Positions 1 through 64,000 of a DNA stretch of 64,000 nucleotides are shown here, piece by piece. Under the pieces are notes generated by a model, which was not told the origin of the DNA, searched no databases, and saw only the letters and a program-made list of their open reading frames with translations. How positions within the stretch are numbered: the stretch's first letter is position 1; each line of letters opens with the position of its first letter. The stretch comes from an uncultured Bacteroidales bacterium (lineage in GTDB: Bacteria; Bacteroidota; Bacteroidia; Bacteroidales; Bacteroidaceae): assembly GCA_902779875.1 (NCBI GenBank), contig CACZCX010000008.1:88619-152618 (forward strand), in the 5' to 3' direction. A program made the position numbers and the translations under genes.

Positions 1-780
1 GTCAAGACAACCGGTTACGTGAAGGTATTCTCCGACTCCTCGTTCATGGGTTGCAGCAATCTCACCGGCTTTGTGTTCCCCAAGAAGACCTCAGTCATCG
101 GGGACGGCGCGTTCCGTGACTGCAGACAGCTCACCTCAATCAGGTTTGTGAGCGGTGCATCGGCCAATATCGGCAAGGGCGCGTTTGAGGGCTGCGTGGC
201 GCTTGAGACAGTAGAGTTCAAGAGCGACATCAAGAAGATCGGAGAGAGTGCTTTTGCCGGTTGCATCGGACTTGATTCCATTCAGACACCGGGCGGCTTG
301 GACACACTCGCAAGCAAGGCCTTTGCCGGTTGTATCGGTCTTAAGAAGGTTGTGATTGCCAAGGCTGCTTATATAGGTGATTATGCGTTTCAGGGATGCG
401 ACAGCCTGCTCCGTATAGCGCTGCCCAAGAGTGTGACGAAACTGGGTAAGGGCGCCTTTGCCGACTGCATAAATATGGATACCGTTGCACTCAATTACGG
501 ACTTACGCTGATTGACTCCCTCACATTCAAGAACTGCCGCAAGCTCACCTCAATCTCGCTGCCGTCCACCGTAGACAGCCTTGAGACCGATGCGTTCTGG
601 GGGTGCGACCACCTTACTGCCATCAGGCTGAATGACTCCATTCCCCCGTCGTATCACGGATCGACCACCAATATCGGAATCAATGCCTCAGCGATTACGC
701 TGCGCGTTCCCAAAGGCAGCAAAGCCCGCTACCAGGCCTCTCCCTTCTGGAGCAAATTCACCCACATAACCGAAAACTAA
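1..780 (+). CDS. BspA-type leucine-rich-repeat protein, 5' partial
   Basis: The reading frame is open from the window edge and ends at a TAA at 778-780, so only the C-terminal ~259 residues are present. They consist of about ten LRR_5 units of 22-24 residues with the pattern GCxxLxxIxLPxxVxxLGxxAFxxC (for example GKGAFADC, GDYAFQGC). The closing segment VPKGSKARYQ...FWSKF is typical of the C-terminal cap of BspA-like LRR proteins. Family members are secreted or surface proteins of Bacteroidales that bind host or matrix proteins; the ligand cannot be read from sequence. No signal peptide can be judged because the N-terminus is missing. The stop codon lies inside the first hairpin of the adjacent repeat element, so the last residues (TEN) run up to the repeat border. 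Confidence 0.85.
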   Translation, partial: VKTTGYVKVFSDSSFMGCSNLTGFVFPKKTSVIGDGAFRDCRQLTSIRFVSGASANIGKGAFEGCVALETVEFKSDIKKIGESAFAGCIGLDSIQTPGGLDTLASKAFAGCIGLKKVVIAKAAYIGDYAFQGCDSLLRIALPKSVTKLGKGAFADCINMDTVALNYGLTLIDSLTFKNCRKLTSISLPSTVDSLETDAFWGCDHLTAIRLNDSIPPSYHGSTTNIGINASAITLRVPKGSKARYQASPFWSKFTHITEN

Positions 781-860
781 CACATTAGGGACGGTTCCTA
801 ATGTGTTAGTTTTCCGGGAAAACTGCAACATTAGGGACGGTTCCTAATGTTGCAGTTTTT
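773..860. repeat. Family A repeat, copy 1 (double hairpin)
   Basis: Two perfect 17-bp stems lie side by side: 773-789 with 797-813, and 819-835 with 843-859. Both have the 7-nt loop GACGGTT and they are joined by CCGGG. The arms end in AAAACT/AGTTTT, giving a T-run on either strand, so the element could act as a bidirectional terminator between the convergent genes. It contributes the TAA stop of the left gene (778-780) and the TAA stop of the right, minus-strand gene (859-861). Confidence 0.9.
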
Positions 861-1641
861 AGCGGATGATATCGCGGATGTCGGATTCGGCGACCGTGAG
901 CGTGGTGATGCCGGTCGAATACGGAGCTATCTCGTACTGGTTGTAGATGAAGTCGATGCTGTCCTCCCTGATCTCAAAATTGTCCGACACATACATGGGC
1001 TCGTTGCTGAAATAGCCGTGCTCGTCAAGCTCCTCACGGCTGCTGCATTCAGCGTATTCAAGCAGCTTACGCTCCAGCTCCGGAATGAGCACCTTCTCGT
1101 AACCGGGCTTGAAATAGTCATCGAGAGTGATCAGACTGCCATCCTCAAGACGGTAGTTGCGGCAGGTTATAAAGGTCCCGCCGTGCGCGCCGCCGGTATA
1201 CTGATACATATTTATAAAGTGGCCGATGATATCGCGGTGGTTCCCATAGTGCACCTCGGTGTTGATCACGAACTCGTAATCCATCTTGAGCGGCTCGAAA
1301 CCACCCTCGCGCGCATACTCTATCTGCTCCCTGTTATCCTCCTTGAACACCTTGATGACGGAATCCACATAGCTTATCATGGCGCCTTTGACATCGGTCG
1401 TACGGCGTGAGAACAGAAAGTCCGATATATCCACGTTAAAGGCATCGGCCAAAACCGTATCGGCACCGTGTGCCTTGAGGACGTTAAGGTCAAAAGTGCA
1501 CGAGGGATGCTCCTGGCCCTGGGTGTAAGGGATAGTCTCCTTGAAAGTGACATACTGAAAAGCGTACTTGTCAGCCTTGGGTGTGCAGGCGGCCAGGACT
1601 GAAACGGCTGCTACCGCCAATATTATTCCAGACTTTTTCAT
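859..1641 (-). CDS. RsiV/DUF3298-like lipoprotein
   Basis: A 260-residue protein with a lipoprotein signal: MKK, a hydrophobic stretch, then lipobox VLAAC with Cys at about residue 19, so it should be lipid-anchored facing the periplasm or outer membrane. The middle holds YTGGAHGG (about residue 150) followed by the DGSLITLDDYF segment, the signature of the DUF4163/DUF3298 domain also found in anti-sigma factor RsiV. In RsiV that domain binds lysozyme; for the many Bacteroidales lipoproteins with this domain the role is not known. The stop codon is provided by the family A repeat. A promoter should lie between 1642 and the tRNA gene on the opposite strand, but no unambiguous minus-strand TAnnTTTG was picked out. 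Confidence 0.75.
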   Translation of the reverse strand: MKKSGIILAVAAVSVLAACTPKADKYAFQYVTFKETIPYTQGQEHPSCTFDLNVLKAHGADTVLADAFNVDISDFLFSRRTTDVKGAMISYVDSVIKVFKEDNREQIEYAREGGFEPLKMDYEFVINTEVHYGNHRDIIGHFINMYQYTGGAHGGTFITCRNYRLEDGSLITLDDYFKPGYEKVLIPELERKLLEYAECSSREELDEHGYFSNEPMYVSDNFEIREDSIDFIYNQYEIAPYSTGITTLTVAESDIRDIIR

Positions 1642-1784
1642 ATCCGTAGGTTTTGCGCCAAATTTACATAAAACATCGGTTCGCGGTTCAACTTAATTAA
1701 AAGTCAATAAAAATGCCGCTCAAGTATTGTGTTATCTCGAAAATTCACTATCTTTGCACCGCTTTTCAAGGAAAGCGGTACATG

Positions 1785-1861
1785 GTGCCCGTAGTTCAGT
1801 TGGTTAGAGCGTCAGATTGTGGTTCTGAATGTCGTGGGTTCGAGTCCCACCGGGCACCCCA
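1785..1861 (+). tRNA. tRNA-His (anticodon GTG)
   Basis: A full cloverleaf: acceptor GTGCCCG (1785-1791) pairs with CGGGCAC (1851-1857); anticodon stem TCAGA/TCTGA (1812-1816/1824-1828) with loop TTGTGGT gives anticodon GTG; T arm GTGGG-TTCGAGT-CCCAC. The discriminator is C (1858) as expected for tRNA-His, CCA is encoded (1859-1861), and G1784 would be the G-1 identity base. A -7 box TATCTTTG lies at 1749-1756, and the sequence from there to the tRNA is very similar to that in front of tRNA-Pro at 31.3 kb. Confidence 0.97.
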
Positions 1862-1863
1862 AA

Positions 1864-1899
1864 AACAAAATAGAGGTCAGGTTTGACCTCTATTTTGTT
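1864..1899 (+). terminator. tRNA-His terminator
   Basis: A 16-bp perfect stem (1864-1879 with 1884-1899) with loop GGTT, directly after the encoded CCA of tRNA-His. The 3' arm is T-rich (TATTTTGTT) and is followed by TTCGGGG. Confidence 0.75.
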
Positions 1900-1920
1900 T
1901 TCGGGGCGCCCGTTTTTGGG

Positions 1921-2066
1921 CTCCTCTTTTTAGTTTGCTATCGCAAACGCGCTCCTTTCAGTCGCTTGGCGGCCTCCGACCGCTCTCGCTCGCATACTCG
2001 CTTCGCCCCAATACCCCAAACAAAAGAATAGAGGTCAGGTTTGACCTCTATTTTGTTTTCGGGGCG
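1921..2066. repeat. tRNA-trailer element and duplicated terminator
   Basis: Positions 1921-2013 hold a GC-rich block (CTCCTTTCAGTCGCTTGGCGG and onward) that recurs in diverged form after the tRNA-Pro terminator at 31413-31502. It is followed by a second copy of the tRNA-His terminator hairpin (2027-2052) and its downstream TTTTCGGGGCGC. The ~46-nt unit 1864-1909 is therefore repeated at about 2019-2066. No second tRNA is present between the copies. No gene is supported in this stretch. Confidence 0.7.
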
Positions 2067-2084
2067 CACGGATTGGGGCTATTC

Positions 2085-3380
2085 CTATTTTACCGGGATT
2101 ATATCCTGCAGATTGGTCGTATAGCAGGGAGTCCTGAGATTATGGAGAATGGCATCCTTGAAATGGGGTGCCTTTCCTGTCTTGGGGTCGGCCGGGTACT
2201 GCTGGGCCGCGAGCACCACCGTCTCGGTCCCCATCCGCCGGTTTATCGAATCGACCGTGCCCGAGATGGCATCCAGACGCTTGCGCTTGTCTACATCGGA
2301 CTCAAACATATCGAGCTGGATTGCGCTGTCAGGGGTTATGCCCGATACAATCACGCCCGCGCGTTTGTAGCTGAGCCCCGGACGGAATATCCTGTCTGTC
2401 ACGGCCGATGCCGCCGCCACGAGCTCGGTCGTATTGGCCGATGCGGTATGCAGCGTCACATTCATCATGCCGGAGTACCACTCCAGGTCCTTGCGGAACC
2501 AGTTGGTCATTATGAATACGGTAAGAATATTGCACACGCTGTGTTGCCGACGCAGCTTCTCGGCGCAGCGACTGGCATAGTTCGATATGTGGGTACGCAG
2601 CTCTTCGCGGCTCGTTATCATGCCCGGAAAACTGCGGCTGGTGCAGATGCTCTTCTTTTCATGCACCTCGGTGGTGTCGATGCAGCTCACGCCGTTCAGC
2701 TCACGCCAGGTGTTCTCAAACGGCAGCGGGAACAGCATGCGGATCCACCCCTCGGGCTTATCGGCCAGTTCCAAAGTGTTACGCACGCCGAGTGAGGCGA
2801 GTTTGGCATCGAAAGCACGGCCGATGCCCCAGACCTTGTTCAGCGGGAATCCGGCCAGCGCTTTGCGGCGTTTCTCGTCGCTGTCAATCACGCAGCACTT
2901 GTTGTAGCCGGCGTAGGTCTTGGCGTAACGGCTCGCCACCTTGGCCAGCGTACGGGTCTGCCCTATTCCGATGCTCACGGGCATGCCCACCCACTGCCTG
3001 ATGCGGGCGGCCAGCTCCTCACCCCACCGCTTGAGGTCGAATGTCTGCTCCATTCCTTCAAGATCGCAGAAACACTCATCGATCGAATAGACCTCCACAC
3101 GCGGGGCGTACATGCGTACTATGGCCATGATGCGGGCCGACATATCGCCGTAGAGCGTGTAGTTGCTTGAGAGCGCCTCTATTTTCACGCCCGGAAACTG
3201 TTCTGCAAGCTGATAAAACGGCACTCCCTCCTTGATGCCGAGCGCCTTGGCCTCGTTGCTGCGGGCCACCACGCATCCGTCGTTGTTGCTCAGCACGACC
3301 ACCGGCTTGCCTTCCAGGTCAGGCCTGAAAACGCGTTCGCAGCTCACGAAACAGTTATCGCAGTCAATAAGGGCGTACAT
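2085..3380 (-). CDS. umuC: Y-family DNA polymerase UmuC (Pol V catalytic subunit)
   Basis: A 431-residue protein, close to the ~420 residues usual for UmuC. The N-terminus [16 protein letters not shown] carries the first metal-binding Asp; the palm motif [10 protein letters not shown] (about residues 97-106) holds the catalytic Asp-Glu pair; a helix-hairpin-helix region ([17 protein letters not shown]) and the DUF4113-type tail with the LDMF motif follow. It performs translesion synthesis across damaged templates together with processed UmuD. It is transcribed after umuD with a 30-bp gap, so the two form a standard umuDC operon. The C-terminus (IIPVK) ends just before the duplicated tRNA terminator region. 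Confidence 0.95.
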
Positions 3381-3410
3381 GGGGAATCCTTTTTTAAAAC
3401 AGTCAGATGT

Positions 3411-3857
3411 TCAGATGTGGCTCACCCTCTTCTTGATGGTGTAGCTCACCACACCCCAGATGCGGAAATCGCTCTCGGGGGTGATCTTGATGCGCGGGTA
3501 GCTCTCGTTGGCGGGCACGAGCCATATCACGCCTGTGTCCTTGAGTGACAGATCCACGTATTTGAGCGTGAACTCACCGTCCAGGTAGCCCACGATCATG
3601 TCACCGCTCTGTGCCTCTATGGAGCGGTCAATAACCAGTATGTCGCCGTTCTCCACGCCCGCATCGATCATGGAGTCACCCTTTACACGGCCGTAGAATG
3701 TGGCCATAGGGTTCGATATCAGCTCCTTGTTCAGGTCAAGAGCCTCCTCCAGATAGTCTTGCGCCGGGCTTGGGAATCCCGCTCTTATGCCTCCGTTTGC
3801 AAACGGAAGGCTAAGCGTATGCGTAAGGTCCGCCGACAGTAATTCCACTTCATTCAT
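3411..3857 (-). CDS. umuD: UmuD-like S24 self-cleaving SOS protein
   Basis: A 148-residue peptidase S24 protein. The self-cleavage site Ala26-Gly27 is visible in RAGFPSPAQDY, the nucleophile is Ser62 in GDSMIDAG, and the general base is Lys99 in FTLKYV. The 37-residue Ser-Lys spacing matches UmuD of E. coli. RecA-stimulated loss of the N-terminus would activate the polymerase made from the next gene, umuC. A -7 box TAATTTTG lies on the minus strand at about 3863-3871, giving a very short leader. A family A repeat lies just upstream of this promoter. Confidence 0.93.
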   Translation of the reverse strand: MNEVELLSADLTHTLSLPFANGGIRAGFPSPAQDYLEEALDLNKELISNPMATFYGRVKGDSMIDAGVENGDILVIDRSIEAQSGDMIVGYLDGEFTLKYVDLSLKDTGVIWLVPANESYPRIKITPESDFRIWGVVSYTIKKRVSHI

Positions 3858-3884
3858 CTCTCTGCAAAATTAATATTTTTACAG

Positions 3885-3959
3885 TAGGGACGGTTCCTAA
3901 TGTGTTAGTTTTCCGGGAAAACTGCAACATTAGGGACGGTTCCTAATGTTGCAGTTTTA
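3885..3959. repeat. Family A repeat, copy 2 (left arm truncated)
   Basis: GGGACGGTTCCTAATGTG begins at 3887, without the usual left arm, and continues through the CCGGG joint into a complete second hairpin (AAAACTGCAACATTAGG to 3959). The end supplies the TAA stop of the minus-strand gene to the right (3957-3959). The element lies between the umuD promoter and that gene's 3' end. Confidence 0.85.
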
Positions 3960-4541
3960 GATTTGGAGCCACTCGGTTTCGCCGCCCCAGAGGGAGAGGA
4001 AACGCATGAATCCGTCATGGGTTATGACCACGCTGGCGGTATTCTCGCAGGGATGGAAAGAGACCTTATCGGCATTCTGCAGGTCTGCGTCAAGGAAATA
4101 CTTGACGCGATGGCCGTTGTCAAACAGCTCCTTGGGGTTCACTCCCTCGGCAAGCTGCCCAAAGTCACGTGAGCCATCGGGCTGCAGCACGGCGGCATGC
4201 TCGCACAGGTTCATGTCATGAATGAGTCCGAACGCACACACCGATCCGGGTGTTACGCCGATGCAACGCTCCATGCGCTCAGGACTTGCAAAACTGAGCT
4301 TGCCCTGACGCACGATATGCTCCAGACCGTGGATATCCAGGTTCTTGTGGCATTCAAAACTGGCCATATAGTGGCGGTTACCCTTATGGTTCCTGAAGAA
4401 CAGGTTCTTGCAGTGAACGGAGTCGATGGTCTTCCAATAGGCCAATGCCTCCTCTATTGTGGGGAGTGGCGGATGGTAATGGACATCGAATGCAATGTCA
4501 TGCTCATCAAGCCACTTGAGTACGAATTCGGTCTTTGTCAT
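3957..4541 (-). CDS. YbaK/ProX-type aminoacyl-tRNA deacylase (PrdX-like)
   Basis: A 194-residue protein of the YbaK/aminoacyl-tRNA-associated fold. The pattern CKNLFFRNHKGNRHYM (about residues 44-59), the GKLSFAS segment and the GVTPGSVCAFGL segment match stand-alone prolyl-tRNA editing proteins of the PrdX/ProXp-ala group, which hydrolyse mischarged Ala-tRNA(Pro) or related species in trans. Which tRNA is edited here cannot be decided from sequence. It is divergent from mtgA, with a minus-strand -7 box TATCTTTG at 4550-4557. The last codons (TGG CTC CAA ATC) run into the family A repeat, which provides the stop. Confidence 0.85.
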   Translation of the reverse strand: MTKTEFVLKWLDEHDIAFDVHYHPPLPTIEEALAYWKTIDSVHCKNLFFRNHKGNRHYMASFECHKNLDIHGLEHIVRQGKLSFASPERMERCIGVTPGSVCAFGLIHDMNLCEHAAVLQPDGSRDFGQLAEGVNPKELFDNGHRVKYFLDADLQNADKVSFHPCENTASVVITHDGFMRFLSLWGGETEWLQI

Positions 4542-4549
4542 AGCGACGA

Positions 4550-4577
4550 CAAAGATATCTGAAAATTATTATTTTTG
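4550..4577. promoter_or_regulatory. Divergent promoters for the deacylase gene and mtgA
   Basis: Minus strand: TATCTTTG at 4557-4550, ten bases before the ATG of the deacylase gene. Plus strand: TATTTTTG at 4570-4577, about 58 bases before mtgA. Both fit the Bacteroidetes -7 consensus TAnnTTTG. Confidence 0.6.
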
Positions 4578-4635
4578 CATCGGAAACCGCAAAGAGGAAA
4601 CCGCAAACTGAAAGCCGATCACCGCCCCGCATCAG

Positions 4636-5301
4636 ATGAAAAAACGCAAGTGGACATTCAAGCTGTTCGTAATGCTGCCGCTGCTCTTCATAACAGTCAG
4701 CGTAGGGCTTGTGCTGCTGTTCAAATGGGTCCCCGTGGCCTACACCCCCCTCATGCTCAAACGCGCCATCGAATACCGCAAGGACGACACGTTCCACACC
4801 ACAAAGAAATGGGTCAAGCTCGATGACATATCCAAGCATATGGTCAACGCCGTAGTCCTGACCGAAGACCAGAAATTCTACACCCACAACGGCTTTGACT
4901 GGGAGGAGATGCAGAAAATGTGGGACCAGCACACCAAAGGCCTGGCCAAGCTGCGCGGCTGCAGCACCATCTCGCAGCAGACCGCCAAGAACCTCTTCAC
5001 ATTCGGATCCTCCACCTGGGCCCGCAAGGTCTGGGAGGCCTACTGGACCTACCTCATAGAGAAGATGTGGAGCAAGGACCGTATCATGGAGGTCTACCTG
5101 AACATCATCGAGATGGGTCCGGGCATCTACGGGGCCGAAGCCGCCGCCCAGCATTACTACAACTGCAGCGCCTCCAAGCTCACCCGCGAGCAGGCCATCG
5201 CCATAGCCATCTGTCTGCCCAACCCCCTGCGCATGAACCCCTCCAAGCCCACGCGCTACCAGCTTCAGCGCCGCGCCACCCTATTGAACCAAATACAATA
5301 A
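4636..5301 (+). CDS. mtgA: Monofunctional peptidoglycan glycosyltransferase
   Basis: A 221-residue GT51 enzyme with one N-terminal membrane anchor (residues ~10-30) and no transpeptidase domain, the size of MtgA. The five GT51 motifs are visible: EDQKFYTHNGFD (catalytic Glu), GCSTISQQTAKNLF, RKVWEAYWTYLIEK, KDRIMEVYLNIIEMG and GAEAAAQHYY. It polymerises lipid II into glycan strands at the outer face of the inner membrane. The ATG at 4636 is the first in frame after the -7 box at 4570. The esterase gene follows after 6 bp and is probably co-transcribed. Confidence 0.95.
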   Translation: MKKRKWTFKLFVMLPLLFITVSVGLVLLFKWVPVAYTPLMLKRAIEYRKDDTFHTTKKWVKLDDISKHMVNAVVLTEDQKFYTHNGFDWEEMQKMWDQHTKGLAKLRGCSTISQQTAKNLFTFGSSTWARKVWEAYWTYLIEKMWSKDRIMEVYLNIIEMGPGIYGAEAAAQHYYNCSASKLTREQAIAIAICLPNPLRMNPSKPTRYQLQRRATLLNQIQ

Positions 5302-5307
5302 CCTGAT

Positions 5308-6423
5308 ATGAAAAGACTCTTTTTCCCACTGATCGCCATCTCCCTGCTCACCGCCCCCGCCGCCGCCAGAACCAGCGTCCAGGCATCGGACAGCAGGATA
5401 ACATACATTGGCCGCACCCTGCAGCAGGACGGCTCTGTAAGCTTTGACTGGAGCTCCACCTACGCCCGCATCTCGTTCCAGGGCGACTACCTGGCCGTGC
5501 GTGCATCGGACTCCGGCAAGGACTATTTCAACGTCTGGATTGACCGCGACATGAGCGCCGATGCCGACAAGGTCCTCTCGCTCAGCTCACGCGACTCCCT
5601 TCTTGTATTGTTCGATGCAAACGACCTGCGTAAAGGCCGCAGGAACCGTCCCCACACCGTGATCATACAGAAACGCACCGAGGCTCAGCAGGGCCGCGCC
5701 ACGTTCATCGGCTTTGAGACCGACGGCACCCTGCTCCAGGCCCCCGCGCCCACAGAGCGCCTCATAGAGTTCATAGGTGACTCCTACACCTGCGGCTACG
5801 GCATAGAGAACAGCATCTCGCGCAACCGCTACACCCCCGAGACCCAGAACACCTCCAAGACCTACTGCGCCCTGCTGGCCCGCTATTTCGACGCCGATTT
5901 CATAACCGTGTCACACTCCGGCCAGGGCATAAGCCGCAACTATGACGACAGCGACAAGCAGGCCCGATGGTATATGCCGGACCGATACACCTGCACTTTC
6001 GACATGGCGCGCGAGCCCAAGTGGACCCCGACCGATGTCAAGCCCGATATCACCATGATCTACCTAGGTCAGAACGACTTCTCGACCGAGCGTATGCCCA
6101 TGCGTGACCCGTTCAAGCGCAACTACAAGCGCCTCATCAAGGAGATCAAGGACTACTACGGTGAGGATCACCCCATTCTGTGCGTATCGACCAAGGTTGA
6201 CAAGCTGCTTTTTGATTTTGTACGCGAATGCGTTGAGGAGTGCGGCTACAGCAACGTCTACTACGACGGCATGTTCCAGGCCGTACATCTGGACAACGAC
6301 CAGGAGCTGGGCGCCGACTGGCATCCCAACTGGAAGGCTCATATCAAACTGGCCTATGCCCTGATCCCCTACTTCTCCACCATCACCGGATGGGAGATGA
6401 ATCCTGGCAAGGCCGTTGAATAA
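5308..6423 (+). CDS. Secreted SGNH esterase, carbohydrate esterase family 2-like
   Basis: A 371-residue protein with a signal peptide (MKRLFFPLIAISLLTAPAAA). An N-terminal beta-rich jelly-roll-like region (residues ~25-145, with FNVWIDRD) precedes an SGNH hydrolase domain with block I GDSYTCGYG (nucleophile Ser ~160), LGQNDFS, and the terminal DWHPN block with the catalytic His. That two-part layout is the one seen in CE2 acetyl esterases, which remove O-acetyl groups from xylan or other polysaccharides. The substrate is not evident; the link to mtgA (6-bp gap) leaves open a role on acetylated cell-wall sugar. Confidence 0.8.
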   Translation: MKRLFFPLIAISLLTAPAAARTSVQASDSRITYIGRTLQQDGSVSFDWSSTYARISFQGDYLAVRASDSGKDYFNVWIDRDMSADADKVLSLSSRDSLLVLFDANDLRKGRRNRPHTVIIQKRTEAQQGRATFIGFETDGTLLQAPAPTERLIEFIGDSYTCGYGIENSISRNRYTPETQNTSKTYCALLARYFDADFITVSHSGQGISRNYDDSDKQARWYMPDRYTCTFDMAREPKWTPTDVKPDITMIYLGQNDFSTERMPMRDPFKRNYKRLIKEIKDYYGEDHPILCVSTKVDKLLFDFVRECVEECGYSNVYYDGMFQAVHLDNDQELGADWHPNWKAHIKLAYALIPYFSTITGWEMNPGKAVE

Positions 6424-6449
6424 GATTTATCGGATTTAAACCGCAAGGA

Positions 6450-6911
6450 TTACTCGTGTGAGAACAGGCGCTGCTCGGCCAGCTTCTCATACTTGGTACC
6501 CGGACGGCCGTAGTTGGCGTACGGATAGATGGATATTCCGCCGCGCGGCACAAATAAACCGGTAACCTCAATGTACTTGGGGTCCATGAGCTTAATCAGG
6601 TCCTTCATGATGCGGTTCACGCAATCCTCATGGAAACTGCCGTGGTTACGGTAGCTGTGCAGATAGAGCTTGAGTGACTTGCTCTCCACCATCTTGAGGT
6701 CCGGGATGTAGCTTATGCGTATCTCGGCAAAATCAGGCTGACCGGTAATAGGACAGAGCGCCGTGAACTCCGGGCAGTTGAAACGTACCCAGTAGTCGTT
6801 CTCGCGGTTCAGGTTCTCAAACGCCTCAAGCACCTCAGGCTTGTAGGTGTTGCTGTATTCGGTTTGGTGGCCCAGACTCTGGAGGCCTTCGTCTTTTCTA
6901 TCTTGTGACAT
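6450..6911 (-). CDS. queF: NADPH-dependent preQ0 reductase QueF
   Basis: A 153-residue unimodal QueF. The thioimide-forming Cys lies in [13 protein letters not shown] (about residue 53) and the family signature [21 protein letters not shown] follows. It reduces 7-cyano-7-deazaguanine (preQ0) to preQ1 in queuosine synthesis. It lies 17 bp downstream of a queuosine-precursor transporter gene on the same strand. Tgt, the enzyme that inserts preQ1 into tRNA, is encoded 30 kb away at 36.9 kb. Confidence 0.97.
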
Positions 6912-6928
6912 AGGTTACGGATTAATAA

Positions 6929-7645
6929 TTACTTGCCAACCTTGAAGGGGTTGTATTTGACATCATAGTCAAAGGTATCGATACCCTCCTTTGCCTTGAG
7001 TTTGTTTGAGATGACAGCGGTGACAGGCAGTATTACCACCTCGTAGAGTGTCTTGACAGTCACCTGGGTCACTACTATTGACAGGATGGTCTTGACGGGC
7101 ATCGTTCCCAGGAAAGCCAGCGGATAGAATATCACTGAATCGGAGAGTTCACCCACAAGGCTAGATACTATGGCACGCCAGCCGAATCCCTTACCCTTGG
7201 TGGCGATCTTCATGGTTGACAGCACCCATGCGTTCATGTGAGAGCCCAATATGAAAGCCACCAGCGATGCAGCCGTGGTACGCGGAATCAGTCCGAACAG
7301 GCTGTTGAAGCTCTCGGCAATCTCCTGGCTGTCCTCATATATGGGAGCCGGCAGGATGCTTACCAGACCGGCAGCCAGAGCCACGAACGCGCTCATGGCA
7401 AAACCCATCCAGATAACCTTCATGGCTTTGCGGTATCCGTAGACCTCGGTCAGCAGGTCATTTATGATGTACGATATCGGGAATATCACAACGGCACCCG
7501 AGAGTTGCATCCAGGTGTTACCTACCCGCCAAAGTCTTGGCACAAAAAGATTTGAAGTGATAAGGCAGACGCAGAAAGTCACTGCCAGGACTACGAACGT
7601 AACGGACAGCCCCTGCTGTCCTGCAGAATTTGTTTTTTCAGTCAT
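6929..7645 (-). CDS. YhhQ-family queuosine precursor transporter
   Basis: A 238-residue membrane protein with about six hydrophobic segments. The conserved ISYIINDLLTEVYGYRKA and VGELSDSVIFYPLAF blocks identify the YhhQ/VUT_1 family, which takes up preQ0 or preQ1. Adjacency to queF supports this. The -7 box TACCTTTG on the minus strand lies at about 7714-7721 and gives a ~70-nt leader containing two similar small repeats (AAGTGTGCTGT, AAGTGTGCTTG). No preQ1 riboswitch consensus was recognised in that leader. Confidence 0.88.
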   Translation of the reverse strand: MTEKTNSAGQQGLSVTFVVLAVTFCVCLITSNLFVPRLWRVGNTWMQLSGAVVIFPISYIINDLLTEVYGYRKAMKVIWMGFAMSAFVALAAGLVSILPAPIYEDSQEIAESFNSLFGLIPRTTAASLVAFILGSHMNAWVLSTMKIATKGKGFGWRAIVSSLVGELSDSVIFYPLAFLGTMPVKTILSIVVTQVTVKTLYEVVILPVTAVISNKLKAKEGIDTFDYDVKYNPFKVGK

Positions 7646-7788
7646 GTTTACTTGTTTTTATAGTGGTTCCAAGCACACTTGCCACAGCACACTTCGCTGT
7701 AACTCGCCGCAAAGGTACTCAAAAAAACGGATGTGGTGACCATCCATCGGCGCATTTTGATATTTTTGCAAATCAGAACACCTTTTCT

Positions 7789-8550
7789 ATGTTTATTCAA
7801 ATGAAAGAGAAACTATTCGCCATCATCGAGCAGTCCAGGGAGAAAAACAACTGGAGTTACGTCTACGACGTGTTCATGCTCATAACCATCGCGGCCAGCA
7901 TCATCCCCCTCATGTTCGCATATGACTGTGACCTGTTCATCAAAATAGAACACATCACAGTCGTCATATTCATAATCGATTACCTTCTGCGCTGGTTCAC
8001 CGCCGACTGCAAGCTGGGCAAAGGCGCATGGTCCTACCTGCTCTACCCCTTCACCGCCTGGGCCATCATCGACCTGCTCTCCATACTGCCGGGTCTGAGC
8101 GTGCTGGGCCGCGGATTCACCATCTTCCGTGTGACCCGTCTTCTAAAGATCATGCGTCTGTTCAAGTTCATACGTTATGCCGATAAGATCCAGGTGCTCG
8201 GCCATGTGATACGCAAGGAGAAGGGCGTGCTGCTGTCGGTGCTGGGAATATCGGTCTTCTACGTATTCCTGACCGCGCTTATCATGTTCAACGCGGAACC
8301 GCATGTGGATCCCGAGACGGGTGCATCGACCTTTGCCACCTTCTTTGACGCGCTCTACTGGGCTACCGTGACCCTGACCACCGTGGGTTACGGCGACATG
8401 ATTCCCGTGACCGATCTGGGCCGATGCATAAGCATGCTCTCGTCACTGTTCGGCGTGGCTATCATCGCTCTGCCGTCGGGTGTCATCACCGCCAGCTATC
8501 TGGACGAGCTCCGCAAAATGAAAAAGGATGCCGATGAGGAGGAGAAATGA
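7789..8550 (+). CDS. Voltage-gated potassium channel / ion transporter
   Basis: A six-transmembrane channel. The S4 segment has regularly spaced Arg/Lys (FRVTRLLKIMRLFKFIR), the pore loop has the K+ selectivity filter TTVGYGD, and the C-terminus is a short charged tail (KKDADEEEK). A -7 box TATTTTTG at 7761-7768 places the transcript start near 7776, so longer frames opening upstream are excluded. The start is ATG 7789 (MFIQMKEK, 253 residues) or ATG 7801 (MKEKLFAI, 249 residues). The cytoplasmic regulatory domains found in many bacterial K+ channels are absent. Function: K+ conductance across the inner membrane, gated by voltage. Confidence 0.9.
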   Translation: MFIQMKEKLFAIIEQSREKNNWSYVYDVFMLITIAASIIPLMFAYDCDLFIKIEHITVVIFIIDYLLRWFTADCKLGKGAWSYLLYPFTAWAIIDLLSILPGLSVLGRGFTIFRVTRLLKIMRLFKFIRYADKIQVLGHVIRKEKGVLLSVLGISVFYVFLTALIMFNAEPHVDPETGASTFATFFDALYWATVTLTTVGYGDMIPVTDLGRCISMLSSLFGVAIIALPSGVITASYLDELRKMKKDADEEEK

Positions 8551-8609
8551 TTGCATCATTCAACTTTTTTTACGAAATTTGGAGTCTTTTAAAATAGACA
8601 CCTTAATAC

Positions 8610-9428
8610 ATGCAGAGAATCATTTCCCGCACACTGGCTGCGGTAACCATTGCCTCGATAGGCCTGAGCGGCCTTACATCATGTTTTGACGAGAAAGAAA
8701 ACACCGCCGACGTAAGCAAACAGACCATTGAAAGAAGGATTACCGGCAAATGGATGATATCCGGATGCGACGGTAAGGCCGTTCCTACCGACGAGAAGGC
8801 CGTCATCACCTTTGAATCGGACTCCAAGGCCTTAATGACCCTCTTTCCGGACGCTCAGTCCTGGACGTTCCACAGCCCTGTGGACGTGATGATTCAAGAC
8901 GGCGCCGTTACGTTTGCATCGGTCTTAAACGGCGACACCATACAGGTCCTCAGCATGACCATGCGCAGCATCAACGACAAGGAGATGCTCACCGGCATCA
9001 GTAAAGACGGCAAACAGCATGACTACCTCTGGAAAAAGGTCAAGGCCGATTACAGCGCCGACATAGTGGGAATCTGGGACGGCCGTCGCACCAGCGACCA
9101 GTCGGTCTATGACGAAGGACATCCGCACCGCTGGCAGTACCTCGATGACGGCACCTACCGCTACTACACCCTTGACAAAGACGGCAACTGGAACCTGAGC
9201 AGCAACATCTACAACTACTATTTCGTGGACGGCAACCTGCTCTGCACACGCTGGGCCGAGGCAGCCGACAGCATTGACCACCGCGAGATGTGGGAGATAC
9301 AGGACATAAGCAACGGACTAATGGACTGGGAGGCTCTGCGAAGGGCCGATGACGGCAGCACCTACACCGCTACGTTCGGCATGAGCCACGTATACGAGGT
9401 CGATGAATTCTGGAACGGCGGGAATTAA
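8610..9428 (+). CDS. Lipocalin-like lipoprotein of unknown function
   Basis: A 272-residue protein with a lipoprotein signal (GLTSC, Cys ~26). Two repeated halves each start with a GxWxxxx segment: TGKWMISGCDGK (~residue 45) and VGIWDGRRTSDQ (~residue 150). Each continues with alternating beta-strands such as WQYLDDGTYRYYTLDKDG, the look of lipocalin-like or DUF5004-type Bacteroidales lipoproteins. The role is unknown. An inverted-repeat hairpin follows at 9441-9458. Confidence 0.7.
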   Translation: MQRIISRTLAAVTIASIGLSGLTSCFDEKENTADVSKQTIERRITGKWMISGCDGKAVPTDEKAVITFESDSKALMTLFPDAQSWTFHSPVDVMIQDGAVTFASVLNGDTIQVLSMTMRSINDKEMLTGISKDGKQHDYLWKKVKADYSADIVGIWDGRRTSDQSVYDEGHPHRWQYLDDGTYRYYTLDKDGNWNLSSNIYNYYFVDGNLLCTRWAEAADSIDHREMWEIQDISNGLMDWEALRRADDGSTYTATFGMSHVYEVDEFWNGGN

Positions 9429-9440
9429 TTATTACTTACA

Positions 9441-9458
9441 AATCCCGAAATCGGGATT
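9441..9458. terminator. Bidirectional hairpin
   Basis: AATCCCG-AAAT-CGGGATT, a perfect 7-bp stem 12 bp after the lipoprotein stop and downstream of the convergent hydrolase gene. It lacks a long T-tract. Confidence 0.45.
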
Positions 9459-9530
9459 CTGATATGCCTGTCGGGGAAATCGGGTATTTCTATTGATGTG
9501 GGGACACGGAAGAAAGTGTTAATCATGGTA

Positions 9531-11021
9531 TTAGACATCTTCCTTGTTTGCAGTTGCAAAGTTACAAATCCCCTTTGGTTCCTGCAAAGAATTCATACCT
9601 TTAATTCGTTTGGCAACCTCCTCCGGATGGTCCACCAGAAGCTGTCCGTGATTCATCCCCTTGAACACCTCAATATGCACGTCAGGGCATATGGAGAGCA
9701 GATAATCAGCCTGCGGTTTGGCTACGAACGACTCCTTTGTGCCGTACCAGAAATGTATGTCGGGACCTGAAATTGACTCAAGTTTGTTCGTATAGACGGA
9801 CTTTTATCCGTCAAGAACCGCCTGTCGGCCGCCGAACGGGAATGTCTGGCGGCATTCTTCAAGCAGCACATCGAAATAGTGCGAATGGAACACAAAACGC
9901 CAGAACCCTGTCCAACGGTAGCAGGTCCAGACGTTGAAGCTCTGATAGTAACGGAGCGGGCCCTCCAGCCAGCGCGGAAGCGGCAGGAGCGGCGCTGCAT
10001 CCATGATGGCGTGGTCTATCCGAACCTCGTTACGTTCAAGCACGCGTGACACTATCTTGCCGCCCAGCGAGAGGCCGTAGAGACAGTCCACGTGGCCATC
10101 GCATCGGGTGCGAATGAAATCTATTACGCGGCGTGCCTGATCATCGATAGTCGTGAATCGGGTCTCACGGCCCAGGGTGAACCCATCGGTCTGGAAGGCC
10201 ATTACGCGGAAATCATTCTCCAGGAGGGCTATCAGGGGCAGGAAAATCCGGTATGAGACGCCCAGGCCGGGAAGGAGCAGGAGCAGAGGCTTTGTTCCTT
10301 TGGCGCTGGCGGGGATGTACCAGTTGTCGTATTCATCGGCCCGGTCATCGGCCTTGAGAAACTCCAGCACCGCTTTGTTGAACGGCTCGGGGTTTCTGTG
10401 GGCAATGAAATGGTCGCCGTCTATGAAACAGAGCGTTGAGTTTGGGATGCTGCGGGCTATGAGTTTGGTGTGGGACTCCTTGACCATATCGTTCCGGCCT
10501 GCTATCACGAGCGTGGGGGCCTGGATCCGGGCCAACAGGGAGGGCTCTATGTCGGGGTCGTTCACCATCAGGCCCAGCATCTCGGCGTTGGCCTTGGCTT
10601 CGGGGCTCTTGGCGGCGAACATGCGGGCAATCGCGTACCCCAGTTCTATGGGCCACTGAACGCTCCTTTTTATCCCTTTGGCATCCAGGTTGCCGCCGTT
10701 CAGGATGAGTCTGAGCACGCGTTCAGGGTACTTGAGGGCGAATATCATGGCAATGTTCGCGCCGTCCGAGAAGCCCAGGATATGAGCTCGCTCCAGACTG
10801 TGGCTGTCCATGAAGTCCCTCAGGTCATCGGCAAACTGGCGGATCGTGAACGGCGCATCCCCGCGGGGACTCCTGCCGTGGCCGCGCGTATCGATCGCAA
10901 ACACGTGATAAGCGGCTGCCAGCGCATCCATCTGATGCTCAAAGTAGCTGCAGTCCTCACCGTTCCCGTGAAGCAGTATCAGAGGCTCTCCCGCCCCTCT
11001 CTCAACAAAATAATTCTCCAT
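9531..11021 (-). pseudogene. Double alpha/beta-hydrolase gene with in-frame stop
   Basis: From ATG 11021 (MENYFVERGAGEPL) the frame encodes an alpha/beta-hydrolase domain (oxyanion segment LLHGNGED, nucleophile GFSDGAN, His in IDGDHFIAHRNP). A second hydrolase domain follows (LLLLPGLGVSYRIF, nucleophile YGLSLGGK). A TAA at 9806-9804 ends the frame after 405 residues, before the second domain's catalytic His. In the same frame beyond the TAA, coding continues: FWYGTKESF, then MNHGQLLVDHPEEVAKRI, the expected His-bearing end, to a TAA at 9531. This is thus a nonsense-interrupted gene of 497 codons rather than a frameshift. The first domain is complete and could still be active. Longer frames starting upstream of 11021 run through a family A repeat and are not credible. 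Confidence 0.8.
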
Positions 11022-11035
11022 CTCCGCAAAAATAC

Positions 11036-11122
11036 AAAAACTGCAACATTGGGGACGGTTCCTAATGTTACAGTTTTGCGGGAAAACTAACACATTAGGA
11101 ACCGTCCCCAATGTTGCAGTTT
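11036..11122. repeat. Family A repeat, copy 3 (long inverted form)
   Basis: Two family A units in opposite orientation (loop GACGGTT first, AACCGTC second), so the 33-nt ends 11036-11068 and 11090-11122 can also pair with each other. The joint is GCGGG. Unlike other copies it sits upstream of both flanking genes: the divergent hydrolase gene and the flavoprotein gene. The flavoprotein -7 box TACTTTTG (11128-11135) follows immediately. Confidence 0.85.
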
Positions 11123-11157
11123 TTTCTACTTTTGCATAAACAAACAGGAGAATCATC

Positions 11158-11775
11158 ATGAAAGTACTACTGGTAAACGGAAGCCCCCGCCAAAACGGCA
11201 ACACCTCCGTCGCCCTGGCCGAGATAGCCAAGGCTCTGCAGGAGGAAGGCATCAAAAGTGAAATCGTATGGATCGGCAACAAGCCCGTGCGCGGCTGCAT
11301 AGTCTGCAACAAATGCCGCGAGAAAACCGGCGCCTGCACGTTCAACGACGACGTCTGCAACACCATCAGCAGCAAGTTTTCCGAGTCCGATGCCCTCATC
11401 GTGGGCTCCCCCGTCTACTACGGCCAGCCCAACGGCGCGCTGCTCTCCATCATACAGCGCTCGTTCTACTCCAACGGCGCCGCGATAGCCGGCAAGCCCG
11501 CAGCAGCCGTGGCAGTATGCCGCAGAGGTGGCGCATCGGCCTCATTTGACACACTCAACATGCCGTTCATGATGATGAACATGCCCATCGTCACCTCGCA
11601 GTACTGGAACATCGTCTACGGTCGCGAGCCGGGACAGGCAGCGCTCGACCAGGAGGGCATGCAGACTCTGCGCACCCTGGCCCGCAACATGGCCTGGCTG
11701 CTCAAGTCCACCGACGGCAAACCCGCTCCGGGCCGCGGCAGCGAACCCTGGCAGATGATGAGTTTCATACGCTGA
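11158..11775 (+). CDS. NADPH-dependent FMN reductase / iron-sulfur flavoprotein family
   Basis: A 205-residue flavodoxin-fold protein. The FMN phosphate loop is NGSPRQNGNTS (residues 7-17), a Cys cluster CIVCNKCREKTGAC (~residues 47-60) follows, and the flavin-contact loop is GSPVYYGQPNG. The Cys cluster resembles that of the iron-sulfur flavoprotein branch, but whether a cluster is bound is not certain. It likely reduces quinones or other small acceptors with NAD(P)H. The radical SAM gene starts 22 bp downstream, suggesting an operon. Confidence 0.85.
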   Translation: MKVLLVNGSPRQNGNTSVALAEIAKALQEEGIKSEIVWIGNKPVRGCIVCNKCREKTGACTFNDDVCNTISSKFSESDALIVGSPVYYGQPNGALLSIIQRSFYSNGAAIAGKPAAAVAVCRRGGASASFDTLNMPFMMMNMPIVTSQYWNIVYGREPGQAALDQEGMQTLRTLARNMAWLLKSTDGKPAPGRGSEPWQMMSFIR

Positions 11776-11797
11776 CAACACTCAAACAGGAATCGGG

Positions 11798-12691
11798 ATG
11801 CAAGATTACAGACCGATGACCGATTACCTGCGTGGCATTTTCCACGGACGCGTAATCAAGATTGCCGTCAACGCAGGGCTTGGTTGCCCCAACCGCGACG
11901 GCACCGTGGGACGTGACGGCTGCATATACTGTAACAACCTCACGTTCAACCCCTCCTATGCCGCGTCCGATGCAACCGCAAGCATCACCCGTCAACTTGA
12001 GGATGGCGTGCGGTTCAACTCACGCAAGGGCGATTGCATCGGTTATATTGCATATTTCCAGTCATATACCAACACCCATGGCGATACGGAACGGCTCATC
12101 GGCCTTTATGAGGAGGCGCTCCGGTTCCCGGGTGTGAAGGGGCTGGTCATAGCCACCCGCCCCGACAGCATCAGGCCCGACCTCAGGGACTGGTTTGAGC
12201 AGCGATTCGGCCGGAAAGCGCCTCAGGAACATCCGCATCTGCTGGTTGAGATCGGCATCGAGTCCACCATTGACCGCACCCTGGAACTTATCAACCGCCG
12301 TCACACATTCCGTGATGCCCAGGAGTGCATCACAGACCTTGCCGAGCGTGGCATCGACACCGGCGCTCACCTTATATTAGGACTGCCGGGTGAGACGCAT
12401 CAGGATTTCATGACACATGCCGATCGCGTATCGGCCCTACCCGTAAAGACGCTCAAACTGCATCAGCTGCAGGTGGTCCGCGGCACCGCCCTGGCGCGCA
12501 TGTATGAGCAGGATCCCGGCAGCATCAGACTGTTCGAGACCCCGCAGGAATACGCTGCCGTGGTCCGCGACTTCATGAAGAGAGCCCGCAAAGACCTATT
12601 CTACGACCGGTTCGTCTCCGAATCTCCCCGCTCCCTCCTCATCGCCCCCGCCTGGAACATCAAACCCCAGGATTTCATCCAAAAACTGTAA
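11798..12691 (+). CDS. yhcC: TIGR01212-family radical SAM protein (YhcC-like)
   Basis: A 297-residue protein with the radical SAM cysteines in GLGCPNRDGTVG...CIYCNN; the long spacing between the first Cys and the CxxC pair is the hallmark of the YhcC/TIGR01212 group. Further family blocks are YFQSYTNTHG, IATRPDSI, EIGIES, INRRHTF and GLPGET. YhcC-type proteins are related to Elp3-like enzymes; the exact substrate is not established. The last codons (AAA CTG TAA) overlap the family A repeat, which gives the stop. Confidence 0.9.
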   Translation: MQDYRPMTDYLRGIFHGRVIKIAVNAGLGCPNRDGTVGRDGCIYCNNLTFNPSYAASDATASITRQLEDGVRFNSRKGDCIGYIAYFQSYTNTHGDTERLIGLYEEALRFPGVKGLVIATRPDSIRPDLRDWFEQRFGRKAPQEHPHLLVEIGIESTIDRTLELINRRHTFRDAQECITDLAERGIDTGAHLILGLPGETHQDFMTHADRVSALPVKTLKLHQLQVVRGTALARMYEQDPGSIRLFETPQEYAAVVRDFMKRARKDLFYDRFVSESPRSLLIAPAWNIKPQDFIQKL

Positions 12692-12758
12692 CATTAGGGA
12701 CGGTTCCTAATGTGTTAGTTTTGCGGGAAAACTGCAACATTAGGGACGGTTCTTAATG
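12683..12758. repeat. Family A repeat, copy 4
   Basis: AAAACTGTAACATTAGG-GACGGTT-CCTAATGTG, then joint GCGGG, then a second unit whose right arm is truncated (CTTAATGTAAAG). It provides the TAA (12689-12691) of the radical SAM gene. The -7 box TATATTTG of the next gene starts a few bases beyond it. Confidence 0.85.
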
Positions 12759-12778
12759 TAAAGTATTATATTTGCTGA

Positions 12779-13621
12779 ATGATGAAACAGATAGTTTTAG
12801 AGGACTATGAGCTCTCCGGAGGCGGGAAGCTGGGCGAGAGCTATATTAAGAAGGATAATCCCGACATCCTTCTGAAGCTCTACTCCACACAGCTGGAGAA
12901 AATGGGCCTTGACGAATATGAAAGGGCAACCAAAGTATACAATCTGGGACTTCCCTGCCCCGAGCCGGGAGAGCAGGTACGCACCACTGACGGCCGTCTG
13001 GGAATCCTGTACAAGCGAATTCACGGCAAGCTGTCATACGCGCGCGCCCTCAGTTACCATCCTGAACTTATGGAGCAGTACGCAGTAGAGTTTGCCGAGC
13101 TTTGTAAGAAACTGCACTCCACCGTACCACCGGCCGGCCTGTTCCCAACCATCAAGGACCAGTTCACCGATTACATAAAGGAGAATCCCTTCCTGACCGA
13201 CCAGGAGCGCAGCGGCATAATAAAGTACATCAGCAACCTGCCCGATGCAAATACCGCCGTTCACGGCGACCTGCACATAGGCAACGTGATATTTGACGAA
13301 AGCGGCCGGCAATACCTGATAGACCTGAGCGAGTTCAGCACCGGCAGTCCCCTTTTTGATATGGGCATAATCTATCTGCAGTGCTGTTTCATCCCAAACG
13401 AGGTGGAAATGGAACTCTACCACATAACCAAAGATGTATCGGTCAGATTCTGGGACCTCTTTGTAAAGGCCTATTACGGGGCCGATATAAACGTCGAGGA
13501 GTTCAACAAACAGATTCTCCCGTACACCCTTCTGCGCATACTCTGCGTGGAGAAAATGATGGGCCAGCCTGTCCCTCCCATCCGTCCTCTTTTCCATTCT
13601 ATATTATTGAACGAACATTGA
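12779..13621 (+). CDS. Aminoglycoside-phosphotransferase-fold kinase (TIGR02172-like)
   Basis: A 280-residue protein of the APH/ECK kinase fold. The catalytic loop HGDLHIGN (Asp and Asn, ~residues 161-168) and the metal-binding IDLSEF (the usual IDxxxx motif, ~residue 180) are present, with a preceding LHSTVPPAG segment. The whole resembles the TIGR02172 family of small-molecule kinases, known from paralogous families with unassigned substrates. Clinical aminoglycoside resistance should not be assumed. It begins with tandem ATGs at 12779 and 12782. The dicarboxylate transporter follows 10 bp downstream. Confidence 0.78.
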   Translation: MMKQIVLEDYELSGGGKLGESYIKKDNPDILLKLYSTQLEKMGLDEYERATKVYNLGLPCPEPGEQVRTTDGRLGILYKRIHGKLSYARALSYHPELMEQYAVEFAELCKKLHSTVPPAGLFPTIKDQFTDYIKENPFLTDQERSGIIKYISNLPDANTAVHGDLHIGNVIFDESGRQYLIDLSEFSTGSPLFDMGIIYLQCCFIPNEVEMELYHITKDVSVRFWDLFVKAYYGADINVEEFNKQILPYTLLRILCVEKMMGQPVPPIRPLFHSILLNEH

Positions 13622-13631
13622 TTTTCAGCTT

Positions 13632-14975
13632 ATGAGTTTTGTCATGATTCTCCAGCTGCTCATTGTATTGGCAGCGCTTTATGTGGGTTCACGCTACGGT
13701 AGTCTTGCATTAGGTGCCATATCGGGTATAGGTCTGGCCATCCTGGTCCTGGGTTTCGGCATGAAACCGGGCAATCCGCCCACCGATGTCATCTACATCA
13801 TAATCGCCGCCGTCACCTGCGCAGGAATCATGCAGGCTGCCGGAGGTATGGACTGGCTTATCCAGCTGGCGGAGAAACTGTTGCGCAAGCACCCCGAGCA
13901 TATCACATTCCTGGCTCCGCTGTGCACGTTCTTCCTGACCGTCCTGGTGGGAACCGGTCATGTGGTCTACACGCTGATGCCTATCATCTGTGATATCTCC
14001 CTGAAAAAAGGCATACGTCCCGAGCGTCCCTGCGGTGTGGCATCAGTCGCATCACAGGTGGGTATCACCTGCTCACCCATTGCCGCGGCGGTGGCATCGT
14101 TCGTAATAATAAGCAACGACAACGGATTTGACATAAACAACCTTCAGGTCATTGCAGTCACCATTCCCGCATGTGTGTGCGGACTGATGGCTGCCGCCCT
14201 CTGCTCTTACAAACGCGGCAAGGACCTTGACAAGGACCCCGTATTCCAGGAGCGCAAGGCCAACCCCAAGATGTACAAGTACATGTACGGCGAGACCGCA
14301 TCGCTGCTTGACAAGGAGGTCACCAAAAGCGCAAGAATGTCGGTCTACATATTCCTGGGCGCGCTTCTGGTCATCACCCTCTACTCATTCTTCCAGATAA
14401 TCGGCTGCGATATCCGTCCCAAGGTGGCCGGAAAACCCATCGGCATGAACATCATCATCCAGATCGTGATGATTACAGCCGCAGCGTTGATGATCATAAT
14501 AGCCAAGGCCAATCCGCGCCAGGCAATCATAGGCAACGTATGGCAGTCAGGAATGGTAGCCGTAATAGCCATTTACGGAATTGCATGGTTGGCCGATACA
14601 TACTTCAGCAACTACCTGCCTATGATGCAGGACGGTCTGCAGGGCATCGTAAGCAAATATCCGTGGGCCATAGCGCTGGCATTCTTTGCGGTATCCGTCC
14701 TGGTCAACAGCCAGGGAGCCGTGGTAGTGGCCATGCTGCCTCTGGCCTACTCGCTGGGCATTCCCGGTCCGGTGCTTCTGGGTGTTCTGCCATCGGTCTA
14801 TGGATATTTCTTCATACCCAACTATCCGTCCGATATCGCCACGGTCACCTTTGACCGATCCGGCACCACCCGTATCGGCAAGTATCTGCTCAACCACTCG
14901 TTCATGATGCCCGGCCTGGTGAGCGTGATCACCAGCACGATCGTGGCCACCCTAATAACCAGATTTATCTATTGA
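13632..14975 (+). CDS. dcuB: Anaerobic C4-dicarboxylate transporter (Dcu family)
   Basis: A 447-residue membrane protein with 10-12 hydrophobic segments. Family blocks: GAISGIGLAILVLGFGMKPG, the GGMDWLIQLAEKLLRKHP loop, FFLTVLVGTGHVVYTLMPII, VASQVGITCSPIAAA and the closing PNYPSDIATVTFDRSGTTRIG. Dcu carriers exchange succinate for fumarate, malate or aspartate, the exchange needed for fumarate respiration in Bacteroidales. Length and C-terminal pattern fit DcuA and DcuB equally; the symbol is a best guess. A hairpin terminator immediately follows the stop. Confidence 0.9.
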   Translation: MSFVMILQLLIVLAALYVGSRYGSLALGAISGIGLAILVLGFGMKPGNPPTDVIYIIIAAVTCAGIMQAAGGMDWLIQLAEKLLRKHPEHITFLAPLCTFFLTVLVGTGHVVYTLMPIICDISLKKGIRPERPCGVASVASQVGITCSPIAAAVASFVIISNDNGFDINNLQVIAVTIPACVCGLMAAALCSYKRGKDLDKDPVFQERKANPKMYKYMYGETASLLDKEVTKSARMSVYIFLGALLVITLYSFFQIIGCDIRPKVAGKPIGMNIIIQIVMITAAALMIIIAKANPRQAIIGNVWQSGMVAVIAIYGIAWLADTYFSNYLPMMQDGLQGIVSKYPWAIALAFFAVSVLVNSQGAVVVAMLPLAYSLGIPGPVLLGVLPSVYGYFFIPNYPSDIATVTFDRSGTTRIGKYLLNHSFMMPGLVSVITSTIVATLITRFIY

Positions 14976-15008
14976 AATGACATAGGGAAACGTTCTTTCT
15001 GTGTCATT
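14976..15008. terminator. Bidirectional terminator between convergent genes
   Basis: AATGACATAG (14976-14985) pairs with CTGTGTCATT (14999-15008), a 10-bp stem with one G-U pair. It lies between the dcuB stop and the stop of the large minus-strand gene. Confidence 0.55.
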
Positions 15009-18000
15009 CACCAATTCTGATTCAGAATGTATGGAATACCTGAAGCGGTGATACCAGCGGCGTTGATAGTAAACTTGCGGGTAAAACTGTTGTTGTAGAA
15101 TTCCACACGGGCACGGCCCTCTTCATCAGTTATGACATTGGGGTTCCAATAGATAGTCCGGCGCGAATCAACATTGCCTTCTACCGGACCGTCAGGATAC
15201 TCTGGTGAATAAAACTGTACGGGCTTGGTAAAACCTTTTACGGTAGTGGTGCGGCGGCCAAGATTACGGATTTCATTGTAAAAGAGCAGTTCTCTGTCTT
15301 GCTTGATCTGTATGTCTACAAGGGTATACCTATTCCAACTGTGATCTAGCCAACACCAAAAATCACCACCAGCTAAAATACAGATTTCATTGTCTTGGGT
15401 AGGCACATACGGAGGAACACTCCCCCCATGTCTCTTGGCCCACTCAAGCATCAGAGGAATAAGATTTTTCATATCCCTGGGATACATAGGATTGTCATAT
15501 ACAATAATGCTCTTGACATCAATCATATCAATCCGTTCAGGATCGTCAAACGGCTTATGCGTCAGCAGTTTCTCCATATTATGCACATAATAGACCGGAC
15601 GGACAAATCCCGCCTTTGATGAACTCGCCTCAACATTTGCAGATCCTTCAGATGAACTGAATAATGGATCCGATTGCCCAGGTTCCAGTCTGATGCCCCG
15701 TTCCAGAAAATAGCCGAACAGGTCAGTAGTGTATTCGCCCTGATCAAGTTCCAACTCGGCATCCTCTTCGGCCTCAAATGAAGTGAAGGTGTCATAATCA
15801 ATGAACCGTCTCTTTTCACTCTTCTCCTCTATATCAACATCATCTATCATACGTCCCAACTTGCGGCGTTGGTCGGGAGTCAGGTCAAAATCAGTATAAT
15901 CAACCTTATAGTCATATATACGATGATCGTTGTGGCTCAGGTCTGTCTCCTGAATCAGATATGGTCTGGGATCAGGTCTGTCTGCACGTTCAAACCTGAT
16001 GCGCTTGCTCTTTTCAAATTTTGATTCGCCATCCTTATTCCTTGACATCAGATTGACGGTAAACTTGCCATTTCCGTAAAAGTCTGGCATATCAAAGCCA
16101 AAGTAACCCGTAGAGTCTGTCTGGTAGTCAAAACTCTCGAACAGCGTCTTGTCATCATCTGGTATTACCGATGCATACACACCTATGTCTGATACGGGTT
16201 GACGCTTGCCGTATGACAATATCCACCCGTTCATGGTGAGACTTTCCTCTATACGGTGTTTCTCCTCAAACTCCTTAAGGCCGGTCATATACAGCCATTC
16301 ATAACGTTCCCAGCCCTGAACCATGGTCAGCAGGTTAAGCGCTTCACGGTGTTCATCGTCATCACTTTCCAGGTACCATGCAGGATCATGTATGTATCCT
16401 CTCAAATCTGATGAGAGCAGCAGGTTGGTCTTCAGGTTGTCAGTACGGCCGCCGCCGTAGTCGGTCGCATCACGAACCGACAGGCAGAAACGGTCACGGA
16501 ACGGTCTTCCATGCCCATCTGTAAGTTTGAACTCTATAACCTCCTTGCTGCATGACTGACGCAACATACTGTCTGTATTGACCGTGATGGAGGGACCTGA
16601 CAATTCCGGACCGCCGTGGAATATGCTTCGTGATGATAATATATTGCCATCCTTATTATATAAGGTTAATCGGCACACACCTGCCGGCCATTCTGAACAG
16701 TCTATCTCTAACTGACTGTTGTCCATATCATTTATCTCCTCAAAATGGACCACATCACCGCGGCAGGTTACAGCGAGAGCCGTAAGCTCGCCAAGTCGGT
16801 CATCGGTTCGCCAGATATTCACCTGCATACAGGAGTCTGAAAGCATATCGGCAATCATGGAGTAACCACTATCTACAACCTTAGGCCAACGGCAACGGAT
16901 TATCTCGCCATCAGAGGTGATGAAATGAGCTGTTTCTAATCCGTCAGATGTGATTATGAATGATCCCATTCCGTCATGTGCGGTAGGTATAGAGTCCTGC
17001 ATGGTACGAGTTGCCATATATGATATTCTATTTCCCGTTTCAAATGGATTTCTAACGCCCGAAAGAACAATTACTCCATCGGTACCGAATCCGTCACTGC
17101 CTGTGGCTTTGAATGCGACCCTGCATGGAAGACCATTTACCATGTCACCTCCTTCAGGGTAGAATGAGACTTTGACATTACGTTTCTGCTCTATGGTCTT
17201 GCCACGTTTTTTTTCTACAAGAGGATTATCCTGATTGTTTTCAACGCGTGACTTGTCATACTCTCCATACTTGGGTTGCGTGTAAACGGGTATGACGCGA
17301 GAGAATATCGCTTCGGGACTGAAATCAAGCATATTCTGCGTATATGCCCTTATCTCATAGAAACCACTGGGGTACGCCACTATGCCCTGTTTCTCACGTG
17401 TCTGCTGCGTACCGGCATCAACTAGCGGAATGACTCCATCGGTCTGTCCTGCCACAATCTTAAGTTTCTGTTGCAGGATAAGTTGACCGGTAGGTGCCAG
17501 AAAATCCACATACAACACACCGCTGGGTGCACGTTCCAATGAAGTGGCATGTGTCACAAAGGCTTTGAACCATATATTCTCTCCCTGAAAGTATGCCGTA
17601 TTGTCAAATTCCAGATAGACCTTTTCCTGCGGAAACAGATTGTTGAACTCTTGGATGTTTTCAGCAAACTTAATGAGTTCACTGGCATAATCGGCAGAAC
17701 CGCCTACATTGATTTTGCACGTATCTTTTGGCGGAAAGTAATCATCAGGCAGACATGCGGCAACTTTTTTCTTTGACAGTTCCCCTGTAAATATTATGTT
17801 GTTATCCATTACGGTTCCGTCTTTAAAGAAAAAGCAGGTATCTTCAATGAATGTCATCCCTGACTCAGAATAGAAACGGGCGCCTTTTTCTCCGGCAATA
17901 AATGGAGAGCCGTCCTCTCTGTAATAGTATTTGATTTCCAGGACCTTGTCCTTAAGGTCATGTACCAGCATGATGTTTTCTCCTACATCGGCAGAATGTT

Positions 18001-18904
18001 TCCTTATATCAACAGGTATTTCGGTCCATATCACTTTCTTTTCTTTTCTGACTTTTTCAGTTGTTGTCAGTATGTATCCGTTCTCTGTCAACCGATTTTC
18101 AGAGAAAGACCTTAGGAAATGCTGGCTTGAACCGTAATATGCTCTCTTGCGGTTTGCCTCAAAACTATCGGCCTTACGTTTTGTCACATTGTCATATGGC
18201 TTGTAATAAAAGTAGCCCAGCATATCACAATGAGTCTGTGTCTTGTTTTTTTCTACAGTGAATTTTACCAGATCCACATACAGTTCATATCCCAATAACG
18301 GCAAGTCTATAATCAGAGGTTCTGTGGCCCACGCACTGAATATGCTCTTATTCACTTTTACTGTATCATAAAATTCATCATGTCTTTCCACTATATCTGA
18401 ATTGACGGTGCGTTTGCTGTACTTATTCCTATATATACGTCGTATTTCATATGAAGTCTCATCTGATGTATTGAAAATCAGGGTATTCGCATTTTTTATG
18501 GTTGCATGCCTCCCCCATCGGTCATCGCCCAAGAACATACTTTTAAAGTAATTCAGGTCCTTTTTAAAATCCCTTCCGGATTCGCCTGACACCTCAACCT
18601 CAGGCAACTCACTGTTGGCATTTAGTCTGATTAGCAATTCACCCGGATTACGTAACAGATCAAGAGCCTGAGGCTCATAACCTACAAAACTGAATATTAC
18701 CGTAGCAGGGAATGATACGTCTTTCAATTCAAAATGCCCATCATTATCAGTGGTTGTGCCTTGAGTCGTACCGTTTACATAAACAGTAGCCGATGATAAT
18801 GGTTCCTGTGTCTGATCGTCAACAACCGTTCCGCGTATTACATTCTGCCCCCATGCAATGACAGAAACAACAGATAAAACTGCAAACAAAAGAATTTTTC
18901 TCAT
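15008..18904 (-). CDS. Very large secreted CarbopepD-reg / MG2-like protein
   Basis: A 1298-residue exported protein. The signal peptide (MRKILLFAVLSVVSVIAWGQ) is followed by a carboxypeptidase-regulatory-like domain (residues ~22-95, VIRGTVVDDQTQEPL...TDNDGHFEL). Next comes a region resembling TonB-receptor-associated DUF5686-type segments (DETSYEIRRIYRNKYSKR), then an MG2-like beta domain (~residue 430: EKVYLEFDNTAYFQGENIWFKAF). The C-terminus contains YWNPNVITDEEGRARVEF...GIPYILNQNW, typical of large Bacteroidales proteins related to alpha-2-macroglobulin pieces. The bait/thioester motif of true alpha-2-macroglobulins is not seen. Likely periplasmic or outer-membrane associated; function unknown. 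Confidence 0.75.
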   Translation of the reverse strand: MRKILLFAVLSVVSVIAWGQNVIRGTVVDDQTQEPLSSATVYVNGTTQGTTTDNDGHFELKDVSFPATVIFSFVGYEPQALDLLRNPGELLIRLNANSELPEVEVSGESGRDFKKDLNYFKSMFLGDDRWGRHATIKNANTLIFNTSDETSYEIRRIYRNKYSKRTVNSDIVERHDEFYDTVKVNKSIFSAWATEPLIIDLPLLGYELYVDLVKFTVEKNKTQTHCDMLGYFYYKPYDNVTKRKADSFEANRKRAYYGSSQHFLRSFSENRLTENGYILTTTEKVRKEKKVIWTEIPVDIRKHSADVGENIMLVHDLKDKVLEIKYYYREDGSPFIAGEKGARFYSESGMTFIEDTCFFFKDGTVMDNNIIFTGELSKKKVAACLPDDYFPPKDTCKINVGGSADYASELIKFAENIQEFNNLFPQEKVYLEFDNTAYFQGENIWFKAFVTHATSLERAPSGVLYVDFLAPTGQLILQQKLKIVAGQTDGVIPLVDAGTQQTREKQGIVAYPSGFYEIRAYTQNMLDFSPEAIFSRVIPVYTQPKYGEYDKSRVENNQDNPLVEKKRGKTIEQKRNVKVSFYPEGGDMVNGLPCRVAFKATGSDGFGTDGVIVLSGVRNPFETGNRISYMATRTMQDSIPTAHDGMGSFIITSDGLETAHFITSDGEIIRCRWPKVVDSGYSMIADMLSDSCMQVNIWRTDDRLGELTALAVTCRGDVVHFEEINDMDNSQLEIDCSEWPAGVCRLTLYNKDGNILSSRSIFHGGPELSGPSITVNTDSMLRQSCSKEVIEFKLTDGHGRPFRDRFCLSVRDATDYGGGRTDNLKTNLLLSSDLRGYIHDPAWYLESDDDEHREALNLLTMVQGWERYEWLYMTGLKEFEEKHRIEESLTMNGWILSYGKRQPVSDIGVYASVIPDDDKTLFESFDYQTDSTGYFGFDMPDFYGNGKFTVNLMSRNKDGESKFEKSKRIRFERADRPDPRPYLIQETDLSHNDHRIYDYKVDYTDFDLTPDQRRKLGRMIDDVDIEEKSEKRRFIDYDTFTSFEAEEDAELELDQGEYTTDLFGYFLERGIRLEPGQSDPLFSSSEGSANVEASSSKAGFVRPVYYVHNMEKLLTHKPFDDPERIDMIDVKSIIVYDNPMYPRDMKNLIPLMLEWAKRHGGSVPPYVPTQDNEICILAGGDFWCWLDHSWNRYTLVDIQIKQDRELLFYNEIRNLGRRTTTVKGFTKPVQFYSPEYPDGPVEGNVDSRRTIYWNPNVITDEEGRARVEFYNNSFTRKFTINAAGITASGIPYILNQNW

Positions 18905-18978
18905 AAAAACAACAAGTAGGATTATTGAGGTTGTTTCGACAAATGTAATGATTAATATCTAAAAAAGATATATAGGTT

Positions 18979-19012
18979 ACTGCAACATCGGGGACGGTTC
19001 CCTTTGGCCCCC
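18979..19012. repeat. Hybrid of repeat families A and B
   Basis: ACTGCAACATC (family A arm) runs into GGGGACGGTTCC (core shared by both families) and then CTTTGGCCCCCT (family B arm). There is no second arm. It lies in the divergent intergenic region between the large secreted protein and the TonB-C protein. Confidence 0.65.
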
Positions 19013-19069
19013 TCAGACGTATTCTGCACTTATTCACGTTTTGTATGTGAATAATTGAAAGATTGGCAT

Positions 19070-20212
19070 ATGAAAAGATTCATCCCACTCGTGTTAGCGA
19101 CATTGTTTGCAATTCCGGCCTTCGGTCAGAAGGAGATAAAGAAAGGAACAGTCAACTCTTTAAAATTAAATTCCAATATCCAAAACTGGAATCCCGTATG
19201 GAAGTGCTTATCTGAAGACTGTTTCCTATGGCTATACGATGACGGGACATACACCATTGAACTTGAAAGCTGGTGGGAATATTTTTATAATGCCCAAATC
19301 AGCCTTGTTGAAGAAGCTGTAACACTTCACGTTTCTATCGGCCGATATTATTGGGATGGTGACAAGTTGTATTGTAAAGACGCAATTACCAATTCTACAT
19401 TTGACTTTATCAGTTCCAATGGCAATCTGATAACTGTCAAAGGATTACCATTCATGAATGACCGTGTCTTTTCAGGTCTCAGTAAAGATTCCCATACATT
19501 TCTGGATATGTCAAATGCTATGACAGAAACCAAATGGCAAGAACTGAACAAGTCTGTTAAGGAACTACCATTAAGAAAAACCAGATACAAAACCACTCTG
19601 GAGGAATTCCGGAATTTCTCCATCGATGTAAATCAAGACAACACCTATGAGATGAAATACGGTGGATTCCTGCTATCTCAAGGTAAATGGGAGCGTAATG
19701 GAAACCTTCTTGTCATGCACGATAACAACGTGGGAGGTAACTATCATGCATTGATAGAAGACAACGCACTGACAATATACACATTGGAAGGAACCTCAAG
19801 AACATTATACGTATATGAGGACGAAGCTGATATACTGGTTTGCATAGATGGAGATGATGATTACGGAGAACCACTTGAAATATTACAGGATGAAGACGGA
19901 GTTTATCTGGCCGTTCCCGAAGGTCCGGAATATCCTGAAGGTACAAATGCACTTCTTGATTATATGAGGCGCACACAGATTTACCCCGACGATGCCAGAA
20001 GAAAAGGAATTCAGGGACGGGTACTGGTACAGTTCATAATCGAGGAGGACGGCTCCATAACCAACCCCAAGGTCGTAAAAAATGTATGTCCGTCACTTGA
20101 CGCCGAGGCTGTCCGCATCATTTCCTCAATGCCAAAATGGAAACCCGGCAAGATTGACGGTAAGCCCTGCCGGGTAAGATTCACCGTTCCTATCAATTTC
20201 AGATTAAACTGA
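19070..20212 (+). CDS. Secreted protein with TonB C-terminal domain
   Basis: The start is ATG 19070 (MKRFIPLVLATLFAIPAFGQ, a cleavable signal peptide), giving 380 residues; an upstream TTG in frame is less likely. The last ~90 residues form a TonB-C domain (RRKGIQGRVLVQFIIEEDG, PKVVKNVCPSLDAEAVRI, MPKWKPGKIDGKP, VPINFRL). The first ~280 residues are unlike TonB: they contain two lipocalin-like stretches with W-x-L-Y-DDGTY and SQGKWERNGNLLVMHDN. A true energy transducer would have an uncleaved N-terminal membrane anchor and a Pro-rich linker. Neither is present, so this may be a periplasmic protein that borrowed the domain. Confidence 0.8.
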   Translation: MKRFIPLVLATLFAIPAFGQKEIKKGTVNSLKLNSNIQNWNPVWKCLSEDCFLWLYDDGTYTIELESWWEYFYNAQISLVEEAVTLHVSIGRYYWDGDKLYCKDAITNSTFDFISSNGNLITVKGLPFMNDRVFSGLSKDSHTFLDMSNAMTETKWQELNKSVKELPLRKTRYKTTLEEFRNFSIDVNQDNTYEMKYGGFLLSQGKWERNGNLLVMHDNNVGGNYHALIEDNALTIYTLEGTSRTLYVYEDEADILVCIDGDDDYGEPLEILQDEDGVYLAVPEGPEYPEGTNALLDYMRRTQIYPDDARRKGIQGRVLVQFIIEEDGSITNPKVVKNVCPSLDAEAVRIISSMPKWKPGKIDGKPCRVRFTVPINFRLN

Positions 20213-20311
20213 TAATCATGCGAGCGACCTCATCGGAACGATGAAAAAACCTTGTTTTTGCCAAAATAATTATCTTTCTTTACGCGGTGTAATCCTTTTC
20301 CGGAGAGTATT

Positions 20312-21532
20312 ATGAGACAGAGAATTTCCTTTTCGGCCGCGGTATTATCGGCCCTCCTTATCTTTTCATGCAAGACCGATGTCAGGACCGATGGCATCCC
20401 GCAAATCACAAAAAATGATGTGATTTCACTTGAGGGTTCTTTCTATGACAACTTCCTGGAGAGCTGGGACTATATCATGCTGGATGATGAGAATCTGGAC
20501 GGGATACTGGGCAGCCCCTACAAGGTCCTGTATGATGACGGCCTCTATTTCATAGAGAGCACGACCGCCAGAAACAGCTCCATTAAGGTGTTTGACAGCA
20601 CGGGGCACTATCTGAACGACATCTGTCAGACCGGGCGAGCACGTTATGAGTTTCTGTATATCGACGAATGGACCATCGACCCCTACCGCAATCAGGTCAT
20701 ACTACTGAACCGCAACGGATATTACGGGACCATAACTATCAAACGATATGATTATCAGGGACATTACATCGGCCAATCAGAAACTCAGGAGCTGACCGAC
20801 GAGTATCATATCGGTCAAGTCATAAAATGTACGTCCGACGGCAGTATCCTCATTGAGAACAACCTTGGCATAACACCTGTATACGAATACTTCTACATAT
20901 GTCCGGACGGCACTTTCAGCGCTCCAATGGGACTGAACAGCAATCACATGAATCTCAATGACAATGATATGGAACTGTTTAATGACAATCTCGTCAAGGC
21001 TGGTGACTGGTGCGGAATATCCGTTCGTGAGGCCAGTTATAATGTCCTGTCCGATACCACTGTACTGATGCCTAAGCTGGACAGCCGCATCTATAGCCTG
21101 CAGAGTAACCGATACGACAGCATTGCTGACCTGAGTTGCCTGCCCCCGATTCCCGACAAGAAGAAAAACAATCTGTTTTATGATACGTTTCATGACGGCG
21201 GCGATCTTGCCTTTATTGAAGAGTACAGGGACTATCTTCGCCTGAGGTATAATGACCGGACCGAGTATGTCTTGGACAAAACGACCTTCAGGATGTACCG
21301 GATGAAAGGCGATGCAACCAGACAATCAATACCATCCTATGGTAATAATACGCTTTACGGGAACGATATCATATACGCAGTGGAGCCCTATCGAATTCGC
21401 AACGTACTCGAGTTGATTGACGACAACGATTCCGAGGTCACCTACAGCCCCGACGTCATTGAATTATTCCGCAAGGCCAAGGATCGCGAGAACCCCATCC
21501 TCATCATCGCCCACTACAAACTGCAACATTAG
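20312..21532 (+). CDS. Six-bladed beta-propeller lipoprotein
   Basis: A 406-residue lipoprotein (LLIFSC, Cys ~20). Repeated blades contain patterns such as SSIKVFDSTGHYLNDI, RGxxEF-like ARYEFLYIDEWTIDPYRNQV and IKRYDYQGHYIG, as in the 6-bladed beta-propeller (DUF5128) family that is abundant in Bacteroidales. Ligand and role are unknown. The stop TAG (21530-21532) and the last residues KLQH are encoded by the family A repeat. A paralogous protein of the same family is at 45.2 kb. Confidence 0.78.
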   Translation: MRQRISFSAAVLSALLIFSCKTDVRTDGIPQITKNDVISLEGSFYDNFLESWDYIMLDDENLDGILGSPYKVLYDDGLYFIESTTARNSSIKVFDSTGHYLNDICQTGRARYEFLYIDEWTIDPYRNQVILLNRNGYYGTITIKRYDYQGHYIGQSETQELTDEYHIGQVIKCTSDGSILIENNLGITPVYEYFYICPDGTFSAPMGLNSNHMNLNDNDMELFNDNLVKAGDWCGISVREASYNVLSDTTVLMPKLDSRIYSLQSNRYDSIADLSCLPPIPDKKKNNLFYDTFHDGGDLAFIEEYRDYLRLRYNDRTEYVLDKTTFRMYRMKGDATRQSIPSYGNNTLYGNDIIYAVEPYRIRNVLELIDDNDSEVTYSPDVIELFRKAKDRENPILIIAHYKLQH

Positions 21533-21558
21533 GGACGGTTCTTAATGTTGCAGTTTTT
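21518..21558. repeat. Family A repeat, copy 5 (single hairpin)
   Basis: AAACTGCAACATTAGG-GACGGTT-CTTAATGTTGCAGTTT with one mismatch in the stem. It sits exactly between two convergent genes, and both read into it. The plus gene ends ...K-L-Q-H-TAG and the minus gene ends ...K-L-Q-H-TAA, because the palindrome reads the same on both strands. Confidence 0.9.
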
Positions 21559-22273
21559 GGTATTTGCGGGAAATGGGGAGCGTAATGTCACCCATTAGTC
21601 GGACGGAGTCTGAACCGAATACCGTCACGTACCGTCTGTTGACCAGGAATGAACGGTGAATACGGACGAACGGCTCTCCCAGCAACGACTCCCACTGCGA
21701 TATCCCCGTGCGGTTGTGCAGTTCGCGGCCATCGGACGCATGAACTATCACCTCCGTGTCACACGACTCCACGTAGACAATCTCGCTAGGAAGCAGCGTC
21801 ACCTTACGGTGCATGGAGCAGAACGTCACCGGCGTCTCAATCTCGGGATGCCTTACGGTCATCCATCGGTCAATAAGGGAACCGCCGATAGCCAGGATTG
21901 AGATCAGTATCGATATGAAAAGCGGATTGAACAGCATGGCAGGGAGCGGCGCCAACTCACCCGAACGATTGTATGAATACCGGCTCCCCACCTCCATAAT
22001 ATGGCGCTGGTCCTGAATGAACAGGTTCGTGGCGTAAATGAGCAGATACTCGAGCACCAGTATGGCCAGCACTATGTAAATCACGCCCTGAATACCCTCG
22101 CTGCGTTTCTGGAACGACACTTTGGGCAGCAGATATTTGGCCCCGAGCGCCCCCGGCAGGAACATGGTACCCATCAGCACAGACTCCTGGAACGTATATC
22201 CGGCGCTCGATACGACCAACGCCGCTATCACTACCGACAGCATCCAATAGAGTATGGTCACAAGGGTTCTCAT
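21542..22273 (-). CDS. Membrane-anchored LytTR transcription regulator, cassette 1
   Basis: 243 residues from ATG 22273 (MRTLVTILYWML), a start supported by alignment to the paralog at 23294-24025. There are four predicted membrane segments (about residues 5-22, 28-45, 62-85, 115-138). A C-terminal LytTR DNA-binding domain follows (KVTLLPSEIVYVESCDTEVIVHASDG...FVRIHRSFLVNRRYV...LPISRKYQKL). No response-regulator receiver domain is present, so control must come through the membrane part. It is divergent from two small membrane-protein genes. The frame upstream of 22273 has no promoter support. Confidence 0.85.
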   Translation of the reverse strand: MRTLVTILYWMLSVVIAALVVSSAGYTFQESVLMGTMFLPGALGAKYLLPKVSFQKRSEGIQGVIYIVLAILVLEYLLIYATNLFIQDQRHIMEVGSRYSYNRSGELAPLPAMLFNPLFISILISILAIGGSLIDRWMTVRHPEIETPVTFCSMHRKVTLLPSEIVYVESCDTEVIVHASDGRELHNRTGISQWESLLGEPFVRIHRSFLVNRRYVTVFGSDSVRLMGDITLPISRKYQKLQH

Positions 22274-22362
22274 ATCATTCACGAAGATATGCAATCCCTC
22301 CCGATTTTTCCAACAAAACCGTATCCAAAAGACCGATATTACCGATTTGGGGCTAAAACGTG

Positions 22363-22402
22363 GGATTTGACATCGGACTAAACTCCAACCGTTGGGATTT
22401 GA
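22363..22402. promoter_or_regulatory. Candidate LytTR operator region, cassette 1
   Basis: GGATTTGACAT at 22363-22373 and GGATTTGA at ~22395-22402 form a direct repeat of about 32 bp (three helical turns). They lie in the divergent region between the LytTR gene and the small membrane-protein genes. The same 11-mer occurs once in the equivalent region of cassette 2 (24132-24142). LytTR proteins typically bind paired direct repeats. The plus-strand -7 box TAACTTTG follows at 22438-22445. Confidence 0.4.
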
Positions 22403-22472
22403 AGGCCGATATGTGGGGAGGGATCGGGTATCGGCCCTTAACTTTGCAGTGAACCTTAAAACCAAAACCGAT

Positions 22473-22784
22473 ATGCAACAACTGATCGCACAACAACCCG
22501 GTGGCTATCTGGCCATCCTTACAATTCTGCTGGTGCTCATACTGCTCTCTGCATGGAAAGCGCCGCGCTGGGTACGTCCCATCGGCTCCATCGCATTGGG
22601 ATTCTGCACCTTTTTCTTTTTTTACAGCAAGCTGGCAGCTTGTTCTGACATCTACAAGGCAGGCGATATAAGCCCATACATCCTTGCCGGCGGATTAAAA
22701 CTCATGAACTTCTCCGTCATTTACGGACTGTTCATTTACCTTGTTTCGCACATAATCAGCTTCATCCAGAAGCCCAGTCATTAA
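22473..22784 (+). CDS. Small membrane protein 1, cassette 1 (ExbB/MotA-like fragment)
   Basis: 103 residues from ATG 22473, 27 bases after the -7 box. Three hydrophobic segments: ~12-30, ~40-55, ~72-95. The segment SAWKAPRWVRPIGSIALGF is nearly identical to that of the cassette 2 paralog (GWKAPRWVRPLGSIALAF). The later AGDISPYILAGGLKLMNFS...GLFIYLVSHII resembles the last helix pair of small MotA/TolQ/ExbB-like proteins of Bacteroidetes; this similarity is from memory of the family and unverified. It is followed after 18 bp by a second small membrane protein. Function unknown. Confidence 0.65.
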   Translation: MQQLIAQQPGGYLAILTILLVLILLSAWKAPRWVRPIGSIALGFCTFFFFYSKLAACSDIYKAGDISPYILAGGLKLMNFSVIYGLFIYLVSHIISFIQKPSH

Positions 22785-22802
22785 TCTTAAAACAGGAAAA
22801 TC

Positions 22803-23198
22803 ATGTTATTTAAATTCATACTCCAGTACACAACCCCGTTTACGGCCATATCGCTGGCGCTGCTGATGATTGCGACCGTCTATACAGCAGTCAAGCATCC
22901 CGCCAGACTGCATTCAATCGGCACCATAACCATTGTATTCGGACTGCTCTGTTTTGCCGTTTCATTCACAAACGTGTTCGATGCATTCCAAAAGTATCCG
23001 CCATTTGACTATCAGGGACTTGTATCCAGGAAAATGGTTGCCGGCGAGCTTATAACCAAGCAGGATCTTGCATCGGCAGACAGCATTTGGCCTCACATCA
23101 TCTCTCCTCTTTGCAAATCATGCGCCATCATGTTCTGGAGTTCCATCCTCTACATGCTCTCCCGCCTGCTCTACATCATCCGCACTCCCCGAATTTAA
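22803..23198 (+). CDS. Small membrane protein 2, cassette 1
   Basis: 131 residues, three hydrophobic segments (~12-30, ~40-58, ~102-125), with a short polar loop between the second and third. The C-terminus LLYIIRTPRI matches the paralog ending ILYIIRTPRL at 24618-24947. In the middle HSIGTITIVFGLLCFAVSF parallels the RPIGSIALGF segment of the neighbouring gene, so both probably derive from one ancestor. The TAA stop (23196-23198) lies at the edge of a family A repeat. Confidence 0.65.
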   Translation: MLFKFILQYTTPFTAISLALLMIATVYTAVKHPARLHSIGTITIVFGLLCFAVSFTNVFDAFQKYPPFDYQGLVSRKMVAGELITKQDLASADSIWPHIISPLCKSCAIMFWSSILYMLSRLLYIIRTPRI

Positions 23199-23310
23199 AC
23201 ATTAGGAAGGTTTAGCTCGACGGCCCGAAGGGGAAAGTCAACCGTCCCTAATGTGTTAGTTTTGCGGGAAAACTGCAACATTAAGAACCGTCCCTAATGT
23301 TGCAGTTTTT
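23196..23310. repeat. Family A repeat, copy 6 (variant with loop insertion)
   Basis: The first hairpin carries an enlarged loop of about 40 nt (AGGTTTAGCTCGACGGCCCG... to AACCGTCC) in place of GACGGTT. After the joint GCGGG, the second hairpin has the loop in inverted orientation (AACCGTCC). Copy 7 at 31121-31241 has the same insertion. The right end encodes KLQH-TAG of the minus-strand LytTR gene. Confidence 0.85.
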
Positions 23311-24025
23311 GGTATTTGCGGGAGACCGGGAGGGATTCCTCTCCTACGAGGACGGAATCGGAGTCAACCTGGGTCATGTAGTTGCCGTTAACCAGGAACG
23401 AACGGTGAATCCGCACGAACGGATACCCAAGCGCCGATTCCCACTGCGAGATGCCGGTCTTGTTACGCAGTTTGCGCCCATCGGAAGTATGAATAAAGAC
23501 CTCGGTATCGCAAGACTCCACATACAGAATCTGACTGGGCAGCAGCGAGACCCGCTTACGGTCAGAACAGAATGTAATAGGGTTCTCCATCTCCGGATGG
23601 TTACGCATGAGCCATCGGTCAATCAGAGACCCTCCTATGGCCAGACCTGAAATCACGACCGATATGAACAGCGGATTGAATACGCCCGTATCCTCGGGGA
23701 ATTCGAACGGGAAACTATAATTAGCACCTTGTATATATCTTGTATAGCTGAATGACTGAAAACATAATGTCCATACAAGCAGCAGATATTCCAGTAAAAT
23801 GATAGCAAGAACAAGATAAACGGTATTGCGTATGCCCTCGGCCTTCCTTTTAAAAGAGATCTTGGGCAGCATGTATTGAGCGGCAAGTGCTCCGGGCAGG
23901 AACATCGTAGCCACGAACAACGCTCTTGACACAGACAGGTCCTTAACGAGCATCATTATTATCAATGCTACTATAAGTACCGATACTATCCAATACGCAA
24001 TCAAAACGTTTCTTCTCATAAGCAT
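23294..24025 (-). CDS. Membrane-anchored LytTR transcription regulator, cassette 2
   Basis: 243 residues from ATG 24025, or 241 from ATG 24019 (MRRNVLIAYWIV), which aligns with the paralog's start. The layout matches the cassette 1 protein: four membrane segments, then a LytTR domain (RVSLLPSQILYVESCDTEVFIHTSDG...FVRIHRSFLVNGNYM). Very high similarity in the DNA-binding part, lower in the membrane part, suggests conserved targets and diverged input. The protein ends SRKYQKLQH with the last four residues from the repeat, exactly as in the paralog. The minus-strand element TAACTTCG near 24046-24053 is a likely -7 box. Confidence 0.85.
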   Translation of the reverse strand: MLMRRNVLIAYWIVSVLIVALIIMMLVKDLSVSRALFVATMFLPGALAAQYMLPKISFKRKAEGIRNTVYLVLAIILLEYLLLVWTLCFQSFSYTRYIQGANYSFPFEFPEDTGVFNPLFISVVISGLAIGGSLIDRWLMRNHPEMENPITFCSDRKRVSLLPSQILYVESCDTEVFIHTSDGRKLRNKTGISQWESALGYPFVRIHRSFLVNGNYMTQVDSDSVLVGEESLPVSRKYQKLQH

Positions 24026-24093
24026 AAACGGAACATTGTATTTATGCTCACGAAGTTAGTGAATAGAAATACAATCTGCTAAAAAAACCTCCG

Positions 24094-24142
24094 TCAAATC
24101 CCCCTCAAAAGGGATTATAAGCCCTTCAGCAGGATTTGACAT
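24094..24142. promoter_or_regulatory. Candidate LytTR operator region, cassette 2
   Basis: TCAAATCC at 24094-24101 (the inverse of GGATTTGA) and GGATTTGACAT at 24132-24142 lie between the divergent LytTR and small membrane-protein genes. The 11-mer GGATTTGACAT is shared with cassette 1. A further hairpin, CCCTTTTGAGGGG-type, overlaps. The plus-strand -7 box TATCTTTG lies at about 24209-24216. Confidence 0.4.
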
Positions 24143-24239
24143 AAACCGAATATGCAGACAGAGGGATATGACACCAAAAAAAATTGGATGGCCCATTCCA
24201 AATACCATATCTTTGCATCAGACCAAAAACAAATGCTTT

Positions 24240-24605
24240 ATGGAAGAAGAATTGATAGAAGAAGTAGTCGAAAAGGTTTTTATACCCGGACCACTGACCG
24301 TTTTATTACAGATCGTTCCGTCATGGATCCTGAGTATATTCATCATCCTGCTCGTAGCAATACTGTTCTGCGGCTGGAAAGCCCCAAGATGGGTAAGGCC
24401 GTTAGGATCAATCGCACTCGCATTCTCTTTCATCCCATGGACATGGAGAATCATGACCGCCCTGTACGATGTAAAGTTGGCCGGTGCCGTATCACCTAAT
24501 GTATGGTACGCAGGCTTCAAAATCTCATTATTCGTAATAACGCTGGGCATGATTGTGTTCCTTATCTCAAGGATAATCATCGCAATCCAGACAACCAGAA
24601 ACTAA
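24240..24605 (+). CDS. Small membrane protein 1, cassette 2
   Basis: 121 residues from ATG 24240, chosen because the -7 box at ~24209 excludes earlier starts. An acidic N-terminus (MEEELIEEVVEKVF) is followed by three hydrophobic segments. The signature GWKAPRWVRPLGSIALAF and the later AGAVSPNVWYAGFKIS align with the cassette 1 paralog. No enzymatic motif is present. The next gene begins 12 bp downstream. Confidence 0.65.
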   Translation: MEEELIEEVVEKVFIPGPLTVLLQIVPSWILSIFIILLVAILFCGWKAPRWVRPLGSIALAFSFIPWTWRIMTALYDVKLAGAVSPNVWYAGFKISLFVITLGMIVFLISRIIIAIQTTRN

Positions 24606-24617
24606 AAGGCAAACATT

Positions 24618-24947
24618 ATGTTCAGGTTTTTCTTATCCTCGATATCCACTTTCGATGCAATCGCGTTCGTAATCATCATACTGGCAACCATAGCCGCCGC
24701 ATGGAAAGCCCCCTACAGGATCAGGCTGATAGGCAAACTGACCGAAGCCATATTCCTGACGTCCTTATCGGTCCAGGTCCTCTCATTCACTATAAGGCTA
24801 CAGGAACAGCCCTATAGGGGAGGTGACTTACACGTACAAACTGTTTTCTGTGATGACTTCAGGGCAATGGCTGCCCTCATCATACTGGCCGCCGTCGCCT
24901 ACATAATCAACAACATCCTCTACATAATCCGCACCCCACGCCTCTAA
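24618..24947 (+). CDS. Small membrane protein 2, cassette 2
   Basis: 109 residues with three hydrophobic segments. AAWKAPYRIRLIGKLTEAIF keeps the Trp-Lys-Ala-Pro...Gly pattern seen in the other small proteins of both cassettes, and the C-terminus ILYIIRTPRL is nearly the same as in cassette 1. The stop TAA (24945-24947) overlaps the stop of the convergent nspC gene (TAG, 24946-24944). Confidence 0.62.
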   Translation: MFRFFLSSISTFDAIAFVIIILATIAAAWKAPYRIRLIGKLTEAIFLTSLSVQVLSFTIRLQEQPYRGGDLHVQTVFCDDFRAMAALIILAAVAYIINNILYIIRTPRL

Positions 24948-26095
24948 AGCCTCGACTTGAAGTCGGTGTAGCCGAAAGATTTCAGAAGGGTGTAGTCGGA
25001 GCCCTGCTTGAGGTAGATTGACGGCAGGGGCATGCCGTTGAAGGTATTGTTCTTGACCATGGAGTAGATGGCCATATCCTCAAAAACCAGGACCTGACCC
25101 TCCTTAAGCGGGCTGTCAAAAGAGTACTCCCCTATTATATCGCCCGATAAGCAGGTCGGGCCGCCGAGTCGGTATGTATAAGCTTTCTCGCCCGGCTGTC
25201 CGCTGTCACGCAAAGGGGGCCGATAAGGCATCTCCAGCACATCGGGCATATGACATGCGGCCGATGTATCCAGGATGGCGATATCCATGGCACCTGCGTG
25301 ATGCTGCACCTCGAGTACCTCGGTATGCAGATAACCGGCATTGAGGGCGATCGCCTCACCCGGCTCCAGATAGACCGTAACGCCGTAACCATCCTTCATG
25401 CGGTTGATGCAGCGCTCCAGACGCGGAATATCGTAATCAGCGCGGGTAATATGGTGCCCGCCGCCGAAATTCACCCATTTCATCTTGGGGAGCCACTCAC
25501 GGAACTGCTCCTCAAAGCCGTCCAGCGTGGTCTCCAGGTCATCAGAATTCTGCTCGCAGAGAGTATGGAAATGCAGACCGTCAAGCAGTTCCAACAGTGC
25601 AGGGTTCTGTCCCATTCCATCGCGGAATTCATCAAGCGTAACACCCAGACGGCTTCCCTTGGCGCACGGGTCATAGATTGCATGCTCTGCGGGCTGAGTT
25701 GAGATCTGCGGATTGATACGCAGGCCCACCTGCAGCCCAGCCTCCTTAGCCCTTAAGCCAAACAGCGACAGCTGACGTATGGAATTGAAAACGATATGGT
25801 CGCAGATAGAGAGGATCTCCGGCATATCCTCCTCACGGAACGCCGGAGAGAAAATGTGATTCTCGCGCCCGGGCATCTCCTCGTGGCACAGTCGGGCCTC
25901 AAACAGCCCGCTAGCTGTAGCACCGCAGAGATAGTCCGATACAAGCGGATATACAGCATAGCAGCTGAACGCCTTCTGAGCCAGCAGGATGCGGCATCCG
26001 GTACGGTCCATCACGCTGCGAAGCACCTTGAGGTTCTCCACAAGGCGGTCGCGGTCAATCACGTAACACGGCGTATGCAGTTGCTCTGCGTTCAT
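24944..26095 (-). CDS. nspC: Carboxynorspermidine decarboxylase
   Basis: A 383-residue PLP enzyme of the alanine-racemase-fold decarboxylases. The PLP lysine lies in LAQKAFSC (about residue 42), and HFHTLCEQ, NFGGGHH, EPGEA and the Cys-containing GPTCLSGD substrate motif follow. The start TPCYVIDRDRLVENL is typical. It converts carboxyspermidine/carboxynorspermidine to spermidine/norspermidine and is the last step of the pathway encoded by the upstream genes. It lies 11 bp after the dehydrogenase gene. Confidence 0.95.
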   Translation of the reverse strand: MNAEQLHTPCYVIDRDRLVENLKVLRSVMDRTGCRILLAQKAFSCYAVYPLVSDYLCGATASGLFEARLCHEEMPGRENHIFSPAFREEDMPEILSICDHIVFNSIRQLSLFGLRAKEAGLQVGLRINPQISTQPAEHAIYDPCAKGSRLGVTLDEFRDGMGQNPALLELLDGLHFHTLCEQNSDDLETTLDGFEEQFREWLPKMKWVNFGGGHHITRADYDIPRLERCINRMKDGYGVTVYLEPGEAIALNAGYLHTEVLEVQHHAGAMDIAILDTSAACHMPDVLEMPYRPPLRDSGQPGEKAYTYRLGGPTCLSGDIIGEYSFDSPLKEGQVLVFEDMAIYSMVKNNTFNGMPLPSIYLKQGSDYTLLKSFGYTDFKSRL

Positions 26096-26106
26096 CGGCC
26101 TAAAAA

Positions 26107-27372
26107 TCAGTCTACAAGTACAGGATTCTCATCAACAACCCAGGGCAGGCCCCACTTGTTCAGGCCCTCCATGTAGGGATCGGGATCGAACTCCTCAACG
26201 TTGAACACGCCTGCACCCTTCCAAGTACCGGTCATGACCATTGCGGTTCCGATCATAGCGGGAACGCCGGTGGTGTATGAGATGGCCTGTGAGCCCAGCT
26301 CCTTGTAGCACTCCTGATGGTCGCACACGTTGTATATCTTTATGCTGCGCTTCTTGCCGTCCTTGGTGCCGGTGTATATGCAACCTATGTTGGTCTTGCC
26401 CACTGTGCGCGGACCCAGCGATGCGGGATCGGGCAGCAGAGCCTTGAGGAACTGGATAGGAACAATCTCGCGACCCTCAAACATGACGGGATCGGTGCGG
26501 AGCATGCCTACGTTCTCAAGACACTTCATGTGTGTGAGGTAGCTCTGTCCGAATGTCATGAAGAAACGGATTCTCTTTACGCCGGGTATGTTCTTGGCGA
26601 GTGACTCAATCTCCTCATGATGAAGCAGATACATATCTTTCATGCCTACCTGCTCAAAGTTGTACTCGCGCTTTATCTCCATGGGCTTGGTCTCTACCCA
26701 ATGGCCGTTCTCCCAATATGAACCGTTGGCCGATACCTCCCTGAGGTTGATCTCGGGGTTGAAGTTGGTGGCAAAGGGATAACCGTGGTCACCGCCGTTG
26801 CAGTCCAGTATGTCGATGGTATCGATCTGGTCAAAATAGTGTTTGAGGGCATATGCTGTGAATACGCTGGTCACGCCGGGATCGAATCCGGTTCCCAGTA
26901 TTCCCATGATGCCGGCGTCCTGGAATCGCTTCTGATAGGCCCACTGCCATGAGTAGTCAAAGTAGGCGGTGAAGCCCTGCTCCTTGCAGCGCTTCTCGTA
27001 GATCTTGCGCCACTCGGGATCCTCGGTGTCCTCGGGCTCGTAGTTGGCGGAGTCTACGTAATGTACGCCGCATGCCAGGCAGGCGTCCATGATGGTGAGG
27101 TCCTGATACGGCAGGGCCAGGTTCAGTACTACGTCGGGCTTTACGCTCTTGATCAGGGCTATCAGCTCGTCCACGCTGTCGGCGTTCACCTTAGCTGTAG
27201 TGATCTTGGAGCGGCTCTTTCCCTGGGCCTCGATCTTTCTCTTAAGGTCGTCACACTTGCTTACCGTACGGCTGGCAATGCAAATCTCGTTGAACACTGC
27301 GTCGTTCTGGGCGCATTTCTGGATTGCTACCTGGGCTACTCCTCCGCAGCCTATTACTAAAACCTTTCCCAT
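26107..27372 (-). CDS. Carboxynorspermidine synthase (saccharopine dehydrogenase family)
   Basis: 421 residues from ATG 27372 (MGKVLVIGCGGVAQVA); a TTG 18 bases upstream is also in frame but less likely. A Rossmann NADPH-binding motif GCGGVA is at the N-terminus, followed by the saccharopine-dehydrogenase core (YVDSANYEPED, GTGFDPGVTSVF, DCNGGDHGYPF). It reductively joins putrescine (or diaminopropane) with aspartate semialdehyde to give the carboxy-polyamine that NspC decarboxylates. An inverted-repeat element separates it from speB upstream. Confidence 0.92.
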   Translation of the reverse strand: MGKVLVIGCGGVAQVAIQKCAQNDAVFNEICIASRTVSKCDDLKRKIEAQGKSRSKITTAKVNADSVDELIALIKSVKPDVVLNLALPYQDLTIMDACLACGVHYVDSANYEPEDTEDPEWRKIYEKRCKEQGFTAYFDYSWQWAYQKRFQDAGIMGILGTGFDPGVTSVFTAYALKHYFDQIDTIDILDCNGGDHGYPFATNFNPEINLREVSANGSYWENGHWVETKPMEIKREYNFEQVGMKDMYLLHHEEIESLAKNIPGVKRIRFFMTFGQSYLTHMKCLENVGMLRTDPVMFEGREIVPIQFLKALLPDPASLGPRTVGKTNIGCIYTGTKDGKKRSIKIYNVCDHQECYKELGSQAISYTTGVPAMIGTAMVMTGTWKGAGVFNVEEFDPDPYMEGLNKWGLPWVVDENPVLVD

Positions 27373-27404
27373 TTTTATATGTGTTATCAACTAATTCTTA
27401 CTCC

Positions 27405-27538
27405 GCAAATTCTATAGATAGGGTTGCCGGACTACGGCCCCTTTGGGGCCTATCCCTCCCACGCCCTATGGGCGCGGGCCCCTCCCTCTAACGCGCCGAG
27501 GGTGGCGACGGTCCTGCAACCCTATCTATAAAATTTGC
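27405..27538. repeat. 134-bp MITE-like element
   Basis: Terminal inverted repeats of 23 bp (27405-27427 and 27516-27538, 22/23 matching; ends GCAAATT...GGGTTGC) enclose a GC-rich interior that is itself partly self-complementary (GGCCCCTTTGGGGCC, GCCCTATGGGCGCGGGCC). It fills the gap between speB and the carboxynorspermidine synthase gene, within the polyamine operon, and would fold in the transcript as a long stem. No coding capacity. Confidence 0.65.
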
Positions 27539-27541
27539 TAA

Positions 27542-28399
27542 TCATGACTTGAGAGCTAAGAGCAATTCTCTAATTATTTTGCAGGCGGCTGCTGTAGACG
27601 CCCCTGTCTGGTCGTATGGAGGGCACAATTCGTTCACATCCAAACCCACTATGTTGCAACCTCCGCAGACGGTTATTAATGCATCGTACAATTGCATGAA
27701 GGTGACGCCGCCGTACTCGGGGGTGCCGGTGCCGGGGAATACTGAGGGGTCCATTACGTCCAGGTCGATGGTGAAGTAGACGGGTACCTGACCTAAGGCG
27801 GCAACGGTTTCCTTCAGGCCGTCAAAGCTGAAGGGGTGCAGGTCGGTGTGACCGGCGCGGGCCCAACGCCACTCGGCACGCTCGCCGGAGCGGATTCCGA
27901 ACTGGTGGATGCGGCCGTCGCCTGTCAGGTCGTGGCAGCGGCGGATCACGCAGGCATGCGAGAGCTTTACGTCGAGGTAGTCGTCACGCAGGTCTGTGTG
28001 GGCGTCAAAGTGGATTATGTGAACGTCGGGGTATTTCCTGAATACCTCACGGAAGGCTCCCAGGGTTACCAGGTGCTCACCTCCTATCATGAACGGGATC
28101 TTACCGTCGGCAAGTATCACCGATGTACGCTCCGATATCTGGTCCAATGCCTTATCGGCACTGCCTATGCAGAGTTCTATGTCACCGCTGTCAAACACGC
28201 TGATGTCCTCCAGGTCGCGGTCCTGCCAGGGGCTGTAGGTCTCCAGTCCGAATGACTCGGAGCGGATGGCATGCGGCGCAAACCTTGTGCCGGGGCGGAA
28301 TGACGTGGTGGAGTCAAACGGCGCACCGAACAGCACTATGCGCGCATCGGTATAATCGGCATCACAGCCTATGAATGTCTCAACGTTCCTCTGCAACAT
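27542..28399 (-). CDS. speB: Agmatinase
   Basis: A 285-residue ureohydrolase. Mn ligands are visible in GGEHL, HFDAHTDLR and TIDLDVMDPS, and the C-terminal GLDVNELCPPYD fits agmatinase rather than arginase. It hydrolyses agmatine to putrescine plus urea, linking SpeA (agmatine) to the later polyamine genes. It starts 3 bp after the speE stop, so translation is probably coupled. Confidence 0.95.
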   Translation of the reverse strand: MLQRNVETFIGCDADYTDARIVLFGAPFDSTTSFRPGTRFAPHAIRSESFGLETYSPWQDRDLEDISVFDSGDIELCIGSADKALDQISERTSVILADGKIPFMIGGEHLVTLGAFREVFRKYPDVHIIHFDAHTDLRDDYLDVKLSHACVIRRCHDLTGDGRIHQFGIRSGERAEWRWARAGHTDLHPFSFDGLKETVAALGQVPVYFTIDLDVMDPSVFPGTGTPEYGGVTFMQLYDALITVCGGCNIVGLDVNELCPPYDQTGASTAAACKIIRELLLALKS

Positions 28400-28402
28400 G
28401 AC

Positions 28403-29266
28403 TTAATCGTATATGCGCTCCACATCGGCCAGCATGCGCTCCACGTAGGCGGGCAGCGCGAAACAGCCTTTGTGCAGGTTCGTAGTGTAATAATCGGTCT
28501 TGATTCCAAGCTGGTTCCAGGCCTCGGCATCGAGGTCGATCACCGGACGGAACTTCTTGGATGCGAATCCGAACAGCCAGTAACCCGACGGGTATGTAGG
28601 AATATGAGCCTGATACACGCGGCTTATGGGGAAGCTGTTCACGATACGCTTGTGAGCCTTCTGGGTCTCTATGCGGTCCTCCTCGTAGAAGGGACTCTGA
28701 TGCTGGTTCACCATGATTCCATCGGCCTTGAGTGCCTTGTAGCAGCTGCCGTAGAACTCACGGGTGAGCAGACTCTCGCCAGGTCCGTAGAAACCGGCCG
28801 AGTCAACTATTATAAGGTCGTACTCGTTCTCAATATGGCGGATGAATCGCAGCGCGTTCTCGGTGTAGATGGTCACGCGCGGGTCATCGAGTGACTCGGC
28901 CATCTCGGGGAAATACTCGCGGCAGGCCTGTACCACGCCCTCGTTTATCTCAATAAGGTCGATGGTTTTGACCGTCTTGTATTTGAGCAGCTCGCGAACC
29001 ACGCCTCCGTCACCGGAACCGAACACCAGTATACGTTCTATTGCAGGATTCACGGCCATAGGTACGTGTGACAGCATCTCATCATAAATGAACTCGTCAC
29101 GCTGTGTGAATATGATGTAGCCGTCCACAGCCAGGAAACGTCCGAACTCGGGTGACTCGAATATATCGACCCTACCAAGGTCGTTCTCGGCCGAATAAAG
29201 ATGCTTGTCAACCTTTACGGAGAACTTTACATTGGGAGTATGAAGCTCAGTAAACCAGAATTCCAT
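28403..29266 (-). CDS. speE: Spermidine synthase-family aminopropyltransferase
   Basis: 287 residues from ATG 29266 (MEFWFTELHTPNVKF); a TTG two codons upstream is the alternative. The SAM-like binding motif is VFGSGDGGVVRE, with DLIEINEGVVQACREYF, and the conserved YxxDS-type loop DLIIVDSAGFYGPGESL. It transfers an aminopropyl group from decarboxylated SAM to a diamine. No speD (SAM decarboxylase) is in the window, and the operon also encodes the dcSAM-independent carboxy route, so its true substrate or donor deserves care. Confidence 0.9.
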   Translation of the reverse strand: MEFWFTELHTPNVKFSVKVDKHLYSAENDLGRVDIFESPEFGRFLAVDGYIIFTQRDEFIYDEMLSHVPMAVNPAIERILVFGSGDGGVVRELLKYKTVKTIDLIEINEGVVQACREYFPEMAESLDDPRVTIYTENALRFIRHIENEYDLIIVDSAGFYGPGESLLTREFYGSCYKALKADGIMVNQHQSPFYEEDRIETQKAHKRIVNSFPISRVYQAHIPTYPSGYWLFGFASKKFRPVIDLDAEAWNQLGIKTDYYTTNLHKGCFALPAYVERMLADVERIYD

Positions 29267-29278
29267 GGGCAAACAGAA

Positions 29279-30736
29279 TCAATATGTTGTACTTTCCTTA
29301 ATCACATTCAGACGCTCAACCTTCTCATCCTCAGGGCCTGTGAGCTGGCATCCCTTCTCCTTGGCGTAGAGGATATAGTCGATGATCTCCTGCGTAATGC
29401 GCTCACCCGGCGCCAGGATAGGAATTCCGGGAGGATAGCACATGACGAACTCCGTACATATACGTCCGTTGGTCTCGCGGATGGGAATCATCTCCTCCTT
29501 GGGCGCGTAGAAAGCCTCCTGCGGAGTCATGACCACCGACGGGTTGATGTACTCATGGTCAAACAGACCTGAACGGTCCTTGCTGTATCGGCGCTTCACG
29601 TCGACAAGGGCGCTCACCAGTCGCTCCACCTCACGCATGCGGTCACCTATCGATATGTAAGCCAACACGTTACCCATATCACCCAACTCCAGCTGGATAT
29701 CATACTCGTCACGTAGCAAGTCATAAACCTCAATGCCGGCAAGACCGATGTCCAAGGTGTAGACGGTCAGTTTGGTGGGGTCAAAATCATACACGCTGTC
29801 ACCGTTGATCAGCTCCTTGCCGTAGGCGTAGTAGCCGCCTATCTTGTTGATCTCGGTGCGGGCGTAATCGGCAATACGCATAACCTCGGCGAACAGCTCC
29901 CTGCCGCGCAGGGCCAGGTTGCGGCGTGATATGTCAAGACTTGAAATAAGCAGGTACGATGCGCTCGTGGTCTGAGTGAGGTTAATCACCTGACGCACAT
30001 AACCGGCACTCACGTTAGGACCGGTGAGCAGGAACGAACTCTGGGTCAGGCTGCCGCCGGACTTGTGCATCGAGACCGATGACATATCGGCCCCTGCCGC
30101 CATTGCGGTCACAGGCATGTTCTCACCAAAGTAGAAATGTGTGCCGTGAGCCTCATCGACCAACACCATCATGCCGTGCTCATGGGCAATCTCAACGATT
30201 TTCTTGAGATTTGAGCAGATTCCGTAGTATGTGGGGTTGTTCACCAGGATGGCCTTTGCCTCGGGGTTCTCCTCGATGGCACGCTCCACCTGCGATATCT
30301 TCATGCCCAGGGCTATACCCAGGCGGTTATCCGTATCGGGATTCACGTAGATGGGAGTCGCGCCGTTCACAACCAGGGCGTTGATGACGCTGCGGTGCAC
30401 GTTACGCGGCAGGATGATTTTCTCACCGCTCTTGCAGGCGGTAAGCACCATAGTCTGTACGGCCGATGTGGTACCGCCCACCATGAGGAATGCATGTGCG
30501 GCGCCGAATGCCTCGGCGGCCAGTTCTTCGGCCTCCTTGATTACTGAAATGGGATGACAGAGATTATCCAGGGGTTTCATCGAGTTGACATCCAACTCAA
30601 CGCACTGCTTACCGAGCAGTGAAACCAGTTCGGGGTTTCCCCTACCTCTTTTGTGACCGGGTACATCGAAAGGTACCACTCTGTTCCTGCGGAACTCCTG
30701 AAGGGCTTCATAAACGGGAGCTTTTCGCTGATCCAT
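29279..30736 (-). CDS. speA: Arginine decarboxylase, aminotransferase-fold
   Basis: A 485-residue member of the Orn/Lys/Arg decarboxylase group of Bacillus SpeA type. The N-terminal VPFDVPGHKRGRGNPEL, VGGTTSAVQTM and the PLP lysine in SVSMHKSGGSLTQSS (~residue 226) are present, as is VDEAHGTH. The C-terminal domain includes CYPPGIPILAPGE. It makes agmatine from arginine and is the first gene of the operon speA-speE-speB-synthase-nspC. It is preceded by a ~330-nt structured leader with an internal terminator. Confidence 0.93.
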   Translation of the reverse strand: MDQRKAPVYEALQEFRRNRVVPFDVPGHKRGRGNPELVSLLGKQCVELDVNSMKPLDNLCHPISVIKEAEELAAEAFGAAHAFLMVGGTTSAVQTMVLTACKSGEKIILPRNVHRSVINALVVNGATPIYVNPDTDNRLGIALGMKISQVERAIEENPEAKAILVNNPTYYGICSNLKKIVEIAHEHGMMVLVDEAHGTHFYFGENMPVTAMAAGADMSSVSMHKSGGSLTQSSFLLTGPNVSAGYVRQVINLTQTTSASYLLISSLDISRRNLALRGRELFAEVMRIADYARTEINKIGGYYAYGKELINGDSVYDFDPTKLTVYTLDIGLAGIEVYDLLRDEYDIQLELGDMGNVLAYISIGDRMREVERLVSALVDVKRRYSKDRSGLFDHEYINPSVVMTPQEAFYAPKEEMIPIRETNGRICTEFVMCYPPGIPILAPGERITQEIIDYILYAKEKGCQLTGPEDEKVERLNVIKESTTY

Positions 30737-31084
30737 CTACTGCAAAATGTTTTTAAAGTTCAACCATCCAGCCTTTTTCCCGCCCCTTCTGACAGGGGAC
30801 AAAAAAAAGACATAAACAATAAAACCTTTCTTGTTTACGTCTGCCATACGGGGAATCCTCCCCTCAAGCATTGCCTTAAATCAGAGTCTATATAGTAAAC
30901 AAATACTTTTACTACTCTTCTTATTGACCGTTTTCCAAGTCGGGCGGTTGTTGACAACCATCGGTTATAAAGTAACCAACTCAAAAAAAAGGGTACGTTA
31001 CCGTACACAATGTGCGTTATGCGCACAACTCAATAATAGGAAAACTCTGATTCAATCCATTCTGCTTTCCTGACTGCAAAGGTA
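30737..31084 (-). promoter_or_regulatory. Structured leader of the polyamine operon (candidate riboswitch)
   Basis: The -7 box TACCTTTG (31084-31077) starts a leader of about 330 nt. AATCAGAGT (31052-31044) is perfectly complementary to ACTCTGATT (30887-30879), closing a domain that contains five small hairpins: 31027-31011 (TGTGCG/CGCACA), 31006-30993 (GTACG/CGTAC), 30977-30963 (GGTTA/TAACC), 30959-30946 (GGTTG/CAACC) and 30914-30893 (TAGTAAA/TTTACTA). Then come a GGGG/CCCC hairpin (30863-30850), a strong terminator (30841-30801) and another GGGG/CCCC hairpin (30798-30783), before the speA ATG. This order of closed domain plus terminator is that of an attenuating riboswitch. No described aptamer was recognised, and no leader peptide is convincing. 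Confidence 0.6.
30801..30841 (-). terminator. Intrinsic terminator inside the speA leader (attenuator)
   Basis: Minus strand: GACGTAAACAA (30841-30831) pairs with TTGTTTATGTC (30819-30809) with one G-U pair, followed at once by eight T (30808-30801). It lies 65 nt before speA and would stop transcription of the operon unless an alternative fold wins. Confidence 0.75.
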
Positions 31085-31120
31085 CACCTTTTTTATTACC
31101 CCCAAACCTTTTTATAAAAA

Positions 31121-31241
31121 AAAACTGCAACATTAGGAAGGTTTAGCTCGACGGCCCGAAGGGGAAAGTCAACCGTCCCTAATGTGTTAGTTTTCCCGCA
31201 AAACTGCAACATTAGGAACCGTCCCTAATGTTGCAGTTTTT
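31121..31241. repeat. Family A repeat, copy 7 (variant with loop insertion)
   Basis: The left arm AAAACTGCAACATTAGG is intact; the first loop holds the same ~40-nt insertion as copy 6 (TTTAGCTCGACGGCCCGAAG and onward), identical as far as read. The joint is CCCGC; the second hairpin is AAAACTGCAACATTAGG-AACCGTC-CCTAATGTTGCAGTTTT. It lies between the polyamine operon promoter and tRNA-Pro. Confidence 0.88.
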
Positions 31242-31286
31242 AAAAAATCAATTATCTTTGCACCGCTTTTCAGGAAGAGAAGCTTT

Positions 31287-31361
31287 CGGGATGTAGTTCA
31301 GTCCGGTTAGAATGCCTGGTTTGGGACCAGGTGGTCGAAGGTTCGAATCCTTTCATCCCGA
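31287..31361 (+). tRNA. tRNA-Pro (anticodon TGG)
   Basis: Acceptor CGGGATG (31287-31293) pairs with CATCCCG (ending 31360), discriminator A31361; anticodon stem CCTGG/CCAGG with loop TTTGGGA gives TGG. CCA is not encoded. The upstream block TTATCTTTGCACCGCTTTTCAG matches that before tRNA-His, including the -7 box TATCTTTG. Confidence 0.97.
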
Positions 31362-31362
31362 C

Positions 31363-31391
31363 AAAGGGGAGGCTTGATTGCCTCCCCTTTA
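31363..31391 (+). terminator. tRNA-Pro terminator
   Basis: AAAGGGGAGGC-TTGATT-GCCTCCCCTTT, an 11-bp perfect stem directly after the tRNA, with the 3' arm ending in TTTAT. Confidence 0.8.
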
Positions 31392-31412
31392 TCGTGTAAA
31401 AGGATTCAAGGA

Positions 31413-31502
31413 CTCCTTTTATTTTGCTACGTAAAAGCGCTCCATTTCGCTTGGCGGTCCTCCGGGTCCGCGGTCTCGTTCGTCACCTCGCTCGCCCCAA
31501 TA
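31413..31502. repeat. tRNA-trailer element, second copy
   Basis: CTCCTTTTATTTTGCTACG...GCGCTCCATTTCGCTTGGCGG...CTCGCTCGCCCCAATAC aligns along its length with 1921-2013 after tRNA-His, with several mismatches and small gaps. It starts 21 bp after the tRNA-Pro terminator in the same orientation. No coding content. Confidence 0.6.
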
Positions 31503-31513
31503 CGTTATACCTT

Positions 31514-32701
31514 CTACTTCAGAATCTCGTAGGCCTTGAAGCACTTGACGAGCTTCTCGGTGGCTATATCGATCTGCTCCTTGGTGTGGGTTGCCATAAG
31601 CGAGAAACGGATCAGCGTATCCTCAGGCGCGCAGGCCGGCGGGATGACCGGATTCACGAACACGCCCTCCTCAAACAGCATCTTGGTAATGTAGAAAGTC
31701 TTGTAGAAATCCCTTATGTAAAGCGGAATGATGGGGGTCGATGTCTTACCGATCTCAAATCCGAGCTGACGGAAGTTGTTCAGGGCGTAATTCGTCAGGT
31801 CCCACAGGTGGGCAATGCGCTCCGGCTCGTTCTTCATGATCTGCAGGGCGGCACGCGCTGCTGCAGTAGCTGCAGGAGTGTTGCTGGCGCTGAATATATA
31901 CGCTCTGGAGTGGTGACGGACCCAGTTGATGATGTTCTTATCGGCCGCAATGAAACCGCCGATGGCAGCCAGCGACTTGCTGAACGTACCCATCACGATG
32001 TCAACCTGGTCAGTCAGGCCGAAGTGGTTGCACACGCCGCGGCCGTGGTCACCCATCACACCCAGTCCGTGAGCCTCATCGACCATGATGCTGCAGTTGT
32101 ACTTGTCCTTGAGAGCCACGATGCCCGGCAGGTCAGCCAGGTCACCCTCCATGCTGAACACGCCGTCCACCACGATCAGCTTGAGCGAATCGGGCTCACA
32201 GCGCTTGAGGGTCTTCTCGAGCGACTCCATGTCGTTATGCTTGAACTTGAGCGGCTTGGCAAACGAGAGACGTCGGCCGTCCACGATCGATGCATGATCC
32301 AGGTCATCGCAAATGACATAATCATCGCGGCCCATCAGGCATGAGATGGTACCAAGGTTGCTCTGGAAACCGGTTGAGAATATCATGGCGTCCTCCTTAC
32401 CCACGAACTCAGCCAGCTCAGCCTCGAACTGCTGATGCAGGTCCAAAGTACCGTTCAGATAACGTGAACCGGCGCAACCCGTGCCGTATTTCTTGACCGC
32501 CTCGACGGCAGCCTCGATTACTTTAGGATGATTGGTCAGACCCAGATAGGAATTGGAACCGAACATGAGAACTCTCCGTCCCTCCATGGTAACCTCCGTA
32601 TCCTGCATGGTTGACAGGCATCTGTGATACGGATAAATGCCCTGCGCCTTACCTTCCTGAGGAAGCGTGTATAGTGCGCATCTTTCGCTAAGTTTACTCA
32701 T
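31514..32701 (-). CDS. spt: Serine palmitoyltransferase (alpha-oxoamine synthase)
   Basis: A 395-residue PLP enzyme. Family blocks FGSNSYLGLTNHP, GTGCAGSRYLNGTLDLH, IFSTGFQSNLG, DDLDHASIVDGRRLS, VDEAHGLGVMGDHGRG and the PLP lysine in GTFSKSLAAIGGF (~residue 242) are present. Among alpha-oxoamine synthases the N-terminus (YTLPQEGKAQGIYPY) and the C-terminus (NPVIPPACAPEDTLIRFSLMATHTKEQ) match the Bacteroides serine palmitoyltransferase that starts sphingolipid synthesis, rather than KBL or BioF. It is divergent from a diacylglycerol-kinase-like lipid kinase, an arrangement consistent with a sphingolipid locus. Confidence 0.87.
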   Translation of the reverse strand: MSKLSERCALYTLPQEGKAQGIYPYHRCLSTMQDTEVTMEGRRVLMFGSNSYLGLTNHPKVIEAAVEAVKKYGTGCAGSRYLNGTLDLHQQFEAELAEFVGKEDAMIFSTGFQSNLGTISCLMGRDDYVICDDLDHASIVDGRRLSFAKPLKFKHNDMESLEKTLKRCEPDSLKLIVVDGVFSMEGDLADLPGIVALKDKYNCSIMVDEAHGLGVMGDHGRGVCNHFGLTDQVDIVMGTFSKSLAAIGGFIAADKNIINWVRHHSRAYIFSASNTPAATAAARAALQIMKNEPERIAHLWDLTNYALNNFRQLGFEIGKTSTPIIPLYIRDFYKTFYITKMLFEEGVFVNPVIPPACAPEDTLIRFSLMATHTKEQIDIATEKLVKCFKAYEILK

Positions 32702-32780
32702 AACGGCGCAAAATTAGTCAAATTGCCGGATGGTGCAATCTTTTTCCCTATCTTCGCGTGAGGTTTATCGAAAGAGGATA

Positions 32781-33674
32781 ATGAAACGCAAGATTCTGTT
32801 TGTTTACAACCCGATCTCAGGAGGTCGCCGCATCATCCCCGTACTGCCCATCATAGAGCGGTTCATAAACCGTGACCTCTACGACTATGAGATCATCCAC
32901 ACCACCCACAAGGGTCACGCCACCGAGCTCGCACGCGAATATGCCGCCAGAAAGTTCGATGCGGTACTCGCCGTAGGAGGTGACGGAACCGTGAACGAGG
33001 TGGGTTGCGGACTCATAGGCACCGGCACAGCCCTGGGCATCATACCCTGCGGCTCCGGCAACGGACTTGCGCGTCATCTGGGCATCCCCATCGACCCCTT
33101 CAAGGCAGTAAAATGGCTTGACAAATCCATCTTTACCGACATAGACTACGGAATGATTGAGGACCAGCCGTTCTTCTGCACCTGCGGCGTTGGGTTCGAT
33201 GCAGCCGTAAGCGATGCGTTCTCCAAGGCCCGCACCCGCGGCGTGCTCACCTACCTGGAGAGCATAATGAAGGAGATCGCCACCTATCAGAACGACCGGT
33301 ACAAACTCTCTTTCGATAACTCCAGCGAGCAGTTCGAGGCCTTTTTCATAACCTGTGCCAATGCCGCCCAGTGGGGAAACAACGCCTTCATAGCACCCAC
33401 CGCATCACTGCAGGACGGTCTCCTGGACGTGATTGCCGCCCATCCCTTCACTGTGGTCGACGCCCCGCTCATAGCCTTCCAGCTGTTCAACCGCCAGATT
33501 GACAGGAACCCCAACGTAAGTGTGCGCCGATGCAACCGACTGACCATAACCCGCAACTCGGACGGCCCCGCCCATTTTGACGGCGAACCTATGAACCTGG
33601 GCAAGGAGATACACATTAACCTGGTGCCCAAAGGCATCAAGGTCCTGCTCCCCGACAAGCGCCGCGGAATCTGA
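32781..33674 (+). CDS. Diacylglycerol-kinase-family lipid kinase
   Basis: 297 residues from ATG 32781 (MKRKILFVYNPISGG), placed after a GGATA ribosome-binding site. The ATP-binding/catalytic signature VGGDGTVNEVGCGL and PCGSGNGLARHLGI are those of the DagK/YegS/sphingosine kinase family. It phosphorylates a lipid hydroxyl: diacylglycerol, or in view of the divergent spt gene, possibly a sphingoid base or ceramide (inference). The adjacent minus-strand gene is trmN6. Confidence 0.88.
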   Translation: MKRKILFVYNPISGGRRIIPVLPIIERFINRDLYDYEIIHTTHKGHATELAREYAARKFDAVLAVGGDGTVNEVGCGLIGTGTALGIIPCGSGNGLARHLGIPIDPFKAVKWLDKSIFTDIDYGMIEDQPFFCTCGVGFDAAVSDAFSKARTRGVLTYLESIMKEIATYQNDRYKLSFDNSSEQFEAFFITCANAAQWGNNAFIAPTASLQDGLLDVIAAHPFTVVDAPLIAFQLFNRQIDRNPNVSVRRCNRLTITRNSDGPAHFDGEPMNLGKEIHINLVPKGIKVLLPDKRRGI

Positions 33675-33693
33675 AAAACCTTCCTGTAAATTT

Positions 33694-34401
33694 TTAGAAT
33701 TTGAGGTAAAAATCCCTTACAAGCGCCGCATATTCAGCGGTAGCCTTGCCGTCTGCTCCGAACATACACAGGATATCATGTCCGGCATCCAAGCCGCCAT
33801 CCATAGACAGCTCCACAAGTGACCGTTTGGGAGTCTTTCCCGCCACTGTAACAACATCGGTCCTGCGACTCAATCCAAGTCCTTGGACAGCAGCACATTT
33901 GAGCAATGTTTCAACAGCATCTGCAGGAATCACCACCGACAGCCTGCCGGCGGGAGCCAGCATCAAAGCGGCGCATTCCATCAGTGTTTCAAAGCTGAGC
34001 GAGTCGTTGTGTCGGGCGGTGTTGCGCCCTGCATCGGGACAGCGTAACGAATCCCTGAAATAGGGAGGATTACAGACTATACGGTCAAACTTCAGGCCCG
34101 GTCGGAACGTTGAAACATCGGCGTTAACCACCTGAATGACAGCGCCCCACTCGCTCGCGGCGGCATTCGCTGAAGCCTGGGCTGCGGCGCTCTCATCGAT
34201 CTCCACGGCCGTCACGCTCCCGGCACCCCGCTGAGCCGCCATGATGGCCACCAGACCCGTACCCGTGCCTATGTCGAGCACGCTCATGCCGGGCTCCAGC
34301 CGGAACCATGCGCCCAGCAGTACGCCGTCCGTTCCCACCTTCATGGAGCATCCCTGCTGCTCAATCCGGAACCGTTTGAATTCAAAATAAGAGTTCGACA
34401 T
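33694..34401 (-). CDS. trmN6: tRNA1(Val) (adenine37-N6)-methyltransferase
   Basis: 235 residues from ATG 34401 (MSNSYFEFKRFRIEQQGCSMKVGTDG). Motif I VLDIGTGTGLVAIMAAQ and the catalytic CNPPYF place it in the YfiC/TrmN6 group of N6-adenine methyltransferases that modify A37 of a tRNA-Val. The KVGTDGVLLGAW block is diagnostic. A longer frame starting at 34431 lacks promoter room and is not preferred. Confidence 0.9.
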   Translation of the reverse strand: MSNSYFEFKRFRIEQQGCSMKVGTDGVLLGAWFRLEPGMSVLDIGTGTGLVAIMAAQRGAGSVTAVEIDESAAAQASANAAASEWGAVIQVVNADVSTFRPGLKFDRIVCNPPYFRDSLRCPDAGRNTARHNDSLSFETLMECAALMLAPAGRLSVVIPADAVETLLKCAAVQGLGLSRRTDVVTVAGKTPKRSLVELSMDGGLDAGHDILCMFGADGKATAEYAALVRDFYLKF

Positions 34402-34519
34402 AACTGGTACAATGGTCAAAACCGTCTGCAAAAGTACTTTTTTTGTTTTATTTGACGCCTCAAGTCGCGGTTACATGCGCGCAATGCATTAAATTTGCAG
34501 ATTATTTGCAGAAAGATAT

Positions 34520-36896
34520 ATGTTCGGAAAGAAAAGATCTGAGGAAACTTTTGACGAGTCAAACCCCGCATTCTCCATGATTGCTGACTTTGACGGCAAT
34601 GAAAGCGGACTGTTTGATTCAACTCTCGACGACGTGCTCCCCGTGCTTCCGCTCAGGAACATGGTGCTGTTCCCCACCGTAGTGATGCCGGTCACCGTTG
34701 GCCGCAAGTCATCACTCAAGCTGGTCCAGAGCGCATCGGCCGACGGCAAACAGATAGCCGTATTCTGCCAGAAGGATCCCGACGTGGAAAACCCCGGTCT
34801 GAACGACCTCTACTCGGTAGGCGTGCTGGCCAAGATCATAAGAGTGTTCGATATGCCCGACCAGACCACCACGGTGGTGCTGCAGGGTCTTCAGCGCATC
34901 AAGCTCAAGAGCATCATAAACAACCAGCCCTACCTGATAGGCTCGGCCGAGCTGTTCCCCGAGGTACTGCCTCCCACCCGCAGCAAGGAGTTCAAGGCAA
35001 TCGTAGACTCCTGCAAGGACGCCGCCATCAAGTACACCAAGCTGTCCGATAACGCCCAGCCCGATGCCGCATTCGCCCTCAAGAACATCTCCAACGGGCT
35101 GTTCCTGATAAACTTCATATGCGCCAACCTGCCTTTCGACATCAAGGACAAGGCACGTCTGCTGCGTGAAGGCACCTGCTCAAGCCGCGCCCTGAGCCTG
35201 CTCTCACTCCTGAACCGCGAGATCCAGCTGGCCGAGCTCAAGATGAGCATCCAGCGCCGCACCCATGAGGACATAGACAAACAGCAGAAAGAGTACTTCC
35301 TGCAACAGGAGCTCAAGAACATACAGGACGAGCTGGGCGGCAGCGTCCAGGACCAGGACATAGAGGAGATGCGCCTCAAAGCTGGCCAGAAGAAATGGAC
35401 CGATGACGTCCGCAAGACCTTTGACAAGGAGCTCCTCAAGTTGGAGCGCACCAACTCGCAGTCACCTGACTACAACGTACAGCTCTCCTACCTTGGAGAA
35501 AGTCAAGGAGCGCATCCTGGAACACCTGGCCGTGATGAAGCTGCGCGGTGACTTCAAGTCACCCATACTCTGCCTCTACGGCCCTCCCGGAGTGGGTAAG
35601 ACATCGCTCGGACTCTCCATAGCCAACGCACTGAAACGCAAATACGTACGCGTGTCGCTGGGCGGCCTGCATGACGAGGCCGAGATCCGCGGCCACCGCA
35701 AGACCTACATAGGCGCCATGCCCGGCCGTATCATCAAGGGACTGGCCAAGGCCGGTTCATCGAACCCCGTCTTTATACTCGATGAAATCGACAAAGTGAG
35801 CCAGATGACCAACCAGGGTGATCCCTCATCGGCCCTGCTTGAGGTGCTCGACCCCGAACAGAACAGCGCCTTCCATGACAACTACCTGGATATAGACTAC
35901 GACCTGTCCAAGGTCATGTTCATAGCTACCGCTAACAATATCAACAACATACCCGGTCCGCTCCTGGACCGTATGGAGCTCATTGAGGTGAGCGGCTACA
36001 TAACCGAGGAGAAGACAGAGATAGCACGCCGCCACCTCATACCCAAGGAGATGGAGGCCAACGGACTCAAGAAAGGCAGCCTGAACATAACCAAGCCCGC
36101 CATCGAGGCCATCATCGAAAACTACACCCGTGAGTCGGGCGTCCGCGAGCTCGAGAAAAAGATAGGCAAGGTCTGCCGCAAGGCCGCCTGCCGTTATGCC
36201 GATGACCCCGAGTTCGGCAAAATGACGGTGAAACCGGCCGATCTCAAGGAGCTGCTGGGTACCAAACCCTACTCACGTGACAAATACCAGGGTAATGACT
36301 ATGCCGGCGTGGTGACCGGTCTGGCCTGGACTGCCGTAGGCGGCGAGATCCTGTTCGTGGAGACCAGCCTGAGCCGCGGCCGTGAAGGCAAGCTCACCCT
36401 GACCGGTAACCTGGGCGACGTGATGAAAGAGTCAGCCATGCTGGCCATGGAGTACATACGCTCACATGCCAAGCTGCTCTCGCTCGACCCCGCCGTATTC
36501 AACTCATGGAACGTGCATATCCACGTGCCTGAGGGTGCCATCCCCAAGGACGGTCCCTCGGCCGGAATAACCATGGCCACGTCGATTGCATCGGCCTTTA
36601 CACAGCGTAAAGTCAGGGCCAACCTGGCCATGACCGGTGAGATCACGCTGCGCGGCAAGGTGCTGCCCGTGGGTGGAATCAGAGAGAAGATACTGGCCGC
36701 CAAGCGTGCCGGCATAACCGATATAGTCCTTTGCGCCGAGAACCGTCGCGACATAGAGGAGATACCCGCCGAGTACCTGAGCGGCGTGGAGTTCCACTAC
36801 GTAAACAAGATCAGCGAGGTCTGGGATATAGCCCTGCTCAAGGAGAAGGTGCAGGATGCGCAGGAGATAATACCTATTCAGCAACCGGAAAAGTAA
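34520..36896 (+). pseudogene. lon: Lon protease gene with internal frame-breaking deletion
   Basis: The 5' part (34520 to ~35494) encodes the LAN substrate-binding domain (VLPLRNMVLFPTVVMPV) and the coiled region up to [11 protein letters not shown]. After 35491-35496 the frame shifts by one, and the other frame carries [23 protein letters not shown], Walker A GPPGVGKT, Walker B FILDEIDK and the protease domain with the catalytic Ser in PKDGPSAG and Lys in [10 protein letters not shown]. The usual ~33 residues between these parts (the segment with LDLPW and DNFDLKRAQ in homologs) are missing. About 100 nt appear deleted, not a multiple of three. Both halves are otherwise well conserved. It is either a recent mutation or an assembly error. 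The -7 box TAAATTTG is at ~34491-34498. Confidence 0.85.
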
Positions 36897-36903
36897 CACC
36901 GTT

Positions 36904-38043
<1,140 letters not shown>

Positions 38044-38046
38044 CCC

Positions 38047-39165
38047 ATGAACTTAAAATTCAGACATAGACTGCTCAAGAGGCTTGACTGGTACATCATA
38101 AGGAAGTTCCTGGGAACCTACGTGTTCACCATCGCGCTGGTCATCATCATAATGGTCGTCTTTGATTTCAACGAGCATATTGACGACCTGGTCAAGGCCT
38201 CCCTGAAAGAGATAGTGTTTGACTATTACCTCAATTTCATCCCCTATTTCATCAACCTTTTCAGCCCGCTGTTCGTATTCATAGCCATCATATTCTTCAC
38301 CTCCAAACTGGCCGAGAACTCCGAGATCATAGCCATGTTCTCCACCGGCATGAGCTTTAAGCGTATGATGATACCCTACATGCTTTCGGCAGCGCTTATT
38401 GCCGCATTCACCCTCTATCTGGGTTCCGAAGTCATACCCAAGGGCAGCATAAAACGACTGGCCTTTGAGAAGGAATACGACCTGCGCCACTACAACCGCG
38501 ACACCGAATCGGGCACCTACAACATACAGCTTGTGGTCGATGAGGGCGTCATAGCCTACATGGAGAGCTTCCAGGTCATGACCAATACCGGTTACCGCTT
38601 TGCGCTCGATAAGTTCGAGGGCAAGAAACTGGTGTCACACATGACCGCCCGCAGCGTCTTTTATGACACCCTGGCTGCCGAAAAGTACCACTGGATAGCC
38701 CGCAACTACATGATACGTGACCTCTCCGGCAATATCGAGTCCATATCACAGGGTACCGAGCTCGACACCATAATACATTTTGAGCCCGCCGATTTCCTTG
38801 TCCAGAACGGACAGCATGAGACCATGTCCACCGGTGAGCTCAGCAAGTATATCGGACGTCAGAAAGAGCGCGGCATGGGTAACGTACAGGACTTTGAGAT
38901 CGAGTACCACAAGCGGTTCGCCATGTCGTTCGCGGCATTCATACTCACCATAATAGGAGTGTCGCTCTCCAGCCGCAAGCGTAAGGGCGGTATGGGACTC
39001 CATCTGGGAATCGGACTAGGCCTGAGCTTTGGTTACATACTGTTCCAGACGGTTTCATCGAACTTTGCCATAACAGGCACCATGTCAGCCTTCTGGGCCG
39101 AGTGGCTCCCCAACCTGGTATTCCTGCCCATAGCCATATTCTTGTATATAAAAGCACCTAAATAA
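38047..39165 (+). CDS. LptF/LptG-family permease
   Basis: A 372-residue YjgP/YjgQ protein with three membrane segments near each end: N-terminal (~25-45, 65-90, 105-125) and C-terminal (~300-360), around a periplasmic beta-jellyroll-like middle. Conserved pieces: LDWYIIRKFLGTY at the start and FAAFILTIIGVSLSSRKRKGG near the last helices. LptFG with LptB extract LPS from the inner membrane. Bacteroidetes often encode the two permeases at separate loci, so F and G cannot be told apart here. Confidence 0.88.
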   Translation: MNLKFRHRLLKRLDWYIIRKFLGTYVFTIALVIIIMVVFDFNEHIDDLVKASLKEIVFDYYLNFIPYFINLFSPLFVFIAIIFFTSKLAENSEIIAMFSTGMSFKRMMIPYMLSAALIAAFTLYLGSEVIPKGSIKRLAFEKEYDLRHYNRDTESGTYNIQLVVDEGVIAYMESFQVMTNTGYRFALDKFEGKKLVSHMTARSVFYDTLAAEKYHWIARNYMIRDLSGNIESISQGTELDTIIHFEPADFLVQNGQHETMSTGELSKYIGRQKERGMGNVQDFEIEYHKRFAMSFAAFILTIIGVSLSSRKRKGGMGLHLGIGLGLSFGYILFQTVSSNFAITGTMSAFWAEWLPNLVFLPIAIFLYIKAPK

Positions 39166-39175
39166 CCATTTCACC

Positions 39176-40390
39176 GTGAGATTTGACGAATTAGATTTCC
39201 AGCCGGCGCTGCTGGACGCGATAGATTCAATGAATTTTGAGGAGTGCACCCCCATCCAGGAGAAAGCCATCCCCATACTTTTAGAAGGACATGACCTTAT
39301 AGGAATAGCGCAGACCGGAACCGGCAAGACCGCCGCCTACCTGCTCCCCGTACTTGACAAGCTGTCCGAGGGCGGCTACCCGGAAAACGCGGTGAATTGC
39401 CTCATTATGGTGCCCACCCGTGAACTGGCTCAGCAGATTGACCAGCAGATTGAAGGATTCTCCTACTTTACCAACATATCCGGCACCGCCGTCTACGGAG
39501 GCAATGACGGCATCCGCTTTGAGCAGGAGAAACGCGGCTTTGCCATGGGTACCGATATCGTCGTAGCCACTCCCGGCCGTCTTATAAGCCATATCAGCCT
39601 GGGCAACATAGATTTGAGCAAGGTATCGTTCTTTATTCTCGATGAGGCCGACCGCATGCTCGACATGGGATTCTACGACGACATTATGCAAATCGTCAAG
39701 AAACTGCCCGCCAAACGTCAGAACATGCTGTTCTCCGCCACCATGCCCGCCGAGATTCAGCGCATGGCCCGCACAATACTGCACGACCCCAAGGAGGTCA
39801 AACTGGCCGTCTCCAAACCCGCCGACAAGATACTGCAGGCCGCATATGTATGTTATGAAGCCCAGAAGCTGCCCATCATACAGAGCCTCTTTGAGAACAA
39901 CCAGCCCAAGCGCGTCATCGCCTTTGCATCGTCCAAACTCAAGGTAAAGGAGATCACCAAGTCGCTGCGTCGTCTGGGCCTGAACGTAGGCGAGATGCAC
40001 TCAGACCTGGCTCAGTCCGAGCGTGACGACATAATGCACAAGTTCCGCAACGGCCACATCAACGTACTTGTTGCGACCGATATCGTATCACGCGGAATAG
40101 ATATAGATGATATAGATCTGGTCATCAATTTCGATGTCCCCCACGACCCCGAAGACTACGTGCACCGCATAGGCCGAACCGCCCGCGCCGGCGCCGAAGG
40201 CTGCGCCATCACATTCGTAAGCCTGGATGACCAGCCCAAGTTCCGTCAGATAGAGCGCTTCCTGGGCAAAGACGTCTACAAAGTCCCGATTCCTGCCGAA
40301 CTCGGCGAATCTCCGGAGTACAAAGATCAACGTTCCAAGAGCAACCACAAGGGGAAAAGAAAGTTTTTTAGGAAAAGCAAGAAGAATTGA
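39176..40390 (+). CDS. DEAD-box RNA helicase
   Basis: 404 residues from GTG 39176 (MRFDELDFQPALLDAI), 10 bp after the permease stop. Motifs in order: Q motif TPIQEKAIP, motif I AQTGTGKT, Ia PTRELAQQ, II DEADRMLDMGF, III SATMP, IV FASSK, V TDIVSRGIDI and VI HRIGRTARAG, with a short basic tail (KGKRKFFRKSKKN). It unwinds short RNA duplexes, likely in ribosome assembly or mRNA decay. Its TGA stop is inside the first unit of a GAATTGA heptamer array. Confidence 0.95.
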   Translation: MRFDELDFQPALLDAIDSMNFEECTPIQEKAIPILLEGHDLIGIAQTGTGKTAAYLLPVLDKLSEGGYPENAVNCLIMVPTRELAQQIDQQIEGFSYFTNISGTAVYGGNDGIRFEQEKRGFAMGTDIVVATPGRLISHISLGNIDLSKVSFFILDEADRMLDMGFYDDIMQIVKKLPAKRQNMLFSATMPAEIQRMARTILHDPKEVKLAVSKPADKILQAAYVCYEAQKLPIIQSLFENNQPKRVIAFASSKLKVKEITKSLRRLGLNVGEMHSDLAQSERDDIMHKFRNGHINVLVATDIVSRGIDIDDIDLVINFDVPHDPEDYVHRIGRTARAGAEGCAITFVSLDDQPKFRQIERFLGKDVYKVPIPAELGESPEYKDQRSKSNHKGKRKFFRKSKKN

Positions 40391-40417
40391 GAATTGAGAA
40401 TTGAGAATTGAGAATTA
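40384..40417. repeat. Left heptamer array (GAATTGA)
   Basis: Nearly five perfect tandem copies of GAATTGA. The array starts within the last codons of the helicase gene (AAT TGA) and lies upstream of the four-helix-bundle gene. The same heptamer in the opposite orientation forms the arrays downstream of that gene. Confidence 0.95.
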
Positions 40418-40482
40418 AATCTAAGAACCTGCGTTTGGACCGGCGTTAGGTTAGAATACCGAAAGAATAAACTTGTTTGCAG

Positions 40483-40836
40483 ATGGATAATGTTGTTTTA
40501 TTTAAGAGCAAAAAATTTGCTGTTAGGATTATCAAGTGTTACAAATACTTGAATGAGCATAAACATGAACATATCATGTCTAAGCAACTGATACGCTGTG
40601 GAACCAGTGTAGGAGCGAATATTATAGAAAGCCGAAACGCTCAAAGCCGTTCCGACTTTACCAGTAAATTGAATATAGCTTTAAAAGAGGCCGATGAAAC
40701 AGCTTATTGGCTAGAACTTTTACACTCTTCAGACTATCTGGATGACAATCTGTTTGACTCCCTAAACAATGACTGCCAGGAATTGATAAGCTTATTAATC
40801 TCAATAATCAAGAGCCTGAAGAAAAAAGAGAACTGA
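40483..40836 (+). CDS. Four-helix-bundle protein (S23 / 23S rRNA-intervening-sequence family)
   Basis: 117 residues from ATG 40483 (MDNVVLFKSKKFAVRI); a TTG two codons upstream is also in frame. Sequence features of the TIGR02436 four-helix family: SKKFAVRIIKCYKYLN, QLIRCGTSVGANIIESRNAQSRSDF, ALKEADETAYWLELL. The same fold occurs in Avd proteins of diversity-generating retroelements, but no reverse transcriptase or variable repeat is nearby. The protein is basic at both ends and lacks enzyme motifs. It is bracketed by inverted heptamer arrays, which suggests that gene and arrays form one unit. Confidence 0.88.
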   Translation: MDNVVLFKSKKFAVRIIKCYKYLNEHKHEHIMSKQLIRCGTSVGANIIESRNAQSRSDFTSKLNIALKEADETAYWLELLHSSDYLDDNLFDSLNNDCQELISLLISIIKSLKKKEN

Positions 40837-40851
40837 GATACGCAGTTACGT

Positions 40852-40950
40852 AATTCTCAATTCTCAATTCTCAATTCTCAATTCTCAATTCTCAATTCAA
40901 GCCCCACGCAGGTGCCCCATTCTCAATTCTCAATTCTCAATTCTCAATTG
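40852..40950. repeat. Right heptamer arrays (TCAATTC)
   Basis: Six or more tandem TCAATTC units (40852-40898), then a GC-rich spacer with CCCCACGCAGGTGCCCC (~40900-40918), then four more units (to ~40950). The orientation is the reverse complement of the left array, so the RNA over the gene could be closed by a long A/U-rich stem. The second array ends 3 bp from the original stop codon of panB. Confidence 0.95.
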
Positions 40951-40952
40951 AA

Positions 40953-41731
40953 TCAGTATTGTTCTTTGTCGTTGGGGAAGTCGCAGTTCTTGACGTCTTC
41001 AACGTAGTGACCTACTGCGCTGGTGATGGTCTCGTACAGATTGGCGTAGCGACATCGGCGCATACCAGGACCTGACCGTCAACGCCATTTCCTGCACCGA
41101 TGCCTATAATAGGAATTGATACCTCCTTGGCTACGCGCTCGGCCAGCTTGGCGGGGATTTTCTCCAGTGTGATTGAGAAACAACCAGCCTCCTCAAGCTT
41201 GTGGGCATCGGAAATGAGTTTTTCGGCCTCGGCCTCCTCCTTGGCGCGAACGGCGTATGTTCCGAATTTATTGATGGATTGGGGTGTCAGGCCCAGATGT
41301 CCCATAACGGGTATACCTACTTCAATAATATGACGCACCTGAGGCAGAATCTCCTCGCCACCCTCCAGCTTGAGGGCATCGGCATGAGAGACCTTCATGA
41401 TTTTGATTGCGTTGGTAACAGCCTCTGAATCATTGATCTGATAAGTACCGAACGGCATATCGACCACCACCAGGGCGCGCTGGACGCCGCGAACCACAGA
41501 CTTGGCGTGATAGATCATCTGATCCAGGGTAATGGGAAGCGTAGTCTGGTTTCCTGCCATCACGTTCGATGCGGAATCACCCACAAGAATCACATCAATA
41601 CCCGCTCCGTCCACCATCTTGGCCATGGTATAGTCATAAGCCGTGAGCATTGCAATCTTCTCGCCACGCTGCTTCATCTCCTTGAGACGATGTGTGGTAA
41701 CCTTACGCTTGTCTTCTGTAATATATCCCAT
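40953..41731 (-). pseudogene. panB: Ketopantoate hydroxymethyltransferase gene with C-terminal deletion
   Basis: From ATG 41731 ([19 protein letters not shown]) the frame has all early PanB motifs: metal-binding [36 protein letters not shown] and [18 protein letters not shown]. Just after that, at about 41055-41064, the frame changes. The original frame stops at 41012, whereas another frame reads [20 protein letters not shown] and then the usual PanB end (DFPNDKEQY) to a TGA at 40955-40953. About 45 nt, covering the expected HDxLGxNKGFSPxF segment, are missing. The enzyme makes ketopantoate for CoA; the damage would likely inactivate it. As with lon, an assembly error is possible. Confidence 0.82.
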
Positions 41732-41812
41732 AACGACTGAAAGTTTTAATTGGACCGCAAAGTTAGCACTAATATCAAGAGTTATCACTACTTTTGAATA
41801 GTTTAAACTCCT

Positions 41813-44800
41813 ATGGGTAACAATTCCAACCTGACTGTGTATAAGGCATCGGCCGGATCGGGCAAGACCTTCCGGCTCGCGGTGCGTTATATCACCATGC
41901 TCGTGAACAACCCCGAGAACTACCGCAGCATACTTGCAGTAACCTTTACAAACAAGGCCACCGCCGAGATGAAACAGCGCATATTATCGCAGCTGTACGG
42001 CATCGGACACGGCCTTAAAAGCTCCGAGAGCTATTTCCAGGAGGTAAAAAAATCTGTCAGGGCCGATGAGCGCACCATCCGTCATCAGGCCATCCTGGCA
42101 CTTGACAGCATACTGCAGGACTATGGCCGGTTCCGCGTGGAGACCATAGACAGTTTCTTCCAGTCGGTGCTGCGCAGCCTGGCCCGCGAGCTCAACATAG
42201 GAGCCGGACTCTCCCTGGAACTCGACACCGAATCGGTCATAGACCAGGCCGTGGACTCCTTCCTGGCCTCCATAGACCAAAATTCCGATGACAAACGCAA
42301 TGTGATGCGGTTTGTCGAGGACAACATAGACAACGACCGCAACTGGTCCATTGACCGGACCCTCAAGAAATTCTCCAAGGAGCTGTTCCGCGAGATATTC
42401 ATGGAGAGCGGCGACCGGCTGCGCGAGATCCTTCAGAACAAAGACGCCGTCAAGGACTACCAGGACAACCTCATAACCGCCCGTGACAACGCCCTCCCCC
42501 CCATGGAGCAGGAGGTCATGAACATAGGCGCAGAGATAGAGAGCGGAGTGAGCGCTGCCGGCATCACCCCCGACATGTTAGGCCGGAACATAGGCAACGA
42601 GATAAACAAGGTCAGGACCGGAGCCATCCTGGAAAAAGACCTCACCGCCACCTTCAACAAGTGCATAGACCAGCCCGACGTATTCTTCAAGGCCGATGTC
42701 CGCCGCAAGAACCCCGCGCTGGTAAGCCTGGTTGAGGACCGGTTCTCCCCCCTGTTCGCCAGGGTCCGCGACCTCTACGGCCGATACACCCACCTGAGCC
42801 ACTCCTACGAGGCCGCTCTCAACTACCTCCACGAGCTCAGCCTCCTGCTGAGCATACGTCACGAGATAGACCGACAGAGCCAGGAACAGCAGCGTTTCAT
42901 CCTGGCCGACACCCCCATGCTGCTTGACAAACTCAAGCTCGAGGGCTCCGACACGTCATTCGTCTACGAGAAGACCGGCAGTTTTATAAGCCACCTCATG
43001 ATCGATGAGTTCCAGGACACCTCACGCCTGCAGTGGAGCAACCTGCGCCTGCTGCTCAGGGAATGCCTGGCCAGCGGTCAGGACTGCCTGGTGGTAGGCG
43101 ATGTCAAACAGTCCATCTACCGCTGGCGTAACAGCGACTGGAACATACTCAACACCGGCCTGGAGCAGGAGATGTCCGTCTACAACCCCACAGTGGAGCC
43201 CATGGACACCAACTTCCGCAGCGCCAGCCGCGTGATAGCCTTCAACAACGCCCTGTTCCCGATGGCCGTCCAGGCTGCGTCGGACTTCTACATGCAAACC
43301 ACCGGACTCACCTATCCCAAGCTGGAGAAAGCCTACGAGAGTGTAGACCAGCTCTGCAGCAAAGACCGTGACGAGGGATACGTCTACGCCCGGATCATCA
43401 ACCAGAAATACAAAGCCGATGAACTCACCGACGTCATCTGCCCCATTATAGCCGAGCATCTGGACCGCCTCACCGACGCCGGAGTGAGGCAGACTGACAT
43501 AGCCATACTGCTCCGTTACAGCAAGGAGATAGCCCGGATAGCCAACTGGTTCGCCCTGAACCGCCCAGAATACCGCATGATATCGGGCGAGGCCTTCCAG
43601 CTGGACTCATCGGTCTCGGTAAGGATGATAGTGAACTCACTCAAATGGCTGGCTGACAGCACCGACCGTATAGCCCTGACCAACGTAGCCTGGGATCGCG
43701 AGCGGATATTATACGGTGAAAAGGCCGCTTTTGACCAGGTAGCCACCAATCTGGAGCAGCATCTGCCCGCCTCACTCATGTCCGATGCCCAGTCCCTGCG
43801 TAACCTACCCCTCTACGAGCTCACCGAGAAACTGTTCAGCATGCTGGAACTCAGCGGAATAGAGGGTCAGGACCAGTATGTCATGGCCTTCATGGACACC
43901 CTGAGCCAATGGCTCACCCGCAACCCCGCCGACATACAGCAGTTCATCACCGCCTGGGACGAGAAACTGTACAAGACCTCCATCCCCGCGCCCGACATAG
44001 ACGGAATACGCCTGCTCACCATACACAAATCCAAAGGACTGGAGTACCACACCGTCATAGTGCCGTTCTGCAACTGGTCAGTCATTGACTCAGGCAACAG
44101 CAGCCATGAGGAGCGTCTCTGGGTCACACCCGCCGAGGAGCCGTTTGCCCGCATGCCGTTCCTGCCCATAAAGTTTGAATCCAAGCTCAAGGACTCCGCA
44201 TTCCAGTCCGATTACATGGAAGAGGCCGGCCTGCAGACCGTTGACAACCTCAACCTGCTCTACGTAGCCCTCACGCGCGCCGTCAAGAACCTCATCATAC
44301 TGAGCGCCCCCAAAAACACCTCCTCCATGTTCAATATCCTGCAGGCCTCACTCGCCTTCATGGAGGGCTGCAACATTGACAATGACGGCATCATATACGA
44401 GACAGGCGATATCTGCCCGCATACTGAAAAAGCCGTTGAAAGCAGCGAAAATCCGTTCGACTGCAAGCCCACGCCCCAGGACCTCACACTGAGGAGCTAC
44501 CCCATCAACGCCCGGTTCCGCCAGTCAGGTGACTCCGCCCGGTTCGTCCACTCCGATGACGACCAGGAAGAGCGCCGCGAGGAGTACATCAAGACCGGCA
44601 GTCTGCTCCACAGCCTCTTTGCCACCATACGTACCGAGGCCGATATAGACGCCGCCGTGGACAGGATGCTCAGCGACGGACTGTTCGAGTCCCGCTCCAA
44701 GGCCGACAGCCTGAAACGTCAGATACGCTCCCACATAGCCGCCACACCCGGCGCCAGCGAGTGGTTCAACGGCAATTACACCCTGTTCAACGAGTCCTCC

Positions 44801-45022
44801 ATCATATTCCGTGACGGAGGAGTGCTGCAGAACCGCCGCCCCGACCGCGTGATCATCGGCCCTGACGGCCGCGCCGTGGTCATAGACTTCAAGTTCGGCC
44901 GTGAGCGCGAGGAGTACATGCATCAGGTCCAGGAGTATATGGACCTGCTCCGCAAGATGGGCTACCAACAGGTCGAAGGGCATATATGGTATGTCTATTC
45001 CAATAAGATAACAGACTGCTGA
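41813..45022 (+). CDS. UvrD-type helicase-nuclease, AddA-like
   Basis: A 1069-residue SF1A helicase. Walker [17 protein letters not shown] (residues ~9-24), [14 protein letters not shown], Walker [14 protein letters not shown] (~400), [11 protein letters not shown], and motif [18 protein letters not shown] and [13 protein letters not shown] are present. A C-terminal RecB-like nuclease with VIDFKFG (~1030) and QVQEYMDLL follows. It would work with the AddB-like protein encoded at 57.3 kb in double-strand-break end processing. AddA and AddB are usually neighbours; here 12 kb lies between them. A family B repeat begins four bases after the stop. Confidence 0.9.
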
Positions 45023-45026
45023 GGGA

Positions 45027-45156
45027 GGGGGCCAAAGGGGACGGTTCTTTTTGGCTCCTTTTTTACCGAACTGCTAAAAGGACAGCGACTTACAAAACAG
45101 GTCGCTGTTTCTTATTTTGAAAAAGGAGCCAAAAAGAACCGTCCCCTTTGGCCCCC
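45027..45156. repeat. Family B repeat, copy 1 (inverted pair around an inner hairpin)
   Basis: Left arm 45027-45063 and right arm 45120-45156 are perfect 37-bp inverted repeats (GGGGGCCAAAGGGGACGGTT at the outer end). The 56-nt centre contains its own 8-bp hairpin, ACAGCGAC/GTCGCTGT (45082-45089/45101-45108). The element lies between the AddA-like gene and the promoter of the beta-propeller operon. Confidence 0.92.
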
Positions 45157-45197
45157 TTTTGACTCACTTAGCTATCTTTGCAAAAACGCTTAAGCTT

Positions 45198-46376
45198 ATG
45201 AGTAATTCAAAATCTTTGTTTGCACTAGCCCTGATCGCTCTGACAGCCTGCCAGGGCACCAACACGAATGTGGCCGACAGTAACGTCACGGTCATAACCG
45301 CCAACCTGAACAAATCGGAGACAGTCTCAATGAAAGACATAATCTCCCGGATTGAAATCATAGAGCTGGAGGAAGGACTTGAGTCCTATGTCGACGGCCC
45401 GCGCTGGTTCCGCATAGTTGACGGCAAGTACTACCTGGACAACCGCTACACAGAGACCATCTGCGTATTTGACTCCGACGGCCGGTTCCTGTACAACACT
45501 CAAAAAAGAATCGGAAACGGTCATAACGAATACCAGTATTTAGGAGGTTTCAATGTCTGCAATGACGGATGCATAGACATCTACAGCGCCACAAAAGGCT
45601 TTTTCAGATATGACTCGTCACTACAAGCCGTAGCCCGCGACGAATCACTCATGCGTACCGGCCTGATACGTATGACCGATGACATCGTAGCGTTCTTTGA
45701 CAGCCCCCGGGACAGCCTGAAAGTGATATATTACTCACTCTCACGGCATGACACCATCGGAACAGCCATCACCCCATGCAAGGACATCCATCCCATACCG
45801 TTTGCACTGCACTACAGGCTGAACTCATCATTTGCCAATGACAGCCAGGTTCTGTATCGGACCTGCCAGGAAGGCGACTACTCAATCTACAGGCTCGATC
45901 TCCGGAATAACACCATTTATGAGGCCTACCGATACGACCTGGGCAGGAATATCATAAAAGAGGAGGATGCAAAGATAATCGCGCCACTAGGTCCTAAATA
46001 TGACGAGGAAATAGAAAAACTCCTGAGCACCTACAACTCCGTATGGGCAGTCCACCTGAACAACAAGTTCATGCTGGCCGTCCTGGGCCGTATGAATCTG
46101 CGTGACCGCTATGGCGACAAGTCCCTGCATCTGTCATTCTACTCGCTCCAGACCGGCGAGCAAAGGCTCATAAACTCCCGGATGAAAGACGGCAAGGAGC
46201 TGTTCATGATAGACTATCTTGACGACGAGGCCCTATACACCCTCTTTGAGAACCGCGAGATGGAACATGTGGACCACATCATCGACATGGACCTGCTTGA
46301 CGAGCCCAGCAAGGAAATCCTCAAGCGCCGCACCCTGGAATCAAACATGTACATAATCAAATACTACCTCAAATGA
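45198..46376 (+). CDS. Six-bladed beta-propeller lipoprotein
   Basis: 392 residues from ATG 45198 (MSNSKSLFALALIALTAC, lipobox with Cys ~18). The promoter TTGACT...TATCTTTG (-7 at 45173-45180) rules out the longer frame that runs back through the repeat. Blade motifs include WFRIVDGKYYLDNRYTETICVFDSDGRFL, RIGNGHNEYQYLGGFNV and CIDIYSATKGFFRYDSS. It is a relative of the lipoprotein at 20.3 kb. The next gene (GH16) overlaps by 4 bp, so this is the first gene of a four-gene operon. The role may be sugar or peptide binding at the cell surface, but nothing specific is visible. Confidence 0.8.
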   Translation: MSNSKSLFALALIALTACQGTNTNVADSNVTVITANLNKSETVSMKDIISRIEIIELEEGLESYVDGPRWFRIVDGKYYLDNRYTETICVFDSDGRFLYNTQKRIGNGHNEYQYLGGFNVCNDGCIDIYSATKGFFRYDSSLQAVARDESLMRTGLIRMTDDIVAFFDSPRDSLKVIYYSLSRHDTIGTAITPCKDIHPIPFALHYRLNSSFANDSQVLYRTCQEGDYSIYRLDLRNNTIYEAYRYDLGRNIIKEEDAKIIAPLGPKYDEEIEKLLSTYNSVWAVHLNNKFMLAVLGRMNLRDRYGDKSLHLSFYSLQTGEQRLINSRMKDGKELFMIDYLDDEALYTLFENREMEHVDHIIDMDLLDEPSKEILKRRTLESNMYIIKYYLK

Positions 46377-47194
46377 AAAAAATCCTTTTGATAGCAGCAA
46401 TCGCCTGCCTGCCCATGGCATCGGCCCAGTGTAAACGCGCCAAGAGTTACGCACCTAAAGGCTATGAGCTGGTGTGGCAGGACGAGTTCAATGAGGGCAC
46501 AGAGCCCGATGCCGCCAAGTGGACCCACGTGGTCATGCGTCAGGGCATGGTCAACCACGAGCTCCAGAACTACGTGAATCATCTTACGCCCGATGGCACA
46601 CCCGTGACCGAGATCAAGGACGGCACTCTGCGCATAAACTGCTTCAAGGAGAACGATAAGGTCTACTCCGGCCGCCTGAACGGCAACGCCCGCACCGGCT
46701 GGCAGTACGGCTATTTTGAGGCCCGCATCAAACTGCCCAAGGGCAAAGGCACCTGGCCCGCATTCTGGATGATGCCCGCCGCCAACCGCATGCCCAATAA
46801 CGGCTGGCCCCGCTGCGGCGAGATCGATATCATGGAAGAGGTCGGATTCACGCCCAATGAGGTATCATCGTCCATCCACACCCAGGACTACAACCACACC
46901 AAAGGCACCCACAAGACCCACGCCATGACCATCAAGAAGGCCGAGGGCGAATTCCACGTATACGGTCTGCTCTGGACCGACGATGAGATAATAACCTACG
47001 TAGACGGCAAGGAGCAGCTGCACCTTGAGAAATCCGTGCTGGGCGACAGCCACGACCAGTGGCCCTTCCACTACCCCTTCCACATCATCCTGAACCTGGC
47101 CTGGGGCGGCGACTGGGGCGGCCAGGAAGGTGTCAATGAGAGCGCCCTCCCCGTCACCATGGAAGTCGACTACGTAAGAGTATATCAGAAATGA
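46373..47194 (+). CDS. GH16 beta-glucanase (laminarinase-like), secreted
   Basis: 273 residues with a signal peptide (MKKILLIAAIACLPMASA). The GH16 catalytic motif is GEIDIMEEVG (two Glu and the Asp), preceded by WPAFWMMP and followed by HVYGLLWTDDEIITYVDG and LNLAWGGDWGG. It hydrolyses beta-1,3 or beta-1,3/1,4 glucans. The ATG overlaps the beta-propeller stop (ATGA). No SusC/SusD pair is nearby, so this is not a complete polysaccharide utilisation locus. Confidence 0.93.
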   Translation: MKKILLIAAIACLPMASAQCKRAKSYAPKGYELVWQDEFNEGTEPDAAKWTHVVMRQGMVNHELQNYVNHLTPDGTPVTEIKDGTLRINCFKENDKVYSGRLNGNARTGWQYGYFEARIKLPKGKGTWPAFWMMPAANRMPNNGWPRCGEIDIMEEVGFTPNEVSSSIHTQDYNHTKGTHKTHAMTIKKAEGEFHVYGLLWTDDEIITYVDGKEQLHLEKSVLGDSHDQWPFHYPFHIILNLAWGGDWGGQEGVNESALPVTMEVDYVRVYQK

Positions 47195-47445
47195 AACACA
47201 TCCAATACAGGACAAAAGGAACCTGCTCACTAATGATAGACGTAGTGGCCAGTGATGACGATGTAATCCAGCAGGTAGCGTTCCTGGGCGGCTGCAACGG
47301 CAACCTCCAGGGTATAAGCCGCCTGGTAGCCGGCCAAAAGATAGACGATGTGATAGCCCGCCTCAACGGCATAGACTGCGGCGGCAAAGGCACCTCCTGC
47401 CCCGACCAGCTCTGCCGCGCCCTTGAGCAGCTCAAAAACCAATAA
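47191..47445 (+). CDS. TSCPD-domain protein (TIGR03905 family)
   Basis: An 84-residue cytoplasmic protein. The motif GTSCPDQLCRAL near the end and the overall pattern (VQFxGGCNGNLQGISRLV-like) match the stand-alone TSCPD family, related to the C-terminal domain of class II ribonucleotide reductases. Cysteines at GTCS, GGCN, IDCGG and SCPD may bind metal. It overlaps GH16 by 4 bp and the next gene by 1 bp. Confidence 0.9.
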   Translation: MKHIQYRTKGTCSLMIDVVASDDDVIQQVAFLGGCNGNLQGISRLVAGQKIDDVIARLNGIDCGGKGTSCPDQLCRALEQLKNQ

Positions 47446-48017
47446 TGCAAGTAACCAACCTCCTAGACATCCACACCCGCCAGGAGCTCTACCAGTGGTA
47501 CCTGGACAACCACGACAAGGTGCCCGATTTCTGGCTGCGCATAAACCGCGCCGATGCTGACTGCCCCGGCGTAGTGCGCTATGTCGATGCCGTAGAGGTG
47601 GCGCTCTGTTTTGGCTGGATTGACAGCACCCAGAAACGCATCGATGACGGCAAACCCATCCAGCACTTCACCCCGCGCCGCAAGCGCAGCAACTGGTGTG
47701 AGCAGAACCTGGTCCGTTGCCGCCGCCTCATCCAAACCGGTGAGATGACACCCGCCGGCCTAGCCGTAGCCCCGGACCTCAACCCCGACCTCTTTGTCTA
47801 TGAGGACTGGGTTATAAACGCCATTAAGGCCGATGCCCAAGCATGGAGTTTCTACAACTCCTGCCCCGACAACTACCGCCGCATCAAAGTAGACCGAATC
47901 CAGCACTACCAACACACCAACCGCCCCGAATACGCTGAGAAGACCCTGCAGAAATTCATCCAGGATTGCCACAACGGCAAGATGCAGTCCGGCTGGAGTG
48001 ATTTTGGGCGAAATTAG
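47445..48017 (+). CDS. YdeI/OmpD-associated family protein
   Basis: 190 residues. The motif VALCFGWIDSTQKRIDDGKPIQHFTPRRKRSNWCEQN is recognisable in pieces (CFGWIDS, FTPRRKRSNW), followed by a C-terminal helical YdeI segment with WSFYNSCPDNYRR. Members have been linked to stress or bacteriocin tolerance, but the biochemical role is unknown. It starts within the stop of the TSCPD gene (TAATG), last in the operon. Confidence 0.85.
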   Translation: MQVTNLLDIHTRQELYQWYLDNHDKVPDFWLRINRADADCPGVVRYVDAVEVALCFGWIDSTQKRIDDGKPIQHFTPRRKRSNWCEQNLVRCRRLIQTGEMTPAGLAVAPDLNPDLFVYEDWVINAIKADAQAWSFYNSCPDNYRRIKVDRIQHYQHTNRPEYAEKTLQKFIQDCHNGKMQSGWSDFGRN

Positions 48018-48025
48018 AGAATCCC

Positions 48026-48301
48026 TCAGTGCCTACCAAACGGATCAAGCACCCGGAACCCGCCCGATGCCCCATCATAGTGCCTGAAAGTAGGCGGATT
48101 GGTAGCCAGGTCATAGTAATCCAGATTCTCAATCTCCACACTGAAATAAGCCAGATCCTGAGCCCTGCTGTAAAGCCGCTGCAGAATCTCATTGCCGCGG
48201 TAAATCCGCTCCTGCGTATCCGCATCATCCACAAACCGGGCGCACCCGCTGATACGGACCGATACATCCCCCCTGAACGCCAGAATCTCCACCGCCGGAC
48301 G
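48026..48301 (-). pseudogene. C-terminal fragment of a PPOX-like flavin protein
   Basis: On the minus strand the residues AVEILAFRGDVSVRISGCARFVDD, DTQERIYRGNEILQRLY and YFSVEIENLDYYDLATNPPTF resemble the C-terminal half of pyridoxamine-phosphate-oxidase-like proteins (quoted here in short pieces). No start codon or N-terminal half is present. Upstream the frame enters the family C repeat at 48306, which would encode VTDWGLPPL, and then unrelated sequence. I read it as a gene remnant cut at the repeat. The assignment to PPOX is by eye only. Confidence 0.45.
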
Positions 48302-48305
48302 CAAA

Positions 48306-48326
48306 GGGGGCAGACCCCAATCCGTC
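48306..48326. repeat. Family C repeat, copy 1
   Basis: GGGGGCAGACCCCAATCCGT plus C; the same 21 bases recur in the same orientation at 49000-49020. GGGG-CAGA-CCCC can form a small hairpin. This copy lies at the broken edge of the PPOX-like fragment. Confidence 0.85.
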
Positions 48327-48402
48327 ACTTGCAACGACAATGCAACACCAAATTCTTGAGGTGGTTGGTTATCGGCCTTACATTTGTGCAAAAAGGCCTG
48401 AT

Positions 48403-48993
48403 ATGAAAAAGAATCACATAATAGCCTTAGCATTACTTGTGCAGTTCCTTACAGCACAAGTACAATCCGCCTCGATATATAAAGACAACCCCAAAACCGA
48501 CAGATTAATCACTTATAGGACCTACGATTCCGTAACATATGTCAACCGTTTGGACGATACTGCCTTTGTATTGGACAAAAACGGTGATACAATCGCCAAT
48601 CTCACCTGCAGAACCATAGAGGACCATCTAGGCGATACATTTGTCGTTATGATCCCAAAAGGTTACATGAGACAACTCTATAAGCATCGCATAAGGGAAA
48701 TAGAAAAATTACGTTACGGTCTGAAAGACAACTACAATCACGAACTCACCTCCATGAATTACAAATACATAGGATGGTTCTCCGAGGGACTGGTCGTAGC
48801 CGTAAAACGCCGCAAAGCCGGATATCTGGACATCAACGGCAATGTGGTAATTCCATTCAAATACCGCGAAGCAGAATCATTCTCAAACGGCCTGGCCAAA
48901 GTAAAGAAAGGCCGACGCTACGGATACATTGACAAAACCGGCAAAACCGTGATTCCGTTCAAAAGATATCAAGCCACCGATTTCAAAAAGTGA
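48403..48993 (+). CDS. Secreted WG-repeat protein
   Basis: 196 residues from ATG 48403 (MKKNHIIALALLVQFLTAQVQS, signal peptide), just downstream of the -7 box TACATTTG at 48379-48386. The C-terminal half has WG (KWG) repeats: YIGWFSEGLVVAVKRRKAGYLDINGNVVIPFKY, then FSNGLAKVKKGRRYGYIDKTGKTVIPFK (given here as parts of two repeat units). The N-terminal half is unlike any family I know. WG repeats are protein-interaction modules common in Bacteroidales. The gene is framed by two direct copies of the family C repeat. Confidence 0.8.
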   Translation: MKKNHIIALALLVQFLTAQVQSASIYKDNPKTDRLITYRTYDSVTYVNRLDDTAFVLDKNGDTIANLTCRTIEDHLGDTFVVMIPKGYMRQLYKHRIREIEKLRYGLKDNYNHELTSMNYKYIGWFSEGLVVAVKRRKAGYLDINGNVVIPFKYREAESFSNGLAKVKKGRRYGYIDKTGKTVIPFKRYQATDFKK

Positions 48994-48999
48994 CGCAAC

Positions 49000-49020
49000 G
49001 GGGGCAGACCCCAATCCGTC
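49000..49020. repeat. Family C repeat, copy 2
   Basis: The same 21-mer as at 48306-48326, starting six bases after the stop of the WG-repeat gene. The segment between the two copies carries that gene with its promoter. Confidence 0.85.
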
Positions 49021-49062
49021 GTATATTTGGCAAACTTCAATACTATTTGTATATTTGCATCG

Positions 49063-49110
49063 GAGTCCCGTGTGTCCCTGAGCAATCAAACATACGGGTT
49101 TAGTTTTTTT
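49063..49110 (+). ncRNA. Candidate small RNA
   Basis: A plus-strand -7 box TATATTTG (49050-49057) is followed within ~10 nt by a hairpin, CCCGTGTG (49067-49074) with CATACGGG (49091-49098), and then TTTAGTTTTTTT (49099-49110), an intrinsic-terminator tail. No plus-strand gene lies downstream; the next gene is on the minus strand. If transcribed, the product would be about 48 nt. The rest of 48994-49228 holds the family C copy and nothing else I can support. Confidence 0.3.
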
Positions 49111-49228
49111 GATGTAGTAGAGCAATGGGTGCGCATTTCCTTTAATAAGCATCTCTTCCCAACGTATAAATGACCAATTGGGACAGCCGAACAGTGCCTC
49201 AATTGCAGTCGTAATCAAAAATGCAGTC

Positions 49229-51580
49229 CTATATTGTTCCCAAGAATTCCCCTATTACTCTAAAATCATCGGCTTCATCTTCATTTATAATAATGGGGTT
49301 ATAATCCGGATTCAGAGGTTTGAGCGTTATTGAAGAATGATACCAAGAGCCGTCATCAGAAATAGATTTTTCACTTGTATATTGTTTGATGGCATAGCTT
49401 CCGCCGTACTCAGGATCATAAGGTGTATGGTTCTGAACAAGCAATATCTTTCCCTCACGACTACCAGCAGGATTTGCCCGGAAGACACATAAATCTCCGT
49501 CGTGAATTCTAGGCTCCATGGAACTACCCGATGCTCTAACAACAAACATATTACGGTTTAACCGGCCCATTCCTTCCACTTGCACCCAACCGGATTCCTC
49601 GACCTCTTCACCTTCACCAAAATAGCCGCAGGCGGCTCTTAATGAGTATACCGGCAAGAAGTCAATATATTTGACATCATCATTTACAGCAGGCTCAATG
49701 CGGGTAGCAACCTCTTCATGGACATCAGTAGATAACAACTGTCGGAAATGTTCCGCAAGAGCTGCATCACAGCAATAAACATAGCAGCCCTTCATGCCAC
49801 GAGTCATAAGAGTGCGGTATGTATTCTTGATGATTTTATCCGCTTCCTGCCTGGCTTTGTCGGGATTCTGTTTAAACAACTGCTTGAACCCAGCTATAGA
49901 CTTGTCAGTACCGGAACGATTGAAACCGTCTGTAACAATGTGTCCATCTCTAAATGCCATATCTGGACCAATGATTACACCTACATAGTCCATTTCCAAA
50001 CCTTGGCAAGTGTGGATACAACCAATCTGCTCAATTGACTCGCTTCCTATCAGCCAAGGTTCACCATCACGGAAATTCCATTTCTTGCGGAATGAAAACT
50101 CTGGGAAACAAATATCATATGCATTCTTATCCTGCCTGCTCACCCAATCCCAGCAATAGCCTGCAACCACACGACTCTTGTTGTTAACCTCATTCTTACT
50201 GCGAATAACATTAAACAGCTCAACCGGTGTATCATAGACACGGAAATCAAAATCCTCATCTGTCAAAATGATATTTGCTGTTTCACGTATCTGAATAGCA
50301 TTGTCAATCCAACTTAAATAACCGTCAGAACCGTTACAACGGAACTGTGAGCTCAGATGCTCCAGATGCACGACTGCCCCAAGTTCTTGGGCACAATCCT
50401 TTATTGACTGTACACTACCTATATCCTTCATGTGGATGCGCTGATAATCATCAACAAAGAATATTGAAAAACGTGCAGTATTGATTATCTCCTTGATTTG
50501 GTTCTCACCGCGGTTGGCATAGAGCCCACTTTTGAGATTGAGTCTGTGAGCCTCGTCCACAACAAGTGCTCCAATAGAATCCTTTGGAGCTTCTGTAAAC
50601 TGACCACTTCCGACAAATAGGTTGTTGATATACGTCTTCTTAAATGACCCGGACAACTTTACGCTGTACACATCACGTGGAGCCTGATTTTTGGTAACAT
50701 ATTGCGTTGCTATCCCTTCATTTGTAAGTTTAACCAATAGGTTCACAGCCAGAACACTTTTGCCTGTTCCGGGACCGCCCTCAACAATCAGGACATGTTT
50801 CTTACCGTTCTGCGCTTTGTTTGCCAAATAGACAGCATTCTCATACACCACCTTCTGGTCATCAATCATCTTGAACTCCTCATTACCCTGAAGCATGGAA
50901 GCTAAAGAATCAGCCAACTGCTTGGACGGACACAAACGGCCTTGATCAATATTCCAGATTATATCTTCCTTTGATGACTTCTTGATATGATGAAGTATAA
51001 ACTCCTGAAGACGTGCAGCATCGTTCTTTAGAAAAACAGGCGCCAAAGCTGTATAATCAGCATATTCGGCTCCATCAATAATACCGTCCGGCACATAATT
51101 GTGCAAATAAGCGCACGGAGATATTTCTACACCCTCACTCTGAACAGTAAGATTGTAGTTAGACAGCATATAGGCATATGTCCACGCCTGATATGACGGA
51201 TGAACAGTTTCGGCTGGTCCTTCCTGAAAACGGGTCACTACTATACCTGGCTTGGATGTAGGCAATGCTGAATCCCATTGTTTGAGTTCTACCACCACCA
51301 AATGAGAGTGGTTCTGATCATCAATGCCCGATACAATAAAGTCAACTCGCATAGATGTGAGTGGTACCTGATATTCAATAGCTATCCCCACATCATCCGG
51401 CAATGTCGATGTATTAACCACCCGATACATGTATTGCATGGAGTTCTTCCATGAACGAACCTCATTGCGTGATGTATGTCGACCTAAGTGTTCATAGAAC
51501 GCAATATCTATATTATCGGCAATGACATCGTTGAAGACATCATCAACGAACTGCTTCTTGGTTGCCTTGTAGATAATCAT
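49229..51580 (-). CDS. Nuclease-DUF2075 helicase-S24 peptidase fusion
   Basis: A 783-residue protein in three parts. (1) Residues ~1-200 carry a PD-(D/E)XK-like core (MRVDFIVSG...LVVVELKQWD). (2) Residues ~260-640 are the DUF2075 SF1-type ATPase: Walker A GGPGTGKSVLAVNLL, Walker B LVVDEAHRL, IHTCQGLEMDYVGVI and TLMTRGMKGCYVYC. (3) The C-terminal ~130 residues are a LexA/UmuD-like S24 domain with nucleophile Ser687 in ASGSSMEP and Lys732 in YAIKQY. A Cys-Gly pair at ~651 (RAACGYFGEG) sits where phage repressors are cut. It overlaps the MazG-like gene by 4 bp. Likely a defence or DNA-damage protein; no described system is claimed. Confidence 0.82.
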   Translation of the reverse strand: MIIYKATKKQFVDDVFNDVIADNIDIAFYEHLGRHTSRNEVRSWKNSMQYMYRVVNTSTLPDDVGIAIEYQVPLTSMRVDFIVSGIDDQNHSHLVVVELKQWDSALPTSKPGIVVTRFQEGPAETVHPSYQAWTYAYMLSNYNLTVQSEGVEISPCAYLHNYVPDGIIDGAEYADYTALAPVFLKNDAARLQEFILHHIKKSSKEDIIWNIDQGRLCPSKQLADSLASMLQGNEEFKMIDDQKVVYENAVYLANKAQNGKKHVLIVEGGPGTGKSVLAVNLLVKLTNEGIATQYVTKNQAPRDVYSVKLSGSFKKTYINNLFVGSGQFTEAPKDSIGALVVDEAHRLNLKSGLYANRGENQIKEIINTARFSIFFVDDYQRIHMKDIGSVQSIKDCAQELGAVVHLEHLSSQFRCNGSDGYLSWIDNAIQIRETANIILTDEDFDFRVYDTPVELFNVIRSKNEVNNKSRVVAGYCWDWVSRQDKNAYDICFPEFSFRKKWNFRDGEPWLIGSESIEQIGCIHTCQGLEMDYVGVIIGPDMAFRDGHIVTDGFNRSGTDKSIAGFKQLFKQNPDKARQEADKIIKNTYRTLMTRGMKGCYVYCCDAALAEHFRQLLSTDVHEEVATRIEPAVNDDVKYIDFLPVYSLRAACGYFGEGEEVEESGWVQVEGMGRLNRNMFVVRASGSSMEPRIHDGDLCVFRANPAGSREGKILLVQNHTPYDPEYGGSYAIKQYTSEKSISDDGSWYHSSITLKPLNPDYNPIIINEDEADDFRVIGEFLGTI

Positions 51581-51906
51581 AGCTCGTTGTATTTCTTAGC
51601 GCTTCCGTATGCCTTGCTCACCGGATACTTCTCAGCATTCCGTTTAATCTTATCCAATACAATTTGCTTGATATCAAGATCGTATTTATCGGCAATAAGA
51701 ATAGCATAGTTCACAATATCAGCCAACTCCTCCTTAACCTTCTCAGGATTGACATCCTCCGGCTTTTTCCATAAGAAAGCCTCATTCAACTCGGCTGCTT
51801 CAATCGATAAAGCCAGAGCCAAGTCCTTCCCATTATGAAACTGATCCCAATCACGCTCTTGTGTGAACGCAACTACTGCTCTACGAAGTTCTTCAAGATC
51901 ACTCAT
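51577..51906 (-). CDS. MazG-like nucleotide pyrophosphohydrolase
   Basis: 109 residues from ATG 51906 (MSDLEELRRAVVAF); a TTG two codons upstream is also in frame. The metal-binding EAAELNEAFLW and EELADIVNYAILIAD match the MazG/RS21-C6 fold (ExxE...ExxD). It hydrolyses nucleoside triphosphates to monophosphates. It is translationally coupled (ATGA overlap) to the nuclease-helicase-S24 gene. Its own promoter appears to be TATCTTTG on the minus strand near 51939-51946. A dNTP-depleting partner next to a nuclease-helicase is consistent with antiphage defence (inference). Confidence 0.88.
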   Translation of the reverse strand: MSDLEELRRAVVAFTQERDWDQFHNGKDLALALSIEAAELNEAFLWKKPEDVNPEKVKEELADIVNYAILIADKYDLDIKQIVLDKIKRNAEKYPVSKAYGSAKKYNEL

Positions 51907-52120
51907 ATGCAATCATCTATATTTGGAGGTTGTTTTGTGCTTTCCAAAGATAAGGATTATTGGGAAAAAGAAGAAAACTAAAAATGAATAACACGATGAA
52001 CTAAGAACCACTATCTTCGCTATATCTATGGAAAATAAAAGACACGAGGTTTTGTTTCCAGTTGCAGGAGCCGGACATCGGCCCACAATCTATTTCTATC
52101 AGATTACAGCAAAATACTAG

Positions 52121-52192
52121 TTACCCTTTCCTAAAGTAACGTAGCACCTCACCACAAATCCAGAAAAAAGCTCCAATGTAAATCAACAACAT
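52121..52192 (-). CDS. Candidate 23-residue membrane peptide
   Basis: ATG 52192 opens a 23-codon frame, MLLIYIGAFFWICGEVLRYF followed by RKG: one hydrophobic helix with a basic tail. It has a good minus-strand -7 box TATTTTTG (52227-52220), about 28 nt before the ATG, and the WYL operator (52235-52257) lies just upstream of that box. The shape is that of small membrane toxins or regulators, but without homologs this is only a candidate. On the opposite strand an unrelated 30-residue frame (52028-52120) ends next to it and is weaker. Confidence 0.35.
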   Translation of the reverse strand: MLLIYIGAFFWICGEVLRYFRKG

Positions 52193-52234
52193 AGTCCAAT
52201 TCTTTAAAGGTTTCTGGAGCAAAAATACAAGGCA

Positions 52235-52257
52235 GTTGTACCAAAACTTGATACAAC
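52235..52257. promoter_or_regulatory. WYL-regulator operator, site 1, with divergent promoters
   Basis: GTTGTACC-N7-GATACAAC, a 23-bp inverted repeat with 7 of 8 half-site positions symmetric. The -7 box TATATTTG of the WYL gene begins 5 bp to its right (52263-52270), and a minus-strand -7 box TATTTTTG ends 7 bp to its left (52227). The palindrome would cover the -33 regions of both promoters. The rest of 51907-52234 shows no gene beyond the small frames noted. Confidence 0.65.
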
Positions 52258-52301
52258 TTACATATATTTGCCAAACAATGTGACCTAATTACGTATAGAT
52301 T

Positions 52302-53243
52302 ATGAAGATTCCATCTCTATTTAAGGAGTACATCTGGCTGATTGAGACCATAAGAAGGAACGGCCGAATGACTCTGGCTGAGATAAGTGAGCTTTGGCGT
52401 CATCAGGAGGAAACTGACGGGCAGGAGCTGTCACGCACCACTTTTAATCGGCACAGAGATTCAATCCTGGATAGCTTTGGCGTGATTATAGAGTGCGACC
52501 GCAGGGACGGGTATCGGTATTATATAGAGAATGAGGAGGTGCTCCGTGAGAACAGCATACAGAACTGGATGTTCTCCACCCTGAGCGTAAGCAATATGCT
52601 GGAGGGGAATGCAGGCCTGCAGAGCAGGATCCTGCTGGAAAGCATCCCCAGCGGAGACGACAAGTTGCGCCAGATCATTGATGCCATGCGTGACAACAGG
52701 CGCATCAGAATCCAGTATCATAAATATTCCAGCTCACAGTCCAAGTCATACACGCTGGAGCCTTATTGCCTGAAACTCTACAACAGGAGATGGTACATGC
52801 TTGTAAAGAAGGCCGATGCACCCACCGCCGCCGATGATACCGGCAAGAAGGGTGACCTGTTCATCTTTTCACTCGATAGGATTGAGAGTATTGAGCTATT
52901 ACAGACCAAGTTCACCGTCGATAAGAACTTTGATGCTGCTACATTCTTTAGTGATTGTTTGGGCATTATGGTTGATGACAGCAAGAAGTCTGAGCGTATT
53001 GTATTGAGAGCCTACGGGCTGGAGCCCTATTACCTCAGGGACCTGCCCATGCACCACTCCCAGAAGGTAATAAAGGAAACAAAAGAATATACAGACTTTG
53101 AATTGAGACTCCGCCCGGCCGAAGATTTCATTGAGTACCTACTCTCTAAGAGCACAAAAATAAGAGTCTTGGAGCCAAAAAGGCTGGCGGAAAAGATACA
53201 ACAACGATTAAAGGATGCCTTGAACCTTTATATAGAGATTTAA
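52302..53243 (+). CDS. WYL-domain transcription regulator
   Basis: 313 residues: N-terminal winged helix-turn-helix (FKEYIWLIETIRRNGRMTLAEISELW, quoted for its start), a linker, a WYL domain (~residues 130-200: IRIQYHKYSS...EPYCLKLYNRRWYMLVKK), and a C-terminal WCX extension (ERIVLRAYGLEPYYLRDLP). This is the BrxR/CapW-type architecture frequently found controlling antiphage systems. Palindromes of the same design lie at its own promoter and at that of the next gene, so it most likely represses both. Confidence 0.88.
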   Translation: MKIPSLFKEYIWLIETIRRNGRMTLAEISELWRHQEETDGQELSRTTFNRHRDSILDSFGVIIECDRRDGYRYYIENEEVLRENSIQNWMFSTLSVSNMLEGNAGLQSRILLESIPSGDDKLRQIIDAMRDNRRIRIQYHKYSSSQSKSYTLEPYCLKLYNRRWYMLVKKADAPTAADDTGKKGDLFIFSLDRIESIELLQTKFTVDKNFDAATFFSDCLGIMVDDSKKSERIVLRAYGLEPYYLRDLPMHHSQKVIKETKEYTDFELRLRPAEDFIEYLLSKSTKIRVLEPKRLAEKIQQRLKDALNLYIEI

Positions 53244-53255
53244 CGAAAAAACTCT

Positions 53256-53278
53256 GTTGTACCGAGTAATGGTACAAC
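53256..53278. promoter_or_regulatory. WYL-regulator operator, site 2
   Basis: GTTGTACC-N7-GGTACAAC, a perfect 8-bp inverted repeat with the same 7-bp spacer as site 1, starting 13 bp after the WYL stop. The -7 box TACCTTTG of the HNH transcript follows at 53286-53293. The sequence of the spacer differs from site 1, so only the half-sites are conserved, as expected for a dimer-binding site. Confidence 0.7.
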
Positions 53279-53312
53279 GCATATATACCTTTGTCTCCAT
53301 TACAATACTATT

Positions 53313-53381
53313 ATGGGAGTCTTATGTGTAATGGCAGTAATAAATGAGATTACAACCAGGTTAATAGGTGATAATGTCTAA
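53313..53381 (+). CDS. Candidate 22-residue leader peptide
   Basis: ATG 53313 to TAA 53381 encodes MGVLCVMAVINEITTRLIGD plus NV. It is the first frame on the transcript from the -7 box at 53286, about 14 bases upstream of the HNH gene. No clear ribosome-binding site. It may be chance. Confidence 0.25.
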   Translation: MGVLCVMAVINEITTRLIGDNV

Positions 53382-53394
53382 CTGAAATATTGAT

Positions 53395-54543
53395 ATGGAA
53401 AAGGATCTAATTAATAAATACGACTGCGAAAAGCAGTGCGAATACAAAGGACGAAGGTTTGCTGTACGAAATAACGGCTCCATATTACGATTTGCCAAAG
53501 AAGGACATGAGTCAAACTTTAATGATAACAAATGGACCTTCGGCACAAAGAATGAAAGCACAGGATACATGATGTTTACGAGCGCCATACGTGTACATCA
53601 AGTTGTATGTACCGCTTTTCATGGACCAGCACCAGACGATGATATGATAGTTGATCATATAGATACAAATAGATGCAACAACCGCCCTGAGAACCTTAGA
53701 TGGGTAACACGTTTGGAGAATGCCTTAAACAACTCAATAACGAGAAGAAAAATCATTCTTTTCTGTGGAAGCATTGAGAATTTTCTGAAGAATCCCTCCA
53801 TGCTGAGAGACAATGCAAGTGAGCCAAACTTTACTTGGATGCGTACTGTCACCAAAGCGGAAGCCAGTAAATGCCTTTCGAACTTAACTAGATGGGCTGC
53901 CCAGGATAGAGTGATGACTCCTAAAGGTGAAGGTATGGGAGATTGGATATTTGGCGAACAGAAGTTCAATTCTCAGTCCGCACCACACTCAGATAATCCA
54001 GCCGAGAGGCCAATAGAAATGAGCCAGGCTGATTACGACAGAAAGATTATGGATGAAATGGCAACCGGCTACTTTGGTGTAGACAAGAAACCGGCGCTAC
54101 GCACCCCTGAAGAGATCAATCTAAAGCCTAAATTGGAGGACTATTTATTAGATTCTCTTACTTCTGGTGCAAAACAGTTAAAATGGCGCACGCCTACAGA
54201 ATTCCTGTTATGTCCAGGTAATGCTACTGATTATTCTTTATTGGACTACTACAACAACCTTAAAGGAGGCAAACTGTTTTTGCGTAATGAATATTCAACC
54301 AACCAAACGGTCCTCAATGCCGGTTATAATAAAATGGAGGAAGCGTTATACGTGCTGACTTATGATAATGAGGAAAATACTTTTGGCAAGCACTGGGCAT
54401 TATGTAAGATATTCATATATAAGGATGTTTTTGTCCATGAGAGCCAAGGCACATTCTTTGAAGAAAAAGGAGGTCTTAAATACTTTACAGAAGCTATGGG
54501 ACAGGAATGGACTGGCGGTGATGTAATAGATGATTATTGCTAA
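53395..54543 (+). CDS. HNH-domain protein of the WYL island
   Basis: 382 residues. An N-terminal HNH nuclease of the homing/NUMOD type: HQVVCTAFHG, VDHIDTNRCNNRPENLRWVT and NALNNS (residues ~70-120), in which His-Asn-His-like positions are present. The C-terminal ~260 residues show no family I recognise (LKWRTPTEFLLCPGNATDYSLLDYYNN, quoted in part). The base composition is lower in GC than in core genes nearby, suggesting acquisition. It is controlled by the second WYL palindrome. It could be a nuclease effector; no partner methylase is present. Confidence 0.75.
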   Translation: MEKDLINKYDCEKQCEYKGRRFAVRNNGSILRFAKEGHESNFNDNKWTFGTKNESTGYMMFTSAIRVHQVVCTAFHGPAPDDDMIVDHIDTNRCNNRPENLRWVTRLENALNNSITRRKIILFCGSIENFLKNPSMLRDNASEPNFTWMRTVTKAEASKCLSNLTRWAAQDRVMTPKGEGMGDWIFGEQKFNSQSAPHSDNPAERPIEMSQADYDRKIMDEMATGYFGVDKKPALRTPEEINLKPKLEDYLLDSLTSGAKQLKWRTPTEFLLCPGNATDYSLLDYYNNLKGGKLFLRNEYSTNQTVLNAGYNKMEEALYVLTYDNEENTFGKHWALCKIFIYKDVFVHESQGTFFEEKGGLKYFTEAMGQEWTGGDVIDDYC

Positions 54544-54583
54544 TCATATTACACTATATTTGTAGAACTAAAATCTATTAAGT

Positions 54584-54979
54584 ATGAAAAGGATTATCTT
54601 TCTATTAGCGTTGACACTGTCAACAATGACTGCTTTTTCACAGACTGCAGCAGATAGCACAAATGTTGAAACTGTTGGAGTTGCTCCAACGTACAAGCTC
54701 TACAAGACTCAGAACATGTGGATCTTTATCAAGCTCAATACTCAGACGGGAAGAATGAAGCTTGTACAATACTCTGTCAATGATGATGTTGATAGAGGTG
54801 AGTTTGATCTGAACATCTTAAATCTGGCTATTGGCAAAGATAAGATTAACGGCAGATTCACCCTTACACCTACAGAAAACAAGTGGAATTACTTGCTATT
54901 GGATCAGATTGATGGCGATGTATGGCAAGTTCAATGGTCCATTGAACCCAGGAACCGTGCAGTGATAAAGATTGAATAA
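54584..54979 (+). CDS. Small secreted protein of unknown function
   Basis: 131 residues with a signal peptide (MKRIIFLLALTLSTMTAFSQ). The mature part (YKLYKTQNMWIFIKLNTQTG, LDQIDGDVWQVQWSIEP) is beta-rich with a central WIFIKLNTQTG motif often seen in short Bacteroidales secreted proteins. The -7 box TATATTTG lies about 27 bases before the ATG. No function is suggested. Confidence 0.65.
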   Translation: MKRIIFLLALTLSTMTAFSQTAADSTNVETVGVAPTYKLYKTQNMWIFIKLNTQTGRMKLVQYSVNDDVDRGEFDLNILNLAIGKDKINGRFTLTPTENKWNYLLLDQIDGDVWQVQWSIEPRNRAVIKIE

Positions 54980-54989
54980 ACCTGAAAAA

Positions 54990-55137
54990 AGAAACGTTAT
55001 TGGCTGGTGAGTTTCATCGGCCCTATACCCTGCAATTCCGCAGCCAATGGGGGAGACCAGGAAGGTGAGTTCCGGGTGCTGTCGGGCGAAGCTGATGAAG
55101 CGCTCTACGGCGGCGCGGGTGCTGGGCAGGCCTTCCA
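54990..55137 (-). pseudogene. Remnant of a conserved Bacteroidales protein gene
   Basis: On the minus strand, FISFARQHPELTFLVSPIGCG and IAGYRADE can be read. They resemble the FIxFAxxHPExxFLVTxIGCGIAGF block of a conserved Bacteroidales protein family known to me only as uncharacterised. Both ends are missing; the 5' side stops at the border of a family B repeat (55138). I read it as a fragment and do not assign a function. Confidence 0.4.
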
Positions 55138-55216
55138 GAGCCAAAGGGGACGGTTCTATTTGGCCCCCTTCTTGAAAAAGGAGCCAAATAGAACCGTCCC
55201 CTTTGGCTCCTTTTTG
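55138..55216. repeat. Family B repeat, copy 2 (inverted pair)
   Basis: GAGCCAAAGGGGACGGTTCT... (55138-55170) and its near-complement (55175-55216, ...AGAACCGTCCCCTTTGGCTC) are separated by only four bases. It lies between the gene remnant and the HEAT-repeat gene, whose -7 box TACTTTTG (55217-55224) begins at once. Confidence 0.9.
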
Positions 55217-55230
55217 AGTACTTTTGCAGT

Positions 55231-55830
55231 ATGACTGATTCTGAGTTGTACAAAAAGCTGGGTGAACTGACCAAAAGCAAAGACAGGTGGGAGGAAAACA
55301 TCCCCTACGTTGCGTCACTACTTTCATCCGATTCCGTTAAGATTAAGGCAAAAGCGCTTTGGATGCTTGCTGAAATGGGACTGGCGTTTCCTGACGTCAT
55401 CAGGGAGTTTGTTCCGCAGGTTGCATCGTTTTTATCCGACACTGACTCGCTTCTGCGAGAGCGTGCCGTGAACGCCATCGGGCGCATTGGACGCGGATGC
55501 TATGAGACAACTGAGCCATATTGGCAGGATTTGTTCCGATTTGCGCATGATGAGGAGGCTGGTGTCAGATTGGCGTTCATATGGGCATCGGAAAACATTG
55601 CCACAAACACCCCTGACCCATATAAGGAGTATATGCCGATATTTGCGGAGCTACTTCATGATAGTGTTGACAAGGTCAGAATGGAGGCTCCTGAGATATT
55701 CCGTGTGCTGGGCAAACGCAGGCCGGATTTTGTCAGGCAATATCTGGAACTGTTGCAAAAAACAGCCGATACTGACCCCAACAGAGTGGTAAAGATCCAC
55801 TGCCTTGGCGCCATCCGCGCTACAAATTGA
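55231..55830 (+). CDS. HEAT-repeat protein
   Basis: 199 residues made of about five HEAT-like helical pairs (DSVKIKAKALWMLAEMG, DTDSLLRERAVNAIGRIG, DEEAGVRLAFIWASE, DSVDKVRMEAPEIFRVLGK). It probably forms a curved scaffold for protein or nucleic-acid binding; some relatives are DNA-alkylation-repair-like, but key residues cannot be judged. The -7 box at 55217 gives a leader of only a few bases. The stop TGA (55828-55830) touches a family B repeat. Confidence 0.75.
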   Translation: MTDSELYKKLGELTKSKDRWEENIPYVASLLSSDSVKIKAKALWMLAEMGLAFPDVIREFVPQVASFLSDTDSLLRERAVNAIGRIGRGCYETTEPYWQDLFRFAHDEEAGVRLAFIWASENIATNTPDPYKEYMPIFAELLHDSVDKVRMEAPEIFRVLGKRRPDFVRQYLELLQKTADTDPNRVVKIHCLGAIRATN

Positions 55831-55885
55831 GCCAAAAGGAGCCAAAGGAGACGGTTCTGTTTGGCCCCTTTTGGCTTCATTTTTT
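55829..55885. repeat. Family B repeat, copy 3 (single unit)
   Basis: GAGCCAAAAGGAGCCAAAGG, then AGACGGTTCTGTTTGGCCCC and TTTTGGCTTC. The outer GAGCCAAAA/TTTTGGCTTC and inner GGCCAAA-like arms give one imperfect hairpin. It overlaps the last base of the HEAT gene stop. Confidence 0.8.
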
Positions 55886-55901
55886 GTACGGTTTCACCAA
55901 A

Positions 55902-55925
55902 AATGTTCTCAAATTTGTGAACATT
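55902..55925. promoter_or_regulatory. Palindrome at the higBA promoter (candidate HigA operator)
   Basis: AATGTTC-T-CAAATTTG-T-GAACATT, symmetric at 22 of 24 positions. It ends about 12 bp before the -7 box TATCTTTG (55938-55945) of the toxin-antitoxin genes, so it covers the -33 region, as expected for autorepression by HigA. Confidence 0.6.
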
Positions 55926-55967
55926 GAAACTAATTCTTATCTTTGTCACACAATAATTGAAATACAT

Positions 55968-56285
55968 ATGATTGTCACTTTCCAGGAAAAATACCTAAAA
56001 GAACTCTATGAGAATGGACAGGCGAGCGATAAAAAGCACCGGTTTCAGCCGCCAATTATCAAGAAATACACAATGATTGTAGATTTGATGATTGAACTGA
56101 AAAATGTGATGGGATTGACTAAATATGGAGGACTACATTACGAACATCTTCATGGGGATAAGGAAGGTCTTTCATCGGTCAGGGTAAATAATCAATATCG
56201 AATAGAGTTCAGGGAGATTCTTGAAGGTGATAAAACTATTGCAGAAGTAGTTAGTATTACAGAATTATCGAACCATTACAAATGA
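55968..56285 (+). CDS. higB: HigB-family toxin
   Basis: 105 residues from ATG 55968 (MIVTFQEKYLKELYENG), with a RelE/ParE-like fold: GLHYEHLHGDKEGLSSVRVNNQYRIEF is recognised by the VRVNNQYRIEF strand. HigB toxins cleave mRNA on the ribosome. The toxin precedes the antitoxin gene by 7 bp, the order typical of HigBA. The longer in-frame extension upstream crosses the promoter and repeat and is not used. Confidence 0.88.
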   Translation: MIVTFQEKYLKELYENGQASDKKHRFQPPIIKKYTMIVDLMIELKNVMGLTKYGGLHYEHLHGDKEGLSSVRVNNQYRIEFREILEGDKTIAEVVSITELSNHYK

Positions 56286-56292
56286 TAGCGTT

Positions 56293-56637
56293 ATGGCACA
56301 GACAGAAGAGACAAACAAAGAAATGGTTGCAAACAACTTGGAGCCACATTATCTGACTCATCCCGGTGAGGTTATTAAGGAAGAGTTGGAGTTTCGCGGA
56401 ATAAGCCAGCGACGCTTAGCTGCGGAAATCGGTATTCCCGTAAGCCAGTTGAATGAGGTCCTGAATGCGAAACGCTCTCTTAACGCCGAAATGGCTCTTA
56501 TGATAGAGCAAGCTCTTGGCATTGATGCTGAGCCCCTACTCTCACTTCAGGTAAAGTATAACATCTTATCGGCCAAACGCAACAAATCATTTTTTGAACG
56601 CTTGAAGAAAATCCCCAGGATTGCTGCTGCGTTCTAA
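56293..56637 (+). CDS. higA: HigA-family antitoxin (XRE)
   Basis: 114 residues. THPGEVIKEELEFRGISQRRLAAEIG is the HigA entry motif (read in parts: HPGEVIKEEL, ISQRRLAAEIG), followed by the helix-turn-helix IPVSQLNEVLNAKRSLNAEMALMIEQALG. It neutralises HigB and represses the operon, probably through the palindrome at 55902-55925. The flavodoxin gene follows after 6 bp. Confidence 0.92.
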   Translation: MAQTEETNKEMVANNLEPHYLTHPGEVIKEELEFRGISQRRLAAEIGIPVSQLNEVLNAKRSLNAEMALMIEQALGIDAEPLLSLQVKYNILSAKRNKSFFERLKKIPRIAAAF

Positions 56638-56643
56638 GAATAT

Positions 56644-57165
56644 ATGAAACAGATCATTATATACGCAAGCCTTCACGGGGCCGCCGAACGTTATGCCGAG
56701 CGGCTGGCTCAGATTACGGGCATTGAGGCCAAGAGCTTCAAGGAGGTCAAGGATATTGCGCAGTTTGAGCGCATCATTTACGTGGGCGCCATCTACGCCG
56801 GCGGAGTTATGGGCCTTAAGAAGACGGCTCAGGGGTTCAGGAACGGCCAGGAGGTTTTTATCGCCACTGTCGGTATGACCGATCCCACCGACCCCGTATT
56901 CGTGAGCAACATCAGGAAAGCTATCAGGCAGTTTGTATCGGCCGATATCTGTAACGATGACAGGATATTCCACCTGCGTGGCGCCATCGATTACGCCAAG
57001 CTGGGCCTGGGGCATAGGATCCTGATGAAATTGATGTACTCCCAGGCAATGAAGACTCCCGATGACCAGCTCACGGCCGAGGCCAAAGCCATCAAAGAGA
57101 CCTACGGCCAATCCGTGGATTTTGTAAACTTCGATACCCTTCAGCCTCTGGTTGAGAAACTCTGA
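56644..57165 (+). CDS. Flavodoxin-domain protein (HemG-like)
   Basis: 173 residues of the flavodoxin_5 family: MKQIIIYASLHGAAERYAERLA carries the FMN loop (ASLHGAAER instead of the usual TxTGNT), and GAIYAGGVMGLKKTAQGF and HLRGAIDYAKL follow. Related proteins include menaquinone-dependent protoporphyrinogen oxidase HemG, though that role is unproven here. It directly follows the HigBA module and precedes a family B repeat. Confidence 0.75.
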   Translation: MKQIIIYASLHGAAERYAERLAQITGIEAKSFKEVKDIAQFERIIYVGAIYAGGVMGLKKTAQGFRNGQEVFIATVGMTDPTDPVFVSNIRKAIRQFVSADICNDDRIFHLRGAIDYAKLGLGHRILMKLMYSQAMKTPDDQLTAEAKAIKETYGQSVDFVNFDTLQPLVEKL

Positions 57166-57166
57166 G

Positions 57167-57245
57167 AAGGAGCCAAAGGGGACGGTTCTATTTGGCTCCC
57201 TTCCTAAAAAAGGGGCCAAATAGAACCGTCCCCTTTGGCCCCTTT
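57167..57245. repeat. Family B repeat, copy 4 (inverted pair)
   Basis: AAGGAGCCAAAGGGGACGGT... (57167-57205) and its near-complement AAAAAAGGGGCCAAATAGAA... (57206-57245) are directly abutted. It lies between the flavodoxin gene stop and the AddB-like gene, mirroring copy 1 at the AddA-like end. Confidence 0.9.
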
Positions 57246-57276
57246 GGCACCTTTTATTATATTCGCAGTTAGAATC

Positions 57277-60165
57277 ATGGAGACTTTCCTCAATCTTGTA
57301 GCCCAGGACCTGTACGCCAAGTGCAACAGCGCTCAGACGGGGTTGTCGGACATCACAGTGGTGTTCCCGAACCGTCGTGCGCGCCTGTTCTTTGACGACA
57401 GCATATCGGCCTGCAGCAGTTCACCCATCTGGTCGCCGCAGTACACCACCATTGAGGAACTCTTCCAGTCCCAGTCCGACCTCCGGGCCGCCGACCGCAT
57501 AGAAATGGTCACCATGCTCCACCGCATTTACTGCAGCCAACTCCGGTCCGATGAGTCACTCGACAGTTTCTGGTCCTGGGGCGAACTTATGATTGCCGAT
57601 TTTGATGACGTGGACCGTAACCTGGCGCCCACCGACCAGCTGTTCAGCCTGTTGCGCGAGCAGCGTGAGATGACCGACACATCATTCCTCACCCCCGAGC
57701 AGGTCAAAGCCCTGGAGCAGTTTTTCGGCGAGATGCGCCAGAGCCGTCCCACCGAACTCCGCGCCCGATACCAGACCGTATGGAGCGTGCTGGGTCAGAT
57801 CTACGACCAGTTCGTCAAGGAGTTGCTCGACAAGGGCATAGGCTACAACGGCATGATTCAGCGCCGCGTGGTGACCGGCCTGGACGAGTCCAAATTCACG
57901 TCACGCAAGTACGTGTTCGTGGGATTCAACAGCCTGGACCGCGCCGAGAAGGAGCTGTTCCGCGCCATCCAGCGCACCGGCAAGGCCATGTTCTACTGGG
58001 ATTACGACCCCGCCTACACCGAGAGCAGCCTGCAGCATGAGGCCGGCCGGTTCCTGCGTGACAACATGCGCGAGTTCCCCGGCGAGCTGCCCCGCACGGC
58101 TTTTGACAACCTGCCCAAGGCCAAACTCACCATCGTCGAGACATCGACCGATAACGCTCAGGCCCGATACATACCGCAGTGGCTCGCAGTCACATGTCAG
58201 GGCGTCAAAGCCGGACGCGAGACCGCCATCGTCCTGGCCGATGAATCCCTGCTGCAACCCGTTCTGCACAGCATCCCGCAGGACAAGATCAACAACGTGA
58301 ACATAACCATGGGCTATAGCCTGACCGAAACATCACTGTTCAGTCTGGTATCGGCCCTGATTGATATGCAGCGTCTGGCAACCCGAGACAAGGGTCGTTA
58401 CAACATTCAGACTCTTGGCCGCGTGCTTGGCAACCCCATGACCGCAGCACTGTCTCCCGATGCCCCGCTCCTCCTTGAGGAACTGCGCCGCTCACGCCGT
58501 ATGTTTCCCGACACACAGGCTCTTTTGGCCAACCCGCAACTGGCGGTGTTCTTTACCCCGGCGACCGATAACCTGCAACTGCTGCAATACCTGCTTACGG
58601 TACTCAGGGCGCTGGTTCCCGTAATCCGCGAGCGCACTGATGACACCCTGTTCCAGCCGCTTAACCAGGAGGCGCTTTACCGCATCTACACGCAGATAAA
58701 CCGCCTTTACTCCCTTATGGAGCAAGGCAATCTCAAACTGCAGACCGAGACTCTGTGCCGTCTGATACGCTCCATCCTGTCATCGACCACCGTTCCATTT
58801 CACGGCGAGCCTGCTATTGGAATGCAGATTATGGGACTTATTGAGACCCGTAACCTGGACTTTCAGAACGTGCTGCTGCTATCGGCCCAGGAGGGTACGC
58901 TGCCCAAATCCAGCCAGAACGCATCGTTCATACCGTATAACATCCGCCTGGCATTCGGACTGACCACCATGCAGGACAAAAGTGCCGTTTCATCGTACAA
59001 TTTCCACCATCTGATACAGCGCGCGCAGAACGTGACGATGGTCTACAACGGCAATGCCGATGCCAAAGGCATAGGCAAGGGCCAGATATCACGTTACCTG
59101 CTGCAACTCATAGCAAGCGGTGCCGACATTAGCCGCATCACGCTCAAGACAGACCGCCAGGAAACTGGCGTAGAACCGTTTAGCGTAGCCAAGACACCGG
59201 CCGTTCTGGAGGAGTTGTGCCGCATGTATGACTACGCTAACCCCAGGACATATCTGTCGCCATCGGCCCTGAACAAATACATGAACTGCCCGCTCCAGTT
59301 CTATCTTGCCCAAATAGCGGGCCTTAAGAAACCCGATGACACAGACACCGAGATAGACTACGCCATGTTCGGAACATTGTTCCACAAAAGTGCAGAGCTG
59401 GCATACAATTATCTATCATCGGCTGGTCAGGCCATAACCGCAGCCGCCATTGACTCACTGCTCAAGGACAGCAAGCGTCTGGAAGGATTCGTGCAGCAGG
59501 CGTTCAACGACGATTATTTTGCCCGTAAGGCCGTTGATAAGGCCGATTACAGCGGTATCCAGTCAATAAACTTTGACGTGATACTCAAATACCTGCGCCA
59601 GATTTTGCGCATGGATATGGAGTTGTACGCCCCGTTCAGTTACGTGGGTAGCGAGGATAAGGGTTACCAGCATGTCATAGAGGTTCCGGACCCGTTGAAT
59701 GCCGGGGCAATGAAACAGATACGCCTTAAGGGTATCATTGACCGTCTGGACAGCAAGGACGGCATACTGCGCATTGTGGATTACAAGACCGGATCTGACA
59801 AGGGCACACCTGACACGATAGATCAGCTGTTTCCGCCCACCGAAAGCAAGAAACGCAAGAGCCAGGCCTTCCAGATATTCTACTACGCCTATATCATGAG
59901 CATGCAGCCGCAGTTCAGCAAGTTCCGTCTGGCTCCCACCCTGCTCTACACCCGTTCATCGTCCAAACCTACGGCCGATGACATCTACTACCATATAGGA
60001 AAGGATGTTCTGACCGATTTCAACGCCCAATGCGGCCAGGAGTTTGAGGAGAAACTGATTGGACTGGTATCCGAGATATTCAATCCCGATATCCCCTTTG
60101 CTGCCACGGACCAAAAAGAGACCTGCCGCAACTGTGACTTCAGTCAACTGTGCGGCAGGTCGTAA
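57277..60165 (+). CDS. PD-(D/E)XK nuclease, AddB-like
   Basis: 962 residues from ATG 57277 (METFLNLVAQDLYAKCNS). An inactive SF1-helicase-like N-terminal part (VVFPNRRARLFF replaces Walker A), YLSPSALNKYMNCPLQFYL (~residue 670), and the RecB-type nuclease core GIIDRLDSKDGILRIVDYKTG (~820). It ends in CRNCDFSQLCG; with the earlier Cys in NCPLQFY these give the four-Cys iron-sulfur staple of AddB. It is the expected partner of the AddA-like enzyme at 41.8 kb in RecBCD-type end resection. The position right after a family B element suggests that DNA between the partners was gained. Confidence 0.88.
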   Translation: METFLNLVAQDLYAKCNSAQTGLSDITVVFPNRRARLFFDDSISACSSSPIWSPQYTTIEELFQSQSDLRAADRIEMVTMLHRIYCSQLRSDESLDSFWSWGELMIADFDDVDRNLAPTDQLFSLLREQREMTDTSFLTPEQVKALEQFFGEMRQSRPTELRARYQTVWSVLGQIYDQFVKELLDKGIGYNGMIQRRVVTGLDESKFTSRKYVFVGFNSLDRAEKELFRAIQRTGKAMFYWDYDPAYTESSLQHEAGRFLRDNMREFPGELPRTAFDNLPKAKLTIVETSTDNAQARYIPQWLAVTCQGVKAGRETAIVLADESLLQPVLHSIPQDKINNVNITMGYSLTETSLFSLVSALIDMQRLATRDKGRYNIQTLGRVLGNPMTAALSPDAPLLLEELRRSRRMFPDTQALLANPQLAVFFTPATDNLQLLQYLLTVLRALVPVIRERTDDTLFQPLNQEALYRIYTQINRLYSLMEQGNLKLQTETLCRLIRSILSSTTVPFHGEPAIGMQIMGLIETRNLDFQNVLLLSAQEGTLPKSSQNASFIPYNIRLAFGLTTMQDKSAVSSYNFHHLIQRAQNVTMVYNGNADAKGIGKGQISRYLLQLIASGADISRITLKTDRQETGVEPFSVAKTPAVLEELCRMYDYANPRTYLSPSALNKYMNCPLQFYLAQIAGLKKPDDTDTEIDYAMFGTLFHKSAELAYNYLSSAGQAITAAAIDSLLKDSKRLEGFVQQAFNDDYFARKAVDKADYSGIQSINFDVILKYLRQILRMDMELYAPFSYVGSEDKGYQHVIEVPDPLNAGAMKQIRLKGIIDRLDSKDGILRIVDYKTGSDKGTPDTIDQLFPPTESKKRKSQAFQIFYYAYIMSMQPQFSKFRLAPTLLYTRSSSKPTADDIYYHIGKDVLTDFNAQCGQEFEEKLIGLVSEIFNPDIPFAATDQKETCRNCDFSQLCGRS

Positions 60166-60190
60166 GGCAAGTCAGACAGTTCAGTTATTC

Positions 60191-60706
60191 TTAGCGCTTT
60201 GTGAATTCAAGTTGCATCTGGCTACCTACGGCAGTCTTTCCATCTATCAAATGGAATTCAAAGGAACTCAGGAAATCCACATCCATTTCAAACTGTTCCT
60301 CGTCCATCTTGTACCAGCGATATGGAAGCTCCTCGGTGTAGGTAAGTTCCAATGTCTCGGGATTGAATGCTCCGTCAGACATATTCCAACCCTTATAGGT
60401 ATCCTCTATGATAAGGGCATCATAGGCATTGTCATTATTGAATGAGAAAGACAGCATGTCATTCTCATAGGTGTAAGTTCCCTGCAAATGGTCTCCCCAT
60501 GCAATGATATAGACATCAACTTTATTACCATTAAATATAAGGGTCATATCCTGATGTCCATGACCACCTCCCTTACGGCTACCGTCCCAACGTCCGTCAA
60601 GTGAAACCTTGGCCTTTGAGTCATCCTCATTCTCCTCATTATCACATGATGTAAAGCTCAAGCCCATTACAGCTGCTGCAATTGCATAAAACAAGATTTT
60701 TTTCAT
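60191..60706 (-). CDS. Lipoprotein of unknown function
   Basis: 171 residues with a lipoprotein signal (LSFTSC, Cys ~21) and an acidic linker (DNEENEDDSK). The mature part begins VSLDGRWDGSRKGGGHGHQDMTLIFNG in pieces, a lipocalin-like GxW start followed by strands, similar in style to the lipoprotein at 8.6 kb. It is convergent with the AddB-like gene and divergent from the AraC gene. Confidence 0.7.
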   Translation of the reverse strand: MKKILFYAIAAAVMGLSFTSCDNEENEDDSKAKVSLDGRWDGSRKGGGHGHQDMTLIFNGNKVDVYIIAWGDHLQGTYTYENDMLSFSFNNDNAYDALIIEDTYKGWNMSDGAFNPETLELTYTEELPYRWYKMDEEQFEMDVDFLSSFEFHLIDGKTAVGSQMQLEFTKR

Positions 60707-60820
60707 TTTCCTTTAATTTATAGAATTTTCCGCTAAAATGGGACTTTTTGTAATTGATTAACCATTCAAAAAAGAAATAAATCGGTCATATCGTACAAAA
60801 CAATATCTTTGCATCCGACA

Positions 60821-61897
60821 ATGGCTATTTTAGAGAATATCAGTCCTATCCTTCCCTTCATGGTCTGTCTGTTCTGGACAATCCATGCCGGCATCAGTTA
60901 CAAGGAATTGAACAAGGCACAACGCTACCTTGGACTGTTCCTTTCGGTTTCCATGTTACTGTTTCTCTACCATGCCGTCTATTACACCACAAGTTTTGTA
61001 GCCAGTGACCATAAAGTCTTGACAGTTCTGTACTCATGGTCAACACTGAGTACTTATCCGTTATATTACCTCTACATCAAGGCTATAACGGATTATCATA
61101 ATCCGGACAAGTATGAAATTGCGCTGCTGTTCACTCCCGGTCTAATTGCCATGGCATCAAGCATACTGACACTCAAATTTGGATTCGCACAACAATTCAC
61201 AGACACCTTCATCAGTATTGTCCGCCCTATCCAGACCGTCTCGGTGTGCGTAATCAGCCTGATAAAACTCACTGCGTTTGACCGCAGTGTCTATGACTCC
61301 TACTCGGAGGTTGAGGGAAAGACCACCAAACCCATCATTATCCTGGTTGTCTTACAGTTCACTGCAGCACTCTGCACCGTGGTACTGACCATATTGGGAG
61401 CGCGTTTCTTTAGCGGAAAGACCATACTGGCGATTCCATCGGTCCTGTTTGCGAGCGTCATATACGCAATCGCCTATGTGGGGTTCCGATATCGCTTTGG
61501 AGCATATCAGATGGAGAGCGATCTTAAGGAGGAAATCCTTCCTGCCGGAAAGGAAAGTGAAGACTCTACACTTTTCAATATCATACAGGAAAAGATGAAG
61601 GACGAAAGGATTTTCCTGCAGCCCGGCCTGTCGGTAGTGGACCTGGCCAAAGCCGTAGGCAGTAACCGCACTTACGTATCGGCCAGCATCAACGCTCACA
61701 GCGGTAAGTCATTTGCCCTGTTCGTCAACACCTACAGGGTGGAATACGCCAAGAAAATAATGGAAAAAGACGGAAAACTATCCGTTGCCCAGGTAGCCGA
61801 AATGACAGGATTTGCCAGCGAGGAATCCTTCCGCCGAAACTTCAGGAACATCACCGGCAAATCCCCATCTGACTGGACAGGGCCAGTCCGTATTTAA
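60821..61897 (+). CDS. Membrane-bound AraC-family regulator
   Basis: 358 residues from ATG 60821 (MAILENISPILPFMV), ten bases after the -7 box TATCTTTG (60804-60811), so the transcript is nearly leaderless. About seven hydrophobic segments fill residues 1-225. An AraC HTH domain ends the protein (LSVVDLAKAVGSNRTYVSASIN, then VAQVAEMTGFASEESFRRNF). It resembles other Bacteroidetes regulators that sense through the membrane. The divergent lipoprotein or the convergent esterase may be targets, but nothing shows this. Confidence 0.85.
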   Translation: MAILENISPILPFMVCLFWTIHAGISYKELNKAQRYLGLFLSVSMLLFLYHAVYYTTSFVASDHKVLTVLYSWSTLSTYPLYYLYIKAITDYHNPDKYEIALLFTPGLIAMASSILTLKFGFAQQFTDTFISIVRPIQTVSVCVISLIKLTAFDRSVYDSYSEVEGKTTKPIIILVVLQFTAALCTVVLTILGARFFSGKTILAIPSVLFASVIYAIAYVGFRYRFGAYQMESDLKEEILPAGKESEDSTLFNIIQEKMKDERIFLQPGLSVVDLAKAVGSNRTYVSASINAHSGKSFALFVNTYRVEYAKKIMEKDGKLSVAQVAEMTGFASEESFRRNFRNITGKSPSDWTGPVRI

Positions 61898-61900
61898 TCT

Positions 61901-63385
61901 TTACCTGGCCAGAGGATTACCCAGCTCTGATGCCTCTACATCATTCTCATCCAGTTTGAATATCATGAACTGCTGGTTGTCCTTGGTGAGCGGTTTCCAA
62001 TCGCCGCCGTCAGGACCGCAGGGGTCACCGTACTTGGCAAAGTTGGACCATGCGGTGAGCATCTTCTCGGACAAGTCCCAGTCGCCCTGGGTCCAGGGAC
62101 GCCAGCAGTGCTTGAGTGACTTGAACACAAACCACAGGTCCGATGAGTGGAACGCACCACGCAGGCGCTGTGTAACCTCCGGGTGGTTGCCGTCATCGGG
62201 CAGCGGACGGGCAAACTGATAGGCGTATGCCTTGCCACCCATCTCCTCACGGTTAAGACAGAAATCCACAATCTGTGTACCCATATTGCCGGCATCGTTC
62301 AGCGTGTAGCCAATAAGGTAAGGAACCTGTGCCAATGAACCGTCCAGACAGGCGTCATCGAATGACTCGGTCAGCACATATCCGTCAATATAAGGTGATA
62401 TGGGTGATGCTGTCAGTATGCTGCGCTTTCCGGTTACGTTGGTGTAGAGGCCGCCCAGGGCGAATATGGTCTCGGTGCTGGCACCGCGCAGCTGACGCAG
62501 TGTAGTCAGGTTAGCCCAGTCGCATACCTCCTTGGTCGATGCCTCGGCCTCGGCCAGTGTGGTCATACCCTGCTGGGGCATTCCCATTCCACGTCCTGAG
62601 GGTGCTGCAGCAGTCTGAGGACGGGGCTTGACCAGTCCGCTTCCGCTCATAATCACGGCCTTGTTGAACAGGCCCTTGGTCAGGGGTGATGCGCTCAGGA
62701 ACTTGACGCTGCGTGAGCCTGCGCTCTGTCCGAATATCATCACGTTATCGGGATCACCGCCAAACTGGGCGATGTTCTTCTTAACCCACTTCATGGCCTC
62801 GATCTGGTCCAGAGTACCCCAGTTGCCGGTTGCGTGCTCAGGATCCTCGGCCGAGAGTTCGGGATGTGCAAAGAATCCGAACGGGCCTACGCGGTAGTTG
62901 AATGATACCAGCACTACGTCCTTGTTAGCCCACTCCTGACCGTCAAACTCAGGCTCCGAGCCCCAGCCCTCGCGCATGCCGCCACCGAATATCCAGATGG
63001 CAACGGGCAGCTTGGCATCGGTCTGACCCGGTTTCTTGGTCCATACATTCAGATAGAGGCAATCCTCGCTGTAAGCAGTCTCATCGCCGTAGCCCCACTC
63101 GGTAGTGTAGCCGCCGGGATAATGGGCCGCCTGGAATGGCGGATGGCCGAACTTGTCACAGAGTCTTACACCCTCCCATGGAATCACGGGCTGCGGAGCC
63201 TTCCAACGGTTCTGACCGATAGGAGGTGCTGCAAAAGGAATGCCGCGGTAAACGGTTACTCCCTTGATATCGGCAGGAACACCCTGTATCTGTCCACCCT
63301 CAATGGTAAGCACGGGGCCGCCGTCCTGAGTGCCGCATGCCACAAGAGCCAGCATGCCGGCCAAAGCAAAAAACAGTTTCTTCAT
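61901..63385 (-). CDS. Carboxylesterase type B, lipoprotein
   Basis: A 494-residue carboxylesterase/para-nitrobenzyl-esterase-family protein with a lipoprotein signal (LALVAC, Cys ~17). Motifs: YRGIPFAAPPIG, EDCLYLNVWT, GGGMREGWGSE (oxyanion region), NYRVGPFGFF, nucleophile Ser in FGQSAGS (~residue 220) and GAFHSSDLWFVF (His, ~430). It probably hydrolyses ester bonds of phenolic or sugar esters at the cell surface. The gene stop is 4 bp from that of the AraC gene. Confidence 0.9.
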   Translation of the reverse strand: MKKLFFALAGMLALVACGTQDGGPVLTIEGGQIQGVPADIKGVTVYRGIPFAAPPIGQNRWKAPQPVIPWEGVRLCDKFGHPPFQAAHYPGGYTTEWGYGDETAYSEDCLYLNVWTKKPGQTDAKLPVAIWIFGGGMREGWGSEPEFDGQEWANKDVVLVSFNYRVGPFGFFAHPELSAEDPEHATGNWGTLDQIEAMKWVKKNIAQFGGDPDNVMIFGQSAGSRSVKFLSASPLTKGLFNKAVIMSGSGLVKPRPQTAAAPSGRGMGMPQQGMTTLAEAEASTKEVCDWANLTTLRQLRGASTETIFALGGLYTNVTGKRSILTASPISPYIDGYVLTESFDDACLDGSLAQVPYLIGYTLNDAGNMGTQIVDFCLNREEMGGKAYAYQFARPLPDDGNHPEVTQRLRGAFHSSDLWFVFKSLKHCWRPWTQGDWDLSEKMLTAWSNFAKYGDPCGPDGGDWKPLTKDNQQFMIFKLDENDVEASELGNPLAR

Positions 63386-63443
63386 AAAGCACTTTAGTTT
63401 AATGACGTGAAAATACTAAAAACTTTCTACTTTTGAAGTTATT

Positions 63444-64000
63444 ATGGCAAATAACCTGACCGAGCAGTTCATCCGTGAGCATCTTAAGGCCGATGTCCGC
63501 ACCCTGGCCCTGTCCGCCCATCCCGACGGAGTGGACATGCAATATGCCCTCACTCAGATATCAGGATGGCAGGCAGCACGCTTGAAGGTACCGCTTTGGG
63601 CTGCCACTGAGGGTATTGTCTATCCACGTCATCTGTCGCTTGAGCAGTGTACATCACAGTATATAGCTCAGTATAAGGCATCATTCATAGAGAACCGTCT
63701 TGGCTCCGGATTCAAGATGGCCGATATCACCGGTGGAATGGGTGTAGATTGTTTCTTTATTTCCCGTTCTGCATCACAGGTTTACTACAATGAAATGTCG
63801 GCCGAACTCTGCGACTGCGCCCGTGCAAACTTCAAGGCTCTGGGACGGCCGGAGATTGAGATAAGTTGCAGTACCGCAGAGGATTTCATCTCACATCTGG
63901 AGCCGGATTCCCTTGACCTCATCTATCTGGATCCCGCCCGCCGAGGTGATGCCGGTCGCAAACTCATATCCATCAGTGACTGCCAACCGGATACCGTAGC
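63444..64000 (+). CDS. SAM-dependent methyltransferase, THUMP-like, 3' partial
   Basis: From ATG 63444 (MANNLTEQFIREHLKADVRT) the frame is open to the window end (185 residues). LEQCTSQYIAQYKASFI, motif I MADITGGMGVDCFFIS and DLIYLDPARRGDAGRK (motif IV, DPAR) match the class I methyltransferases with a C-terminal THUMP-like domain common in Bacteroidetes. The target is probably RNA, but unproven. The -7 box TACTTTTG (~63429-63436) lies just upstream. Confidence 0.8.
   Translation, partial: MANNLTEQFIREHLKADVRTLALSAHPDGVDMQYALTQISGWQAARLKVPLWAATEGIVYPRHLSLEQCTSQYIAQYKASFIENRLGSGFKMADITGGMGVDCFFISRSASQVYYNEMSAELCDCARANFKALGRPEIEISCSTAEDFISHLEPDSLDLIYLDPARRGDAGRKLISISDCQPDTV

Follow-up and report, generated by a model that had tools for sequence, protein, structure and literature searches.

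A probable attenuator RNA at the head of spermidine operons in Bacteroidales and Bacillota

Introduction

Spermidine attracts interest for its bearing on host health, and a leader RNA ahead of a spermidine operon offers a handle on its control in the bacteria that carry it. The locus studied here belongs to an uncultured Bacteroidales bacterium (Bacteroidaceae; assembly GCA_902779875.1, contig CACZCX010000008.1, positions 88,619-152,618 of the forward strand), and the whole stretch of 64,000 nt that was analyzed is called the window. On its minus strand, a leader region is followed by speA, speE, agmatinase, carboxy(nor)spermidine dehydrogenase (CASDH) and carboxy(nor)spermidine decarboxylase (CASDC), in this order. 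An initial annotation took the leader for a riboswitch-like attenuator of a polyamine operon. What kind of RNA is this, which relatives does it have, and what might it sense? We conclude that the leader is very probably an attenuator RNA of a spermidine operon. The explanation that we favor as a whole, with a probability of roughly 0.6, is a cis-acting transcription attenuator whose core, when held by a polyamine, would turn the operon off.

Results and discussion

Operon and leader in the window

The features of the locus are collected in Table 1. No NCBIfam equivalog above cut-off was obtained for the speA-like decarboxylase, and the adjoining agmatinase suggests that its substrate is arginine. 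The operon holds speE beside the carboxyspermidine pathway and has no speD. Upstream of the leader promoter, a hairpin-rich intergenic repeat (31110-31250, direct and inverted repeats around AAAACTGCAACATTAGG) separates it from a tRNA gene (31287-31361, plus strand).

Table 1. Features of the leader RNA and the operon, with positions in the window
Feature	Position	Strand	Evidence or remark
Predicted promoter, -7-like box TACCTTTGC, Bacteroidetes-type	31076..31084	minus	sequence; directly upstream of the leader RNA
Pa 5' strand (AGGAAAG), 5' hairpin	31065..31071	minus	can pair with 31044-31038; Bacteroidales swap test
Pa 3' strand (TTTTCCT)	31038..31044	minus	Bacteroidales swap test
P1 (closing helix) 5' strand AATCAGAGT, within the Pa loop	31044..31052	minus	pairs with 30887-30879; covariation across lineages
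P1 3' strand ACTCTGATT	30879..30887	minus	pairing and covariation across lineages
P2 5' strand (TTATTGA)	31030..31036	minus	near-invariant in 40-sequence alignment, two phyla
P2 3' strand (TCAATAA)	30921..30927	minus	40-sequence alignment
P3 hairpin (31027-31022/31016-31011)	31011..31027	minus	fold; predicted in 16/16 Bacteroidales
P4 hairpin (31006-31002/30997-30993), then T8 run 30990-30983	30993..31006	minus	predicted in 14/16 Bacteroidales
P5 arm (30982-30976 with 30943-30937), inner hairpins	30937..30982	minus	outer stem predicted in 14/16 Bacteroidales
P6 hairpin GTAGTAAA / TTTACTAT (30915-30908/30899-30892), then ATATAGACTCT	30892..30915	minus	fold
Candidate antiterminator strand TTGTTTAC, inside P6	30895..30902	minus	complement of 30838-30831; genus-level only
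Small hairpin between P1 and terminator	30850..30863	minus	fold
Intrinsic terminator stem (30841-30831/30819-30809)	30809..30841	minus	11 bp including one G-U; -12.5 kcal/mol
T8 tract	30801..30808	minus	sequence
speA-like Orn/Lys/Arg decarboxylase (OKR_DC_1)	29279..30736	minus	Pfam PF01276, 1.4e-70
speE, polyamine aminopropyltransferase	28403..29272	minus	NF002010, 332.6 bits (cut-off 260)
Agmatinase (speB)	27542..28399	minus	TIGR01230, 268.2 bits (cut-off 174.3)
CASDH	26107..27390	minus	NF043000, 413.7 bits, under cut-off 800; Sacchrp_dh domains
CASDC (nspC)	24944..26095	minus	TIGR01047, 435.7 bits (cut-off 409)

The 5' end of the leader RNA is predicted near 31071 from the promoter-like box TACCTTTGC, which we take to be a match to the Bacteroidetes promoter consensus TAnnTTTG. 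Among the Bacteroidales leaders with upstream letters that were inspected, most have a similar box in this position. The perfect 9-bp helix that the initial annotation had placed between 31052-31044 and 30887-30879 is exact; it falls within a listed repeat (I7, 12 nt at 92%), and in the predicted fold of 31070-30870 it belongs to a run of 14 bp. The short hairpins that it was said to enclose recur in the fold as hairpins of 5-8 bp, and the 11-bp terminator with eight T ahead of the speA start at 30736 is likewise present (Table 1). The 201-nt domain folds at -55.4 kcal/mol, compared with -40.3 ± 4.1 for 200 shuffles, one of which was as good (z -3.68); with the terminator included, none of 200 shuffles was as good (z -4.85). 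As the 5' strand of P1 lies within the loop of the possible hairpin Pa, the domain probably goes beyond a closed multiloop and forms a pseudoknot. Judged from this order of strands, the first ~190 nt of the leader probably form a pseudoknotted core, made up of the Pa/P1 pseudoknot and P2-P6. The small hairpin at 30863-30850 reads GGGGA/TCCCC in the window, and most other members of the genus have GGC../..GCC within GTAC/GTAC.

Conservation within the genus and family

A 296-nt leader query matched 20 of the 37 genomes of the window's genus, two of them over the last third only, at contig ends. The core is near-invariant in the 15 full leaders, and the letters of the terminator stem do not vary in 16. 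Insertions and deletions fall in the P5 arm, and the P4 stem by eye has changes on both sides. P1 showed no variation in 16 genus rows, so the case for covariation of the closing helix has to be made from other lineages. When RNAalifold was run on the genus sequences only, next to no covariation was seen (2 of 70 pairs). In two members, one RNA has lost the 5' strand of P5 (L063, 2703-2856), and the other has a long insertion in the peripheral arm (L069, 2603-2857).

The first covariance model of the leader, R1, located the RNA in at least 17 of 399 family genomes, all from the same genus, with a single match in each genome except for two fragmentary second matches, both at contig ends. This tally, like those for Bacillota, Bacteroidota and Bacilli below, is a lower bound, with 6-21 first-look candidates scored per genome. 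Weak BLAST matches elsewhere in the family (L035-L038) were inspected and dropped as chance. The RNA was not found at the speA loci of a genus mate (G017, L056) and of members of genus g22 (L057-L060), where speA has 85-87% identity. The idea of a genus-only element, suggested by this survey, was overturned by the speA loci of other lineages.

Distribution in two phyla

The best 80 of 560 speA relatives belong for the most part to gut and rumen Bacteroidales and Bacillota, and an nhmmer profile found the core in 62 of these 80 loci. At E <= 0.01, R1 matched 60 of 85 speA loci, always upstream and on the same strand, and 14 of the 60 (L061-L074) belong to the window's genus. The other 18 of the 80 leaders lack the core, and no common element was seen by eye in 17 of them (all but L100) together with L056. 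One Clostridia metagenome-assembled genome has a different, structured-looking leader with a terminator-like end before its speA (L138:2670-3000, by eye). An alignment of 40 cores revealed the strongly conserved blocks TTATTGA, AAGTTGGTTAC, ACTTG, GGTCAATA, GAGTAGTAAAAGTA and CTATATAGACTCT.

A model of the 3' core, R2, matched at least 26 of 398 Bacillota genomes, once in each, and at least 1 of 395 Bacteroidota genomes, namely the window's own. Since other Bacteroidales carriers known from the speA loci gave no match in the Bacteroidota survey, that sample missed them, and the tallies are to be read as lower bounds. The RNA looks rare in Bacteroidota, where it probably arrived along with the operon. 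In two Bacillota genomes, a c-di-GMP-I riboswitch lies about 1 kb from the polyamine leader (L154:2646-2737 and L155:2659-2750).

The conservation also bears on attenuation by a ribosome translating a leader peptide. The minus strand does offer short frames that start with ATG, and the two listed 80-aa ORFs across the leader region lie on the opposite (plus) strand. The conserved positions are paired and loop bases, however, and the core differs in length by 1, 2, 16 and more bases between relatives, so no frame is kept. We therefore regard a leader peptide as a very remote prospect.

Covariation and predicted helices

The pairing of the closing helix was examined with a swap test, in which the pairing of each 5' domain with its own 3' strand was compared with pairings exchanged between sequences. 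The set comprised 66 sequences, reduced from 74 by removal of short and duplicate ones; L167 and L170-L172 had been dropped as the start of P2 was unrecognizable. Own pairings reached -10.80, compared with -9.27 ± 0.20 after 200 swaps, in rows that share kinship, as do those of all swap tests here. The difference held within each lineage: -15.36 versus -12.12 ± 0.84 in Bacteroidales (12 sequences, with only L073 and L074 from the genus; 0 of 5000 swaps as low), -12.74 versus -11.31 ± 0.29 in other Bacillota (44 sequences, three of them the Bacilli L157, L158 and L165, here as in the terminator tests; 0 of 5000), and -18.73 versus -17.48 ± 0.42 in Bacilli (16 sequences; 17 of 5000). Five other Bacteroidales segments used as controls gave z from -2.2 to +1.2; the segment at -2.2 overlaps an extension of P1, and one at -2.0 does not. 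P1 thus covaries between lineages, and the possibility raised with the initial annotation, a closing helix that shows no covariation among homologs, does not apply. Own pairings of Pa in Bacteroidales also beat the swapped ones, which reached them in 2 of 5000 swaps (9 distinct pairs).

For most of the other helices, sequence comparison supports the fold to varying degrees. P3 is predicted in all 16 Bacteroidales, five of them from the genus, despite different letters. P4, also with different letters, is absent in L088 and L092, and the outer stem of P5 is not predicted in L083 and L106. The near-invariance of P2 in 40 sequences from two phyla means that its pairing with 30927-30921 is little tested by covariation. 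In an alignment of the 3' core with 25 distinct rows, 95.6% of the cells pair, compared with at most 50.8% in slid versions; P6 has 97.7% of cells paired, with mostly one-sided changes. Four of 19 pairs of the 3' core changed on both sides (1 of 500 shuffles), and the count of further pair types did not exceed the shuffles (496 of 500 as high). Taken as a whole, the comparisons point to a conserved, structured leader domain with covariation, found at P1 and Pa by the swap tests and, more weakly, among the pairs of the 3' core.

Genes downstream of the leader

Among the 26 Bacillota copies, nine precede speA, nine precede a SAM decarboxylase gene (speD) followed by speA, and seven precede CASDH. 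The identity of two of these nine SAM decarboxylases was checked with Pfam and NCBIfam, and the remaining seven carry names based on sequence similarity. The odd copy is a weak match (L174, E 0.001) with an unrelated gene downstream, which was excluded from the P1, terminator and antiterminator tests and is counted as the miss in the resulting link to polyamine genes of 25 of 26. In 20 Bacillota loci read up to 8.2 kb downstream, CASDH was present in 18; of the two exceptions, L195 ends at a contig end and L177 has speA and agmatinase, with CASDH not found in the 8.2 kb. The usual order is (speD)-speA-speE-speB-CASDH-CASDC, at times with one of the genes absent or uncalled, and six loci have CASDH-CASDC alone. 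What these operons mostly share is the carboxyspermidine route to spermidine. The initial view of a riboswitch-like attenuator leading a polyamine operon is well supported by the occurrence in two phyla, the link to spermidine genes in 25 of 26 copies and the covariation of P1. The finding goes beyond that view, as comparison across the phyla supports an RNA class of spermidine operons.

The gene content also speaks to what the leader might sense. We consider it probable that the leader is a direct metabolite sensor, and its ligand is slightly more likely than not a polyamine. The same attenuator could instead respond to a compound earlier in the pathway or beside it (arginine, agmatine, putrescine or decarboxylated SAM) and not to the end product, and could even be an ON switch; this would suit the window, where speA comes first, as well as the 9 of 25 Bacillota copies that lead into speA and the other 9 that lead into speD-speA. 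CASDH is, however, the leading gene in 7 of the 25 Bacillota survey loci and in 18 of the 20 from Bacilli, and six of the seven CASDH-first loci read further consist of CASDH-CASDC without speA. The last steps to spermidine are the common denominator, which argues against arginine or agmatine as the ligand, and we judge a sensor of upstream or side metabolites to be unlikely. Even less likely is a leader whose reader is a protein rather than a small molecule, for example an RNA-binding antiterminator or a ribosomal factor. The high sequence conservation would fit a protein site too, but the core is conserved across two phyla, both of which would need the same protein, and the unlabelled neighbors in 20 loci include no recurrent regulator-like gene, close relatives aside. 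A MerR-like ORF, named by eye, lies near the leader in L184 and L185 only, which are close relatives. Most likely, the leader is an OFF switch that responds to spermidine or to a closely related polyamine.

Relation to RF02440 and other known RNAs

The search of the leader against Rfam 15 gave no match; over the window, only tRNAs reached the gathering score, and nothing plausible appeared in the leader up to E = 10. The statement of the initial annotation that it recognized no described aptamer thus holds for the window and is incomplete for the class, in which a 54-nt module that is absent here corresponds to RF02440. This is the only related Rfam entry, a 54-position model named SpF59_sRNA or 'ldcC RNA' after the Streptococcus sRNA SpF59. 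Its reported sources are an sRNA screen in Streptococcus and Weinberg et al. 2017.

RF02440 was present in 1 of 12, 9 of 19 and 16 of 20 loci in three sets that were scanned; some of these loci lack the core, and the 16 of 20 are from core-bearing survey loci. In Bacilli it occurs in at least 20 of 249 genomes, three of which overlap with the 26 Bacillota survey genomes. All 20 matches carry the core, with the R2 match beginning ~45 nt past the end of the module. Nineteen of these core matches have E < 1e-15, representing 17 distinct sequences with many near relatives; the remaining one, L216 (E 0.013), is a weak match and a distant case. The Bacilli loci precede CASDH (18) or speA (2). We had also considered RF02440 as the aligned 5' hairpin, which was discarded as the module sits between the 5' strand of P1 and P2 in Bacillota. 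Its 54 positions end before P2 in the loci inspected and leave P2, P5, P6 and the terminator uncovered. RF02440 gave no match in the window at the gathering score or up to E = 10, none in the window's own genome at E <= 1, and none in seven core-bearing Bacteroidales loci (L074, L075, L082, L083, L088, L090 and L092), in the Lachnospiraceae loci L108, L110-L112 and L114, or in L120. Because RF02440 lies inside a larger core-bearing RNA and is absent from the window, the catalogued piece is, as far as sequence comparison can tell, one module of a larger leader RNA, and the window's copy is a subtype lacking it. A 54-nt orphan sRNA family is in this way extended to a full-length leader RNA with its helices and genes and, for Bacillota, an antiterminator that covaries; the comparison also reveals a subtype of gut and rumen Bacteroidales that is invisible to Rfam.

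A spermidine riboswitch that is a variant of SAM-I has been demonstrated as an OFF switch for spermidine (Salvail et al., 2023; PMC10853860); it has the four stems of SAM-I and is described from seven named Gram-positive genera. It resembles our leader in preceding polyamine genes (there speE, speB, speD and ldcC) and in using a terminator, whereas the core of the leader RNA here is larger and pseudoknotted (PMC10853860). No SAM riboswitch was matched in the window (up to E = 10) or in the 51 relatives' loci scanned, judged with the Rfam models. The odc1 and potE motifs (PMC8632094) and the speF motif (PMC11477304), which is described as alphaproteobacterial, likewise precede polyamine genes but are tied to other genes in the parts of these sources that treat them, and Rfam reports no match in the window. 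The polyamine terms searched do not occur in the retrieved text of PMC11109978, PMC6429828 and PMC7266159, and no polyamine motif was seen in that of PMC2864571. A description of the full leader RNA was not among the matches listed in our literature searches, in whose scope subscription papers mostly did not fall. We give even odds to a broader proposal, namely that polyamine riboswitches have a second class with no structural relation to the first, to which the leader belongs: a pseudoknotted RNA of ~200-300 nt, spread over Bacillota and passed to rumen Bacteroidales, that would sense spermidine or carboxyspermidine and shut the carboxyspermidine pathway by termination, with RF02440 as one module and the window as a streamlined subtype.

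Terminator and switching step

With a terminator-like hairpin defined as one of at most -9 kcal/mol followed by a T-rich tail, a terminator lies downstream of the core in 67 of 83 leaders, compared with 5 of 83 shuffled ones (by group, all 11 genus leaders, 3 of the 13 from other Bacteroidales and 53 of the 59 from Bacillota). The 5' arm of the terminator is complementary to a core strand around ACUUG, which is the 3' side of P5. Out of 158 windows per comparison, the one at ACUUG ranked in the best 10% in 42 of 53 leaders, that is in 42 of 49 Bacillota and 0 of 4 Bacteroidales. Pairing between the arm and the P5 3' strand reached -10.74 for own sequences and -8.59 ± 0.31 for swapped ones (0 of 5000); in Bacillota alone z was -6.5, compared with -0.1 to +2.3 for six control windows. 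The terminator 5' arm therefore covaries with the ACUUG strand in Bacillota, which implies a transcriptional attenuator. For the Bacillota relatives the comparison thus supports an expression platform of mutually exclusive structures, in which the P5 3' strand competes with the terminator.

The covariation also weighs on the possibility that the locus is the gene of a trans-acting sRNA that lies before speA by chance, as the name of RF02440 might suggest. A terminator directly after the domain would give an RNA of ~270 nt, and the Rfam type of RF02440 is sRNA. Polyamine genes nevertheless lie downstream on the same strand in 60 of 60, 25 of 26 and 20 of 20 loci, with differing gene orders, and the covariation of core and terminator implies regulated read-through. 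An independent sRNA gene is accordingly improbable, more so than a protein-read leader.

In the preferred explanation, the attenuator acting in cis, a folded core, which a bound polyamine most likely stabilizes (the genes point to spermidine in the first place), would let the terminator form and shut the operon. Without this stabilization, a strand of the core would capture the 5' arm of the terminator and transcription would continue. As P5 and the antiterminator are mutually exclusive, stabilization of the core would lead to termination, an OFF-switch logic that fits end-product feedback.

The antiterminator of the P5 strand was not seen in the four Bacteroidales leaders compared, in which L064 alone stands for the genus. 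Judged on this genus member, the best partner of the window's terminator arm is the P6 3' strand (30902-30895 with 30838-30831, 8 bp), which may be the competing strand in the window. When forced in a nested model without the pseudoknot, this P6/terminator alternative is less stable than the unforced fold, by 16 kcal/mol at full length and by 10 kcal/mol before the 3' arm is made. A T-to-C change in P6 breaks it in the genus member L015. As a wider feature, TTGTTTAC was rejected as antiterminator, as the terminator arm has a better partner in L075, L083 and L086 from other Bacteroidales. In the Bacilli L197-L215, a helix ahead of the terminator, ~10-150 nt past the core, seems by eye to use one strand of the outer P1 as well and may be a second switch.
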